From: Pseudomonadota bacterium
GTDB taxonomy: Bacteria > Desulfobacterota > Desulfobulbia > Desulfobulbales > Desulfocapsaceae
DNA length: 46,661 nt
Assembly (NCBI GenBank): GCA_018817385.1
Contig: JAHIUA010000094.1
Span: forward strand, 1 to 46,661
Direction: 5' to 3'
Each line of letters opens with the position of its first letter. Within the stretch, counting starts at the first letter, position 1. This document shows positions 1-46,661 of this stretch, piece by piece. The notes under the pieces were generated by a model, which did not search any database, was not told the DNA's origin, and worked only from the letters and a program-made list of their open reading frames with translations. The position numbers and the translations under genes are program-made.

Positions 1-134
1 AGACATAAATCTGCTGCAAATTTGACAAATCGGCCCATATTTCCATAGATTTTCGTTAAATAGGCCTGCTATTCGCCTCAAATCCATGAAAATCTGGTCT
101 CGATTTCTCTAATTTTCGCTACGATTCTCTAAAT

Positions 135-147
135 CCGACAGGCTCCT
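135..147. repeat. End fragment of an interspersed inverted-repeat family
   Basis: The sequence CCGACAGGCTCCT matches the right arm of the element at 25834-25978 and resembles one arm of the palindrome at 16161-16194. Only one arm is visible; the partner may lie left of the window. The first 390 bases otherwise hold no gene that I can support. Confidence 0.4.
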
Positions 148-390
148 AGGAAAAAGAGAATCAGCAGAGATCAGAAGTGGCGCCGTTCACAGTGATCACT
201 CAAAAAACAGGGAAAAATGATTACCCCTGACATGCTACTCCCTCCACAATCTCTGATGCAGGTATTTTTCAATATGCGTTATTGACAGAGCGACTTGATT
301 CCAATAGGATACGATATTGTAGAATCCTCGTTTGCCAATGATACCCGGCGGACACTTTTTTTGAGAAATACCAAGTTCTGTTAGTACAAT

Positions 391-2958
391 ATGAACAAAT
401 CCAAACCTCCACCTCAGGGGATCCGTAGTTACGACCATACCTTGTACACCTCTGCAGTTTTCTCACTTTTTCTTTTTCTTGTCCTCCTTTTCATCCATAT
501 TCCACAAGCCTTCTGCCAAGAAAATACTCTTCAAACAAATAAAATAACCGCTGCTGTTCTCAAGGACTTCCCTCCTCTCTATCATCTTGACAATACTGGT
601 GAACCAACAGGTTTTGCCATTGACATACTAACCAGAGTCGCCCAACAAACTGGATCACAGATTCATTACCTGATCGTAGAAAATTGGGCTGCTGCCATGG
701 AGGCCATACGAACTGGTGAGGCAGATTTAATCCCGGGAATCGGCATCAGTGATCCACGCTCGACGGAGTTTGTTTTTTCTGATGAAATTGAAACAATTCC
801 TGTTTCCTGTTTTGTCCGCGCAAAAAATTACTCAATAGATAGCCTCAAGGCCCTCAAGAATCAACGGGTGGCAGTGATAGAAAAGAGTGCGGCAGAGACA
901 ACGCTCAGATATCGCGATGATATCAAACTGATTCCTTTCCCGAATATTGACACTGCCCTCATCCAACTTCTCTCAGGAGACGTGGATGCCTTTGTCTTTC
1001 CTGAGCCTGTTCTCTGGAAAAAGGCTCAGATTGCAGGAGTGGCTGACAAAATCAAAGTCGTGGGTTTCCCCCTGATGGAATTAAAAAGGGGATTTCTCCT
1101 CCGCAAAACGGACACTGAGCTGCTCAAAAAAATAAACCTTGGTATTCAAGAGTATATCCAGTCAGGGAATTACCTGACGGACTATGCCAAGTGGTATGGC
1201 AGGCCTGATCCTTTCTGGAATCTGCAAAGGACTTTTTTCGGAATGTCCGGGATAATCATTCTCGTTATTCTCACTATGGCCGCATGGCGTTACTACTCTG
1301 TGGTCCAATTCAGCCGCCAATTAAGTACCAACATCGCCATCCGAATCGAAGCCGAAAAGGCCCTCCAGAAAGCCTATGACAATCTGGACCAGACCGTTGC
1401 GGCACGAACAAATGAATTAAAAGAAGAAAAGGAAAAGGCCCAGAAGTATTTAAATATTGCCGGAGTGATGATAGGTGTTTTCGACACTGCCGGCAGAGTA
1501 ATATTAATGAATCAAAAAGGGTGTCAGATATTAAACGTACCTGAAGATGAAATTATCGGCAAAAACTGGTTTGACCATTACCTGCCCACAAGAATCATTC
1601 GTGACATGAAGGAAGTATTCAACAAACTGATGGCGGGCAAGACTGAGCTGGTGGAATATTATGAAAATCCCATCCTCACAAGTAATGGCAAGGAACGAAT
1701 CATCGCTTTTCATAATACGCTCTTGCTTGATGAAAGGGAACACGTCAAAGGGGTTCTTTTTTCAGGTCTGGACATCACCGAACGTAAAAAGGCTGAAGCA
1801 GATAAGGCAAGAATGGAAGTACAACTTTGGCAAGCTCAGAAAATGGAAGCCATTGGCACCCTGGCCGGTGGAATCGCACACGATTTTAACAATATTCTCA
1901 CGGCGATCATTGGCTATAGTGAAATCGCAGCGAGAGATCTTCCTCCGGATTCAAGAACGGCCAGGAATGTTGGCGAGGTTCTTAAGGCAGGGTTCAGAGC
2001 AAGAGATCTGGTAAAACAAATCCTCGCCTTCAGCCGCCAGGCAAACATTACTCCGATCCATATTCACCCGGCAACTATCATCAAAGAGGGGATAAAACTG
2101 CTCAGATCTTCAATCCCGTCCACCATTATTATTCATGAAGACATTGACCCAACGACAGGCACGATCCTTGCCGACCCCACCCAGGTCCATCAAATTTTAA
2201 TGAATCTGTGCACCAATGCCTTCCATGCCATGGAAAACATTGGTGGAAGGCTGGATATATCCTTGAGAGAAATTAAACTCGATACGGAAGACTTAAGCGG
2301 CATAACCGGTGTGGCAGCCGGAACTTTTGCCCAATTAACTGTGCACGACAGCGGCACCGGCATTGACCCGGCCATAAAAAACAACATCTTTGACCCTTAT
2401 TTCACCACCAAGGAAACGGGGAAAGGCACAGGGATGGGATTGGCCATCATCCATGGTATCGTCAAAAACTATGGTGGATTCATCTCCTGTGAAAGTGAAC
2501 GTGGCACAGGAACAACATTCAAGGTGTTATTGCCTGTAGTCAATGAAGACATTCCAGCCACAGAAGAAACTCTCAACGACATTCCGAACGGTACTGAAGA
2601 GATTCTTTTTGTTGATGATGAAGCACAGATCACTGAAATGGCACAGGAAATCCTTGAAAATCTGGGTTATACCGTCACAGCCAGAAAAAGCAGTTTTGCA
2701 GCACTTGAGTCTTTCCAGAATCAGCCTGATAAATTTGATCTTGTCATCACTGACCAGACAATGCCTGACATGACAGGTACGGCACTCTCCAGGCGCCTCC
2801 TGCAGATCCGTCCTGACCTCCCTATTATTCTCTGCACCGGCTATAGCTCAACTGTTTCGGAAACTGAGGCCAAATGTTATGGCATTAAAGAATTTGTTTA
2901 TAAGCCCATTTCAATCAACCATCTTGGCCGACTCATACGTAAAGTATTAGACGAATAG
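391..2958 (+). CDS. Hybrid sensor histidine kinase with fused periplasmic solute-binding domain
   Basis: Membrane sensor kinase of 855 residues that probably senses a small ligand in the periplasm. A hydrophobic signal segment lies around residues 20-43. It is followed by a family-3 (amino-acid type) solute-binding domain at about 48-270, a transmembrane helix near 283-305, a short charged coiled coil, a PAS domain at about 350-470, and a HisKA domain whose phospho-acceptor is His497 in AHDFNN. The HATPase part shows the GKGTGMGLA nucleotide-binding motif. A C-terminal receiver domain has its phosphorylatable aspartate at about Asp788 (VITDQTMPDM). It starts at ATG 391 with only a weak ribosome site. 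With no output domain after the receiver, it must pass phosphate to a partner encoded elsewhere; no response regulator is adjacent. The ligand is unknown; the BvgS/EvgS-like layout suggests an amino acid or similar solute. Family call is firm, ligand is not known. Confidence 0.93.
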   Translation: MNKSKPPPQGIRSYDHTLYTSAVFSLFLFLVLLFIHIPQAFCQENTLQTNKITAAVLKDFPPLYHLDNTGEPTGFAIDILTRVAQQTGSQIHYLIVENWAAAMEAIRTGEADLIPGIGISDPRSTEFVFSDEIETIPVSCFVRAKNYSIDSLKALKNQRVAVIEKSAAETTLRYRDDIKLIPFPNIDTALIQLLSGDVDAFVFPEPVLWKKAQIAGVADKIKVVGFPLMELKRGFLLRKTDTELLKKINLGIQEYIQSGNYLTDYAKWYGRPDPFWNLQRTFFGMSGIIILVILTMAAWRYYSVVQFSRQLSTNIAIRIEAEKALQKAYDNLDQTVAARTNELKEEKEKAQKYLNIAGVMIGVFDTAGRVILMNQKGCQILNVPEDEIIGKNWFDHYLPTRIIRDMKEVFNKLMAGKTELVEYYENPILTSNGKERIIAFHNTLLLDEREHVKGVLFSGLDITERKKAEADKARMEVQLWQAQKMEAIGTLAGGIAHDFNNILTAIIGYSEIAARDLPPDSRTARNVGEVLKAGFRARDLVKQILAFSRQANITPIHIHPATIIKEGIKLLRSSIPSTIIIHEDIDPTTGTILADPTQVHQILMNLCTNAFHAMENIGGRLDISLREIKLDTEDLSGITGVAAGTFAQLTVHDSGTGIDPAIKNNIFDPYFTTKETGKGTGMGLAIIHGIVKNYGGFISCESERGTGTTFKVLLPVVNEDIPATEETLNDIPNGTEEILFVDDEAQITEMAQEILENLGYTVTARKSSFAALESFQNQPDKFDLVITDQTMPDMTGTALSRRLLQIRPDLPIILCTGYSSTVSETEAKCYGIKEFVYKPISINHLGRLIRKVLDE

Positions 2959-3321
2959 GCGGACAATGGTCAGAAGACAGGTTCATGGTTATGACAAACT
3001 TTGGCCCCTGCATTTTCAGCAGAAAATCGTACAACAGCCCTTCAGCAACTCCCTAAAAGAGACGCACCACCTCTTTGCCGCTCTTCGCGCAATCCACAAT
3101 GTCGCTCAATGCAAACACCAGGACGGCAAAGTGCATCTGAGATGACCAAGAGTTTTATTCTTCCCCTGAACCAAGGAAAGAAGGAATCAGAAAATCAGTT
3201 TCCACTGCGAAACCAATTAGTTTCATTTTTCCTACCATAAAGGAACAACAACTGGTAAAATATATAGAAGTACAGTTTCACACAACCTGTCAATCATACG
3301 AAACGACAAAGGAGGCTTGGT
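2959..3321. other. Intergenic region upstream of rubredoxin
   Basis: About 360 bases between the kinase stop and rubredoxin. I see no supported gene. The last ten bases before the rubredoxin start carry its ribosome site. No clear terminator hairpin follows the kinase gene. Confidence 0.5.
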
Positions 3322-3480
3322 ATGCAAAAATGGGAATGCCCCTGTGGCTACATCTATGACCCCGAAGAAGGTGACTATGAACATGGTGTTGAACCTGGAA
3401 CCCCTTGGGAAGAAGTACCGGAAAGCTGGGTTTGTCCAAAGTGTGGCGCAGAAAAAGAATCTTTCTGGAAAGTCGACTAG
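3322..3480 (+). CDS. Rubredoxin
   Basis: Rubredoxin of 52 residues, the usual length, a soluble one-electron carrier with a single Fe(Cys)4 centre. The two cysteine knuckles are plain: CPCGY at residues 6-10 and CPKCG at 39-43, with the conserved aromatic core (Tyr, Trp and Phe residues) and the YDP and [14 protein letters not shown] segments of the family. The start ATG is preceded by a good ribosome site (GGAGG, 3311-3315). It is a monocistronic unit: a strong terminator follows at 3540-3572. In strict anaerobes rubredoxin typically serves oxygen or superoxide detoxification partners such as rubredoxin-oxygen oxidoreductase or superoxide reductase; neither is adjacent here. Confidence 0.97.
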
Positions 3481-3539
3481 GATCCTGTCCTCCACATGCA
3501 TCGGCAGTGCAGCCTTTTCTGAGAAAGGCACTCAAAAAA

Positions 3540-3572
3540 GGGGAGATTCAATCAGTTGAATCTTCCCTTTTT
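3540..3572 (+). terminator. Intrinsic terminator of rubredoxin
   Basis: A 12-bp stem (3540-3551 with 3556-3567, one G-T pair) closes a TCAG loop and is followed directly by five T residues at 3568-3572. It lies 60 bases after the rubredoxin stop. Just after the stop, the bases AGGATCCTGTCC (3479-3490) match the arm of the interspersed repeat family. Confidence 0.85.
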
Positions 3573-3718
3573 CACAATCTCAACGCCCCCTTCAACCAGG
3601 AAAAACTCCCGCCATAAGGTATTCCTTTTACAAGCCCGTGACTTGGTCAGACAAAGCAAGCCGTTCTGGTCGGGAGGTACCCCCTTCCACATTCCCCGCT
3701 TTCCTTTTTTGGACCTGC

Positions 3719-3741
3719 AAGAGTCTCTTACAGAGACTCTT
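3719..3741 (-). terminator. Perfect hairpin downstream of the cyclase gene
   Basis: A perfect 10-bp stem (AAGAGTCTCT at 3719-3728 pairing with 3732-3741) with a 3-base loop, 70 bases past the stop of the minus-strand cyclase gene. No T run follows it on the minus strand, so it may be a weak or factor-dependent terminator, or an mRNA 3'-end stabiliser. Confidence 0.5.
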
Positions 3742-3810
3742 TGATGCACAGCCACAACTCAGCCAGTATCCAGACCAACATGCCTGGACTCTTTCCCCGG
3801 AAATCTGCCC

Positions 3811-5274
3811 CTACTTCTTTTGAGGGATGACATGAATCTGGACCTCAACATCCGGCCAGCGACGCTCAAGACTCTGGACACCGGCGGGAACTATGACCTT
3901 GCAATAAACCGTTGCGTCCTCCTTGATGCCGTGCAGATAGATCGGGGTGGTAAGCAGCGAACTAGGCATCTGCATGGATGCCCTCTCTGTGGGCATGAGG
4001 ACCTGGACACTCGGCGGATTAACACTTACTGAGGAAATCTTCATTCCCTCCTGCAATTTGCCAAGGAGCTGTGGTTTGATTGGCAGGGTCGTTTCATGCA
4101 GTGCCTTCACCGAGATTTTCAGAGAAGAAGGATTGATATCTGTCACCGTTACTCGCCTTGGAACCACTACATTCTGGGCGGTCAGGGCCACGACCTGGTC
4201 CCCTTCCGTCACTTCAGTGAGGTTGACCTGGACCCGCAACTGGGAAAGATCCATGGTGGAAAGCAGGGAGGAAGACCCCTCAAGGTAGAGCTTCACCTCC
4301 GTGGGTATCTCCCTTCCCAGGACCAGATTCTCCTGCAGACCAACATATTGAATGGGAACGGTGAAAATCATTTCCCGGTTCTCAGTCTTGCCCATGATAA
4401 CCAGGGTCCAAAACAGAGTGGCCACCATGAGGCTTGCCCCGATTTCCAGGAAAAGAGACCAGAACCTTTTTCCATACCCGAATCGGACGCTCGGCATGTT
4501 TGGTCCAGAATTCTTGCTGTAAGCCAGGATCTGAGCGACCACCTCCCCCTTTTCCTTTATCGGCACCATTTCTCCATGACAAAACAGAGAAATTTCACCC
4601 CGTTCTTCAGAAACGGTCAGGACCAGGGCATCGGTTTTTTCAGCCAGGCCCAAGGAAGCATGATGGCGAGTACCAAAGGCATCGGAAAGCTTCTTGCTCT
4701 CCGACAGCGGCAGGTGCACACCTATTCGGGAAATGCGATTCTCCTCAACAATCATTGCCCCGTCATGACCGGGAGAAGTGGGATCAAAGATGCTGAGTAA
4801 CATGGGAAAACTGGGGACGGCATCAACCCTGACGCCCTCGGTTATCCACTGCCGGATGGGATCATTGCCGGGGAGAACAATGATAGCCCCCCATTTGCGG
4901 CCGGCAAGTTCAAAAAGTACTTTTTCAATAAGGTCCGGCAGGCCCTGGAGATCGGCCTGGCTCTGATTACCAAAGAGAGTCGTCGTCCGTTCAAGAATTT
5001 TACGAAGTTCCGGCTGAAAGAGAACAATAAGAACAATCAGGGCAAACTGACTCAGATTAGAAAAGATCCATTCCACTCCGCGCAGACCACTCATTGTCGC
5101 CAACATGGCCAGTACGCCGGCAACAATGAGGCCCACGGCGATCTTCCAGGTCCCTGTCGCCCTCAAGGTTCGTGATAAATAAAAGATTGCCAGGGCAAAA
5201 ATTAAAATATCAAGCAATACCTGCCAATGGCCAAGATGATTAAGCAAGTCGAAAAAATGTCCAGGCAGGATCAT
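3811..5274 (-). CDS. cdaA: CdaA-type diadenylate cyclase fused to YbbR (CdaR-like) domains
   Basis: Membrane-bound diadenylate cyclase that condenses two ATP into c-di-AMP. Residues about 18-100 form three transmembrane helices ending in the family hallmark FQPELRKILE. The DisA_N catalytic domain follows, with the DGA motif at 171-173 (GHDGAMIV) and the second nucleotide motif RHHAS at 203-207, where many homologues have RHR. A fourth helix near 274-293 leads into YbbR-type beta domains filling 300-487 in the periplasm. In Firmicutes CdaA and its YbbR-domain regulator CdaR are separate neighbouring genes; here they are one 487-residue polypeptide, so sensing and catalysis are covalently linked. 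The start is ATG 5274. CorA diverges upstream. No c-di-AMP phosphodiesterase (GdpP or PgpH) lies in the window. The family call is strong. Confidence 0.92.
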   Translation of the reverse strand: MILPGHFFDLLNHLGHWQVLLDILIFALAIFYLSRTLRATGTWKIAVGLIVAGVLAMLATMSGLRGVEWIFSNLSQFALIVLIVLFQPELRKILERTTTLFGNQSQADLQGLPDLIEKVLFELAGRKWGAIIVLPGNDPIRQWITEGVRVDAVPSFPMLLSIFDPTSPGHDGAMIVEENRISRIGVHLPLSESKKLSDAFGTRHHASLGLAEKTDALVLTVSEERGEISLFCHGEMVPIKEKGEVVAQILAYSKNSGPNMPSVRFGYGKRFWSLFLEIGASLMVATLFWTLVIMGKTENREMIFTVPIQYVGLQENLVLGREIPTEVKLYLEGSSSLLSTMDLSQLRVQVNLTEVTEGDQVVALTAQNVVVPRRVTVTDINPSSLKISVKALHETTLPIKPQLLGKLQEGMKISSVSVNPPSVQVLMPTERASMQMPSSLLTTPIYLHGIKEDATVYCKVIVPAGVQSLERRWPDVEVQIHVIPQKK

Positions 5275-5969
5275 AACGGGATCTCACTAACAGGTTCCAG
5301 GAAACAAAAGTTTTGATCTGTATACGTTAACTCGGTTTACTACTTCGTTTCACCAGCAGAATAAGACCTGAAATGCTTTTTTGACTCTATCCTGTATGGC
5401 AAAACCAATGGCGATGATGCCAACAAACAACACCCGTTGTAAAAAGTCCACTACTGTTCCTGCCGATGGCCTGCCAGGCAATGCCAGGACCGACCACGAA
5501 GAACCGTATAATCAATGAGACGGAGAACAGGAGCACGAGTCCCTCAACATCCCCCCTGACAGAATGGGCTCTCCATCAAAATCAAAACGTACCACCTTTA
5601 GCGGATGCAGAATAGAAATATTATCGCATCACCAAACAATCAACTGCCAGGATCATCAAGTCAAGCAATTGGCCCATCTCACATAGACCAGTTAGGTCTT
5701 GTTTTTTCGTGACTATTCAGGTAATGGCAAATAATTGACAACCAACCACTCTGTAACCGGTTAGCAGTGTTTTATATCGGTTCAGTCAGGGATGCAAAGC
5801 ATACTCGTGCTATTCGAGAAGCCCTCAATGGATGAAGATGAAGTGCTGCTGAAGCGTTACGTTTTTTTCGAGAATAAATTGCTTACATATCATAAAGATT
5901 TGCAGTCAGCCAGCATAACCGACTACAAGCTGTGAAACCTTTCAAGTCTGCCTTGAGGAAATGTATCCC
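5275..5969. other. Long divergent intergenic region between cdaA and corA
   Basis: About 690 bases with no supported gene. It must hold the promoters of the divergent cyclase and CorA genes. Its notable content is a 51-bp element at 5718-5768 that recurs upstream of mgtE (listed separately). I looked for the conserved cores of the M-box and ydaO (c-di-AMP) riboswitches by eye and did not see them. Confidence 0.6.
5718..5768 (+). promoter_or_regulatory. 51-bp element shared with the mgtE upstream region (copy A)
   Basis: Aligned without gaps to 22003-22053, 41 of 51 positions are identical, including GGC.AATAATTG and TTAGCAGT. Both copies lie on the plus strand upstream of a plus-strand Mg2+ transporter gene, here about 200 bases before corA. 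Its role is not established: it could be a regulator binding site, part of a leader, or an interspersed repeat. Confidence 0.5.
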
Positions 5970-7109
5970 ATGAAAACACCCCTCGATATTCCCGACACGA
6001 CTCTTAGCGAAACAGAAGGCTCCATGTTCCGGATTCTCAAGACATCATCGCTCAAATCGGGCCTGCCGCCTGGCACCCCGATCCATGTCGGTCAGCAGCA
6101 AAGCGAAGATATTAACATCAGGGTCATAGATTACGACCAGACATCCTACAACACCATAACCCCTGACAATCCGGAAGAATGCGCAATCTATCAGGGAAAG
6201 CAGACAGTCACCTGGATCAACGTCGATGGCCTGCATCAGGTCGATATCATCGAGAAACTCTGTTCCTGCTTCAAACTCCACTCGCTCACCGTGGAAGATA
6301 TCCTCAACACCACTCAGCGTCCCAAGCTTGATGTCTTCGACGAGTATCTGTTTCTGGTACTGAAGATGCAGACCTACAATACTGAAACCCAACGGGTCGA
6401 TATGGAACAGGTCAGTTTTGTGCTCGGTAAAAACTACCTGCTTTCCTTTCAAGAAAAAACAGGAGACACCTTTGACGGAGTACGCACCCGGATCAGTAAC
6501 AACAAAGGTCGTATCCGCAAGATGAAGACAGACTATCTCCTTTATGCCCTGCTGGACTCCATCATTGACAACTACTTTTCAGTACTTGAGAAGATCGGTG
6601 AAGAGATCGAGTTCATAGAAGAAGAACTTGTTACCAACCCACTTCCCGAGACCTTGGGCAAAATCCATATATTGAAGCGGGAGATGATCCTCCTCAGAAG
6701 GTCGGTTTGGCCGCTGCGCGAGGTGATCAACAGCCTGGTGCGTGACGAAGAAATTGACCTGATCAGCGAGGCCATCTACTTTTACATGAAAGATCTTTAC
6801 GACCACACTATCCAGATTATTGAAACCATTGAAACCTTCCGTGATATCATTTCCGGCATGCTGGATATTTATCTCTCTTCGATCAGCAACCGCATGAACG
6901 AGGTCATGAAGGTTCTGACTATTTTTGCCGCCATCTTTATCCCTCTCACCTTCATCGCAGGCCTCTACGGCATGAACTTCAACACAGTCACAAGTCCCCT
7001 GAATATGCCGGAACTCAGCTGGTACTATGGGTATCCTTTCGCTATTGGCATAATGCTGGCAACCGCTGGCGTAATGATCCTCTTCTTTAAAAAGAAAAAA
7101 TGGTTTTAA
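5970..7109 (+). CDS. corA: CorA-family magnesium channel
   Basis: Pentameric Mg2+ (and Co2+/Ni2+) channel of the inner membrane, 379 residues. A long cytoplasmic N-terminal domain and helical stalk precede two C-terminal transmembrane helices. The signature GMN lies in GLYGMNFN at the end of the first helix, and the C-terminus is a basic lysine-rich tail (FKKKKW). I chose ATG 5970 over ATG 5961 because the GAGG ribosome site at 5955-5958 abuts the earlier ATG but is 11 bases from the later one. It follows a long leader region with the 51-bp shared element and ends at a hairpin (7129-7162). A second Mg2+ transporter, MgtE, lies at 22.4 kb. Confidence 0.95.
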   Translation: MKTPLDIPDTTLSETEGSMFRILKTSSLKSGLPPGTPIHVGQQQSEDINIRVIDYDQTSYNTITPDNPEECAIYQGKQTVTWINVDGLHQVDIIEKLCSCFKLHSLTVEDILNTTQRPKLDVFDEYLFLVLKMQTYNTETQRVDMEQVSFVLGKNYLLSFQEKTGDTFDGVRTRISNNKGRIRKMKTDYLLYALLDSIIDNYFSVLEKIGEEIEFIEEELVTNPLPETLGKIHILKREMILLRRSVWPLREVINSLVRDEEIDLISEAIYFYMKDLYDHTIQIIETIETFRDIISGMLDIYLSSISNRMNEVMKVLTIFAAIFIPLTFIAGLYGMNFNTVTSPLNMPELSWYYGYPFAIGIMLATAGVMILFFKKKKWF

Positions 7110-7128
7110 GGAGTTTCCGATAACGGGG

Positions 7129-7162
7129 CCGGTTGCCCTAAGCAAGAAATTAGGGCAACCGG
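7129..7162 (+). terminator. Hairpin after corA
   Basis: A perfect 13-bp GC-rich stem (7129-7141 with 7150-7162) with an 8-base loop, 20 bases after the corA stop. There is no adjacent T run, so termination may be weak. Confidence 0.65.
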
Positions 7163-7294
7163 GTTCACGATTTTCTCTGAAAGATATCCCCCAAAGAGAG
7201 ACTGACCTGTCCCCCCCAGGAAGAGAATACCATGCGACAGAGTCTTCCAGAGCAAAAAGTTATCAGGAGCATTTTTGGCCTTTTACTCCAGGCC

Positions 7295-7882
7295 CTACTT
7301 TCGCATACTGAGAGTTAAGCGGGCAAATAATGTCCCTTTCGAGATCGGGGCTGAATAGGTTTCATTGACGTAACGCATGTCTTCAATGGTATAAAAGGCA
7401 TTAGGATTATAGTGTTTGATGATAGAGATGATCTTTCTAATATTTTTCCGCTTGGCAATACTAAAGATCAATTTGACTGGCCCGGTTTCACCCTGTGCAT
7501 CAACACTGGTCACTCCATATCCTGCAGCCCAGAGCACTTTAACCAGTTCATCCGCCTCCCCTCGGGTGATGACTCTGATCAGCATATTACCCAGAGCAAT
7601 TTTTTCTTCAAGAACTACACCCACATAGTTGCCTGCCGCGAATCCAAAGGCAAAGGCGATATAGGTCTGCCATGAATTAAGATTCTGCATGACCTGAGCC
7701 ACTGCCAGCAACCAGATTAAAGATTCAAAAAAGCCAAGCAGGGCCGCCAAGTATTTCAATCCTTTAGAGACAAAGATAATTCGCAGTGTGCCGATGGAGA
7801 CATCAAGAATCCGAGCGCAAAAAACCAGCAGTGGGAGAATGATAACGATAAAGATCGGATTTTCCGGGAGTAATAATGTCAT
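7295..7882 (-). CDS. UPF0316 / DUF2179-type membrane protein
   Basis: Protein of 195 residues with three N-terminal transmembrane helices (about 5-85) and a small cytoplasmic alpha/beta domain. Segments such as RILDVSIGTLR, GFAAGNYVGVVLEEKIALG and YTIEDMRYVNE are typical of the UPF0316 (DUF5698 plus DUF2179) family, whose function is unknown. I chose ATG 7882 because it has an AAGGA ribosome site six bases upstream; the in-frame ATG 7906 has none. It is convergent with corA. Its position near a c-di-AMP synthase and a Mg2+ channel hints at an ion or envelope role, but that is only context. Confidence 0.8.
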   Translation of the reverse strand: MTLLLPENPIFIVIILPLLVFCARILDVSIGTLRIIFVSKGLKYLAALLGFFESLIWLLAVAQVMQNLNSWQTYIAFAFGFAAGNYVGVVLEEKIALGNMLIRVITRGEADELVKVLWAAGYGVTSVDAQGETGPVKLIFSIAKRKNIRKIISIIKHYNPNAFYTIEDMRYVNETYSAPISKGTLFARLTLSMRK

Positions 7883-8184
7883 GTTGGTCCTTTCTTTGAA
7901 GATCATGAAGAAGTAATCGGTATGCCCTGCAATATCACCTCGATATGAATAGTTCAGGTATAGAATTAGCGCCTGTCCGGAAACGAGAGCCTTCTTTCTC
8001 TAATCAAGACACTCAATAAATGCAACCGTTGGTTTCCCCCCAAGGAATCATCCTAACTACGGGTATAAGCGCCCTTGGGGGCCATGGAGGTTGAACTTCT
8101 GAAAATTAATTTTTAAGAGCGGCAAGATCAGAGGAGACCGCCGAGGATCTCAGGGAAAATGAGGCAATTATGGACAGGCAGCTA
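7883..8184. other. Intergenic region
   Basis: About 300 bases between rimK and the UPF0316 gene, both on the minus strand. I see no gene and no convincing terminator. Confidence 0.4.
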
Positions 8185-9090
8185 TTAGCCTCTGCCACGA
8201 GTTTTGGTCTTTCCTGGTTCGGCATTTTTCTCAATAAATTCGATTACAATACCTGCTACATCCAGCTCGGTTGCTTTTTCAATACCTTCCAGGCCAGGTG
8301 AAGAGTTCACCTCCATGACAACCGGACCATGATTTGAGCGTAAGATATCCACCCCAGCCACGTTCAGGCCCATAATTTTAGCAGCACGAACAGCTGTGGA
8401 GCGTTCTTCCGGGGTGATTTTCACTTTCTCAGCCTTTCCTCCCCGATGGATATTAGAGCGGAAATCTCCCTCCTTACCGATGCGCATCATTGCTGCCACA
8501 ACCTTCCCCCCAACCACAAAACAGCGGACATCTTTGGAATCCGCCTCCTTGATAAATTCCTGGACCAGTATATTCTGTTTCAATCCCCGAAACGCCTCAA
8601 TAACACTAACAGCCGCGTTATTGGTCTCGGCTAGGACAACACCTACCCCTTGGGTCCCTTCTAACAATTTTATCACCAATGGTGCACCACCAACAAGGTC
8701 GATCAAGTCCTGGGTATACAGGGTTGCATGGGAGAAACCGGTTACCGGCAGGCCTATTCCCCTGCGAGCCAGAAGTTGCAAAGAACGGAGTTTATCTCGA
8801 GAACGGGAAATGGCCACCGATTCATTGACGGAATAGACGCCTATCATTTCGAACTGCCTGACAACAGCAGTTCCATAAAAAGTAATCGAAGCGCCTATTC
8901 GTGGAATAACCGCACTAAATCCGTCTAAGGGTTCTCCCTTAAAATGGATTGAAGGTTTATGAGAGGTGATATTCATGTAGCAGCGCAACGGATCAACAAC
9001 CTGCACTTCATGCCCCCGTCTTTCGGCACTTTCAACAAGTCTGGCCGTAGAGTAAAGCTCTTTATTCCTTGATAAAATACAAATTTTCAC
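8185..9090 (-). CDS. rimK: RimK-family ATP-grasp glutamate ligase
   Basis: ATP-grasp ligase of 301 residues, matching RimK in length and along its whole sequence: [14 protein letters not shown] at the start, [64 protein letters not shown] and the metal/ATP site [15 protein letters not shown]. coli RimK adds glutamates to the C-terminus of ribosomal protein S6; related LysX and ArgX load amino acids on the carrier LysW. The start is GTG 9090, set by the position of the family N-terminus and a GGAAG ribosome site just upstream. Its usual partner, a RimB-type protease, lies directly upstream but is broken. LysW-like genes lie 1.5 kb away on the other strand, so the acceptor could be S6 or one of those carriers. 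Confidence 0.93.
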
Positions 9091-9091
9091 T

Positions 9092-9594
9092 TTATCTTCC
9101 TTCTTTGTAAATAGTAGGGGACTTCCGTCCTGCCAAGTAAGCAGCAGCAGGGTCAACGCAATAGCTACCAGCTATGGCACTCCGCGCCCCAGGAGCATCC
9201 GAAACAACACGGTACCCCCTGCCAGTCAGTGTCATTTCTACCCGAGTACGGACAGTGCCCAAAACAAGGATGGTGTTAATGACATAGCGCATTTCTTTGT
9301 AGCCGCCGGAGTCGCTGACCATACGACGATCAGCAATGGGTGCCTGGCATGCCAGGACAATGCCTGTTTGTTTCTGTAAGGGGTGAATCTCAAAACGAAT
9401 TTTTGCTATTCCATCTTCCTCAAAAGGTTCCACTGCAAAGGCATGGAGGGCAGAGTTTTTGCCCCTGGGTCGACCTTGGCCTTGATGGCCGGGATACCAA
9501 TATTAGGAAGTGAAAGCCATTCCCGCCACCCCAGCAGCTGTTTGTCTTTCCTGGCTGCACTCCCCCGCCCAACTCCTTTACTCCTTGAGCACAT
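9092..9594 (-). pseudogene. Decayed RimB-type (COG4067) aspartyl-protease-fold gene
   Basis: The family N-terminus is plain ([20 protein letters not shown]), then the frame is lost. Near 9453 one base is missing: the expected [17 protein letters not shown] continues in the next frame. At the G run around 9214-9218 one base is extra, and near 9182 two more are extra; between them the conserved FRMLLGR is readable only in a shifted frame, and VDPA.AYLAG returns in the first frame. The catalytic DTGA motif reads DPGA. At least three indels plus an active-site change make sequencing error an unlikely full explanation. In many genomes this protein is encoded next to RimK; here rimK, which starts 1 base after it, stays intact. 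The exact start is uncertain; ATG 9594 is the earliest candidate. Confidence 0.85.
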
Positions 9595-10209
9595 TCATCT
9601 TATGGGCAGCAGCATTTTCACTGCTCTCCTGCTGCGGGGATCGAGTTTATAGACTCAATTTCTGAAACTGTCCACACCTTATTTGCTTTCATCGACCATG
9701 CGGAACGTGCAACTCATTTTTTAAGCCACCCTTCTCTCAGCAAACTGTCTCCATTTGGCTGCAAGCAAAAAAACAGGAAGAATAAGTTCCGACTAGTGCA
9801 TATTGAGAACATTGAGTTCTTAATATACTATTTGCACGTAATTCTAATTACTAACAAACTATAGAAACATTTTTTTTTTGGGCAAACCGGGCATGGTCTA
9901 GAAAAAAGAACTCTGAGTTCTTTTTTCTTCAATTCATGTCATGGCTACCCTATTGGAGTGCCTGTAACAAAAAAAGCAGTTAAGGGGTCTGAGAACAAGA
10001 GCAAAGAGAGAACAAAACAATATATTTTCAACATGTTAAAAAACATCCCTTCATCTCGTCTCAACTTTTGCCCCTCCTGTTTACGGAAATAGCTACAGAT
10101 TGGCATTTCTCTTGCTAATAATCGACAGGAAAGAGTTTTGACAACGGCAGAAAAGGACGATTCCACTGTCCGTTACCCAGCGTTATGCATGGCACGGGTG
10201 AAGGCGTTT
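9595..10209. other. AT-rich intergenic region with two GAAC/GTTC dyads
   Basis: About 600 bases, strongly AT-rich between 9780 and 9930, with no supported gene. It separates the rimK side from the plus-strand carrier cluster. Two inverted motifs of the form GAAC-n5-GTTC are visible: one near 9811-9823 and one inside a perfect 12-bp palindrome at 9901-9927. Confidence 0.5.
9901..9927. terminator. Perfect palindrome with A/T-tract arms
   Basis: The arm GAAAAAAGAACT (9901-9912) pairs exactly with 9916-9927 around a CTG loop. The A and T tracts would let it act as a terminator in either direction, yet it sits between divergent units, so an operator is equally possible. Confidence 0.4.
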
Positions 10210-10521
10210 ATGAAAATTAGAATCGCAATGTTCAATACCCTGTTTCTGACAATCGCCCTCTGCTCCACGGCGCAGCAAGGAACAGCAATGGTTGTTCCTG
10301 ATGACATAAGCAACAAGGAAGAACAAAACCTGGAGGAAGAACCTTACACTAAGCAGGGCCTGGCAAAAATCAACGACCAAGCCGAACAAAAAGAAATCAT
10401 CCCTGCGCAACCTGACACGACAGCGAAAAGTGAAGAAATTGAGATCGAAGGGGAATTCTTTGGAGAAAGTTTTTTCGAAAAGGAGCCATCAGAACAAATG
10501 TTTAAGTTTAACCTAGAGTAA
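10210..10521 (+). CDS. Small acidic protein with signal peptide, unknown function
   Basis: Protein of 103 residues that I do not recognise. The first 25-30 residues are a plausible Sec signal (basic MKIR, then a hydrophobic stretch, then AQQGTA). The rest is very acidic and low in hydrophobics, likely disordered, and ends in FNLE with a C-terminal glutamate. I chose ATG 10210 because GAAGG lies five bases upstream; in-frame earlier starts have no ribosome site. Only 28 bases separate it from the LysW-like gene, so the two are probably co-transcribed. It could be an exported partner or substrate of the neighbouring ligase/peptidase system; that is speculation. Confidence 0.65.
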   Translation: MKIRIAMFNTLFLTIALCSTAQQGTAMVVPDDISNKEEQNLEEEPYTKQGLAKINDQAEQKEIIPAQPDTTAKSEEIEIEGEFFGESFFEKEPSEQMFKFNLE

Positions 10522-10549
10522 CTAACTGCAAAAGATAAGGATTAAAATT

Positions 10550-10756
10550 ATGAAAGCCCGAAAATGCCCCATATGTATGGGTGAAATCAAAATTTTCCAT
10601 GATGATGAGCCTGGTGATGTGATTTTTTGTGATGTCTGTGGGGGGGAATACGAACTGTATTCCACCAACCCACTTCGACTCAGGCCTTTAACTTTTGATG
10701 GTGAATATGGACATTACGATGAGTTCGAGTTGAACGAAGGGTACGACCCTTATTAA
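10550..10756 (+). CDS. LysW-like zinc-ribbon carrier protein ending in tyrosine
   Basis: Protein of 68 residues with two CxxC knuckles, CPIC at 6-9 and CDVC at 27-30, followed by GGEYEL and NPLRLRP. The order and spacing match LysW, the amino-group carrier protein of lysine and arginine biosynthesis. LysW ends in EDWGE, and its C-terminal glutamate is the site to which the ATP-grasp enzyme LysX attaches the amino acid. Here that tail is replaced by an acidic extension ending NEGYDPY, so the canonical acceptor glutamate is absent and the last residue is tyrosine. AAGG precedes the start by about ten bases. It is the middle gene of a three-gene set. Structural assignment is good; a carrier role is inferred. 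Confidence 0.85.
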   Translation: MKARKCPICMGEIKIFHDDEPGDVIFCDVCGGEYELYSTNPLRLRPLTFDGEYGHYDEFELNEGYDPY

Positions 10757-10901
10757 CCTCTTACCCGGCAAACGCTTACCTGCGGGAAAGAAAACGATTC
10801 AGCGGCATTGTATGTCTTAAACTCTTTTCAGTTGTATCGTATTATATGGTGCGGTATCTTGCCGCAATTGTCGTTATGCTGTTTCAAAAAAGGATCTTAA
10901 C

Positions 10902-11150
10902 ATGTTTGATCAAACAGGAAAATCAGGAAGCCGAGGAAAACGAATCAGATCGTTTAACCACCAGTTTCGGAGTTGTAAACTCTGCGGAAGCGCCGATGGA
11001 CTTGAAATTTCCAGTTACAACCGAAAGAATGACATTGTATTCTGCCAGGTGTGTGGTGTGAAATATATTTTACAAAGTGTACAACCAGTCAAGCTCCAGC
11101 TTCAGGACGCCCATGCTGCGCAAGACTATTCGATTATGGCCGAGTATTAG
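10902..11150 (+). CDS. Second LysW-like zinc-ribbon protein ending in Glu-Tyr
   Basis: Protein of 82 residues, a divergent paralogue of the preceding gene: a basic N-terminal extension (about 25 residues), CKLC at about 25-28 and CQVC at about 47-50, then GVKYIL and PVKLQLQ in place of NPLRLRP. The C-terminus reads SIMAEY: removal of the final tyrosine would leave a C-terminal glutamate, as in LysW. A clean AAGGA ribosome site lies seven bases before ATG 10902. The 145-base gap to the previous gene holds no obvious terminator. The DUF1704 peptidase gene lies downstream on the same strand. Function unknown; a carrier or modified tag is inferred from the fold and the context. Confidence 0.78.
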   Translation: MFDQTGKSGSRGKRIRSFNHQFRSCKLCGSADGLEISSYNRKNDIVFCQVCGVKYILQSVQPVKLQLQDAHAAQDYSIMAEY

Positions 11151-11403
11151 GAGGTCATTGAAAAAAGTGACGCTTAAGGAAACTGAGCTCAAACGTGCCT
11201 CTCCACACAGTGGAATAGCGAACTATTTTCTCATAACAACTCGTTAACGGGCTGGAATCCAACCGGAGTCACGAGAAACAGTAATCCAAGCTGAGTTTTA
11301 ACTATAACCATTTTGGAGAACATCCTTTTTCCTCCATTCTTGTTTCTTACAACAAGAATGGAGGAAATTTTTTTTCTACAGCTTACCCGCAAGGGTATCG
11401 CAA
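11151..11403 (+). promoter_or_regulatory. 253-nt leader of the DUF1704 gene
   Basis: The space between the second zinc-ribbon gene and the peptidase gene. It begins with GGAGG overlapping the previous stop and a possible 29-codon ORF (TTG 11158 to TAA 11247) whose spacing to that site is too short to be convincing. CTCGT/ACGAG and other short inverted repeats suggest RNA structure. It ends with a strong intrinsic terminator that leaves only 28 bases before the start codon, too few for a promoter plus ribosome site, so the peptidase gene must be expressed by read-through. Confidence 0.55.
11328..11375 (+). terminator. Intrinsic terminator or attenuator 28 nt before the DUF1704 gene
   Basis: A perfect 17-bp stem (11328-11344 with 11351-11367), a 6-base loop, and eight T residues at 11368-11375. 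It would end transcription of the zinc-ribbon genes and also block entry into the next gene unless it is opened. Confidence 0.85.
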
Positions 11404-13395
11404 ATGCAGACCTTATCTGAAGAGGAGATCCTTCTCCGTATTGAACGAAAGGAATCCGTTACAGCAGTTGTCGACACGGGTGCCTTCAGCATCAAGATCG
11501 ATAGATATGTTCCTGCGGTCTGCACAGCAATTCACGCTGGTCATACTCTTCGTAGGCAAATAGCCGGGAATTTGCTGCTGGATGAGGGAAAAAGACAATA
11601 TGAGGAAGATCCTTATACCGGCGTTATGCTGGCCTCATTTCCCATTGTCCTCCAGGGCCTTGACTCACGATATCTCTATGATCTGAACCGTCCGCCCGGG
11701 GAATCCACGCCCAAAGAGTCCTCTGGGAAAACTGTTTGGAACAATTCTCTCTCTGTCAAAGAACAGAAGGAAAACATTTCCCGGCATGACAGCTACTACA
11801 GAGTACTGCATGCCCTTCTCACAGTCCTTGAAGAGATTTTTTCCCGCTGCGTCATCTATGATCTGCACTCCTACAACTACAAGCGCATCACAACGACTAC
11901 ACCACTCTTTAATGTTGGCACCTATTACATTGATCAAAAAACATACCAGCCAGTAGTCAACCATCTAAAAAGACGGCTCCTGGGAACAGAATTTCCGAAT
12001 ATCAAGAACAGAGCGGCCTGTGATGAAGTCTTTCCCGGCAAGGGCTATCAAGCCTTTTTTATTCATAAGAATCACCCCCAGAGCCTTTGCATCCCTCTGG
12101 CAATAAAAAAAGTGTATATGAATGAACTCTCTGGAGTAGCGTACCCGCTGATCCTGGAGGCAGTTATTGAAAGCCTAAAACAGGCACTGAGTTACAATGC
12201 AGCCTACTTCAGCAGAAGATTTGCCGGTAAAAGAATACAGCGCTCACTGTTTTTTGCCGAGGAGAGCAGCAAGGTTATCAGGAGGATAGATGCGGCCCTC
12301 TATAAGATGGCAAAAGGTGTTGACACCCTGCGCTATATCAATCCCGTCAATCTTACCCATGAACGTAACCTTTTTTTTGCAAAACAGTGCAACTATACCC
12401 CCCGCTTTTACTACCGACAATTAAAGATTGATCCTTTTGTCTTTCGTAAACGACTCTATGCCATTCCAGTAGACAATATCCAGGACGTCAGTATTCGGCA
12501 GCTCTACCGCAACACCATTGACATGCTTGCCCAGAAAATCGACCTACTGACCACCATTGGCACTGAACATTTTCTCTACAATTCTCTACGATTCCATGGA
12601 GAGCCAAGGGAAGGAGACATTCAATTGGCCCGTTTTTTTATCGCTGCCCCCCCTATTGAAGAGGAAAATGAGGCGCAGCAATTCAATGCCAGAAAGTGCG
12701 CCAATGCATTCCAAAAGGCAATAAACAAATATGGCTTTCACTGTCAGGTAGAGTTGAGTAGTCGTATGGTGGCCAGGGCCACGGTCAGCAGTGGGCGACG
12801 CAAGGTTCTGATTAATCGCTCTGCCCACTTTACGGAAACGGAAATTCAGGCCCTGATCCACCATGAGCTGGGGGTTCACATGGTGACCACCATCAATTCC
12901 AACACACAGGGTCTGAAGATATTCAAGCTTGGCTTGGCAGGGAATACAGAAACCCAGGAAGGTCTGGCCATCCTCAGTGAGTATTTGTCCGGCAATCTGA
13001 CTCTGGAGCGGATAAAAACATTGGCCCATCGGGTGATGGCTGTCCATATGATGGTCCAAAACTACGATTTCAGCAAGACCTACAAGGCTCTGGCTGATGA
13101 TTTCGGCATGTCAAAAGAAGACGCCTTCAGTATGAGTGTACGGGTATATCGAGGGGGCGGACTTACCAAGGATTATCTCTACCTGACAGGACTGCGTAAA
13201 CTTTTACAGCTCTACCACTCGGGTACGGACCTGCAACCCCTCTTTATCGGGAAGACCTCCATTGCCTTTCTCGACACCCTGAAAGAGATGCTCGACCGAA
13301 AAGTGGTGACCAGTCCGGTTCACCTCCCCCTGGCCTGGAAAATGAAGGTGGAGAGTAATCCCATTCTGACATATCTCCTCCGTTCCGTAATCTGA
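11404..13395 (+). CDS. Fusion of N-formylglutamate-amidohydrolase domain and DUF1704/QEGLA metallopeptidase
   Basis: Protein of 663 residues with two enzyme domains. Residues about 20-285 resemble N-formylglutamate amidohydrolase, a zinc hydrolase: an early IHAGH motif, DSRYLYDLNR, and YDLHSYNYK. Residues about 295-663 are DUF1704 (TIGR02421, QEGLA family), with the zinc motif HExxxH at His487-Glu488-His492 (HHELGVH) and the third ligand Glu519 in QEGLA. Human MATCAP1, which removes the C-terminal tyrosine of alpha-tubulin, belongs to DUF1704. ATG 11404 has an AAGGG site nine bases upstream. Upstream on the same strand lie two small proteins that end in tyrosine. I infer a carboxypeptidase acting on those or similar tails; the bacterial substrate is not known. 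All visible catalytic residues of the peptidase domain are intact. Confidence 0.88.
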   Translation: MQTLSEEEILLRIERKESVTAVVDTGAFSIKIDRYVPAVCTAIHAGHTLRRQIAGNLLLDEGKRQYEEDPYTGVMLASFPIVLQGLDSRYLYDLNRPPGESTPKESSGKTVWNNSLSVKEQKENISRHDSYYRVLHALLTVLEEIFSRCVIYDLHSYNYKRITTTTPLFNVGTYYIDQKTYQPVVNHLKRRLLGTEFPNIKNRAACDEVFPGKGYQAFFIHKNHPQSLCIPLAIKKVYMNELSGVAYPLILEAVIESLKQALSYNAAYFSRRFAGKRIQRSLFFAEESSKVIRRIDAALYKMAKGVDTLRYINPVNLTHERNLFFAKQCNYTPRFYYRQLKIDPFVFRKRLYAIPVDNIQDVSIRQLYRNTIDMLAQKIDLLTTIGTEHFLYNSLRFHGEPREGDIQLARFFIAAPPIEEENEAQQFNARKCANAFQKAINKYGFHCQVELSSRMVARATVSSGRRKVLINRSAHFTETEIQALIHHELGVHMVTTINSNTQGLKIFKLGLAGNTETQEGLAILSEYLSGNLTLERIKTLAHRVMAVHMMVQNYDFSKTYKALADDFGMSKEDAFSMSVRVYRGGGLTKDYLYLTGLRKLLQLYHSGTDLQPLFIGKTSIAFLDTLKEMLDRKVVTSPVHLPLAWKMKVESNPILTYLLRSVI

Positions 13396-13441
13396 AGGGC
13401 TTGTCCAGCCCCCCCTTTCCCCACGTTCAGGACGGGAAACA

Positions 13442-15784
13442 TCATAGCTTTTCAGGCTCGCTCTCTGTTTCGTCCACGACCTTCTTTTCCTCTGTTTTGG
13501 GGAAATCATGTTTAATATGGACGTCACGCTGGGGAAAGGGAATTGCAATCCCATGGGTACGAAAAGCCTGATCAATGGCAAAATGCATATCACTGCGCAC
13601 ATCAATACGTTTATCAACATCCCGTAGATGGCAGAATAGTTCAAAATCCAGGGAAGATTCACCAAAGGCCTGAAAGCGGACAACAGGATAGGGGGCGGTG
13701 CCATTGTTGATCACCTCCGGATGATTCTTCGCCACTTCGAGGAGAAGTTCTTTGACCAGTGCGGTATTGCTGCCATAGGCGACTCCCACCGCCACCCGAA
13801 CCCTGCCCCGAGTGTCCTGAAGCATCATATTCGTCACCTGGCTGGAGATCAACTCCGAGTTGGGAACAATGACGTCAGATCGGTCAAATGTCTGGATAAT
13901 GGTGGACCGCACACTGATTTTTTTTACATATCCTTCCGTGGTCCCGACACTGATCCAATCCCCGCGTTTGATAGGCCGTTCAAAGAGAAGAATGAGGCCG
14001 GAAACGAGATTGTTGACTATATTCTGAAGACCGAAGCCGATACCGACGGACAGGGCACCGGCAACCATTGCCAGGCCGGAAAAATCAATGCCGGCAGTAC
14101 TGAGAGAAACGAGAATAGTAATACTGTAAGCGATATACCCAAGAACGGTGGTAAAGGCATCCTGCACACCGGGCGCCAGTTCGGATTCAGTCATCCAGGG
14201 GCGAACAATGTTGTCTTTAGCAAGAGAAACAAGGGTCCAACCCAAGGCGAAAATCAAAAAACCAATTCCCACTCGTGATGGGACGATGGTTACCGTGCCA
14301 AAACTGAATCCTTGCACCAGCCAGCTGTAATAGGTTGAAGCATATACCCTGGATATGCTCCATAAGCGGATAAGATTGTGAATAAAAGCAAAAACAAGTA
14401 AGAGCTTGAACATACTGTTTATCCAGAGGACCCCTCTGAGGACTTCAGTTTGTTTAATGCCCGCTTTTTGGCGAATGGTTTTCTGCCAGCCATACTTGCC
14501 TCTGCCAAAACCACCTATAACCTCGCTACTCAAATGCTTGCCGATAACAAAGATGAGGATGAGAGCTATGGTACCAGAGGTTCCGACCAGCAGATAGGTG
14601 GCAAGAGCTCGATAACCGCCAAGTTCGGCCAGTACGACACTACCAAGGACCAGGACCAGAACGATACGTATCGTTCGCCTCCATGTCTCCAATCTGGAAA
14701 AAGTGCAGGACATCCAAAATGACCAGAGCAAAGCTCCATACCAGAGCACTACAATCAAGGCACGCAGGAGATAAAAAGTTACCTCTGGTAAAAAATTCTG
14801 GAGGGGACTTGCAAAGACAAACCATAATATTCCAGAAAACAGGGCCAGTAAATGGAGACGCAAGAGATCGGAGGCAGAGAGCTTCCTCTCCTCTGCCCCT
14901 GTTCCTCCACTGTCAGTGAGGATAAGCCCGTAGACCTTACCAAAGATTGAAAAAAAGAGTGCGAACAGCAAAGCATCCACAGCGCTTGGCAAATAGGGCA
15001 GCGGCCGCAGGCCTGCCATGAAAAAATGTACAGCAAGGGATGCACCACCCAGGGCCGTAAGCAGGGGAAAAGTGCTTTTCTGTTGCCCGATTGTCCGCCA
15101 GAAATCGAAGAAAAGTCCTTCTTGGGTGATTTTACCCACGTGGTAAATAAAAAGATCATCCATTTTAGTGCCGACAAAATAACCGAAACCCGCCAGAAAA
15201 AGTATGGGGATAAGATGCCATGGCACCAGGGAAGTAAGCCCACTTCCTGTGATAAGAAATTTACCGGTTACCAGCAACCAGTCTAAAGATCGTAATTCTG
15301 GATGGAGAACGATGGTCAGAATATTAGGACCTTCAGCAAAAAGGTCTCTGGTAAAACTCTCTTTTTGATTCTTTTTCAGTTTTTCTTCAAGAGCCGTGGC
15401 CTTGTAGTTCAACAGACGGCATTGGGCGAGACGCACCTCAACCCCACTTCTCTGGGTCACCAGACCACTTCTTTCTTTGGCAATATCCTTTGGTTCACCA
15501 GTTACTTTTTCGCCAAGCGAGGCAAAGGCCTTGTCAATCTGTTCCATTTCCTGCTGCGTGGTCGATGTACAGTATTGCGCCTGTTTAAGATACACCTGCA
15601 ACTGCTGCATCAAGAGGTCTACCTGCGCGAACGAAGTGCTTTCCAGATCAAGCTGAGCAATTTTATCGAGTTCTTGTTGGGCAGCGGTAAAATCATACGA
15701 ATCCAGATCAGCAGAAACAGAGAAAACCGGAGATGACCAGAGAAGAATGGCGATAACAGTCAGTAAAATTGTCCCTAATTTCAT
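13442..15784 (-). CDS. Large MscS-family mechanosensitive channel
   Basis: Protein of 780 residues that opens under membrane tension to release solutes. A signal peptide (first about 25 residues, MKLGTILLT...) is followed by a periplasmic coiled-coil region to about residue 130, many transmembrane helices, and the C-terminal MscS core with the pore helix rich in Gly and Ala (GALSVGIGFGLQNIVNNLVSG), FERPIKRGDWI, and the beta domain NSELISSQVTN. Its size and layout resemble MscK or YjeP-type channels. I chose ATG 15784, the only start that gives a proper signal peptide; the ribosome site is weak (GGTGGGGA). It is convergent with the DUF1704 gene, 46 bases apart, and downstream of the KamA operon, fitting a neighbourhood concerned with osmotic balance. 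Confidence 0.9.
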   Translation of the reverse strand: MKLGTILLTVIAILLWSSPVFSVSADLDSYDFTAAQQELDKIAQLDLESTSFAQVDLLMQQLQVYLKQAQYCTSTTQQEMEQIDKAFASLGEKVTGEPKDIAKERSGLVTQRSGVEVRLAQCRLLNYKATALEEKLKKNQKESFTRDLFAEGPNILTIVLHPELRSLDWLLVTGKFLITGSGLTSLVPWHLIPILFLAGFGYFVGTKMDDLFIYHVGKITQEGLFFDFWRTIGQQKSTFPLLTALGGASLAVHFFMAGLRPLPYLPSAVDALLFALFFSIFGKVYGLILTDSGGTGAEERKLSASDLLRLHLLALFSGILWFVFASPLQNFLPEVTFYLLRALIVVLWYGALLWSFWMSCTFSRLETWRRTIRIVLVLVLGSVVLAELGGYRALATYLLVGTSGTIALILIFVIGKHLSSEVIGGFGRGKYGWQKTIRQKAGIKQTEVLRGVLWINSMFKLLLVFAFIHNLIRLWSISRVYASTYYSWLVQGFSFGTVTIVPSRVGIGFLIFALGWTLVSLAKDNIVRPWMTESELAPGVQDAFTTVLGYIAYSITILVSLSTAGIDFSGLAMVAGALSVGIGFGLQNIVNNLVSGLILLFERPIKRGDWISVGTTEGYVKKISVRSTIIQTFDRSDVIVPNSELISSQVTNMMLQDTRGRVRVAVGVAYGSNTALVKELLLEVAKNHPEVINNGTAPYPVVRFQAFGESSLDFELFCHLRDVDKRIDVRSDMHFAIDQAFRTHGIAIPFPQRDVHIKHDFPKTEEKKVVDETESEPEKL

Positions 15785-16160
15785 TCCCCACCCCAACAAC
15801 AAGATTCTCAATGGCTTATGCAAGCAATCGAGTGTCCCTTGGCCCTATTCTCATCAGAGATGATTCTTACTCATTTTTCAGATATAGGACCGAACAAAAC
15901 CAGCCTACACGAAATGCCCAGAACATATTGACATCACGCCACAGAAGATAATCAAAGGCTGTATGTTACCATGAGAAGTCGCAATTCGCACCATGGACGT
16001 ATAATAAAGCAGTTCTTTGACAAGACGAAATAAAACAGCAGCCCTTGGCGCCCCATGGGATGGCTCCGAGAAGAACCATCCCGATCCAGTTTGGATATGG
16101 AGATTCCGAATTCTGCCAATCCTGCCCCGGCAGAAAACAAAAAAAGGGTATAAGGCTAGG

Positions 16161-16194
16161 ATCCTGTCCGAGAAAAGGCATTCTCGGACAGGAT
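16161..16194. repeat. Perfect 14-bp palindrome, compact copy of the interspersed repeat
   Basis: Arms 16161-16174 and 16181-16194 pair without mismatch around the loop AAGGCA. The arm shares CCTGTCCGAGA with the element at 25834-25978. It lies 17 bases beyond the stop of the minus-strand GNAT-deacetylase gene, where it probably also serves as the operon's 3'-end hairpin, although the nearest T run on the minus strand is some 20 bases further on. Confidence 0.7.
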
Positions 16195-16211
16195 TCTAAC
16201 GCTCTCCCACA

Positions 16212-18470
16212 CTATCCATTCAACAGATGTTTACAATAAACAACCTTGCCATCACCAGGGGCATAAAAATCAGGAAAAACGTTTTGCTGGCCATAGCCAT
16301 TCTGTTCATAGAAGGCACGGGTACCTGCATACTGCCGGCGCTGGGAGGTATCCACATAAATACGTTCTCCTCCACCACTCTTGATGGCACGCTCGGTCTC
16401 CTCCAGGAGTGCTTTACCGATGCCCCTTCCTTGATAATCGGGATGTACAGCTATCCAATACAGGTCATATCCGCTCTGGGTGCAGGGTATGGGGCCGTAG
16501 CAACTGTATGCCGCAAGGCGACCATAATGTTCTGCCATGATAAAATGATACCCACTCGAATCGCCTTTTTCCAATCTCTCTTTGACCAGCTCCTCGGCCA
16601 CATCGATCTCTTCTGGAGAAAAAAATCCGGTTAGGGACACGAGCTTGGCCACCCGCTCCGAATCAGCCTCTTCTACCTCACACCTGTAGGTGACGCCATG
16701 GATCTTATTTTTTGCCGGATGTCGCTTATCAGCCCAATCCTGAACAGCATAGGCGAGTCCTTTGAAAAAACGCATGGCATTGGTGCCCAAGGTGCGGGTC
16801 CGATAGCCTCCCTCCTGAATCACAACCGTGGGCAGGCCAAGGGCGCCTATCATTCTACCATTTTCTTCAAAATCTTTCGCCAGCAGACTCCAGGTACCTG
16901 TTGGATCACCTTTGGCCGGATCAAGGCCGAGGGCAACAATAAGAAAAGCAGGGTTGAAGGACTCGATTTTGTTCAGGGCCTTACTCAGCGCCTCGCGGTA
17001 CTGCGGACCGTCAACACTCTCCGGCAAAGGCAGATTAAGATTGAAGCCATCGCCTTCAACTTCGCCACACTCCTCCTCAAACCCGCTGAAATAGGGGTAG
17101 GCAAAACTCGGATGACCATGAATGGAGATAGTGAGGACATCACCGCGCCGGTAAAAAATTTCCTGGGTCCCGTTGCCGTGATGGTAATCGATATCAAGAA
17201 CTACGGTCTTCCCGAAACCGCTCAGATAATGGGCCGCTACAGCACTGTTATTGAAATAACAAAATCCTCCAAACACTCTGCTTTCGGCGTGATGGCCCGG
17301 TGGTCTGACCAGGGCATAAGCTATTCGCCGACCATTCAGGACCTCGATTGCGGAGGTCAGAGCACAGTCCACTGCGCGGCGAGCTGCAGGATAGGCATTT
17401 CTGTTGATGGGAGTGAAGGTGTCAATACAGTAATAGCCGGCAAGCACCGCCGGTTCCTTGGGCGGCCTCGTTTTGTTGCGTATGGGAAAGATATAGGGAT
17501 AAAGAGACTTCCCTTCATCCATTTCAGCACAGGCATGTTTCAGGTAGTTGACCAGCTCGGGAGCATGCACCGGGTACAGGTGACGGTCCCCAAAAGGCCG
17601 GGGCTTTATCTGCACAAACAGACCGCTTTCTTCCAACTTTTTGAGAATGGACTTGACGCGCACCGGCGATTCTACGTAGCCACGGTCACGGACATGATGA
17701 ATATCATGACGGTCATTGACCACCACGGCAATCTGTTCAGTGGTTCGACTGTCCACCTTGCTGCTGGCGACTTCAGGCTTCACATACATGAATGGGCGCA
17801 GCTGCAGAGGATTGTCTTTGCACGAGCCCACCACCTTTTCCACATACTCCTGCGGACAGAGGTTGGCATACTTGCGTTCAAGTACGGCCCGTACTACCTT
17901 GCGGACAAATACCCGGCCTGGTGGTTTTCCTGCATCCAGTCCATCATAAACCAGGTGCGGCATACAGCTGTCACCGGGGTTAACCGGCGATTCGTAGGCG
18001 GTATTGATAATGGGCCGGGCACCGTACTGTTCATAAAACCTCAAGCGGGCAATGTTCTCCTTGAGAATGGCCTTGTCAGTACACAACTCTTCGTTATCCG
18101 GCAGACATTCAAAAAAGAGACCTTTGACCTTCAGGGCAGCCGACTCCTGGCGCACTCTTTCGTACAGAGCACTGCCGATGCCAGAACCAGCACGTTTGGC
18201 TGTGATAGCAATCCAGTCAAGATAGGTAAAAGCGAGCACTGGTTCATGAAGGAGAATGGCAAAACCATTCACGCGCCCCTTGGCGTTGTCCGCCACAAAG
18301 AGAATGGTGCGAAAGCGTTGCTTGAAGGGATTGCGCAGTTTTTCACCAATAGATTCGACCTCCTCCTCATCTATTTCGCTGAATCGCGTCCGGAGGATAT
18401 CTTTTACCTGGTGGAGTTCTTCCTTGTTAATTGGTATTGCATCATCATAGATACGGCGTATTCGCAGCAT
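16212..18470 (-). CDS. GNAT / histone-deacetylase-type amidohydrolase / GNAT triple fusion
   Basis: Protein of 752 residues that joins opposing activities. Residues about 1-165 are a GNAT acetyltransferase domain (acetyl-CoA loop near GSGIGSALYERV). About 275-600 is a class-II HDAC / acetylpolyamine-amidohydrolase domain: RPPGHHAE near 387, the zinc site DIDYHHGNGTQ near 425-435, the third zinc aspartate in GLDPAKGDP near 512, and the catalytic tyrosine in QEGGY near 550. About 610-752 is a second GNAT domain (HPDYQGRGIGKALLEE). The start ATG 18470 has AAGGA eight bases upstream and lies 13 bases after the stop of the preceding ATP-grasp gene. As the last gene of the KamA operon it probably acetylates and deacetylates an amine made by that pathway, such as beta-lysine or a peptide of it. 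The substrate is inferred. Confidence 0.9.
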   Translation of the reverse strand: MLRIRRIYDDAIPINKEELHQVKDILRTRFSEIDEEEVESIGEKLRNPFKQRFRTILFVADNAKGRVNGFAILLHEPVLAFTYLDWIAITAKRAGSGIGSALYERVRQESAALKVKGLFFECLPDNEELCTDKAILKENIARLRFYEQYGARPIINTAYESPVNPGDSCMPHLVYDGLDAGKPPGRVFVRKVVRAVLERKYANLCPQEYVEKVVGSCKDNPLQLRPFMYVKPEVASSKVDSRTTEQIAVVVNDRHDIHHVRDRGYVESPVRVKSILKKLEESGLFVQIKPRPFGDRHLYPVHAPELVNYLKHACAEMDEGKSLYPYIFPIRNKTRPPKEPAVLAGYYCIDTFTPINRNAYPAARRAVDCALTSAIEVLNGRRIAYALVRPPGHHAESRVFGGFCYFNNSAVAAHYLSGFGKTVVLDIDYHHGNGTQEIFYRRGDVLTISIHGHPSFAYPYFSGFEEECGEVEGDGFNLNLPLPESVDGPQYREALSKALNKIESFNPAFLIVALGLDPAKGDPTGTWSLLAKDFEENGRMIGALGLPTVVIQEGGYRTRTLGTNAMRFFKGLAYAVQDWADKRHPAKNKIHGVTYRCEVEEADSERVAKLVSLTGFFSPEEIDVAEELVKERLEKGDSSGYHFIMAEHYGRLAAYSCYGPIPCTQSGYDLYWIAVHPDYQGRGIGKALLEETERAIKSGGGERIYVDTSQRRQYAGTRAFYEQNGYGQQNVFPDFYAPGDGKVVYCKHLLNG

Positions 18471-18483
18471 ATCACTATTCCTT

Positions 18484-19488
18484 TCAGGCGTGGGGTGGGA
18501 GGAGACTATCTTCCAGTATACGACCAACCGCCTCGGTAAAGGAAAGGCCGGCCTGGTCAAGGGCAGCTGCAAATCCAGCATCCGGCGAAAGGCAGGGGTT
18601 GGTATTGACTTCAAGAATCCAGGGCTGGCCATCACGATCAACCCGAAAATCAACCCGGGCGTAGCCTTTTAAGTTAAAGAGATGCCAACACTGTTTCGAG
18701 AGTTGCACCAGCTTCTCAAGCAACGGCCTCTCATCTTCGCTAAAATCATAACGACGGGGGGTATGGCCATAGGCAAAGGATGTCTCATCCCACTTGGCGC
18801 TGTAATCGACTATGCGCGGCATATGAGTGGAAAAATCATCAAACAGAATCTCAGCCGCAGGCAAAACTTCCACTTCATTTTTAGCGGCCAGCAAAGCAAT
18901 ATTGAATTCTCGACCATCAATGAACTGTTCACCGAAACAGCTGCCGCCAAGGCTGCCCGCTCGCTGCTCAAGAATGCTGAAAAGAGCTGCCGCCGACTCA
19001 GGCTGGAGCACCGATTCTGCATCCATCCCAAGCGAGGCATGTTCCCACTGCGATTTAACGATCCACACCCCATCGACAGGGGTTCCCCCTGTTTTTCCCC
19101 CCCTGCCGACCATTGGCCCGATCCAGGCAGGAGTGGGCAATCCGGCATGGCGGAGAACCTCTTTGGCCTCCGTCTTATTGGAAGTCGTAGCAATGGCCGC
19201 AGCCGATGAACCGGTGTAGGGAAGACGCAGAGCTTCCAGGAGGGCTGGAAAAAGGTGAATCAGGCGCCCATGCCCGTCAAGGGACTCCACCAGATTGAAC
19301 ACCATCTCTGTCCTCGTCTCCCTGAGACGGGCAACGATCTGCTCCAGGTTGAGAGAACAGGGAAGTACTTCCACACTGTGCCCCGATTGAACAAGTGCAT
19401 CACGGACCACTGCAACCTGGGCCAGTACATCCTTGGCATCCGGTCCCTCATCCTCTGTTATGCTGTTATGAACAATAGCAACATTCAT
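18484..19488 (-). CDS. D-Ala-D-Ala-ligase-like ATP-grasp enzyme (second)
   Basis: ATP-grasp ligase of 334 residues. Visible family features are VFNLVESLDGHGR in the N-terminal domain, LPYTGSSAAAIATTSNKTEAK, the FGEQFIDGREFN lid region, and the metal/ATP site ARVDFRVDRDGQPWILEVNTNPCLSPDAG. Such enzymes join a carboxylate, through an acyl phosphate, to an amine. Its ATG overlaps the stop of the upstream ligase gene (ATGA, 19485-19488), so translation of the two is coupled. It differs clearly from that neighbour and is not a simple duplicate. It is unlikely to be the cell-wall Ddl because of its operon partners (KamA, GNAT-deacetylase). The ligated substrates are unknown. Confidence 0.88.
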   Translation of the reverse strand: MNVAIVHNSITEDEGPDAKDVLAQVAVVRDALVQSGHSVEVLPCSLNLEQIVARLRETRTEMVFNLVESLDGHGRLIHLFPALLEALRLPYTGSSAAAIATTSNKTEAKEVLRHAGLPTPAWIGPMVGRGGKTGGTPVDGVWIVKSQWEHASLGMDAESVLQPESAAALFSILEQRAGSLGGSCFGEQFIDGREFNIALLAAKNEVEVLPAAEILFDDFSTHMPRIVDYSAKWDETSFAYGHTPRRYDFSEDERPLLEKLVQLSKQCWHLFNLKGYARVDFRVDRDGQPWILEVNTNPCLSPDAGFAAALDQAGLSFTEAVGRILEDSLLPPHA

Positions 19489-20471
19489 AGCTTAATCCTG
19501 CTGGTGGCCGAGTCCAGAATCATTTGAATAAGAGCAAGATAGGCAATACCTAGCTTGCTACAGAGAATCGGCAGATCTGAGTGTTGCGGATGAATACCCG
19601 CCAGAGGATTTACCTCCATAAACAGTGGTCGGCCCGACTCATCGCAGCGCAGGTCGGCACGGCCGCCATCCCGGCAGCCAAGAACACGCCAGGCAGCAAG
19701 GGCAGTCGCCTCAGCCTCCTGGACAACGGGATCCCGGCTGCTGTCAGCAAGTCGGTATTCAACCCGTTCTTCGCATTCTTCCTTGTTGATATAGGAATAG
19801 AGCCCCTCTTCAGCGCTTTGGAGGAGAATAACTTCCATGGTCCCGATAGCTTTGGCCCCCTTCCCTGTGCCGACAATACCGACAGTAAATTCACGACCCG
19901 GGAGATAGGGTTCCACCAGCACCGCCTGGTGAAAATTCTGAACCAGGCGATCGACTGCATCGGCCAACTGTCCTCCGTCACGAACGATGGAGTCAGGGTC
20001 TATCCCCTTGCCCGTTCCCTCGGCCACCGGTTTGATAAAATATGGAGGAGCAAAGGATATTCCCACCGTATCTGAACCGCTTTCCGCAACCAGAAAATCG
20101 CTCACCGCCACCTGTGCATCCCGCAGCACCCGTTTTGTCATTCCCTTGTGCAGAGTCAGGCTCATGACCAAGGGATCCGAAAAGGTGTATGGAATGTTAT
20201 ATACGTCTAGAATAGCCGGGATCTGTGCCTCACGGCCAATGCCGTACATGCCCTCGGCAATGTTAAATACCAGATCCCAGCGCCTGCCCTCTGCCAGGGC
20301 CTGGATGAGCTGCCTGGCATGGCCAATGCGCTCACACTGATGCCCCAGCGTGGTCAAGGCGGATTCTATGGCCTCAATGGTGTCGTCTCGATCGAATTCA
20401 GCAGTTTCCAGCTCGGAAAATCCCATTTCAAGATAGGCAGAGCGCAGATCGTATGTTAACCCTATTTTCAT
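19485..20471 (-). CDS. D-Ala-D-Ala-ligase-like ATP-grasp enzyme (first)
   Basis: ATP-grasp ligase of 328 residues. Seen in the sequence: MKIGLTYDLR at the start, LVFNIAEGMYGIGREAQIP, IPYTFSDPLVMSLTLHKG, PYFIKPVAEGTGKGI (ATP-binding loop), VEPYLPGREFTVGI, and the metal site GRADLRCDESGRPLFMEVN followed by PLAGIHPQHSDLP. I chose ATG 20471; the in-frame TTG 20489 lacks a ribosome site, and GGAAG lies about eleven bases before the ATG. It is the second gene of the KamA operon, 73 bases after kamA, and overlaps the next ligase gene by four bases. Two non-identical ligases in a row suggest two successive peptide-bond formations or a heterodimer. Substrates unknown. Confidence 0.88.
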   Translation of the reverse strand: MKIGLTYDLRSAYLEMGFSELETAEFDRDDTIEAIESALTTLGHQCERIGHARQLIQALAEGRRWDLVFNIAEGMYGIGREAQIPAILDVYNIPYTFSDPLVMSLTLHKGMTKRVLRDAQVAVSDFLVAESGSDTVGISFAPPYFIKPVAEGTGKGIDPDSIVRDGGQLADAVDRLVQNFHQAVLVEPYLPGREFTVGIVGTGKGAKAIGTMEVILLQSAEEGLYSYINKEECEERVEYRLADSSRDPVVQEAEATALAAWRVLGCRDGGRADLRCDESGRPLFMEVNPLAGIHPQHSDLPILCSKLGIAYLALIQMILDSATSRIKL

Positions 20472-20544
20472 TTTTTTTGTGTCTTCCAAAAAGGATGTAT
20501 GGAGTATGCGCGGCCGAGGCCGCGCATCAATGGTTCTTCCGCGC

Positions 20545-21849
20545 TCAGATCACGTCGGGATAGCGAAACAATCTATCTTCATAGTTGCGCAGGAGAAGGT
20601 CAGTACCCTGCTTTCCGACAACTGATTCCGGCAGGAGTGGAATCTTTCCTCCTCCTCCGGGGGCGTCGATAACATAGGTGGGAACGGCATAGCCGCTGGT
20701 GAAGCCCCGCAAGCCCTGAATAACTTCCAGACCTTTTTCCACCGGAGTCCGAAAATGGGCCGAGCCGGTGATCGGATCGCACTGGTACAGATAATAGGGG
20801 CGAACACGCATACGCATAAGACTGTGCGTCAGGTTCTTCATGGTCTCCACATTATCATTAATACCACGCAACAGCACGGTCTGGGAACCGAGAGGAATTC
20901 CAGCATCAGCAAGCCTTGTACATGCCTTGACAGTCTCCGTTGTACACTCATCCGGATGGATGAAATGGAGACTCATCCACAGAGGATGATAACGCCTTAA
21001 TATTTTTACCAGTTGTGGTGTAATACGCTGCGGCAGTACGGCAGGGACCTTGGTGCCGATACGAATGATCTCGACATGGGGGATCTGCCGCAGATTCTTC
21101 AGCAGCCATTCCAGACGTTCATCAGCAAGGAGCAAGGGATCACCGCCGGAAAGCAGGACGTCACGGATGGATTTTGTGCGGCGGATATAGTCCAGCATCT
21201 GCTCAAAGCGAGCCTTGCTTGCACGTACGGCTCCATGTCCCACCACCCGAGAGCGGGTACAGTACCGGCAGTACGTTGAGCAGAAATCATGGACCAGAAA
21301 AAGTGCCCGATCGGGATAGCGGTGCACAAGTCCGGGAACCGGACTCTGATTTTCCTCGCCCAAAGGATCATCCGCCTCGCCAGGCCCTCTGACGAGCTCG
21401 CTGGTTGTGGGTACCACAGTGCGGCGCAGAGGCTGCAGGGGATTGGCAGGATCGAGGAGGCTCAGGTAATAGGGAGTAATGGCCAGGGGCAATTTAATGT
21501 CAGGACCATTAGCCGCCATTTGTTCTTCCGGGGAAAGCTGCAAAAATTTGCCAAGCCGTTCTCCTCCGCGGATGCGGTTGGCCACCTGCCAGTGCCAGCT
21601 GTTCCATTCTTTGGCGGTGACATGAGGAAAGAAGGTGCGACGAAATTTTTTTCTCTGTACTGTGGATAGGGAAAATTCTTCAACAAGCGAAGGAAAGGGA
21701 ATAATTGTGGCGGGAGAATTACGAAGACAATCGAGTGTGCCTAACGCGTTAACAGCCTTACCTGGAGGTTCTCCATCCTCCTCCAGAAATGAGCTGGATA
21801 TTCCTGAAATATGATCTGAAAAAGCGGGGACTTCGATTTGCGCCTGCAT
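20545..21849 (-). CDS. kamA: KamA-family lysine 2,3-aminomutase (radical SAM, PLP)
   Basis: Radical-SAM, PLP-dependent aminomutase of 434 residues. The iron-sulfur motif CSTYCRYC (Cys-x3-Cys-x2-Cys) is followed by TRSRVVG. The PLP lysine lies in DAPGGGGK near the C-terminus. The aspartates equivalent to the two that hold the substrate side-chain amine in lysine 2,3-aminomutase are both kept (YQCDP and VIDAPGGGGK), which favours lysine or a lysine-like substrate over glutamate. Length suits a full aminomutase rather than the shorter EF-P enzyme EpmB. The start has an excellent AAGGAG site. It heads a minus-strand operon with two ATP-grasp ligases and a GNAT-deacetylase fusion. The likely product is beta-lysine for a modified peptide or an acetylated osmolyte; that end product is inference. 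Confidence 0.92.
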   Translation of the reverse strand: MQAQIEVPAFSDHISGISSSFLEEDGEPPGKAVNALGTLDCLRNSPATIIPFPSLVEEFSLSTVQRKKFRRTFFPHVTAKEWNSWHWQVANRIRGGERLGKFLQLSPEEQMAANGPDIKLPLAITPYYLSLLDPANPLQPLRRTVVPTTSELVRGPGEADDPLGEENQSPVPGLVHRYPDRALFLVHDFCSTYCRYCTRSRVVGHGAVRASKARFEQMLDYIRRTKSIRDVLLSGGDPLLLADERLEWLLKNLRQIPHVEIIRIGTKVPAVLPQRITPQLVKILRRYHPLWMSLHFIHPDECTTETVKACTRLADAGIPLGSQTVLLRGINDNVETMKNLTHSLMRMRVRPYYLYQCDPITGSAHFRTPVEKGLEVIQGLRGFTSGYAVPTYVIDAPGGGGKIPLLPESVVGKQGTDLLLRNYEDRLFRYPDVI

Positions 21850-21923
21850 GAAAACTCCTTTTTATATTTGGCAATTTTTTCAATAAGTTACGACTAAAGC
21901 ACCATTTACATCTCTTTAATCGC

Positions 21924-21952
21924 TATTTACGTCCTGCATAAAAGAAAGTCAA
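21924..21952 (-). promoter_or_regulatory. Candidate sigma-70 promoter of the kamA operon
   Basis: On the minus strand TTGACT (21947-21952) and TAAATA (21924-21929) are separated by 17 bases, about 75 bases before the kamA start. The -35 box is good and the -10 box is weak. Confidence 0.4.
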
Positions 21953-22002
21953 CGAAAAACCAATCGGTTTTTTTTATTTTTTTAACAATATTTTTAACCA
22001 TT

Positions 22003-22053
22003 GAGGCAATGGCCAATAATTGGCAGACAACCGCTCTATAACTGCTTAGCAGT
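22003..22053 (+). promoter_or_regulatory. 51-bp element shared with the corA upstream region (copy B)
   Basis: Matches 5718-5768 at 41 of 51 positions without gaps. It lies about 320 bases before mgtE and about 165 bases before a candidate mgtE promoter, so it may be DNA upstream of the transcript rather than part of a leader RNA. It also lies between the divergent kamA and mgtE genes and could serve either. The complementary strand of this copy is open for 90 codons (22199-21927), which leaves a repeat or gene remnant as an alternative. Confidence 0.5.
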
Positions 22054-22218
22054 AGGAGCATCTCATAAAACCAACAGGAAAGAATTCTTGAGAATATGCC
22101 CGTAAAAGAGCTTTCCGTCACATCCAATCCCGGAAAAAGAAAAAAGAGTATTTTTCCACCCAGTTGAGAATCGTGACAGGTTCTCTTCTGTAGTCGCATA
22201 GAATATCATAACGATATC

Positions 22219-22246
22219 TTGACAAAAATAAAGTATCTTTTATTCA
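22219..22246 (+). promoter_or_regulatory. Candidate mgtE promoter
   Basis: TTGACA at 22219-22224 is followed after 16 bases by TATTCA at 22241-22246 in AT-rich DNA, about 130 bases before the mgtE start. The -35 box is perfect, the -10 box is poor. Confidence 0.4.
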
Positions 22247-22374
22247 TCCAATAAAAACATCTATCCTTTTTTTCACAATCTGATTTCATGACAAGATGAA
22301 TGCCCCATGCCCGACAAGACATTCAAGGATGCGGCATCATGCTCCTTTAAGATCAACATTTCAAGAGGTTATCG

Positions 22375-23739
22375 ATGGATAAGCTAACTCCCCCCTGGAA
22401 AACAATCAGTGAACTCATCACTGCTGAAAACAGCCTTGCCCTGACCGATTTCATTAATGCCCTCAGCCCCTCCGAAACGGCAAGATCCATCTCACGTCTG
22501 ACAGAGGGAGAACAGCTTCGACTGCTCGGCATGCTCAGTCCTGAGGATGCCGCCGATGTAATCGAGGATATCTCGGAAGCCCAGGCAGCAGATATGGTGG
22601 AAGATATGCCATCGGAGCAGGCAGCAGCCATCATGGAGGAGCTCTCCAGTGATCATCTTGTTGATGTCTTAGGCGAGATGGATGATGACGCCAGTGAGGC
22701 AATCCTTGCCAAGATGGACAAAGAAGATGCCAAGGAAGCGAGGATGTTTCTCGAGTACGCACCGGACTGCGCCGGTGGACTGATGATTTCCGAATTCCTT
22801 GCCTATAAGACCGATGATACCATAGAGGATGTACTCACTGATCTCCAGAAAAATCGCAGTGAATACAGTGATTACCATGTACAGTACTTTTATGTCGTTG
22901 ACGAGGAAGAGAGACTGGCCGGTGTGTTGCGTCTTCACGATCTTCTTTTCCCTTCCCATAAAACTCCCCTGGCAAAGATTATGCTGACATCGCCTCTCAA
23001 TGTTCCGGACAAGGCATCATTAGTCGAGCTGGAGGGATTTTTTGAGGAGCATCACCTCTTTGGCGTACCTGTGGTAGACGAGAAAAAAAGGTTGGTCGGA
23101 GTCGTGCTCCCGGATGCTATTGAGGAAGCAATCAACAAAAGAAAAACGAAAACCTTTCTCCGACTGAGCGGGATCATCGGCGGCGAGGAGTTTCGGACCA
23201 TGCCTCTGCTTTCCCGTTCCGGACGCCGTCTTTCCTGGCTGAGTATGAACATAGTCCTCAATATCATTGCCGCAAGTGTTATTGCCCTGTATCAGGATAC
23301 CTTGGCGGCTGCCATCACCCTGGCCGTCTTCCTGCCAATGGTAAGTGACATGAGCGGCTGTTCCGGCAATCAGGCAGTGGCTGTTTCCATGCGTGAACTT
23401 TCCCTGGGCCTTGTTCGGCCAAAGGAGCTGATTTGGGTCCTGGCAAAAGAAGCAAAAGTCGGTATCATAAACGGAATAATCCTTGGAGCTATCCTCTTCG
23501 GGGTCGCATATGTCTGGCAGGGAAATCCCTGGCTCGGAATTGTGGTCGGTAGCGCCCTGGCAGCCAACACCTTGGTATCAGTGACCCTCGGCGGAATTCT
23601 GCCTCTTCTTCTTAAACGTTTCAAACTGGATCCGGCCCTGGTTTCCGGCCCTCTACTGACAACGGTCACAGACATGTGTGGGTTCTTTTTTGTATTGAGT
23701 TTTGCCTCACTGGTACTCCCCAAACTTGTTACCCCATAA
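22375..23739 (+). CDS. mgtE: MgtE-family magnesium transporter
   Basis: Mg2+ channel of 454 residues. The order is canonical: a superhelical acidic N-domain (about 1-125, with repeated LSPEDAADVIEDI-type helices), two CBS domains (about 130-255), a plug helix and five transmembrane helices. The pore region SDMSGCSGNQAVAVSMREL is preceded by VFLPMVSDM, and LKRFKLDPALVSGPLLTTVTDMCGF carries the second half of the pore with its aspartate. In this family the CBS and N domains bind Mg2+ and close the channel when Mg2+ is high. AGAGG lies seven bases before ATG 22375. It is divergent from the kamA operon and shares the 51-bp upstream element with corA. Confidence 0.95.
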   Translation: MDKLTPPWKTISELITAENSLALTDFINALSPSETARSISRLTEGEQLRLLGMLSPEDAADVIEDISEAQAADMVEDMPSEQAAAIMEELSSDHLVDVLGEMDDDASEAILAKMDKEDAKEARMFLEYAPDCAGGLMISEFLAYKTDDTIEDVLTDLQKNRSEYSDYHVQYFYVVDEEERLAGVLRLHDLLFPSHKTPLAKIMLTSPLNVPDKASLVELEGFFEEHHLFGVPVVDEKKRLVGVVLPDAIEEAINKRKTKTFLRLSGIIGGEEFRTMPLLSRSGRRLSWLSMNIVLNIIAASVIALYQDTLAAAITLAVFLPMVSDMSGCSGNQAVAVSMRELSLGLVRPKELIWVLAKEAKVGIINGIILGAILFGVAYVWQGNPWLGIVVGSALAANTLVSVTLGGILPLLLKRFKLDPALVSGPLLTTVTDMCGFFFVLSFASLVLPKLVTP

Positions 23740-24085
23740 TTGAGAGCGGAAAAATATCGTATGCAGACAAGAGGGTGGGTATACGCTTTCACGATTCTTC
23801 GGACAGATGCCAGCCTGGTAGGCTTGCTGTTCATCCAACTGCCCTGTTTTACTTGGGGGGGAGAGATCGTAAGCGACCTCTTCATCGATCCCAATCTGTT
23901 ACCCTTCTCTGCCGTCAGTTTTTTTACTCCCGTCATCTGAGTTTGAAAGATATTTCTTCTAATCTGGTGTACTATGCAACTCTATGTTGATTTCTGACAG
24001 AAGATGGAGATTTTCCAGATAGATTATAAGTTGTTGTTGATACACTCTTGAGATTAATTCCTTATCATTCCATATGGAGATTGCA
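23740..24085. other. Intergenic region after mgtE
   Basis: About 345 bases with no supported gene and no strong terminator. The last 20 bases hold the GGAG ribosome site of the next gene. Confidence 0.4.
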
Positions 24086-25801
24086 ATGACTACCCTCAAG
24101 CAACCACTCCTTTTTTTTATTTTTTATTCTATACTTTCTGCTTGGGGGCTGACAATTGCCCAGGCAGCTCCCCTGAACGATAATTTTGCTGCTGCAACTG
24201 TCCTCTCGGAGGCCACAGGAATAACAACCGCAAGCAATATTGCAGCAACTGCTGAGACAGGAGAGCCAAATCATGGCGATACCGGCACCACTGCCTACGC
24301 ATCAATCTGGTTCAAATGGACAGCGCCCTCTTCCGGCCAGATCTTTGTCCATACCTTTGGAAGTACTTTTGATACCACCCTGGCTGCCTATACCGGCACA
24401 GCAGTGGGCGACCTTACCCAACTGACTGAAAATGATGATTTTGGCCCGGACGTCCAGAGCCTCATTGGGTTTTTCGCAGTGGCAGGAACCACCTACTATA
24501 TTGCTGTGGACGGCTACGATATTGAGGAACAGGGCACTGTGCTCCTGAATTGGATGCCTGCACCTGGTAATGATAATTACATTGACGCCATTCTCCTCTC
24601 CGGCTCTGCCGGAACCATAAATGGAAGCAATATAGGGGCAACGGCCGAACCAGGCGAACCCAACCATGGAGACGGCGGGGCCACCGCCTACGCATCAATC
24701 TGGTTCAGCTGGACAGCACCCTCTTCCGGCCAAATCTATATGAATACCTTGGGCAGTGATTTTGATACCACCCTGGCGGCCTATACCGGCACAGCAGTGG
24801 ATGGCCTCATCAAAATCACTGACAACGACGATTTTGGGACGGATTATCAGAGCCAGATTGATTTTGCCGCTGTGGCAGGAACCACCTATTCTATTGCTGT
24901 GGACGGCTGCGATACAGAGGAACAGGGCACTGTGGTCCTGAATTGGCTGCCTGCTGCAGCAAACGATGATTTTGTTGACGCCGCTGTAATTCCCGGATCG
25001 GCCAAAACCATAACTGGAATCAACATCGGGGCAACGGCTGAATCAGGCGAACCCAATCATGGCGATGGCGGAACCACCGCCTACGTCTCAATCTGGTTCA
25101 GCTGGACAGCACCCTCCTCCGCTCAAATCAATTTCGATACCTTTGGCAGTGATTTTGATACCACCTTGGCGGCCTATACCGGCACAGCAGTGAACAGCCT
25201 CAGCAAAATCACCGAGAACGACGATTTTGGCGCTGACACTCAGAGTCATATCGATTTTTTCGCAGTGGCAGGAACCACCTATTCTATTGCTGTGGATGGC
25301 TGGGATGAGACGGAACAGGGCACTGTGCTCTTGAATGTGACACCGGCACCTGGTAACGACAATTTTGCTGCCGCAACTCGCCTCTCCGGCTCTGCCGGAA
25401 CCATGACTGGAGTCAATATCGGGGCAACAGCCGAACCAGGCGAACCCAACCATGGAGATGGCGGAACCACCGCCTACGCATCAATCTGGTTCAGCTGGAC
25501 AGCGCCCTCTTCCGGTCAGATTGTTATTGATACCTTTACAAGCACTTTTGATACGACCCTGGCGGTCTATACCGGCACAACAGTTGAGACCCTCACCAAA
25601 ATCACTGATAACGACGACCATGAACTCAGCTATCAGAGTCAGATTGTTTTTTCTGCAGTTGGAGGAGTCACCTATTATATTGCTGTGGACGGCTACGACG
25701 AGGAGGAAAAGGGAGATGTGGCCTTACACTTTAATGGTATAAAAAATTTTCCATGGTCAACTTTCCTGCCATCCCTTTTCAGGAAGGCAACCCCTGATTG
25801 A
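24086..25801 (+). CDS. Secreted protein of four tandem 131-residue beta-rich repeats
   Basis: Exported protein of 571 residues. A signal peptide (about 1-28, ending AQA) is followed by four tandem repeats that start at ND(N/D)(F/Y), each exactly 131 residues long, and a short tail. Each repeat carries GEPNHGD, SIWF.WTAPSS.QI, FDTTLA.YTGT.V and TYY/SIAVDG, a pattern typical of PPC-like (bacterial pre-peptidase C-terminal) beta-sandwich domains found in surface and secreted proteins. Acidic loops such as NDDFG and DGYDEEE may bind Ca2+. I chose ATG 24086 with GGAG six bases upstream; ATG 24074 lacks a site. No protease or sugar-hydrolase domain is present, so adhesion or a structural role is most likely, but this is not shown. 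The tail FLPSLFRK is basic. Confidence 0.85.
   Translation: MTTLKQPLLFFIFYSILSAWGLTIAQAAPLNDNFAAATVLSEATGITTASNIAATAETGEPNHGDTGTTAYASIWFKWTAPSSGQIFVHTFGSTFDTTLAAYTGTAVGDLTQLTENDDFGPDVQSLIGFFAVAGTTYYIAVDGYDIEEQGTVLLNWMPAPGNDNYIDAILLSGSAGTINGSNIGATAEPGEPNHGDGGATAYASIWFSWTAPSSGQIYMNTLGSDFDTTLAAYTGTAVDGLIKITDNDDFGTDYQSQIDFAAVAGTTYSIAVDGCDTEEQGTVVLNWLPAAANDDFVDAAVIPGSAKTITGINIGATAESGEPNHGDGGTTAYVSIWFSWTAPSSAQINFDTFGSDFDTTLAAYTGTAVNSLSKITENDDFGADTQSHIDFFAVAGTTYSIAVDGWDETEQGTVLLNVTPAPGNDNFAAATRLSGSAGTMTGVNIGATAEPGEPNHGDGGTTAYASIWFSWTAPSSGQIVIDTFTSTFDTTLAVYTGTTVETLTKITDNDDHELSYQSQIVFSAVGGVTYYIAVDGYDEEEKGDVALHFNGIKNFPWSTFLPSLFRKATPD
24176..25747 (+). repeat. Four in-frame tandem repeats of 393 bp
   Basis: Repeat starts fall at 24176, 24569, 24962 and 25355, each exactly 393 bases apart with no indels. 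Long stretches are nearly identical at DNA level, for example around TTTGATACCACC and CCTATACCGGCACA. This indicates recent duplication or ongoing gene conversion. Confidence 0.9.
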
Positions 25802-25833
25802 GAAATAATCCCCAGCAACCGTATGTTTTATCC

Positions 25834-25978
25834 AGGAGCTTGTCCGAGACTAGGCATTGTATGCAACATCGAGGTATTTCTAAAAAACCATGGCAGCCGT
25901 CTAGTGTCAATATTGCGACCAGTATTTTTGAGAAATAAGGACGCGTCTGGGAAAAAGGGCCTTCTCGAACAGGCTCCT
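25834..25978. repeat. 145-bp MITE-like element with imperfect terminal inverted repeats
   Basis: AGGAGCTTGTCCGAGA (25834-25849) is matched in inverse at 25963-25978 with 14 of 16 positions paired. The interior has no coding sequence that I recognise. Related arms occur at 135-147, 3479-3490 and 16161-16194. No target-site duplication is obvious by eye. Confidence 0.6.
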
Positions 25979-26141
25979 GGTGAACTTGGGATAACGTTCA
26001 GCACCGATTAGCAGATTCACTGAGTAAAAAACCTGGCCTGTCCCAGTTTTTCCACAATTCTTTTTTACCAAAAGCCAAGCGTATCGCGTGGAGGACTGGG
26101 TAACTGATTAAAGTTTTTTCAAATAACAGAAGGAGAAAAAA

Positions 26142-27314
26142 ATGAAAAAGAAGGTGTTAATATTCCTTAGTTTGTGCCTGCTTGTGGCATGCTCGTCGTC
26201 TGCTTTTGCAGCCGTAACCCTCAAACATCTTGGGGCCCATCCTTTTTCGAAACTGGCCATTACCTCTGAGGCAGACATTCGGATCCTGGTCGAAAAACAC
26301 AGCGCTGACCTGGAGGACGGATTTACCAAAGCCGGTAATCCAGAACTGTTTCCGGAATTCAAGGCTCAGTTTCCAGCTGCACAAATTGATGCCATCCAAG
26401 TTGCCCCGGGGGAACGATTCGACTGGATGCTCTTCCGAAAGAAAAGTTCCGGCCAGGTCAAGGCGATCAAGGATGTAACCTGGGGTGGCGAAGAGTCTTT
26501 TGCTGCCTTCAGGTTCTATATTGACAAAAATGAACAGCGTTATGAGTTCATTGTTCCAGCTGCCTGCGGCAACCTGAGCCTGAGGAATGTCATCATACCT
26601 CCTCCTCTGAACCAGGATCCAGTCTGCAACATGACCCTGTCCAGCTCAGAGATCACGTGTGGCCAGGTCATAGTTGTTGACGCAACAGGATCAACAGATC
26701 CTGATGGCACCATCTCCGAGGTGGTCTTCAAATTGCTGGATGCCTCCAATCAGGTCGTAGTTGAGGAAAGTGTCACTGAAGCCCCATTTATCCAGAAGCT
26801 TACTGTCCCCTGTCAGTCTTCCCAGTACACTGTCAAAACGGTGGTGATCGACAACAAGGGTGCCCAGTCCAGTCCTGCCGATTGTACCCAGACGATAACG
26901 GTTGCCCAACACAAGGGTGGACCAGTAGCCGATATTGGTTTTGCCCATCAGTTCGACCCGGCCAGCTATATCTTTGCCCGTGTTGGTTATGAGATCCCCT
27001 TGACTGAAAAGCTCTACGCAATGGGTCTTGCCGGTGGTTTTGCCCGTGTGGGTGGTTATGATGGCGGGAGCGCTTTCACTGTTGATGCCTTGCTCCATTA
27101 CTACCTGACTGAGAAAATGTCTGTTGCTGCCGGCGCCGGGTTCTGGGTCGGACAGGATGAGAATATTGATCTGATTGTCAATGTGGGATATCTCATCTAT
27201 GAACAACCGGAAAAGATGAAGACCTCACTCTTTATCGAAGGACGTTGCGAAGCTGATGATTTGATTTCCAGTAAGGCAACACGCCTTGGCTTGGGGTTGC
27301 GTTTCCAGTTTTAG
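26142..27314 (+). CDS. Exported protein with central PKD-like domain and C-terminal outer-membrane beta-barrel
   Basis: Protein of 390 residues. The N-terminal signal could be read by signal peptidase II (LLVAC at 13-17, a lipobox) or by signal peptidase I (cut after SSAFA). Residues about 25-145 are an uncharacterised domain; about 150-255 is a PKD- or Ig-like beta domain (DATGSTDPDGTISEV); about 260-390 is a small beta-barrel of alternating strands that ends in phenylalanine (LGLGLRFQF), the usual signal for outer-membrane insertion by BAM. A strong AAGGAG site precedes the start. It is monocistronic, with a perfect terminator 30 bases after the stop. It probably sits in the outer membrane with its middle domain in the periplasm. 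Function unknown. Confidence 0.82.
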   Translation: MKKKVLIFLSLCLLVACSSSAFAAVTLKHLGAHPFSKLAITSEADIRILVEKHSADLEDGFTKAGNPELFPEFKAQFPAAQIDAIQVAPGERFDWMLFRKKSSGQVKAIKDVTWGGEESFAAFRFYIDKNEQRYEFIVPAACGNLSLRNVIIPPPLNQDPVCNMTLSSSEITCGQVIVVDATGSTDPDGTISEVVFKLLDASNQVVVEESVTEAPFIQKLTVPCQSSQYTVKTVVIDNKGAQSSPADCTQTITVAQHKGGPVADIGFAHQFDPASYIFARVGYEIPLTEKLYAMGLAGGFARVGGYDGGSAFTVDALLHYYLTEKMSVAAGAGFWVGQDENIDLIVNVGYLIYEQPEKMKTSLFIEGRCEADDLISSKATRLGLGLRFQF

Positions 27315-27346
27315 ATAAATGCAAAGCGCGCTAAGGGAGAAGACAT

Positions 27347-27392
27347 AAAGAATGGCCCATCCACTGTCCAAGCTGGATGGGCCATTCTTTTT
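27347..27392 (+). terminator. Strong intrinsic terminator of the barrel gene
   Basis: A perfect 17-bp stem (27347-27363 with 27374-27390), a 10-base loop, and a T run that continues to 27392. Confidence 0.9.
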
Positions 27393-27484
27393 GGTTCTGC
27401 TTACTAACAGATCTGTTGCGCTGCCATGTACCACCGGATGCATCAAGTCATGGAACAATGGAGGAACACGCCGACAACAGGAAA

Positions 27485-27524
27485 GCCACTTTTTTTCATC
27501 GGAAAACCGATGAAAAAAAGTGGC
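27485..27524 (-). terminator. Intrinsic terminator of the cytochrome gene
   Basis: A perfect 18-bp stem (27485-27502 with 27507-27524) with an AAAA loop seen on the plus strand, 14 bases past the stop of the minus-strand cytochrome gene. Its A and T tracts lie inside the stem, so it could work in both directions between the two convergent genes. Confidence 0.8.
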
Positions 27525-27538
27525 AAGGGATTAACTCA

Positions 27539-27964
27539 TTATTTGTGACATGCTCCACAGTCACGTGCTGCAAAGGTTTCTGTTTCGTGGTGCACGTTAG
27601 TTGTAGCAGGCCCCCCTTCAATCGCTGATACTTCATGACATCCTAGACAGTTGCCAGAATAGCTGACGACATCAGCTTCAAGAATGTCACTCCAGATCAA
27701 TGAATGACAATAAAGACAATCTGAAGCTATATCCGAAGACAGTGCATGATGTCTATCCGGGTTTGACGCCAACAACATGGGAAAAGCGTCGAGGTTATCA
27801 TGACACATTCGACAATCTGCCTCAGTAGGTTCTCCTTCATAAATAGACATTCCCCCATCTGTAGCTACACCGGCATTTTTGGCGTTTACCTGTGGAACGA
27901 CAGTCCACAGGACAAACAGACAGGCGACAGCGAGTAACCAATTCGTTTTACCCCTTTTCTTCAT
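27539..27964 (-). CDS. Small periplasmic tetraheme c-type cytochrome
   Basis: Protein of 141 residues with a Sec signal peptide (about 1-28) and four heme-attachment motifs: CRMCH, CLYCH, CLGCH and CGACH, the last two residues from the C-terminus. About 113 residues would remain after export, so heme density is high. Extra histidines (DRHHAL, NVHHETE) can supply the distal ligands. A GGAGG ribosome site precedes ATG 27964. No reductase or quinol oxidase is adjacent, so it is likely a periplasmic electron shuttle of anaerobic respiration; the partner is not identifiable from this window. Confidence 0.92.
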   Translation of the reverse strand: MKKRGKTNWLLAVACLFVLWTVVPQVNAKNAGVATDGGMSIYEGEPTEADCRMCHDNLDAFPMLLASNPDRHHALSSDIASDCLYCHSLIWSDILEADVVSYSGNCLGCHEVSAIEGGPATTNVHHETETFAARDCGACHK

Positions 27965-28585
27965 TTTTTTTCCTCCTTTAATTATTCCTCATTTCGGCTG
28001 ATGATTCTTTTCATCAAACCGGCCATCCTTGCAATACAAGCAGGTTCCACGGCAGAAATTCGAATTTAAAACGCAATAACGTCAAAGACGGGTGAAAAGG
28101 AGCACATCTGGCGTATTACCATGTAAAACTGCACGGGAAAGTAACTGTTGGTCAAATAGAAAACAAAACCCATAACACCAGGCCAGGGAAACATGCTCCA
28201 AGCGCCACATGATGAGCCGGACTGCCCGCCCTGCAATGACCAACCACCTTTGAGGAGAGCAATTTTAGGCGTAATTCCAGATATTGTTACTGCCCGCGAG
28301 TCCACGTTTAATAATTGGTGGGCGCCCAGCATGGATAAGAACTGATGGGACCAAATCCCTCTTTGTGTGATCCTGCGTTAAGTCGTACAGTTAACACACA
28401 ATACTAACTAACAGCAAGAGTATTAATACCAGCTCATGTTTGAAAAAAAAAAAACAGATGGTAAAGATAGGGCCTAAAGTTTATCCCGGATTGTTTCGGA
28501 GAACAGAAACGTCAGGAAAGGTCCAGTTTTTGCTTGACTCAACCAGGAAAGACTCAAACAAAAACTTGGCTCTTGGTTTTTCATT
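27965..28585. other. Intergenic region
   Basis: About 620 bases between two minus-strand genes. I see no supported gene. An 88-codon open stretch on the minus strand (28332-28066) lacks a ribosome site and any familiar motif. Confidence 0.4.
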
Positions 28586-29431
28586 TTACCTGAGGAGAAA
28601 GAACACCCCATTTACGATGGGCCAGAACAAAACAGCGCCGGTGCAGACAATGCAGATCATACTTAAAAACTTATGACCTGTTTTTTCCCGGGAACGCTCC
28701 CGGTAACCGAGAATGAAACCGACAAGCGCACCAACAAGCATCCCCCCGGCATGGCCCCAATTATTGATTCCCGGAATCATGAAACCAAAAAGAAATATGC
28801 CCAAAGCCCAGCCACCAATCTGACTGTAGACCGCATTACCGTATGCCCCTCCCCGGCTTTTGCCATAATAGAGCGCAGCACCTATCAATCCGCAGACGGC
28901 AGCTGAAGCACCAATGGTCAAACGCACCCCAAAGATGACGGAAATAAGATATCCGCCAATTCCGCTCAAGGTATATATGGCAATCATTCTGCTCGTTCCA
29001 TACTCCCGTAGGAGTAGAGGACCTATCTGATAGAGTGCGATCATATTGAAGACTATGTGCATCAGACTGCCATGCAGATAACTTGCCGAGATAAGCGACC
29101 ACCAGCGATTAAACTGGAATAGCGGTATTGTTCCGGTAGAGCCCAGTACAAAAAGACTGTTATTGCTCGGTGAGAGGAAATTAAAAGGGCTGGCAGAAAA
29201 GGATGAGGTCCGTGGGTCAAGAGCAAGTGAGAGCATAAACATTGCGATATTCACCACAATAATCACCTTCAGGATTCCATCTTCCCCGCCAAGACCCCGG
29301 GTAAATATATTGTCATTCCACAATGAGCCCGGGTTTTTCAGACCACAAGCAGGGCAGACCGATTCGGATCGACTGACTAACCTTCTGCAATTTGGACAGA
29401 GAAACGAGTTTCTTTTTTTTGATAACGTCAT
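28586..29431 (-). CDS. Rhomboid-family intramembrane serine protease with N-terminal zinc ribbon
   Basis: Membrane protease of 281 residues that cuts transmembrane segments. A zinc ribbon CPNC...CPAC occupies about residues 12-30. About six helices follow, with the rhomboid landmarks: RWWSLISASYLHGSLMHIVFNM (loop and first histidine-rich helix), the catalytic serine in GASAAVCG, and the catalytic histidine in NNWGHAGG. The order serine then histidine is complete, so it should be active. The ATG 29431 has no clear ribosome site. The substrate is unknown; no exported partner with a matching C-terminal anchor is evident in the neighbourhood. Confidence 0.92.
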   Translation of the reverse strand: MTLSKKRNSFLCPNCRRLVSRSESVCPACGLKNPGSLWNDNIFTRGLGGEDGILKVIIVVNIAMFMLSLALDPRTSSFSASPFNFLSPSNNSLFVLGSTGTIPLFQFNRWWSLISASYLHGSLMHIVFNMIALYQIGPLLLREYGTSRMIAIYTLSGIGGYLISVIFGVRLTIGASAAVCGLIGAALYYGKSRGGAYGNAVYSQIGGWALGIFLFGFMIPGINNWGHAGGMLVGALVGFILGYRERSREKTGHKFLSMICIVCTGAVLFWPIVNGVFFLLR

Positions 29432-30710
29432 AATGTTATTAGAATGTTAGATTACGAAAACGTCGGCTCCTGACAGTTCGACTGAAAAGAAGATCCCGCA
29501 GCTCCTGATAAGTTTCTGACAATCTTTATTGATGTTCAGAAAAGTGGAGAAGACACTATCATTACCTACTTTTCTAAACGATAGCATATCACAATCTTCC
29601 CTCCTACCATAAGATAGCAGAAAAAAATGATTCCTTTTACAAAAAGGATATCGCAGCAGGGATACCGGTGAGCCAGCCACTGCCCAGAGCCAGGCTTTGT
29701 TGACTCGCCGAACAAACGTCATCGACCGTATCACCTTGACTGCTCCACTATGCAGTCAGCACCTCATACGGGTAATTTGGGAGCTCAATGACCGGCCTGC
29801 ACTTCCCCTGTCACCTGCTTTCGCTGCAACTCACGGCCTCCCCGCACATGGCTCGGAACCATCATAGAACAGCTGTTCCTCTCATGCAGGGCTCTTTCAT
29901 CCCCCTGTTCTCTACCGATTTATTCCGGCGTTTTCTGGACATCCCCGGAATTTCTTTATCGCCCCCTGCCTCTGCCAGTATTTCGGTTAATTGATTCTGT
30001 AACAACTTTCTGACTTATTGCTCATAAACGATCTTTTATTGTGGCTGATATTGTGAGCTGAATGGCTTTGGCGGAAAAAGAGACAACAAGCGATGCCGTT
30101 CTTTGGAGAAGTGAATGGAACGAATATTTTCTTTTAAAAACAATGAAATTACTTGAACAACGACCGAATAGCAGGCCCATAACTGTAGGGATTAAAATAC
30201 TGATTGGGGTTACCATCGCCTCCAAAAGCTTGCAGAGCACAAGGCGAATCAACCAGGAATCGTCAAAAGACCTGGAGATGACAAATGAAGTGGTGCCCAA
30301 TGGCATTTCCAAGGTGAAGATGCCGTTCTGGTAAAGGTGGAACCGTTGCTTTCGATAATTCCAGATGGGCAGGAACTGTTGGCAAGCGACCTGTCCAGTT
30401 TAACTACCTGATTACAGTGCCTTCCCTAATTCACTTATCAAAATATTCTTTTTGTTTTGACTGCCAGGCAACAGCAATGGATATTGAAAATCCACGGAGA
30501 ATCAGAAAAATATTCAATTCAGGGTACTCTGAACAATTCGAACTTTCGTTCAAAATCGAGGCATGCGAAAAATGTTACCGCAGGTGCCCGGCAGGAAATG
30601 CTCTTGGGTACATAGTAGTGGACATTCCAAGAACACACTTTATCGTATACTGAAGAGATCGGGAAAAAAGACATTAAATCAACGAGCGCATCCAAAGGAG
30701 AATAACCACC
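29432..30710. other. Long intergenic region, probably decayed sequence
   Basis: About 1,280 bases without a supported gene. Several short open stretches on both strands (29734-29447 minus, 29788-29994 plus, 30062-30334 plus) have no ribosome site and no motif that I can name; the region may hold remnants of lost genes. The last 20 bases contain the AAGGAG site of the next gene. Confidence 0.4.
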
Positions 30711-31940
30711 ATGGACGGAACACGATTCATACTCGCCGGAAGCCTTATCGACGGCAATGGCGCCGATGTGCGTAGGAATGTCTTTCTGACAGTGAAGGAC
30801 ACCATTATTACCGCCATTGGCTCCAGCACAGACCTTCCCCGCACTAACGGGGCTGCACTCGATGATTTTTCTCACTGCACCATTGTGCCGCCGCTGGTTG
30901 ACTGCAGCGTCTCCCTGTTGCGATCACCGTCCGTGGACAGAGAGGTGCAGTTATCCACTGAAGAGGCCGACATTGCGAAACAGACAGCCATGTTGGAGCG
31001 GCATATCAGCTACTGTCATGGACACGGAGTACTGGGAGTAGCCGACAGCGGTGATCTAACCGACCTGGTGCAGGGGTATCAAGAGCGGGGGGGACGGAGC
31101 AGTATAGTTGACATCCGCTCATCCGGCCTTCTTTGCCGAAGCAGGCAGGATTGGCCAGCCGGTGACCCGGCAGACCGTGATTTTATCAAGATCGCTTATT
31201 CCTGCAACATCGAAGACGAGGAAGCCTCACATCCTCGCCTTGCCAATGAAGACCTGTGCCGCATTCTCCAGCAAAGAGGTGGAAGAAAGGCGGTGGTGGT
31301 GGCCAATGGCCGGCAGCAGATAGATGAGGCGCTTGAGGCGGGCTGCGATGCCATTGAGCAGGGGTACGCCATGGACGAGGACAATCTCCAAAAAATGGTA
31401 AAAAAGGATGTGCTGTGGATTCCCAGTCTGATACGGGCCAAGAATGGTTTGGACAGTGCAGCCTCCGGCGGGTCTGTGTGCTGCCGATTCTCAACGCGCT
31501 ATGTGGCCCCGGGGAAACCGCTTCCCGGAGCGGAGGCATTTTGGAAAAAGATGCTCGCCGAACACCTTGCCCAACTGCGTCTTGCCAGAAAGTTGGGCGT
31601 AAAAACGGCTGTGGGAACCGGTGCCGGCAGTGTCGGCATACTTCATGGCGAGTCGATGGTCGAGGAAATAAAATTGTTCATGAAGGCCGGCTATTCACTG
31701 GCAGAGGCCATCCGCTGCGCCTCGGATATCGGGGCCGGATTCTTCGGTATGGAAAAGCTGGGAGCACTCAGTGTGGGGCGGAAAGCAACATTTCTGGTGT
31801 CCAGGGGCACTGTGCAACAGCTGCCAAGAAAACTCTCCTATCTGGAAGGCATCTATGTTGATGGCGCCCCCAGCGTCGCATATCGAAAAAATCCTGTGAA
31901 AACCGTAGGAAAGAAGCGACTCACCCATCCCACCGTCTAA
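30711..31940 (+). CDS. Imidazolonepropionase-like amidohydrolase-fold protein lacking its metal ligands
   Basis: Protein of 409 residues with the fold pattern of metal-dependent amidohydrolases: an N-terminal small beta domain (LAGSLIDGNGADVRRN), a TIM-barrel and the C-terminal return (LGALSVGRKATFLV). The expected HxH after strand one reads VDCSVSL, so both histidines are serines. The later histidines are missing too (VVANG for the usual HA.G, IEQGY for IEHG), and the metal aspartate of GTDAG is glycine (GTGAG). The reading frame is intact with a good AAGGAG site and no stop, so this is a pseudo-enzyme kept by selection, or a very recent loss. A non-catalytic binding or regulatory role is possible. 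It stands alone, convergent with the AsmA-like gene. Confidence 0.85.
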   Translation: MDGTRFILAGSLIDGNGADVRRNVFLTVKDTIITAIGSSTDLPRTNGAALDDFSHCTIVPPLVDCSVSLLRSPSVDREVQLSTEEADIAKQTAMLERHISYCHGHGVLGVADSGDLTDLVQGYQERGGRSSIVDIRSSGLLCRSRQDWPAGDPADRDFIKIAYSCNIEDEEASHPRLANEDLCRILQQRGGRKAVVVANGRQQIDEALEAGCDAIEQGYAMDEDNLQKMVKKDVLWIPSLIRAKNGLDSAASGGSVCCRFSTRYVAPGKPLPGAEAFWKKMLAEHLAQLRLARKLGVKTAVGTGAGSVGILHGESMVEEIKLFMKAGYSLAEAIRCASDIGAGFFGMEKLGALSVGRKATFLVSRGTVQQLPRKLSYLEGIYVDGAPSVAYRKNPVKTVGKKRLTHPTV

Positions 31941-32084
31941 CGGCACCTGATGGTTGGCTCGGTTCGCCTCTGTGTTTGGCAGCAGAGAATAAAGCGGGTG
32001 CATTAAAGATCCAAAGACAGGACACATTATATCAGAGAGCTATCCCGATTCTCTTCTTTGGCCGTACAGATACTCTTGATAACT

Positions 32085-34886
32085 CTAATTGCTCCATTCT
32101 TCCTCCACCTCCTTGGATTCAGTCGGTACCTCAGGTGTAAGGATTCTCAAGAGTACGGCATCGCTGTCATAGGCATCAAATGTTTTTCGCGCATTCCACA
32201 CATCAAGATTGCGCTGGCCATTATGGATCTTCAAAACCCCATGCAGCCCATGGTAGCGCACGTAGAAGACGCCATCGCGTTCATCCTCAGTAATTACCCC
32301 TTTCGCTCCAATATCGATCTTGTTACTCCCGGCAAATGCATAAGGAATAAGGATACGGTTTTGGGACACATCAATGATTGCTTTTCCGGCAACATCATCA
32401 ATGGTCAGCGCCTTCTTGAGCCAGCTTTTTGTACCACGCTGGTTGGCAATCATTGCAACAATGGGTTTTGAATTCGTCATTTGCAGAGCACTTTCAAGAT
32501 GGACCATGACAGGTTTTTTCCAGATGGAGCGGGCTTTCGTAAATTTGAGATCTGCCGACCAGTCTTCTTCCGTATGGCTCACCTCATCTCCTGTCACCTT
32601 GACATTGTGCAGACGTAAGGATGATCCTGAAATATCAAAGTCCATATTCTCAGGCACACCATCAATGAGCAAGATATCGACCGTTAACTCCCCCTCCACC
32701 GCCTGTTGATCGACATTGGCCGACAATCCCGTTGTCCTCATTTTCACATAACCGTTAGCACTCTCTGGTGTCATCCTGATGTCAGATGAAAGATGTGCTT
32801 TTCCACCTGTAAAATGTAGAGGTGAATCTACTGGCAGATACTGGTTATAGACCGACATGTCACGTACTTTTGCACTGGGGATCTGTAGATGTAAACTCAT
32901 ATCCTTGACCTTATTCCCTATTGTAACCTTGCGTGCCAGCGCCTCCAAACTGATAGTGACATCTTCGATGAACGTCTTCTCTTCATCTTTGCGCCGCATA
33001 CCTGCATTGTTCAATAAGATGTTGAGTAACATATCCGGTTTTTCACCGCCGTTTTCAATCAGGAGGCTGACTTCGCCTTCTCCAACTGCAGTGTAATCAA
33101 GCACTTCCACACCGAGCACCTGCGGATGAATAGCAAGCCTGCTTCCCTTTGCCAGCCAACCTTGACTCAAAAAAACATCAGCACTTACCTTACCGGCTCC
33201 GGTTACAGCCAATCCGTAGCTGTTGTTGAGTAAAATACTCAACAACATCAGGTCAGAAATGGAGGCAGTAATCTGTAGCCCTTCATCACCAGAATCAAGC
33301 GTGGTCAAAAGACCTTTTCTCTTCAATCGCTGGTAGAGTTCTCTGAAACCAGTTTCTTCAACCATCCCTCCAGGCAAGAGTATTTTAAGTTTGCCTTTCA
33401 GGATATCCACATCAATATCCAAGGGTTCTGATCTGTGTTGCATCTCATTACTGAGTTGTGCCCCCTGCAGGTGTACATAGGTTCCGCTGATATCAAGTTC
33501 TGAGGCAATTGCCGGACTCGTAACCTTGAGCAATACATCCAGATTGGAATGAAAGCGATAGGCTTTAAAACCAACATCGGCGGCCTTGGAACTGAGCCGC
33601 AGATCAGTGGTAATACCGGTCTGGGTAACTTCTGCAAATCCCTGCAACCTTCCCTGACCTCCATACAAATGAAGTGCTAATTGTTCTGGGATATAGGCCT
33701 GGTAGACACTAATATCTGGAATTTCAACAGCAGGAATTGTGACACGCAGTTTTTGTCCTTGAAAAGGTTTGTTCTTTCCAGGAAGAATGGAACGATTTGC
33801 CTGACCGGTAACACTCACTCCGTTGCCCAGAAACAGCAAAACTTTCTGATCAGTATCAAAAGCTTCAAGCGTGCTGAATGTAATTAAAAAATGTGTCTCA
33901 TCTTTATTATCAGCCGCCTTGATAGTAATTCGACCATCGCCTTTAAGGTGTTTATCAAGGATATCCAATGAAAGTTTTCGTGCTGATACATTAAGATCAG
34001 TGCCTGGCAACAATTCTCCCCTCTGCAGATGGATACGTCCCTCTACGAGACCTCTTCCATCAACTGCCAACCCTTCAAAATTTGTGAGATAGATATTGAG
34101 GAAAGTCAGATTTTCAGTTTCGGTATGTACTTCAGCATCGACATTTAAAAACTCCAGGATATCATGCTCTTCAGCTTTCTCCGTCAAAAAAGGGAGAAAG
34201 CTTACAGTACCTTTGATAGATCCGTCCCGTATGACCTGACGATCACCATTGAGAGTCAATGACTGAAAGTTGATATCAATGTTACCATTTTCTAATGAGA
34301 AGCCCCCCTCGCCACCATCAAAGTGCAAGTCGCTTCGGTATTCTCCCTTCAGCTTTCCATGAATTTGATCCAGCCGGAACGCATGGCTGCCGTGGGCATG
34401 GATGTTGGTTATACTCACGCTCCAAGGGGTACGGGTTTGCTGCAAAGAAGGTTCGGTCTCTTCGGTCTCTTCGGCCTCTTCGAGTATCCGCTCTTTGCTG
34501 GGTGGGAAAGAGGTGCCAATCGGATCATAAGTATTGTCAGTTTCGCCAAGAGTCCGTTGGGAATACGCCACATCTTTGACCGTAACAGCACTCAGCCTTA
34601 CTGAGTGCCATAGCAGGGAGGGCAAGGAAATTGAGGCGCTTACTGTTGATGTCCCTACCTGCCACTGCAGTGTATCTGTTTGGCCATGGACCAGAAGGGC
34701 CTGAGCATATATGCGAAAGGGGTACGGTGACCAGGCATGTTTCCAGGAGACGACAAGTGTCTCTGGATTGATTCGATTGATAAGTGTTTGGGATAGAGAC
34801 AGGTTCAGGACTGTATTTATCAGTATAAGATAGATGATTTCCAGGATGAGGATTGTTTTAGCTATGCGAACCAGTAAGGAATTCAA
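32085..34886 (-). CDS. AsmA/TamB-like large envelope protein
   Basis: Protein of 933 residues with one N-terminal transmembrane helix (about 8-30) and a long periplasmic part of short beta-strand repeats, as in AsmA, YdbH and TamB proteins that bridge the inner and outer membranes and move phospholipids. An internal duplication is visible: DISVYQAYIPEQL...YGGQGRLQG and DMSVYNQYLPVDS...TGGKAHLSS, each preceded by a related segment (AVDGRGLVEGRI and AVTGAGKVSADV). A low-complexity acidic stretch (EEAEETEETEP) lies near residue 138. The start is TTG 34886, supported by GAAGG six bases upstream and by the helix that follows. Which AsmA-like subfamily it belongs to is not clear. Confidence 0.75.
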   Translation of the reverse strand: MNSLLVRIAKTILILEIIYLILINTVLNLSLSQTLINRINPETLVVSWKHAWSPYPFRIYAQALLVHGQTDTLQWQVGTSTVSASISLPSLLWHSVRLSAVTVKDVAYSQRTLGETDNTYDPIGTSFPPSKERILEEAEETEETEPSLQQTRTPWSVSITNIHAHGSHAFRLDQIHGKLKGEYRSDLHFDGGEGGFSLENGNIDINFQSLTLNGDRQVIRDGSIKGTVSFLPFLTEKAEEHDILEFLNVDAEVHTETENLTFLNIYLTNFEGLAVDGRGLVEGRIHLQRGELLPGTDLNVSARKLSLDILDKHLKGDGRITIKAADNKDETHFLITFSTLEAFDTDQKVLLFLGNGVSVTGQANRSILPGKNKPFQGQKLRVTIPAVEIPDISVYQAYIPEQLALHLYGGQGRLQGFAEVTQTGITTDLRLSSKAADVGFKAYRFHSNLDVLLKVTSPAIASELDISGTYVHLQGAQLSNEMQHRSEPLDIDVDILKGKLKILLPGGMVEETGFRELYQRLKRKGLLTTLDSGDEGLQITASISDLMLLSILLNNSYGLAVTGAGKVSADVFLSQGWLAKGSRLAIHPQVLGVEVLDYTAVGEGEVSLLIENGGEKPDMLLNILLNNAGMRRKDEEKTFIEDVTISLEALARKVTIGNKVKDMSLHLQIPSAKVRDMSVYNQYLPVDSPLHFTGGKAHLSSDIRMTPESANGYVKMRTTGLSANVDQQAVEGELTVDILLIDGVPENMDFDISGSSLRLHNVKVTGDEVSHTEEDWSADLKFTKARSIWKKPVMVHLESALQMTNSKPIVAMIANQRGTKSWLKKALTIDDVAGKAIIDVSQNRILIPYAFAGSNKIDIGAKGVITEDERDGVFYVRYHGLHGVLKIHNGQRNLDVWNARKTFDAYDSDAVLLRILTPEVPTESKEVEEEWSN

Positions 34887-35593
34887 GAGGTACCTTCTGC
34901 TATCAGTTTCAGTTCCAGGAAAACATCACTTTGTAACAAACGGCCACTACTCCATTTAAGCATATTTACCTTTTTTGTGATAGAAACTTCGGAAAATTAT
35001 CCAGGAGAACTCTCTGGGTAAAATTCATCTGTTCAGGAACACTGCAGGGTGCACGTTTACCTGAATATGGAGAACGATGCTGCAAAAGATCCTTAGCCTC
35101 TGTCCCAATTCTCCTGACTACCAGAACCAACATCTTGCCAACAATCCAGACCATAAAACAAGAGTTATCTTGATTTGCGATTTTCGCTTTGTTCCATGAG
35201 CCAAAAACCAACTTGTCCCCTGCATCTCCCTCCCTGTATGCCAAACGAGAAAAGGACATCAGCCCAAACAAGGGGACAGGCCAACATGAGAACATTCAAA
35301 CAGCCACCTGTATATTTGAGAAACCTTATTCCTGGTGAGGTCAGGGGAAGAGTCAAACACTGATTCAGTGGAGGTTCCCTCAGTAAAGATGCATTCGAGT
35401 TGGACCTGCACCTCCCATGAAGACAGTTGGAAAGTGCCTGATGATCCAGAGCAAAACCTTCGTCAGGGAAACATGGTCAGGGCTTTTCTATTTGAGACGC
35501 CTTGTTTGTTCTTGTTTACTTGCTTTTACAGCACTATTTTGATAGTGCTTCTATTTGCCAAGAAAAATCCAACAAGAAAGGCTCAGGACAACA
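34887..35593. other. Intergenic region upstream of argA
   Basis: About 700 bases between divergent genes with no supported gene. A 7-bp hairpin (AGCACTA...TAGTGCT) lies near 35531-35550, about 50 bases before the argA start. Confidence 0.4.
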
Positions 35594-36940
35594 GTGAATG
35601 ATTTCCCTTTAAAAAACAACTCGTTTGAGACCGGAGTAAGTGGCATCAGAGAGGTATTCAACTACCTGAAGCGCTACAGGAAGAAGACCTTTGTGCTGAA
35701 GATAGAGGACAGCCTGCTCCTTAATCCCCTGTTTCCCATGCTCATGAAGGATATCATCCATCTCCATGACATTGGAATCAACATTGTCATCATTCCCGGG
35801 ATCCGCACCACCATTGAGGAAAAACTTTCCAGAGCCAACATATCCACCCGGTTTGTCAACGGAATGCGGATCACCCCTGCCGAGGCCCTTCCCTTTGTAA
35901 AACTTGCAGCCATGGAGGTTGCCGAGACCATTATCTCCCACCTTGCCGCAGGAGGTGCCAACGGCATCATGGGCAACTGGATCAGGGCCAGGGCCATAGG
36001 GGTGAGCCAGGGGGTGGACTACGAATTTACCGGATGTATCGAAAAGATACGGTCAGACATCGTCAGTCAGCTCCTTGAGCAGAATTTTATTCCGGTGATA
36101 TATAACATCGGATTCAATTCCACAGGCAAGAGTTACAATGTCAACTCCAGCCACATCACCTGCAGGCTCTGCCAGGACCTTGACGTGATCAAGCTCTTTT
36201 TCATCGGCAGGGATGAGGGGATTCCCGTTGCAAACCTTCAGTGCCCCGAGGGGATCGAAACCCATCCCTCCGGCATTTTTTCCAACCTTGATCTGGCCCA
36301 GGTTGATTATCTGCTCAAACACAACAGGGACGTGCTGGAACTGGACTATCGCGAATATCTGGAAAATGCCCTTGAGGCGACCCGGGCTCAGAACGGGGTC
36401 AACCGGGTACATATCATCTGCGGAACGAGGGAGGGTTCCCTGTTGCAGGAGGTCTTCTCCAGCATGGGACTTGGTACCATGATCTATAGGAACAAGTATG
36501 CCCATATCAGGGTTGCCACCTGTGAAGATGTTCCCGAGATTCTCCATCTCATGGACGGTTATGTCAAAAAGGGCAATCTGGTATTACGTTCCGAGGCCGA
36601 GCTCAACGAGCAGATCACGGATTATTACATCTACGAGGTGGACATGTCCGTGTATGGCTGCGGTGCCCTCTACCGCCAGGATGACGAAACTGGCGAAATA
36701 GGAGCCATCAGCGTCAATCCATCCTATAAATCCAAGGGGGTCGGCAGGGGGATCATGGAATTTCTCATCGACCTTGGACGCAAAAGAGGACTCAAGCGGT
36801 TGTTTGTTTTGACCACCCAGACTTCGGACTGGTTTTATAACTTCGGTTTTATCCAGGGAACTCCTGCCGATCTGCCCCAGGGCAGAAAGGCAAGGTACAA
36901 CAACGAACGAAACTCACGGGTACTGCTGCTTGATCTTTAG
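35594..36940 (+). CDS. argA: N-acetylglutamate synthase (amino-acid kinase plus GNAT)
   Basis: Classical ArgA of 448 residues that makes N-acetylglutamate from glutamate and acetyl-CoA, the first step of arginine synthesis. Residues about 1-295 are the amino-acid-kinase-like domain that usually binds arginine as feedback inhibitor (KTFVLKIEDSLL, NIVIIPGIRTTIEEKL). About 300-440 is the GNAT domain (ISVNPSYKSKGVGRGIMEFLIDLG, TTQTSDWFYNFGF). I chose GTG 35594 because AGGA lies five bases upstream and because the ArgA N-terminus aligns there; TTG 35557 in the same frame is less likely. Codon use is GC-richer than in the flanking DNA. No other arginine gene is adjacent. Confidence 0.92.
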   Translation: MNDFPLKNNSFETGVSGIREVFNYLKRYRKKTFVLKIEDSLLLNPLFPMLMKDIIHLHDIGINIVIIPGIRTTIEEKLSRANISTRFVNGMRITPAEALPFVKLAAMEVAETIISHLAAGGANGIMGNWIRARAIGVSQGVDYEFTGCIEKIRSDIVSQLLEQNFIPVIYNIGFNSTGKSYNVNSSHITCRLCQDLDVIKLFFIGRDEGIPVANLQCPEGIETHPSGIFSNLDLAQVDYLLKHNRDVLELDYREYLENALEATRAQNGVNRVHIICGTREGSLLQEVFSSMGLGTMIYRNKYAHIRVATCEDVPEILHLMDGYVKKGNLVLRSEAELNEQITDYYIYEVDMSVYGCGALYRQDDETGEIGAISVNPSYKSKGVGRGIMEFLIDLGRKRGLKRLFVLTTQTSDWFYNFGFIQGTPADLPQGRKARYNNERNSRVLLLDL

Positions 36941-38105
36941 GTGGCCTTTAGTCAACGCGGACACCCATGCAGTTATCGACATCTCCATTTTGCCTCTTTT
37001 TATCGCTGGGTTGGGTACTAAACGTTCACCTTTCAGCGCGAAAAACAGGAGACGGGTGGCGCCTTGCCTCTTGCTCGTTTGAGTCAAGCAACGGCTTGCC
37101 CCCTCTCCCCTCAAAACGCTCTTTTTTATTGTGCCCAATTGCCAGCGTATCAACAAAAAGCATAGCTGCCCCAGCAGAAGTTTTTCTTAAAATAAAACGA
37201 GTCAGATAAGCCTGGATAACGACCGGCAAGTGTGAAAAGATGAAAAACTTGTGGATATCAGAGGAGATAATGGGGCCGAGAGCATGGAGACTCTGAACCA
37301 ATGAGATCTTTCGTTTTTAAACAATAGTGACATAAAAACGAAACTTCTTAATATTACACAAAAATACAGAGAAGGTTGTTCATTTTATATTGCCACCAGC
37401 CCCGACAGGAGTACTGAGTAATGATGAGTTAGACAAAACCAGTGGGGGAGTTGATAGATTAATACCGCCTGAACTTGCAGGTCCATGAGTATATCAGTAC
37501 CTTAGAGACTCTTTTCGTGATTTTTTGAAAAGAATTCCGTGAAGGTCCTTTCACCCAAGGGGGATCTGTACTGAGTACCGGCTTACCGTTCATCACCGGT
37601 GTTCGAATGATATGGTTCTGTCCAAGTTTGTTGTATCATGTTTGTTTCCTTCAGCCTAACGTGAAAATCACTGAATCATCCAGTGCATTTTTTCGTCAAA
37701 AACAAGCAAAGAGCCAAGCCAATACTCGCCCCCTTCTTAAGTCATCATAAATGGTGAAGGCGGTGGGAGTTAACCCAGCAGCCAACCTATAAACATGGGC
37801 CTTGGCGCGTTTCCGGGTAAGAAGCAGGAAAACAACGAATAAGTCATTACTGTTCATTCTTCTCTCAAGAGTCCCAATGAATTGATGCTCAGAAATTACC
37901 TCTGATATGAGAACCATCCTTTTAAATTATATTTATGAAAAAACGATAACATGTTAAGATGATGAGTTGCTTATAAACTTACCTGCATTTACGTTTTAAT
38001 GGCTACAGAAAGAATAATAAAAAAGATTATTCTTTCTGTCCTGATGGCTCATTAACTAACCGAATTACAACTTCATCAGCAAATATTGTTTCAGGGGGAA
38101 GAGCT
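36941..38105. other. Long intergenic region
   Basis: About 1,160 bases without a supported gene. It is AT-rich towards the right and ends with a perfect hairpin (38005-38039) and the ribosome site GGGAAG of the next gene. Confidence 0.4.
38005..38039. promoter_or_regulatory. Perfect 14-bp hairpin 67 nt before the beta-helix gene
   Basis: The arm ACAGAAAGAATAAT (38005-38018) pairs exactly with 38026-38039 around an A-rich 7-base loop. There is no T run on either side, so a leader structure, an operator or a small repeat is more likely than a terminator. Confidence 0.5.
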
Positions 38106-39623
38106 ATGAATGGAAGAATTATTTTTGGGATTAATTCCTCAATTATTGTTCTTGTTGCAATGACATTTTCATCTTCTCCAGCTGCCACCTTTCAGGTGAG
38201 CAATTCAAGCCAGCTACAATCTGCACTGTTGAACGCCCTGAACAATGGTCAGAATGACACCATTCGCCTTGCCCAGGGGGTATATACGGGCAATTTTATT
38301 TACTCGGGCCATGTAGCTGGAGATCTGATTATCGAAGGAGGTTGGCGAAATGATTTTACTGGCAGAGTGATCAACGCCGATAATACTGTTTTGGATGGCA
38401 ATCAACAAGGGAGTGTTTTTATATATTCCTGTGACCGACCAGGAAACCTGATGCTAGACGGTATTACCTTCCAGAATGGTAAGCACTCAAACGATGGGGT
38501 AGGGATATATATTCACCATCTTTATGACAATTGGAATCAGGTGCAAAATAAGACAACAATTACAAACAGCACAATAAAAAATAACTCTGCGACTGAAGAC
38601 AATGATGGGGTTCGAGGGATAGGACTGTATATCTGGACATATACTGAAATAGCCATCACCAACAATATTTTCACAGGAAACCATCCTCTAGAGCAAAATT
38701 ATGCCAGCTTCGCTGGTGGTGCTATGTATTTGGAGACCAACAATAAACTGGATATTATAACCAATCATATTTACAACAATAAAGCTAACACCGGAGGAGG
38801 AATATACCTCGACGTAAATTCCCAGCAGGTTCGTATCATTGGCAACACTATAAACGATAATGAGGCAACTCAACCTGACCATATATCTGGTTCTGGTGGA
38901 GGTATCAATGCATCGAATTGGGTTCTGGAAACACCATCGATTATATCTCAAAATATTATTTCTCATAACAAATCAGGACAGTATGGTGGCGGTATTATAT
39001 GGAGTTCAGGCGGTGGAGATGTAATCTTTACCAACAACCTGATTACAGGTAATACGGCAACGTTGTCAGGAGGTGGTGTTACAATCTGGGCCCGCTCTGA
39101 CTACGTCAGAACCATAGATTTTACAAACAACACGGTGGCGTCAAATCAGGCAGGCAGGCATGGTGGCGGCTTAGATTTATGGATGTTATACGATGGTGCA
39201 ACAGCGAATGTATACAACAACATCTTCTGGGGAAACGTATCGGATGATCCCGGCTATGACATGTACCTAGATAACGATTACGACGACAACTATCTTGCAA
39301 GTGTTTGCAATTTATACAATAATAACTTTAACCAGAGCGATTGGGGAATATTTATGGATATTCCTTTTTCCATTCACTCAAGTAACCTGAATCACAAAGA
39401 CCCCCTGTTTGCTGATCCATTAGAGGGAAATTATAAGCTAGCCTATGGATCTCCCAGTCTAAATACTGGAAACAATAATGCCCCAAGCCTTCCCTCAACA
39501 GATCTTTTAGGAAATTTACGTATTCAAAATGGGATTGTCGATATGGGTGCCTACGAAGGAGCAGGCACTCTTGTTTCCGTAAAACCAGTATTGTCACATC
39601 TGATCCTGCTTCTAAAAGAATAG
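38106..39623 (+). CDS. Secreted right-handed beta-helix protein
   Basis: Exported protein of 505 residues. A signal peptide (about 1-27, ending SPAA) is followed by many short repeats with N-N ladders and GGG turns (ITNSTIKNNSA, GGGIYLDVNS, GNTINDNEA, FTNNLITGNTATLSGGGV), the pattern of a parallel beta-helix as in pectate-lyase-like and polymorphic outer-membrane proteins. The C-terminal part (NHKDPLFADPLEGNYKLAYGSPSLNTG and DMGAYEGAG) is the choice-of-anchor-Q type ending. No catalytic residues of a pectate lyase can be pointed out. It is rich in asparagine and AT-rich compared with central genes. Surface binding or a degraded polysaccharide lyase fold are the options. Confidence 0.87.
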   Translation: MNGRIIFGINSSIIVLVAMTFSSSPAATFQVSNSSQLQSALLNALNNGQNDTIRLAQGVYTGNFIYSGHVAGDLIIEGGWRNDFTGRVINADNTVLDGNQQGSVFIYSCDRPGNLMLDGITFQNGKHSNDGVGIYIHHLYDNWNQVQNKTTITNSTIKNNSATEDNDGVRGIGLYIWTYTEIAITNNIFTGNHPLEQNYASFAGGAMYLETNNKLDIITNHIYNNKANTGGGIYLDVNSQQVRIIGNTINDNEATQPDHISGSGGGINASNWVLETPSIISQNIISHNKSGQYGGGIIWSSGGGDVIFTNNLITGNTATLSGGGVTIWARSDYVRTIDFTNNTVASNQAGRHGGGLDLWMLYDGATANVYNNIFWGNVSDDPGYDMYLDNDYDDNYLASVCNLYNNNFNQSDWGIFMDIPFSIHSSNLNHKDPLFADPLEGNYKLAYGSPSLNTGNNNAPSLPSTDLLGNLRIQNGIVDMGAYEGAGTLVSVKPVLSHLILLLKE

Positions 39624-39727
39624 ACGATAGGAAATCTCAGGAAATTTTCATAGAAGCCCCTTTGAAAGCACGAAAGGAGACTTCTATAGACAAAAAACGT
39701 CCACTCCCAGAGCTTTTATACCATGAT

Positions 39728-39770
39728 AACTCATGGTTAACTTGGTCCGAGCCCGTATTGGGCGTATTTG
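39728..39770 (+). repeat. Short interspersed repeat, copy 1
   Basis: Begins AACTCATGGTTAACTTGG and continues through TCCGAGCCCGT to a GTATTT segment. Copies 2 and 3 lie at 42482-42525 and 43586-43609 in the same direction. It follows the beta-helix gene by about 100 bases. Confidence 0.7.
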
Positions 39771-40427
39771 GGCCGTATTTGCCGTAGTGTCCCTGCAAAT
39801 GCCGTTTTTGGACAAAGAGTTGCCACCCACGCCTGGCTCTTATGTTCCTTGTTGAGCCGCTCCGACTTACTTTCATAATTCTCAATTTTTTCATGTTCCC
39901 TTGTGGGAACTCCATCACCACAGGCTCAACAGCGTGTTCAATTTTGTCGATCCACTTCTCCCCAGAATAGCAATGCAACCTGTCGAATTCCGATAGAGAA
40001 TTTTTTTCTCCAGTTTTAGTTTCCATATTTCTTTCATATTTGGTGCACATTTTAAGATTACCTTTATAGCTAACCACATAACGATAAAACAACTCTCAGG
40101 AATGTAAGTACAAAACAGACAACTATTCAGAATAAAACAAAATAGACATGACACGAGTAAAAGAAATAAAACGCTGACAATGCCTGTAGCCCTGAGAATC
40201 TAGTTCGTGGTGGTGGATAATCGCTTTTATCAGTGAAATGAGCAGGAACCGCCATCCTCACTCCCTGCCACCAGAAGTGAGATACGTGTTTGATTATACT
40301 CCAAACATAGCTTTCAGAGCTGCTAGAATGACGCTCTAAAGATGAAAGAACCTGAAGACAGTTCATACGCTGTCACATCACAATAGTGTATCACATTGCA
40401 GCCAGTCACTTAAAAAGGAGATTAATT
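39771..40427. other. Intergenic region
   Basis: About 650 bases without a gene that I can support. A 151-codon open stretch on the minus strand (40092-39637) covers repeat copy 1 and has no recognisable motif. The right end carries the AAGGAG site of the CotH gene. Confidence 0.4.
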
Positions 40428-41897
40428 ATGCACCTCATGAGAAAGTTAACTATTACACTTGTTATACTGACAATAAATTTGTCGAGTATATTCGCAAGTG
40501 ACTCATCTGAAGCAGGTTCAACGGAGTTACAGGGGAATGCATTGTTAATCCCAACAATCTGCTCGTTGTTACTTCCAGATAATGAAGAAACTGAAGAGTA
40601 TACTGATACCGACTTTGACACTGTCGACTGGGACGAGACAACACACAGCAAAAGTGCCGATCCAGATTTCGATGAAGTATTTGATAGCGCACAGGTTAAG
40701 CGCCTTGATTTTGTCATCACAGCTAAACGCTGGCAGAGTATGCTGGATAATATGACAGACCTGTATGGTGAGTTTGGTCAAGGGCCCAGCCAAGGTTTTC
40801 TTGAAGATGTAGAGGATCCGATCTTTGTTCCTGCAGAAGTTTTCTACAACGACACAGAGTGGTACCGGGTCGGAATTCGCTTTAAGGGAAATTCAAGCCT
40901 GCAAAGCAGCTGGCAAATGGGAATTTTGAAGCTATCTTTCAAGCTTGATTTTGACGAGTTTGAAGATTACTACCCTCAGATCGATAATCAACGTTTTTAT
41001 GGATTCAAGAAATTGAGCCTGAAAAACAATTACCAAGATAAATCACTATTACGGGAGAAGGTTGCGGCAGACGTTTTCGCAAGTGCAGGTCTTGCCGTGT
41101 CCCACACGGCTTTCTATGCACTGTACATCGATCACGGAGATGGTTCTGAGTATTTCGGACTGTACACACTGGTTGAAGAAGTTGATGACACCGTCCTTGA
41201 TACTCAGTTCGCCAGCGATGATGGCAACCTCTATAAACCTGAGGATGGCAGTGCCAATTTTGTAGAAGGAACATTCAATGAAGAAGATTTCGTAAAAAAG
41301 ACCAACGAAGACGAGGAAGACTGGACTGATATTGAGGATCTCTTTAGCGCCTTACATAGTGCCGAACGCCTCAGTGCCCCTGGAAACTGGAGAACAGAAC
41401 TGGAATCCGTCTTTAATGTTGATCTCTTCCTGAAATATCTGGCGGTAAATGGAATCATACAAAACTGGGATTCTTACGGCAGGATGAGTCACAACTTCTT
41501 CTTGTATAATGACCCAGACTCCGAGATCACATGGATCCCCTGGGATCACAATGAAACCCTGCAGGAAGGGCAAATGGGCGGTGCGCTGGCTCTAGATTTT
41601 TCAAACATTGAAATCGGCGGCTGGCCGCTGATCGAAAAGATCTATGCCGATGCAACCTACAAGGATCAATATGACAAGTATGTCTTAGAGGTCATTCAAA
41701 ATGGCTTTAAAACCGAGACAATTCAGGCCCTTTACGACACCTATTCGGAATTGGTAGAGCCTTATGCTTTGATAGAAAGAGAGGGGTATTCCTTCCTGCG
41801 TGACCCATTTGAATTTTACCAAGCGATCGTTATGCTAAAACAACATGCTGTTGCTCGTGCAGCTGCTGTCGACGCCTATTTGCCTGATGATCTATAG
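40428..41897 (+). CDS. CotH-family secreted protein kinase-like protein
   Basis: Protein of 489 residues with a signal peptide (about 1-24, ending IFAS), an acidic linker (EETEEYTDTDFDTVDWDE) and a CotH domain. Landmarks are WYRVGIRFKGNSSL, FYGFKKLSLKNNYQDKSLLREKVAADVFASAG, EYFGLYTLVEEVDD and NWDSYGRMSHNFFLYNDPDSEITWIPWDHN. CotH of Bacillus spores is an atypical kinase that phosphorylates coat proteins; bacterial relatives occur widely as exported proteins of unknown substrate. ATG 40428 has a perfect AAGGAG site. A role on the outside of the cell is likely. The neighbouring beta-helix protein is also secreted and could be a partner, but the two genes are 800 bases apart with a repeat between them. 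Confidence 0.9.
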   Translation: MHLMRKLTITLVILTINLSSIFASDSSEAGSTELQGNALLIPTICSLLLPDNEETEEYTDTDFDTVDWDETTHSKSADPDFDEVFDSAQVKRLDFVITAKRWQSMLDNMTDLYGEFGQGPSQGFLEDVEDPIFVPAEVFYNDTEWYRVGIRFKGNSSLQSSWQMGILKLSFKLDFDEFEDYYPQIDNQRFYGFKKLSLKNNYQDKSLLREKVAADVFASAGLAVSHTAFYALYIDHGDGSEYFGLYTLVEEVDDTVLDTQFASDDGNLYKPEDGSANFVEGTFNEEDFVKKTNEDEEDWTDIEDLFSALHSAERLSAPGNWRTELESVFNVDLFLKYLAVNGIIQNWDSYGRMSHNFFLYNDPDSEITWIPWDHNETLQEGQMGGALALDFSNIEIGGWPLIEKIYADATYKDQYDKYVLEVIQNGFKTETIQALYDTYSELVEPYALIEREGYSFLRDPFEFYQAIVMLKQHAVARAAAVDAYLPDDL

Positions 41898-42114
41898 ATG
41901 ACAGGTAGGCGGCAACTAAGCGACTAGAGAAGTTTGACAGATCTGTTTTTTCAAACAGAGGGCAGACAACCGGGCCCTGCCCTAAATACATATTCCAGAC
42001 GATTGCGAACAGTGATTCCGACCGAATCCGGACAACAGTTTTAGAGCATAGCGGCGCATAGAACAATCCGGCAGATAAAACCTTGTTGAATCAATTTTTC
42101 AATGAGGTCTTATC

Positions 42115-42300
42115 ATGCCGAGAAAAAGGGTATCTATGCGTAAGATACGAGAGATATTACGTCTCAAATACAGGTGCGGTTGCAGCCTTTCTGAGATCAG
42201 CAAGAGTTGCTGTATAGGCAGGGGGGACGGTTAGCGACTACCTCCAACGTGCCAAGGCGGGAGGGTTAAGATGACCGCTGCCTATATTTCGATCCATTGA
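42115..42300 (+). pseudogene. IS21-family IstA transposase, N-terminal remnant
   Basis: The reading frame begins MPRKRVSMRKIREILRLK and continues CSLSEISKSCCIGRG, the helix-turn-helix start of IS21 IstA proteins. One extra G in the run at 42221-42226 shifts the frame; TVSDYLQRAKAGGLR follows in the shifted frame, then a TGA stands where IstA has tryptophan before PLP. No further transposase sequence or IstB follows, so only a dead fragment is left. Confidence 0.85.
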
Positions 42301-42481
42301 CCCTGCCTCCAATGGTTACCATTTGCCCAGTGGTTCAAGGACCAACTCGTCAGGGCCTCTTTATAAAACATCGCAGGCTGCAACTCATGCAAATCCCTGA
42401 AGATTCTGATAAGCACTTTTTCAAGACCAACGAATTATGTTTCTTGACTCTGGGACATCCCCAGAGCTGTTATATCAGGAC
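42301..42481. other. Non-coding remnant next to IS21 fragment
   Basis: About 180 bases between the IstA remnant and repeat copy 2; no gene seen. Confidence 0.4.
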
Positions 42482-42525
42482 AACTCATGGTTAGCTTGAT
42501 CCGACCCCGTACTTGGCCGTATTTG
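42482..42525 (+). repeat. Short interspersed repeat, copy 2
   Basis: Matches copy 1 over AACTCATGGTTAGCTTGATC and on through CCGACCCCGT and GGCCGTATTTG. It lies just beyond the cut-off C-terminal end of the DUF1566 pseudogene. Confidence 0.7.
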
Positions 42526-42544
42526 TTCAAGGGGAAAGCCGATG

Positions 42545-43372
42545 CTAATTTTGGACATTTACATAGTCAAATAAATCAGTTGCCTTGCTCCAACCCTTCG
42601 GGCCAACGTATATATCTCCTTGAGAGAATGACACCCACCAACCGGAGGAATAATTACCGATGCCAGTAGTGCTTGTCATGTAAGTGGTGTCTTCAACATC
42701 AAATTTTGGATCGATACTCGGTCCCATGCGGGTGTAGTCAACGATACTTTGCATTTCATTGATACTTGGCAACCGCCAGTCATTATGGCCTCTCAAAGAA
42801 CTCGTACTGCAATAGGCCAATGCTTCTTGCCAAGTTCGTCTAATCCTATCGTCCATTCGCTGCCACGTTAGCTTGGTGGAGCTGTCATAAACCATATCGG
42901 GGCCATCTAATACAAAAGCACGGCTCGATGTAGTGCCACGAACGCAGCGAGCATAAAAGCTATTTGTTTGGGCTTGTTGCGTTATTGAGCCATTATAAAA
43001 ATCAACGCCCCAGGCACTGACAGTCGGAATATCTACACGAGGGACGCGTGACCAGTAGTTGTCCCTCTTTGCGGAAAAAATGGCATTAATTGCCGGAGAA
43101 TTATTTATCCTGCTGGCCAGGAGAAACAGTTCATGGATGTCTGGTAAGCGCCAATCATCATGGTCGCCATCTGTGCATGCAGTGCAATAGTCGATAGCGG
43201 CTTGCCATTGGCGCTGGATTCCGTCGTCACTTTGCTGCTACATGAGGCCGGTAATGTTATCGGTGACAGTAACGTTGCCATTATAAGTGTAAAATGGCTG
43301 AATATTTGAGGGATTAAATTGGGCATCTTGGCCATAGGAAGGCTGTCCTTCGGTCTACATCTACCTCCTCCC
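42545..43372 (-). pseudogene. DUF1566 (Lcl) double-domain protein, broken
   Basis: One continuous frame on the minus strand encodes two DUF1566 domains. The first reads YGQDAQFNPSNIQPFY, TVTDNITGLM-stop-QQSDDGIQRQWQAAIDY, DDWRLPDIHELFLLASRINN and SFYARCVRG; the second reads VYDSSTKLTWQRMDD, ALAYCSTSSLRGHNDWRLPSINEMQSIVDY and WWVSFSQGD. A TAG (43238-43240) replaces the tryptophan of the GLMWQ motif in domain 1. Stops also precede the first domain, so the gene start is lost, and the C-terminal CVR motif of domain 2 is absent where repeat copy 2 begins. DUF1566 proteins are usually secreted or surface proteins of unknown function. The frame otherwise stays intact for about 270 codons, so the inactivation is recent. 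Confidence 0.85.
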
Positions 43373-44144
43373 CTTTGATATCCCGCATGGTTCGATTCAC
43401 CTTGATATTGGATCGTGGTGAAAGCGTTACTCATCCGAGGCGATGTGCTCGCGAATCGGGGACATCTTGAAAATCACCGGGTTATCCAACGCATTATTCT
43501 TATTAGATTGCCGCTTTTGGCCCTGAAAAGTCGCTGTTAAGCACCAAAAAGACCCGCTTTCAAGCTGTCTATTTCGTAAAACCAGCATGTTGACTTGGTC
43601 CGAGCCCGTGTCACCCTGTCTTTCCGTGTCGTTGTGTAATCTCCAATTTTTCGTTTTACTGTGGTGAAGAACACAGCTTAGTTTTTTTTATGTAGCCTTC
43701 CCGATCAACAAATGAAAATAGTACCTTTCTAACAATTCTTGAATACCTTTTTCATTCCTCTCCGTTGCTCTCTTTAGGAGGCAATTATTATGGGAATATT
43801 GATCAGGCCATTAAGCAGTCTGTGATTTCAACGTGTTCAACCTGCTGGGATTTCAATAAATAACTAATCGTGAGTTACAATGCATCAATGTAACTCAAAC
43901 TGGTTTATTTTCCAATAAATTCAGTGAGAGGAAGACAACAGAACTAACTGGAACAACGGCTATTTCTGTTAGAGAGGGGGACAAACAGGAGAATCAATAT
44001 CATCGCAAGCAGTGCGAATAGTATCAACACGTACTGGAGTGGAAGGGCTGGGTGCACTCCTGAGGGAGTGATATCCGAGTACTGAAACCTGATTTTTTTC
44101 TAGTTCAGCATAGCGAGAAGACCATGGACAAGTCTCAACAAGAA
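43373..44144. other. Intergenic region with repeat copy 3
   Basis: About 770 bases with no supported gene. The CATGTTGACTTGGTCC... sequence at 43586-43609 is the third copy of the short repeat. A 9-bp hairpin (TGAGTTACA...TGTAACTCA) lies at 43871-43897. Confidence 0.5.
43586..43609 (+). repeat. Short interspersed repeat, copy 3 (partial)
   Basis: Shares CTTGGTCCGAGCCCGT exactly with copy 1 and the preceding CATG-TT; the GTATTT part is missing. Confidence 0.6.
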
Positions 44145-44930
44145 CTACCTGCCAAGCAGCCCTCGTACAAACATCGGCAAGGTCACAGCAACATCTCCGC
44201 GAAAGAAATAATCCGTCCGCCGGGAAGACCTTGAATCATCTGCACTCAGCGCTGTAGATTCTTTATTAAACTCATAGAGCAGACCACCATTGCGTTTCAC
44301 GACCAAGGGCAGCTCTGCAGCTGGATAGACCTGCGCTGAGGTGCCAATGACCAGCAGCAGGTCACAAGAGAAAATAAGATCATAGATTTCCCCCAGACTT
44401 CGAACGGCCTCACCAAACAGGACAATATTTGGTTTCAAGGGAAAAGCACAACTGCTGCATAGCGGAATATCCCCTGACTTATAATGCTCGTTAGCTACCG
44501 GTAGCACGCTCTCACACTGGATACATTGCAGGTGCTGATGATCACCGTGTATCTCGAGCACATTTTTATTCCCGGCAAGTTGGTGGAGATTGTCTACATT
44601 CTGGGTGATGATGCTGTTTAGGAGGCCGGCATCTTCCATTTCGGCCAAGGCGTGATGGGCTGGATTAGGTTTTTTACCGAGAAGAATCTTCCCCATGGCA
44701 CGGTACAGCTGCCATGCCTTTGCCGGTGCCCGCATAAAGACGTCAAGGGTGGCATACTCATCGGGTGAGTAAACCGTCCAGAGGCCATCAGCACTGCGAA
44801 AATCAGGGATGCCACTGCCAACTGAGACCCCAGCCCCGGTCAAGGCCACAGGGTTTGAGGCGGCCTTAAAGCGGGCAACCGCTTCCCCAAGATGGTGCTC
44901 ATCTTCATTTGCCACAATCGTTTTCATCAT
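44145..44930 (-). CDS. Sirtuin (NAD-dependent protein deacylase)
   Basis: Sir2-family enzyme of 261 residues that removes acyl groups from lysine using NAD+. The NAD-binding motif is GAGVSVGSGIPDFRS, the active-site region is TQNVDNLH, the catalytic histidine lies in EIHGDH, and a four-cysteine zinc site is CIQC...CSSC. Further on, PNIVLFGEAV and VIGTSAQVYPAAELP complete the Rossmann domain. The family's typical length is about 240-260. I chose ATG 44930 (an in-frame ATG also lies at 44927); the more distant start would be TTG. No strong ribosome site is visible. The adjacent tRNA remnant lies upstream. Confidence 0.95.
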   Translation of the reverse strand: MMKTIVANEDEHHLGEAVARFKAASNPVALTGAGVSVGSGIPDFRSADGLWTVYSPDEYATLDVFMRAPAKAWQLYRAMGKILLGKKPNPAHHALAEMEDAGLLNSIITQNVDNLHQLAGNKNVLEIHGDHQHLQCIQCESVLPVANEHYKSGDIPLCSSCAFPLKPNIVLFGEAVRSLGEIYDLIFSCDLLLVIGTSAQVYPAAELPLVVKRNGGLLYEFNKESTALSADDSRSSRRTDYFFRGDVAVTLPMFVRGLLGR

Positions 44931-44960
44931 AGAGACCAATACGAATCAAAAAATCCCACA

Positions 44961-44994
44961 AAAAAGGGGGTTAAGCCATAAAATGACTTAACCC
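44961..44994 (-). terminator. Intrinsic terminator on the minus strand, tRNA side
   Basis: An 8-bp stem (GGGTTAAG 44968-44975 with CTTAACCC 44987-44994) is followed on the minus strand by a T run (A residues at 44961-44966). It is placed where the terminator of a minus-strand tRNA gene ending near 45012 would be. Confidence 0.75.
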
Positions 44995-45009
44995 TCTTAC
45001 AAGCTATGT

Positions 45010-45066
45010 GGTGCCGGGATCAGGAATCGAACCAGGGACACACGGATTTTCAGTCCGTTATCGCTC
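45010..45066 (-). tRNA. 3' fragment of tRNA-Phe (GAA), probable attachment-site remnant
   Basis: On the minus strand an anticodon arm with a perfect 5-bp stem ACGGA/TCCGT and loop CTGAAAA (anticodon GAA, phenylalanine) is followed by GTGTC, a T-loop TTCGATT and an encoded CCA end (GGCACCA). The T stem is damaged (CCTGG against CCTGA, two mismatches). The acceptor 5' strand and most of the D arm are absent: upstream sequence is AT-rich and unrelated beyond a GAGC. So it is a tRNA fragment and not a working gene. Such 3' fragments arise when an element integrates into a tRNA gene. Confidence 0.8.
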
Positions 45067-45266
45067 GCACTTTATTGTATTGTAATTAATATATATTTTA
45101 TTAATCATACCACCTTTTGTTCCAATTTTGCTCCACTTTAAAAAAAGATCGCCTTATTATCGATCCTTTCCCAATGCGTCCCGGATAACTTCAAGTAGGC
45201 CTCTTTTCAATTTTTCTCATTGCCCACAACTTCACTTCATAACGCCCATGAGCTAATAAATATGCT

Positions 45267-45293
45267 TTTACAAATCACATTATAAAGTATAAT
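45267..45293 (+). promoter_or_regulatory. Candidate promoter of the Fic gene
   Basis: TTTACA (45267-45272) and a perfect TATAAT (45288-45293), with a 15-base spacer, slightly short. Transcription would start near 45300, inside the left arm of the palindrome that follows. Confidence 0.5.
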
Positions 45294-45322
45294 GATCTAT
45301 AAAAGGAGGTTTTATAGATCAT
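45292..45322. promoter_or_regulatory. Perfect 13-bp palindrome around the ribosome site and start codon of fic
   Basis: The arm 45292-45304 pairs exactly with 45310-45322. The 5-base centre is GGAGG, the ribosome site, and the right arm ends within the ATG. It overlaps the end of the candidate -10 box. It could be a repressor operator or an RNA hairpin presenting the ribosome site. Confidence 0.75.
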
Positions 45323-46469
45323 GACACGAAGAAAATGGAACTGGCAAAAAGATGATTGGGGGAATTTTACCTATGATAACAGTGAAATAGAGAAATTAGA
45401 ACGAGAATATTCAAGGCAATCCGGTTTTTCGCTCGGCATAGCCAGGTATCTTTCACGTGAAGACCAAAACGACTTAATCGTTGAACTTGTATGTAATGAA
45501 GCCATTAAAACCTCTGAAATTGAGGGGGAATTTTTAGACAGGGAAAGCCTGCAGTCCTCTATCAGGAGAGAATTCGGTTTGGGAATAGCCGATCATCACA
45601 GGGTAAAACCGGCGGAAGCCGGGATCGCTGAAATGATGAAAGATATATTCACCAATTATGACTCACCATTGACAAAAAAGACTCTCTGCAATTGGCATGA
45701 AATGTTGATGTCCGGTAGAAGAAATATAGAGATAGGAAAATATAGAACCCACAAAGAGGCAATGCAGGTTGTGTCGGGGCGATACGATAAACCAAAAGTC
45801 CATTTTGAAGCTCCCCCATCTGCCGATGTTCCAAAGGAAATGGAGAAATTCATAGATTGGTTCAACAAATCGGCCCCTGGCGGGAAAGAACCTTTGACCC
45901 CATTGGTTCGGGCAGGGATTGCTCATATCTATTTTGTTTCAATACATCCTTTCGAGGACGGAAACGGACGGATCGGGCGGGGCATAGTTGAAAAATCATT
46001 GGCGCAAAATATGGGTCAACCAACACTCATCGCGCTTTCTTCAACCATTGACGACAGGAAAAGAGAATATTACGAGGAGCTGGCAGCCCAGAGTACAGGA
46101 AATGAAGTGACACACTGGCTAATTTATTTTGGGAAAACCATTATCAGCGCTCAACAACTAACCATCAGGCAAGTTGATTTCATAATAACCAAAGCAAAGT
46201 TTTTCGATACTCACAAAGATAATATCAACCCTCGCCAATTAAAAGTGATCAACCGGATACTACTGGAGGGACCGAAAGGCTTTCAAGGTGGATTCAGTGC
46301 CAAAAATTACCGAGCTATAACAAAATCTCCCTCAGCAACAGCGACAAGAGATTTACAAGACCTGGTAGGCAAAGGGATCTTTACAAAAACCGGTCAGCTA
46401 AAAAGCACCCGTTATACTCTGGATCTTTCCCCCTTCCAGGGCAAGCAAGATAAAGAAAGCATGACTTGA
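45321..46469 (+). CDS. Fic-domain protein with N-terminal inhibitory helix
   Basis: Fic protein of 382 residues that probably transfers AMP from ATP to a hydroxyl of a target protein. The catalytic motif HPFEDGNGRIGR is complete (His, Glu-Asp-Gly-Asn, Gly-Arg). An N-terminal inhibitory motif TSEIEG (pattern S/T-x3-E-G/N) lies near residues 70-75, making it a class II, self-inhibited Fic enzyme. The first part fits the DUF4172-type N-terminal domain (WNWQKDDWGNFTYD). A C-terminal winged-helix-like region (about 310-375, KNYRAITKSPSATATRDLQDLVGKG) could bind DNA, and so could act on the palindrome at its own promoter. No separate antitoxin gene precedes it. It lies next to the tRNA fragment, probably on an integrated element. 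Confidence 0.94.
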   Translation: MTRRKWNWQKDDWGNFTYDNSEIEKLEREYSRQSGFSLGIARYLSREDQNDLIVELVCNEAIKTSEIEGEFLDRESLQSSIRREFGLGIADHHRVKPAEAGIAEMMKDIFTNYDSPLTKKTLCNWHEMLMSGRRNIEIGKYRTHKEAMQVVSGRYDKPKVHFEAPPSADVPKEMEKFIDWFNKSAPGGKEPLTPLVRAGIAHIYFVSIHPFEDGNGRIGRGIVEKSLAQNMGQPTLIALSSTIDDRKREYYEELAAQSTGNEVTHWLIYFGKTIISAQQLTIRQVDFIITKAKFFDTHKDNINPRQLKVINRILLEGPKGFQGGFSAKNYRAITKSPSATATRDLQDLVGKGIFTKTGQLKSTRYTLDLSPFQGKQDKESMT

Positions 46470-46564
46470 ACATACCCTGGATTTAGCGACTAGTGTCATG
46501 TCAACATTGAAAAGTCGTAGATAAATGTTATAATTTGTTCATACTCAACCATGGAGGTTAGACT

Positions 46565-46661
46565 ATGAACAAATACATTGTGACACTCACCAAGGAAGAA
46601 CGTGAACTGTTGAGTGGCCTTGCATCCAAAGGGGAACACAAATCACAAAAAATTCTCAATG
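46565..46661 (+). mobile_element. IS630-type transposase, start only (runs off the window)
   Basis: ATG 46565 opens a frame reading MNKYIVTLTKEERELLSGL and then SKGEHKSQKILN, the beginning of IS630-family transposases with their N-terminal helix-turn-helix. GGAGG lies nine bases upstream. The window ends after 32 codons, so its integrity cannot be judged. The left end of the element probably lies between the Fic stop and this start, where GTCATGTCAACATTG could belong to the terminal repeat. Confidence 0.75.

Follow-up and report, generated by a model that had tools for sequence, protein, structure and literature searches.

LysW-like zinc-ribbon genes beside a fused FGase-MATCAP hydrolase gene in Desulfobacterota and their possible tie to polyamine synthesis

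Introduction

Gene clusters that join an FGase, a QEGLA (DUF1704) protein and a glutathione-synthetase-like ATP-grasp enzyme were reportedly covered in the 2009 amidoligase survey by Iyer and colleagues. FGase-type enzymes cleave acyl-glutamate amides. A further point of comparison is provided by LysW and the amino-group carriers, which combine a small zinc-ribbon domain with an acidic tail; the ending EDWGE is what we take to define LysW. According to PMC10499314, the human enzymes MATCAP1/TMCP1 and TMCP2 (KIAA0895L, KIAA0895) remove C-terminal residues and also, as deglutamylases, added glutamates, and TMCP1 left tails ending -GEDY, -GEQY and -EEEY unmodified. For the RimABK system of Pseudomonas, RimB is described as removing glutamates from RpsF (PMC11957791).

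The window analysed here, a stretch of 46,661 nucleotides from a genome of the Desulfocapsaceae (G000; contig JAHIUA010000094.1), encodes a protein that fuses the first two members of the FGase-QEGLA-ATP-grasp clusters. The ATP-grasp member is missing from this genome, with RimK nearby instead: searches for a glutathione-synthetase-like ATP-grasp gave no match at E<=1e-15 in G000, G007 and G018. The fusion protein belongs to the same Pfam family as the human enzymes and keeps the HExxxH motif and the third Glu, but it carries the fused FGase domain and is not expected to have tubulin as its substrate. RimK and RimB homologues lie near the locus as parallels to RimABK; however, the RimB frame is broken, and the available part of the Pseudomonas account (PMC11957791) has no LysW-like genes beside RimB-RimK of the kind found in G065.

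Results

A LysW-like gene pair upstream of an FGase-MATCAP gene

A first-pass annotation of this DNA had proposed that C-terminal tyrosines cap two LysW-like carriers, that the neighbouring MATCAP peptidase removes the cap, and that RimK or another ATP-grasp ligase loads the Glu thus exposed on the second carrier. The layout it described is correct: two small ORFs with tails DPY and AEY precede one large ORF, all on the + strand. The features are listed below by position in the window.

8185..9090, - strand: RimK-family glutamate ligase, reading away from the small genes (NF007764, 465 bits; cut-off 331)
9092..9594, - strand: RimB (retropepsin-like) gene, frame broken in the assembly; two overlapping pieces, each matching PF05618/NF052261
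10138..10521, + strand: small protein encoded 5' of small gene 1, with a conserved counterpart in G018 (50% identity to L057 8681-8998)
10550..10756, + strand: LysW-like zinc-ribbon protein 1 (68 aa), ending NEGYDPY (PF21344, 47.1 bits; cut-off 27)
10902..11150, + strand: LysW-like zinc-ribbon protein 2 (82 aa), ending IMAEY (PF21344, 13.6 bits, below the cut-off)
11328..11375, + strand: terminator-like hairpin separating small gene 2 from the peptidase gene, 17-bp stem (11328-11367) and 8 T
11404..13395, + strand: FGase-MATCAP (DUF1704/QEGLA) fusion, 663 aa (PF08014, TIGR02421, alignments)
11512..11970, + strand: N-terminal FGase domain of the fusion, residues 37-189 (PF05013, 58.6 bits; cut-off 28.9)
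12862..12879, + strand: HExxxH zinc motif, peptidase residues 487-492 (alignments)
12958..12960, + strand: third ligand Glu519, QEGLA motif (alignments)

The small protein at 10138..10521 matched no family among the Pfam and NCBIfam profiles. An amino-acid-kinase/GNAT protein resembling N-acetylglutamate synthase is encoded 22 kb away, at 35555-36940.

The arrangement of small gene pair and peptidase gene recurs in G018, and in G007 the peptidase gene is kept with a decayed copy of small gene 2 at the same place; given this recurrence, the arrangement goes beyond chance. The hairpin parting the genes in the window is unusually stable (z -6.8; none of 200 shuffles was equally stable), and its counterpart at the same place in G018 shows a paired base change but lacks a clean T-run. 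An rpoB tree of 20 genus genomes, built from partial sequences, groups G000, G007 and G018 in one clade and puts G022 on a separate branch. In G022 a different LysW-like paralogue, ending EEDDY, is encoded 1.1 kb downstream of MATCAP, within a same-strand run of genes for ATP-grasp, FGase-MATCAP, agmatinase, the LysW-like protein, arginine decarboxylase (speA), carboxynorspermidine synthase and nspC. Adjacency of MATCAP and LysW-like genes amounts to two events, this run and the arrangement of the window's clade.

At the level of genomes, MATCAP, RimK, LysW-like and synthase genes share one distribution over the 20 genus genomes: each is found in the same 4, at two separate places of the tree. 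Co-occurrence of LysW-like genes and MATCAP within genera exceeded that of shuffled labels (1 of 20,000), from those two tree places only. MATCAP is missing from 22 of the 27 genomes that carry LysW-like genes, which places it outside the core function of the LysW-like proteins.

The peptidase is a predicted MATCAP protein with a fused FGase domain

The 663-aa protein scores 352.8 bits against the Pfam MATCAP profile PF08014 (cut-off 27) and 376.8 bits against the NCBIfam QEGLA model TIGR02421 (cut-off 338.65). H487, E488, H492 and E519 are invariant in all fusions of two alignments (5/5 and 7/7), bearing out the intact DUF1704 active site that had been claimed, and align with the HExxxH and EEG motifs of human KIAA0895L (PDB 7z5g). 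By curated score and active-site motif, the sequence thus predicts a member of MATCAP/DUF1704. The N-terminal FGase domain had gone unmentioned in the first-pass annotation, as had the hairpin and the broken RimB frame. A structure-based reading of tail binding was discarded: the model of FGase-MATCAP, built from 7 sequences, had a mean pLDDT of 57.7, with the stretch 487-519 below 50.

The small proteins are LysW-like but are not LysW

Protein 1 passes the Pfam profile Zn_ribbon_LysW, and protein 2 scores below it, yet the latter has the CxxC...CxxC pattern, aligns with the family and matches the family's own profile at E=4e-25, a profile built with protein 2 included. A paralogue ending EEDEY likewise stays below the Pfam cut-off (24.3 bits of 27), and the family profile matches the LysW structures 5k2m and 3wwl. 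Three features, the tail, the NCBIfam score and the neighbours, led us to reject true LysW identity. An EDWGE-type tail with the loading Glu at its end is absent from the window pair (ends DPY and AEY); such tails were seen at other search loci (L095, L096, L105, L106, L108). Against the NCBIfam LysW equivalog, proteins 1 and 2 reach 33.5 and 15.3 bits of the required 53.2, and a second NCBIfam LysW model yields 34.5 bits against a cut-off of 75. The large ORFs out to 6 kb in the window include no lysine or arginine pathway gene, and the ATP-grasp nearest the small genes is RimK, with only 129.9 of 275.6 bits for LysX_arch. Unlike the case of LysW, the genes nearby are often those of sigma-54 regulators, and some genomes have polyamine genes there as well. 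We place the small proteins in a LysW-like zinc-ribbon family with acidic, often aromatic-ended tails.

Members of this protein family were seen in the window's own taxonomic family and order within Desulfobacterota, and a small number of genomes elsewhere in the phylum also have them. Among 395 phylum genomes drawn evenly, 2 contained MATCAP and 63 a LysW-like match (E<=0.001); 8 of these matches exceeded 1e-13 in strength, and several of the rest were true LysW or unrelated zinc ribbons.

Terminal tyrosine does not track the peptidase

A terminal Tyr is enriched in the LysW-like family (17 of 41 members, against 6 of 349 background ORFs, which are mechanical ORFs of at least 200 aa rather than curated genes). 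However, it ends 9 of 18 members from genomes with MATCAP and 8 of 23 from genomes without (p=0.36), and we rejected it as a mark of MATCAP genomes. These counts retain two doubtful ORFs that lie above the threshold of the script, L054 12027-12212 (ending YY, MATCAP group) and the G091 match (ending D, other group); dropping both gives 8 of 17 against 8 of 22 (p=0.53). Tyr-ending members are also encoded in eight genomes without any PF08014 match. The paralogue ends EEDEY or EEDDY in all 5 copies, which come from the genus's 4 MATCAP-bearing genomes.

Five intact LysW-like proteins are encoded within 1.2 kb of a MATCAP gene; three end in Y, one in F and one in D. The aromatic ends in this tally (Y or F in 4/5) speak for the proposed cap, but the direct orthologues of the window pair in G018 end in F and D. 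Relatives of protein 1 end DSF (G018), SYF (G007) and GQI (G022), and those of protein 2 AED (G018), SSY (G007) and SFG (G022). Among the aromatic-ended neighbours, removal of the last residue would expose Glu in AEY alone, and Asp in EEDDY, Pro in DPY and Ser in DSF. Human TMCP specificity, stated as Y, F or A after Glu in PMC10499314, suits only some tails of the window family; going by the tails that TMCP1 spared there, DPY and EEDDY would stay uncut, and EEDEY is doubtful. Terminal Tyr is probably a trait of subgroups of the family rather than a mark set for the window peptidase.

A widespread module of FGase, MATCAP and ATP-grasp

MATCAP loci elsewhere were sampled as a hand-picked spread rather than a census, with 14 loci lacking the window's close fusion plus 1 (9 of 127 matching plasmid records, 3 other loci, the G064 locus and 2 further genomes). 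FGase is fused to MATCAP or lies within one gene of it in 13 of the 14, and a glutathione-synthetase-like ATP-grasp adjoins MATCAP in 11; in G022 and Photobacterium the ATP-grasp sits directly upstream of FGase/MATCAP. The fetched stretches held a LysW-like ORF at none of the 15 MATCAP loci outside G022 and the window's close clade, and no agmatinase or SpeA match (E<=1e-10) at the 14. An FGase/MATCAP/ATP-grasp module exists and is widespread, and FGase-MATCAP represents this ligase/hydrolase module in fused form. The module would form and cleave an amide or a peptide bond.

Genomes with LysW-like genes tend to encode carboxynorspermidine synthase

Among 93 genomes of the family, incomplete ones included, carboxynorspermidine synthase occurs in 24 of the 27 LysW-like carriers and in 13 of the 66 others (p=5e-10); for genomes at least 90% complete the counts are 20 of 22 and 10 of 39 (p=7e-7). 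The synthase match itself lies below the NCBIfam cut-off (418.8 of 800). The 27 carriers are those matched by a single protein query at E<=0.01; more distant members may have escaped it, and its weakest matches may be false, that of G091 looking doubtful. Phylogeny was handled through one rpoB tree and a within-genus permutation only, the latter equalling the observed co-occurrence in 0 of 20,000. Genomes with LysW-like genes tend to be larger. Part of the association is explained by this size difference; among genomes of at least 3.3 Mb it still holds at p=1e-5. Not every control was flat: for LysW-like genes tested against distant GSH-like ATP-grasps, p was 0.089, falling to 0.047 when the more complete genomes were taken.

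Agmatinase, speA, synthase and nspC genes were each found within 6 kb of LysW-like genes in 5 of 33 genomes; the other 28 have no speA or synthase gene in that range, so the polyamine tie is mainly one by genome and not by neighbourhood. In another family of the order, 3 of 5 genomes have agmatinase-like genes adjoining LysW-like genes. In 16 of the 33 genomes a sigma-54 activator-like gene, its domains verified in one member, lies within 6 kb, and in 14 the distance is no more than 300 bases. By these sequence comparisons, the LysW-like family co-occurs with carboxy(nor)spermidine synthesis, often beside a sigma-54 activator or polyamine genes. No title tying LysW to polyamine synthesis appeared among the matches listed in the open-licence PMC literature, outside which most subscription papers fall. 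DUF1704 or QEGLA is named in only 2 papers of that literature.

Discussion

Our preferred reading, which we put forward tentatively and at less than even confidence, is that the LysW-like proteins serve polyamine synthesis and that FGase-MATCAP edits their acidic tails. The small proteins would act as tail-bearing carriers or adaptors for the pathway, and the hydrolase, whose gene lies beside LysW-like genes in two separate settings, the lineage of the window and G022, would most likely take residues off the tails, or else groups such as Glu that a ligase had added. A fuller version, in which proteins whose EEDEY tails resemble that of tubulin carry or recruit polyamine intermediates while an ATP-grasp writes the tail and FGase-MATCAP erases it, finds its whole set (LysW-like, ATP-grasp, FGase-MATCAP, polyamine genes) gathered in the single G022 run, and we consider it improbable all the same. 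The genes may instead be accidental neighbours. FGase-MATCAP, as part of the widespread three-gene module, would then work independently as an amide hydrolase on a small molecule or some other protein, the LysW-like pair would serve otherwise, and their proximity would be a matter of gene order in one small lineage. We regard this as somewhat unlikely, though it deserves serious weight: LysW-like ORFs are missing from all 15 MATCAP loci sampled elsewhere, a terminator-like hairpin parts the window genes, the neighbour has decayed in G007, and the three genomes form a single clade. Yet accident does not readily accommodate G022, where another LysW-like paralogue follows MATCAP in a same-strand run on a separate branch, nor the fact that the two genes share exactly 4 of 20 genus genomes. 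The G022 run, with ATP-grasp, FGase-MATCAP and polyamine genes together, would also fit a module that adds and removes glutamyl groups on polyamines or similar amines, the LysW-like proteins regulating or scaffolding the pathway, and cleavage of acyl-glutamate amides by FGase-type enzymes points the same way. Such a small-molecule role is quite improbable in our view, as neither agmatinase nor SpeA was matched at the 14 loci lacking the close fusion and the peptidase lies outside the polyamine locus in G000, G007 and G018.

FGase-MATCAP might also strip glutamates added by RimK to S6 or other acidic tails, in place of the broken RimB. The RimB-RimK genes, oriented away from the MATCAP gene, lie close to it in G000, G007 and G018 (RimK within 2.4 kb), the window has an intact RimK beside the broken RimB frame, and the stretch around RimK in G022 has no RimB match; deglutamylation by human TMCPs (PMC10499314) and removal of RpsF glutamates by Pseudomonas RimB (PMC11957791) lend it precedent. 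Intact RimB is nevertheless kept near MATCAP in G018 (L057 7567-8088, adjoining RimK) and, again paired with RimK, in G007. Co-occurrence with RimK, named as a check in the first-pass annotation, shows in the genus, where both genes are found in one set of 4 genomes out of 20; of the 12 genomes that have this RimK, 8 lack MATCAP, and of the 6 that have MATCAP, 2 lack this RimK. S6, a possible RimK target, was found in 19 genomes; its tails there are acidic, but their ends vary and are not uniformly Glu, and an eraser of RimK marks seems unlikely to us. More doubtful still is the tyrosine-cap cycle, a weakly supported scheme as judged from sequence. Enrichment of Tyr in the family, the constant EEDEY or EEDDY ends of the paralogue, the aromatic ends of four of the five intact neighbours, the union of ligase, peptidase and EEDDY protein in G022 and the within-genus co-occurrence, from two tree places only, speak in its favour. 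Against it stand the lack of a tie between Tyr and MATCAP, with Tyr-ending members in MATCAP-free genomes, the F and D ends in G018, the exposure of Glu in AEY alone, the absence of LysW-like ORFs from the 15 loci, the peptidase kept beside a decayed copy in G007, the hairpin between the genes, and the human TMCP1 rule (PMC10499314), by which DPY and EEDDY would escape cleavage.

The statistical tie between LysW-like proteins and carboxynorspermidine synthesis hints at a part of polyamine metabolism that has gone unrecognised in these bacteria, and it supplies the gene set in which to look for it. NCBIfam names the bacterial MATCAP/QEGLA family only for its influence on flavohemoglobin expression. 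Should the peptidase act on the tails of these small proteins, the family would gain a native substrate, in parallel to the editing of tubulin tails. The tail-editing carrier scheme, if true, would amount to a bacterial equivalent of the editing of tubulin tails and would route polyamine synthesis through carrier proteins.

Results

The first-pass annotation had described two small proteins followed by a peptidase with an intact active site, and all three reading frames match that description:

10550-10756 (+), protein 1, LysW-like, 68 aa, ending DPY
10902-11150 (+), protein 2, 82 aa, ending AEY
11328-11375, 17-bp hairpin with eight T, between the protein 2 and peptidase genes (z -6.8; 0 of 200 shuffles as stable)
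11404-13395 (+), peptidase, FGase-MATCAP fusion, 663 aa

Pfam assigns protein 1 to the LysW-like zinc ribbons (47.1 bits, cut-off 27), and protein 2 is a weaker LysW-like relative (13.6 bits against the same cut-off) that keeps the four cysteines. In the peptidase, residues 37-189 form an FGase domain, of the N-formylglutamate amidohydrolase type, and residues 324-659 a MATCAP (DUF1704/QEGLA) domain, whose catalytic residues H487, E488, H492 and E519 are invariant in 7/7 aligned FGase-MATCAP fusions and align with human KIAA0895L (PDB 7z5g). Given the hairpin between the protein 2 and peptidase genes, one shared transcript is not necessary; G018, a genome of the same genus, has a hairpin at the equivalent place, with a paired base change and without a clean T-run. 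The nearby RimB frame (9092-9594, -) is broken in the window assembly and intact in G018 and its congener G007; real decay or an assembly error could be responsible. Separately, four consecutive genes at 16212-21849 (-) encode a lysine 2,3-aminomutase-like radical SAM protein, two D-Ala-D-Ala-ligase-like ATP-grasps and a histone-deacetylase-type domain fused to a GNAT acetyltransferase, an apparent pathway to a beta-amino-acid peptide or an acetylated amine.

The window's genome (5.4 Mb) has Desulfocapsa and Desulfofustis MAGs as its closest named matches, Desulfocapsa belonging to Desulfocapsaceae, Desulfobulbales. Among 93 genomes of the family, PF08014 (MATCAP) occurs in 6 and a LysW-like match in 27. 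G018 has the window's gene order. G007 contains RimK, RimB and the peptidase, while its intact LysW-like pair sits elsewhere and a decayed remnant of LysW-like gene 2, with broken frame and internal stop, precedes the peptidase (L004, 1085-1310). In another congener, G022, a LysW-like pair lies near RimK, and 30 kb off a separate run carries on one strand, in this order, genes for an ATP-grasp, FGase-MATCAP, agmatinase, a LysW-like protein (EEDDY), speA, carboxynorspermidine synthase and nspC. The ATP-grasp, which is of the glutathione synthetase type, scores above its NCBIfam cut-off, as do agmatinase, speA and nspC; the synthase matches the carboxynorspermidine synthase model as its sole NCBIfam hit, at 418.8 bits (cut-off 800).

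Carboxynorspermidine synthase, searched at E<=1e-40, was found in 37/93 family genomes: 24/27 with LysW-like genes versus 13/66 without (p=5e-10). The difference persists in genomes at least 90% complete (20/22 versus 10/39, p=7e-7) and when those below 3.3 Mb are also dropped (20/22 versus 8/28, p=1e-5), and none of 20,000 label shuffles within genera was as high. As comparisons, p was 0.089 for distant GSH-like ATP-grasps (0.047 in more complete genomes) and 0.39 for FGase-like genes. For RimK, p was 0.0006, and about 1 in 1,000 within-genus shuffles reached the observed overlap; for MATCAP, p was 0.007 (0.075 in larger complete genomes; within-genus shuffles 1/20,000). Genome size contributes to the LysW-like co-occurrences.

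Agmatinase, speA, the synthase and nspC each lie within 6 kb of a LysW-like gene in just 5/33 genomes, so in most genomes they are not neighbours. An agmatinase-like gene adjoins the LysW-like gene in three of five genomes from another family of the order (G209, G373 and G144; not G106 or G263), and a sigma-54 activator-like protein is encoded within 6 kb in 16/33 genomes (within 300 bases in 14). G065, a genome without MATCAP, carries LysW-like, RimB and RimK genes in order on one strand (L128, 9817-12098); its RimK has an extra TrkA-C domain. In five genomes of genus g10 (L121, L122, L126, L062, L063), the LysW-like protein ends in DEPY, DEPA or DGSY and its gene adjoins a conserved 635-aa gene, which from its start we take to be uvrC. 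Carboxynorspermidine synthase is present somewhere in 11/15 g10 genomes, although the LysW-like gene adjoins the 635-aa gene.

In a tabulation of last residues, terminal Tyr is enriched in the LysW-like family (17/41 members collected versus 6/349 background ORFs) but does not track MATCAP (9/18 in MATCAP genomes versus 8/23 in MATCAP-free genomes of the family, p=0.36); for any aromatic end the counts are 11/18 versus 8/23 (p=0.12). One paralogue ends in EEDEY or EEDDY in 5/5 copies from the genus's four MATCAP-bearing genomes, and Asp is the last residue of all seven further members from other parts of the phylum. Beside the EEDEY paralogue, 4/4 genomes encode a conserved small protein of about 90 aa (L054, 8251-8529; L053, 9714-9983; L056, 9768-10022; L055, 11648-11971), whose L054 copy matches nothing in Pfam or NCBIfam.

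We also collected 14 MATCAP loci without the window's close fusion, from Photobacterium (3), Shewanella, Vibrio, Sinorhizobium, Ensifer, Rhizobium, Shinella, Aminobacter, Roseateles, Pseudoalteromonas, G459 (phylum) and G062 (family). A fifteenth, from G064 of the family (one locus, listed as both L060 and L075), has the fusion at 58% identity. FGase is fused to MATCAP or within one gene of it in 13/14 loci, a glutathione-synthetase-like ATP-grasp adjoins MATCAP in 11/14, and no LysW-like ORF occurs in the fetched stretches of any of the 15. The LysW-like profile matched 63/395 genomes of the window's phylum and none of three genomes that supplied Photobacterium and Shewanella loci, though this absence, lacking a positive control there, carries little weight. 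In Vibrionaceae (L134, L076, L078) a DUF413 (maoP) gene precedes the FGase-MATCAP gene: it is annotated as such in Vibrio, and in two Photobacterium loci a similar small ORF takes the maoP position, with the ATP-grasp in between.

Discussion

The first-pass annotation proposed that tyrosine caps the carriers and that MATCAP removes it, exposing Glu for an ATP-grasp ligase. This cycle finds little support and meets direct counter-examples: the G018 pair ends in F and D, and eight genomes without a PF08014 match contain Tyr-ending members. Since Tyr ends occur without MATCAP and do not track it, terminal Tyr is a trait of LysW-like subgroups. The human enzymes accept Y, F or A ends and left -GEDY, -GEQY and -EEEY unmodified (PMC10499314); if the bacterial enzyme behaved likewise, it would leave DPY and EEDDY uncut, EEDEY would be doubtful and AEY would retain the needed Glu. 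Human TMCPs take off glutamates added to tubulin as well as the end residue (PMC10499314), and RimB removes glutamates added by RimK (PMC11957791), so glutamate removal is as plausible as tyrosine removal.

The partners of MATCAP and the missing LysW-like ORFs thus point to an FGase-MATCAP-ATP-grasp module as the peptidase's usual setting among the loci examined. This is a ligase/hydrolase module, with the hydrolase gene beside LysW-like members in two separate cases: such neighbours were found, among these loci, only in the window's lineage and G022, which occupy two separate places within the genus in an rpoB tree. For this adjacency, chance or a gene order peculiar to the lineage is a rival explanation to be taken seriously. 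A peptidase-to-tail link is still conceivable, in which FGase-MATCAP would trim LysW-like tails, or groups added there by a ligase.

In these genome comparisons, co-occurrence ties the acidic-tailed LysW-like family to polyamine synthesis, and in some genomes gene position does so too. Among the open-licence papers listed, none was seen to describe the co-occurrence with carboxynorspermidine synthesis, which of all these results most deserves pursuit. Through their tails, the small proteins may serve the polyamine pathway as carriers, recruiters or reporters.
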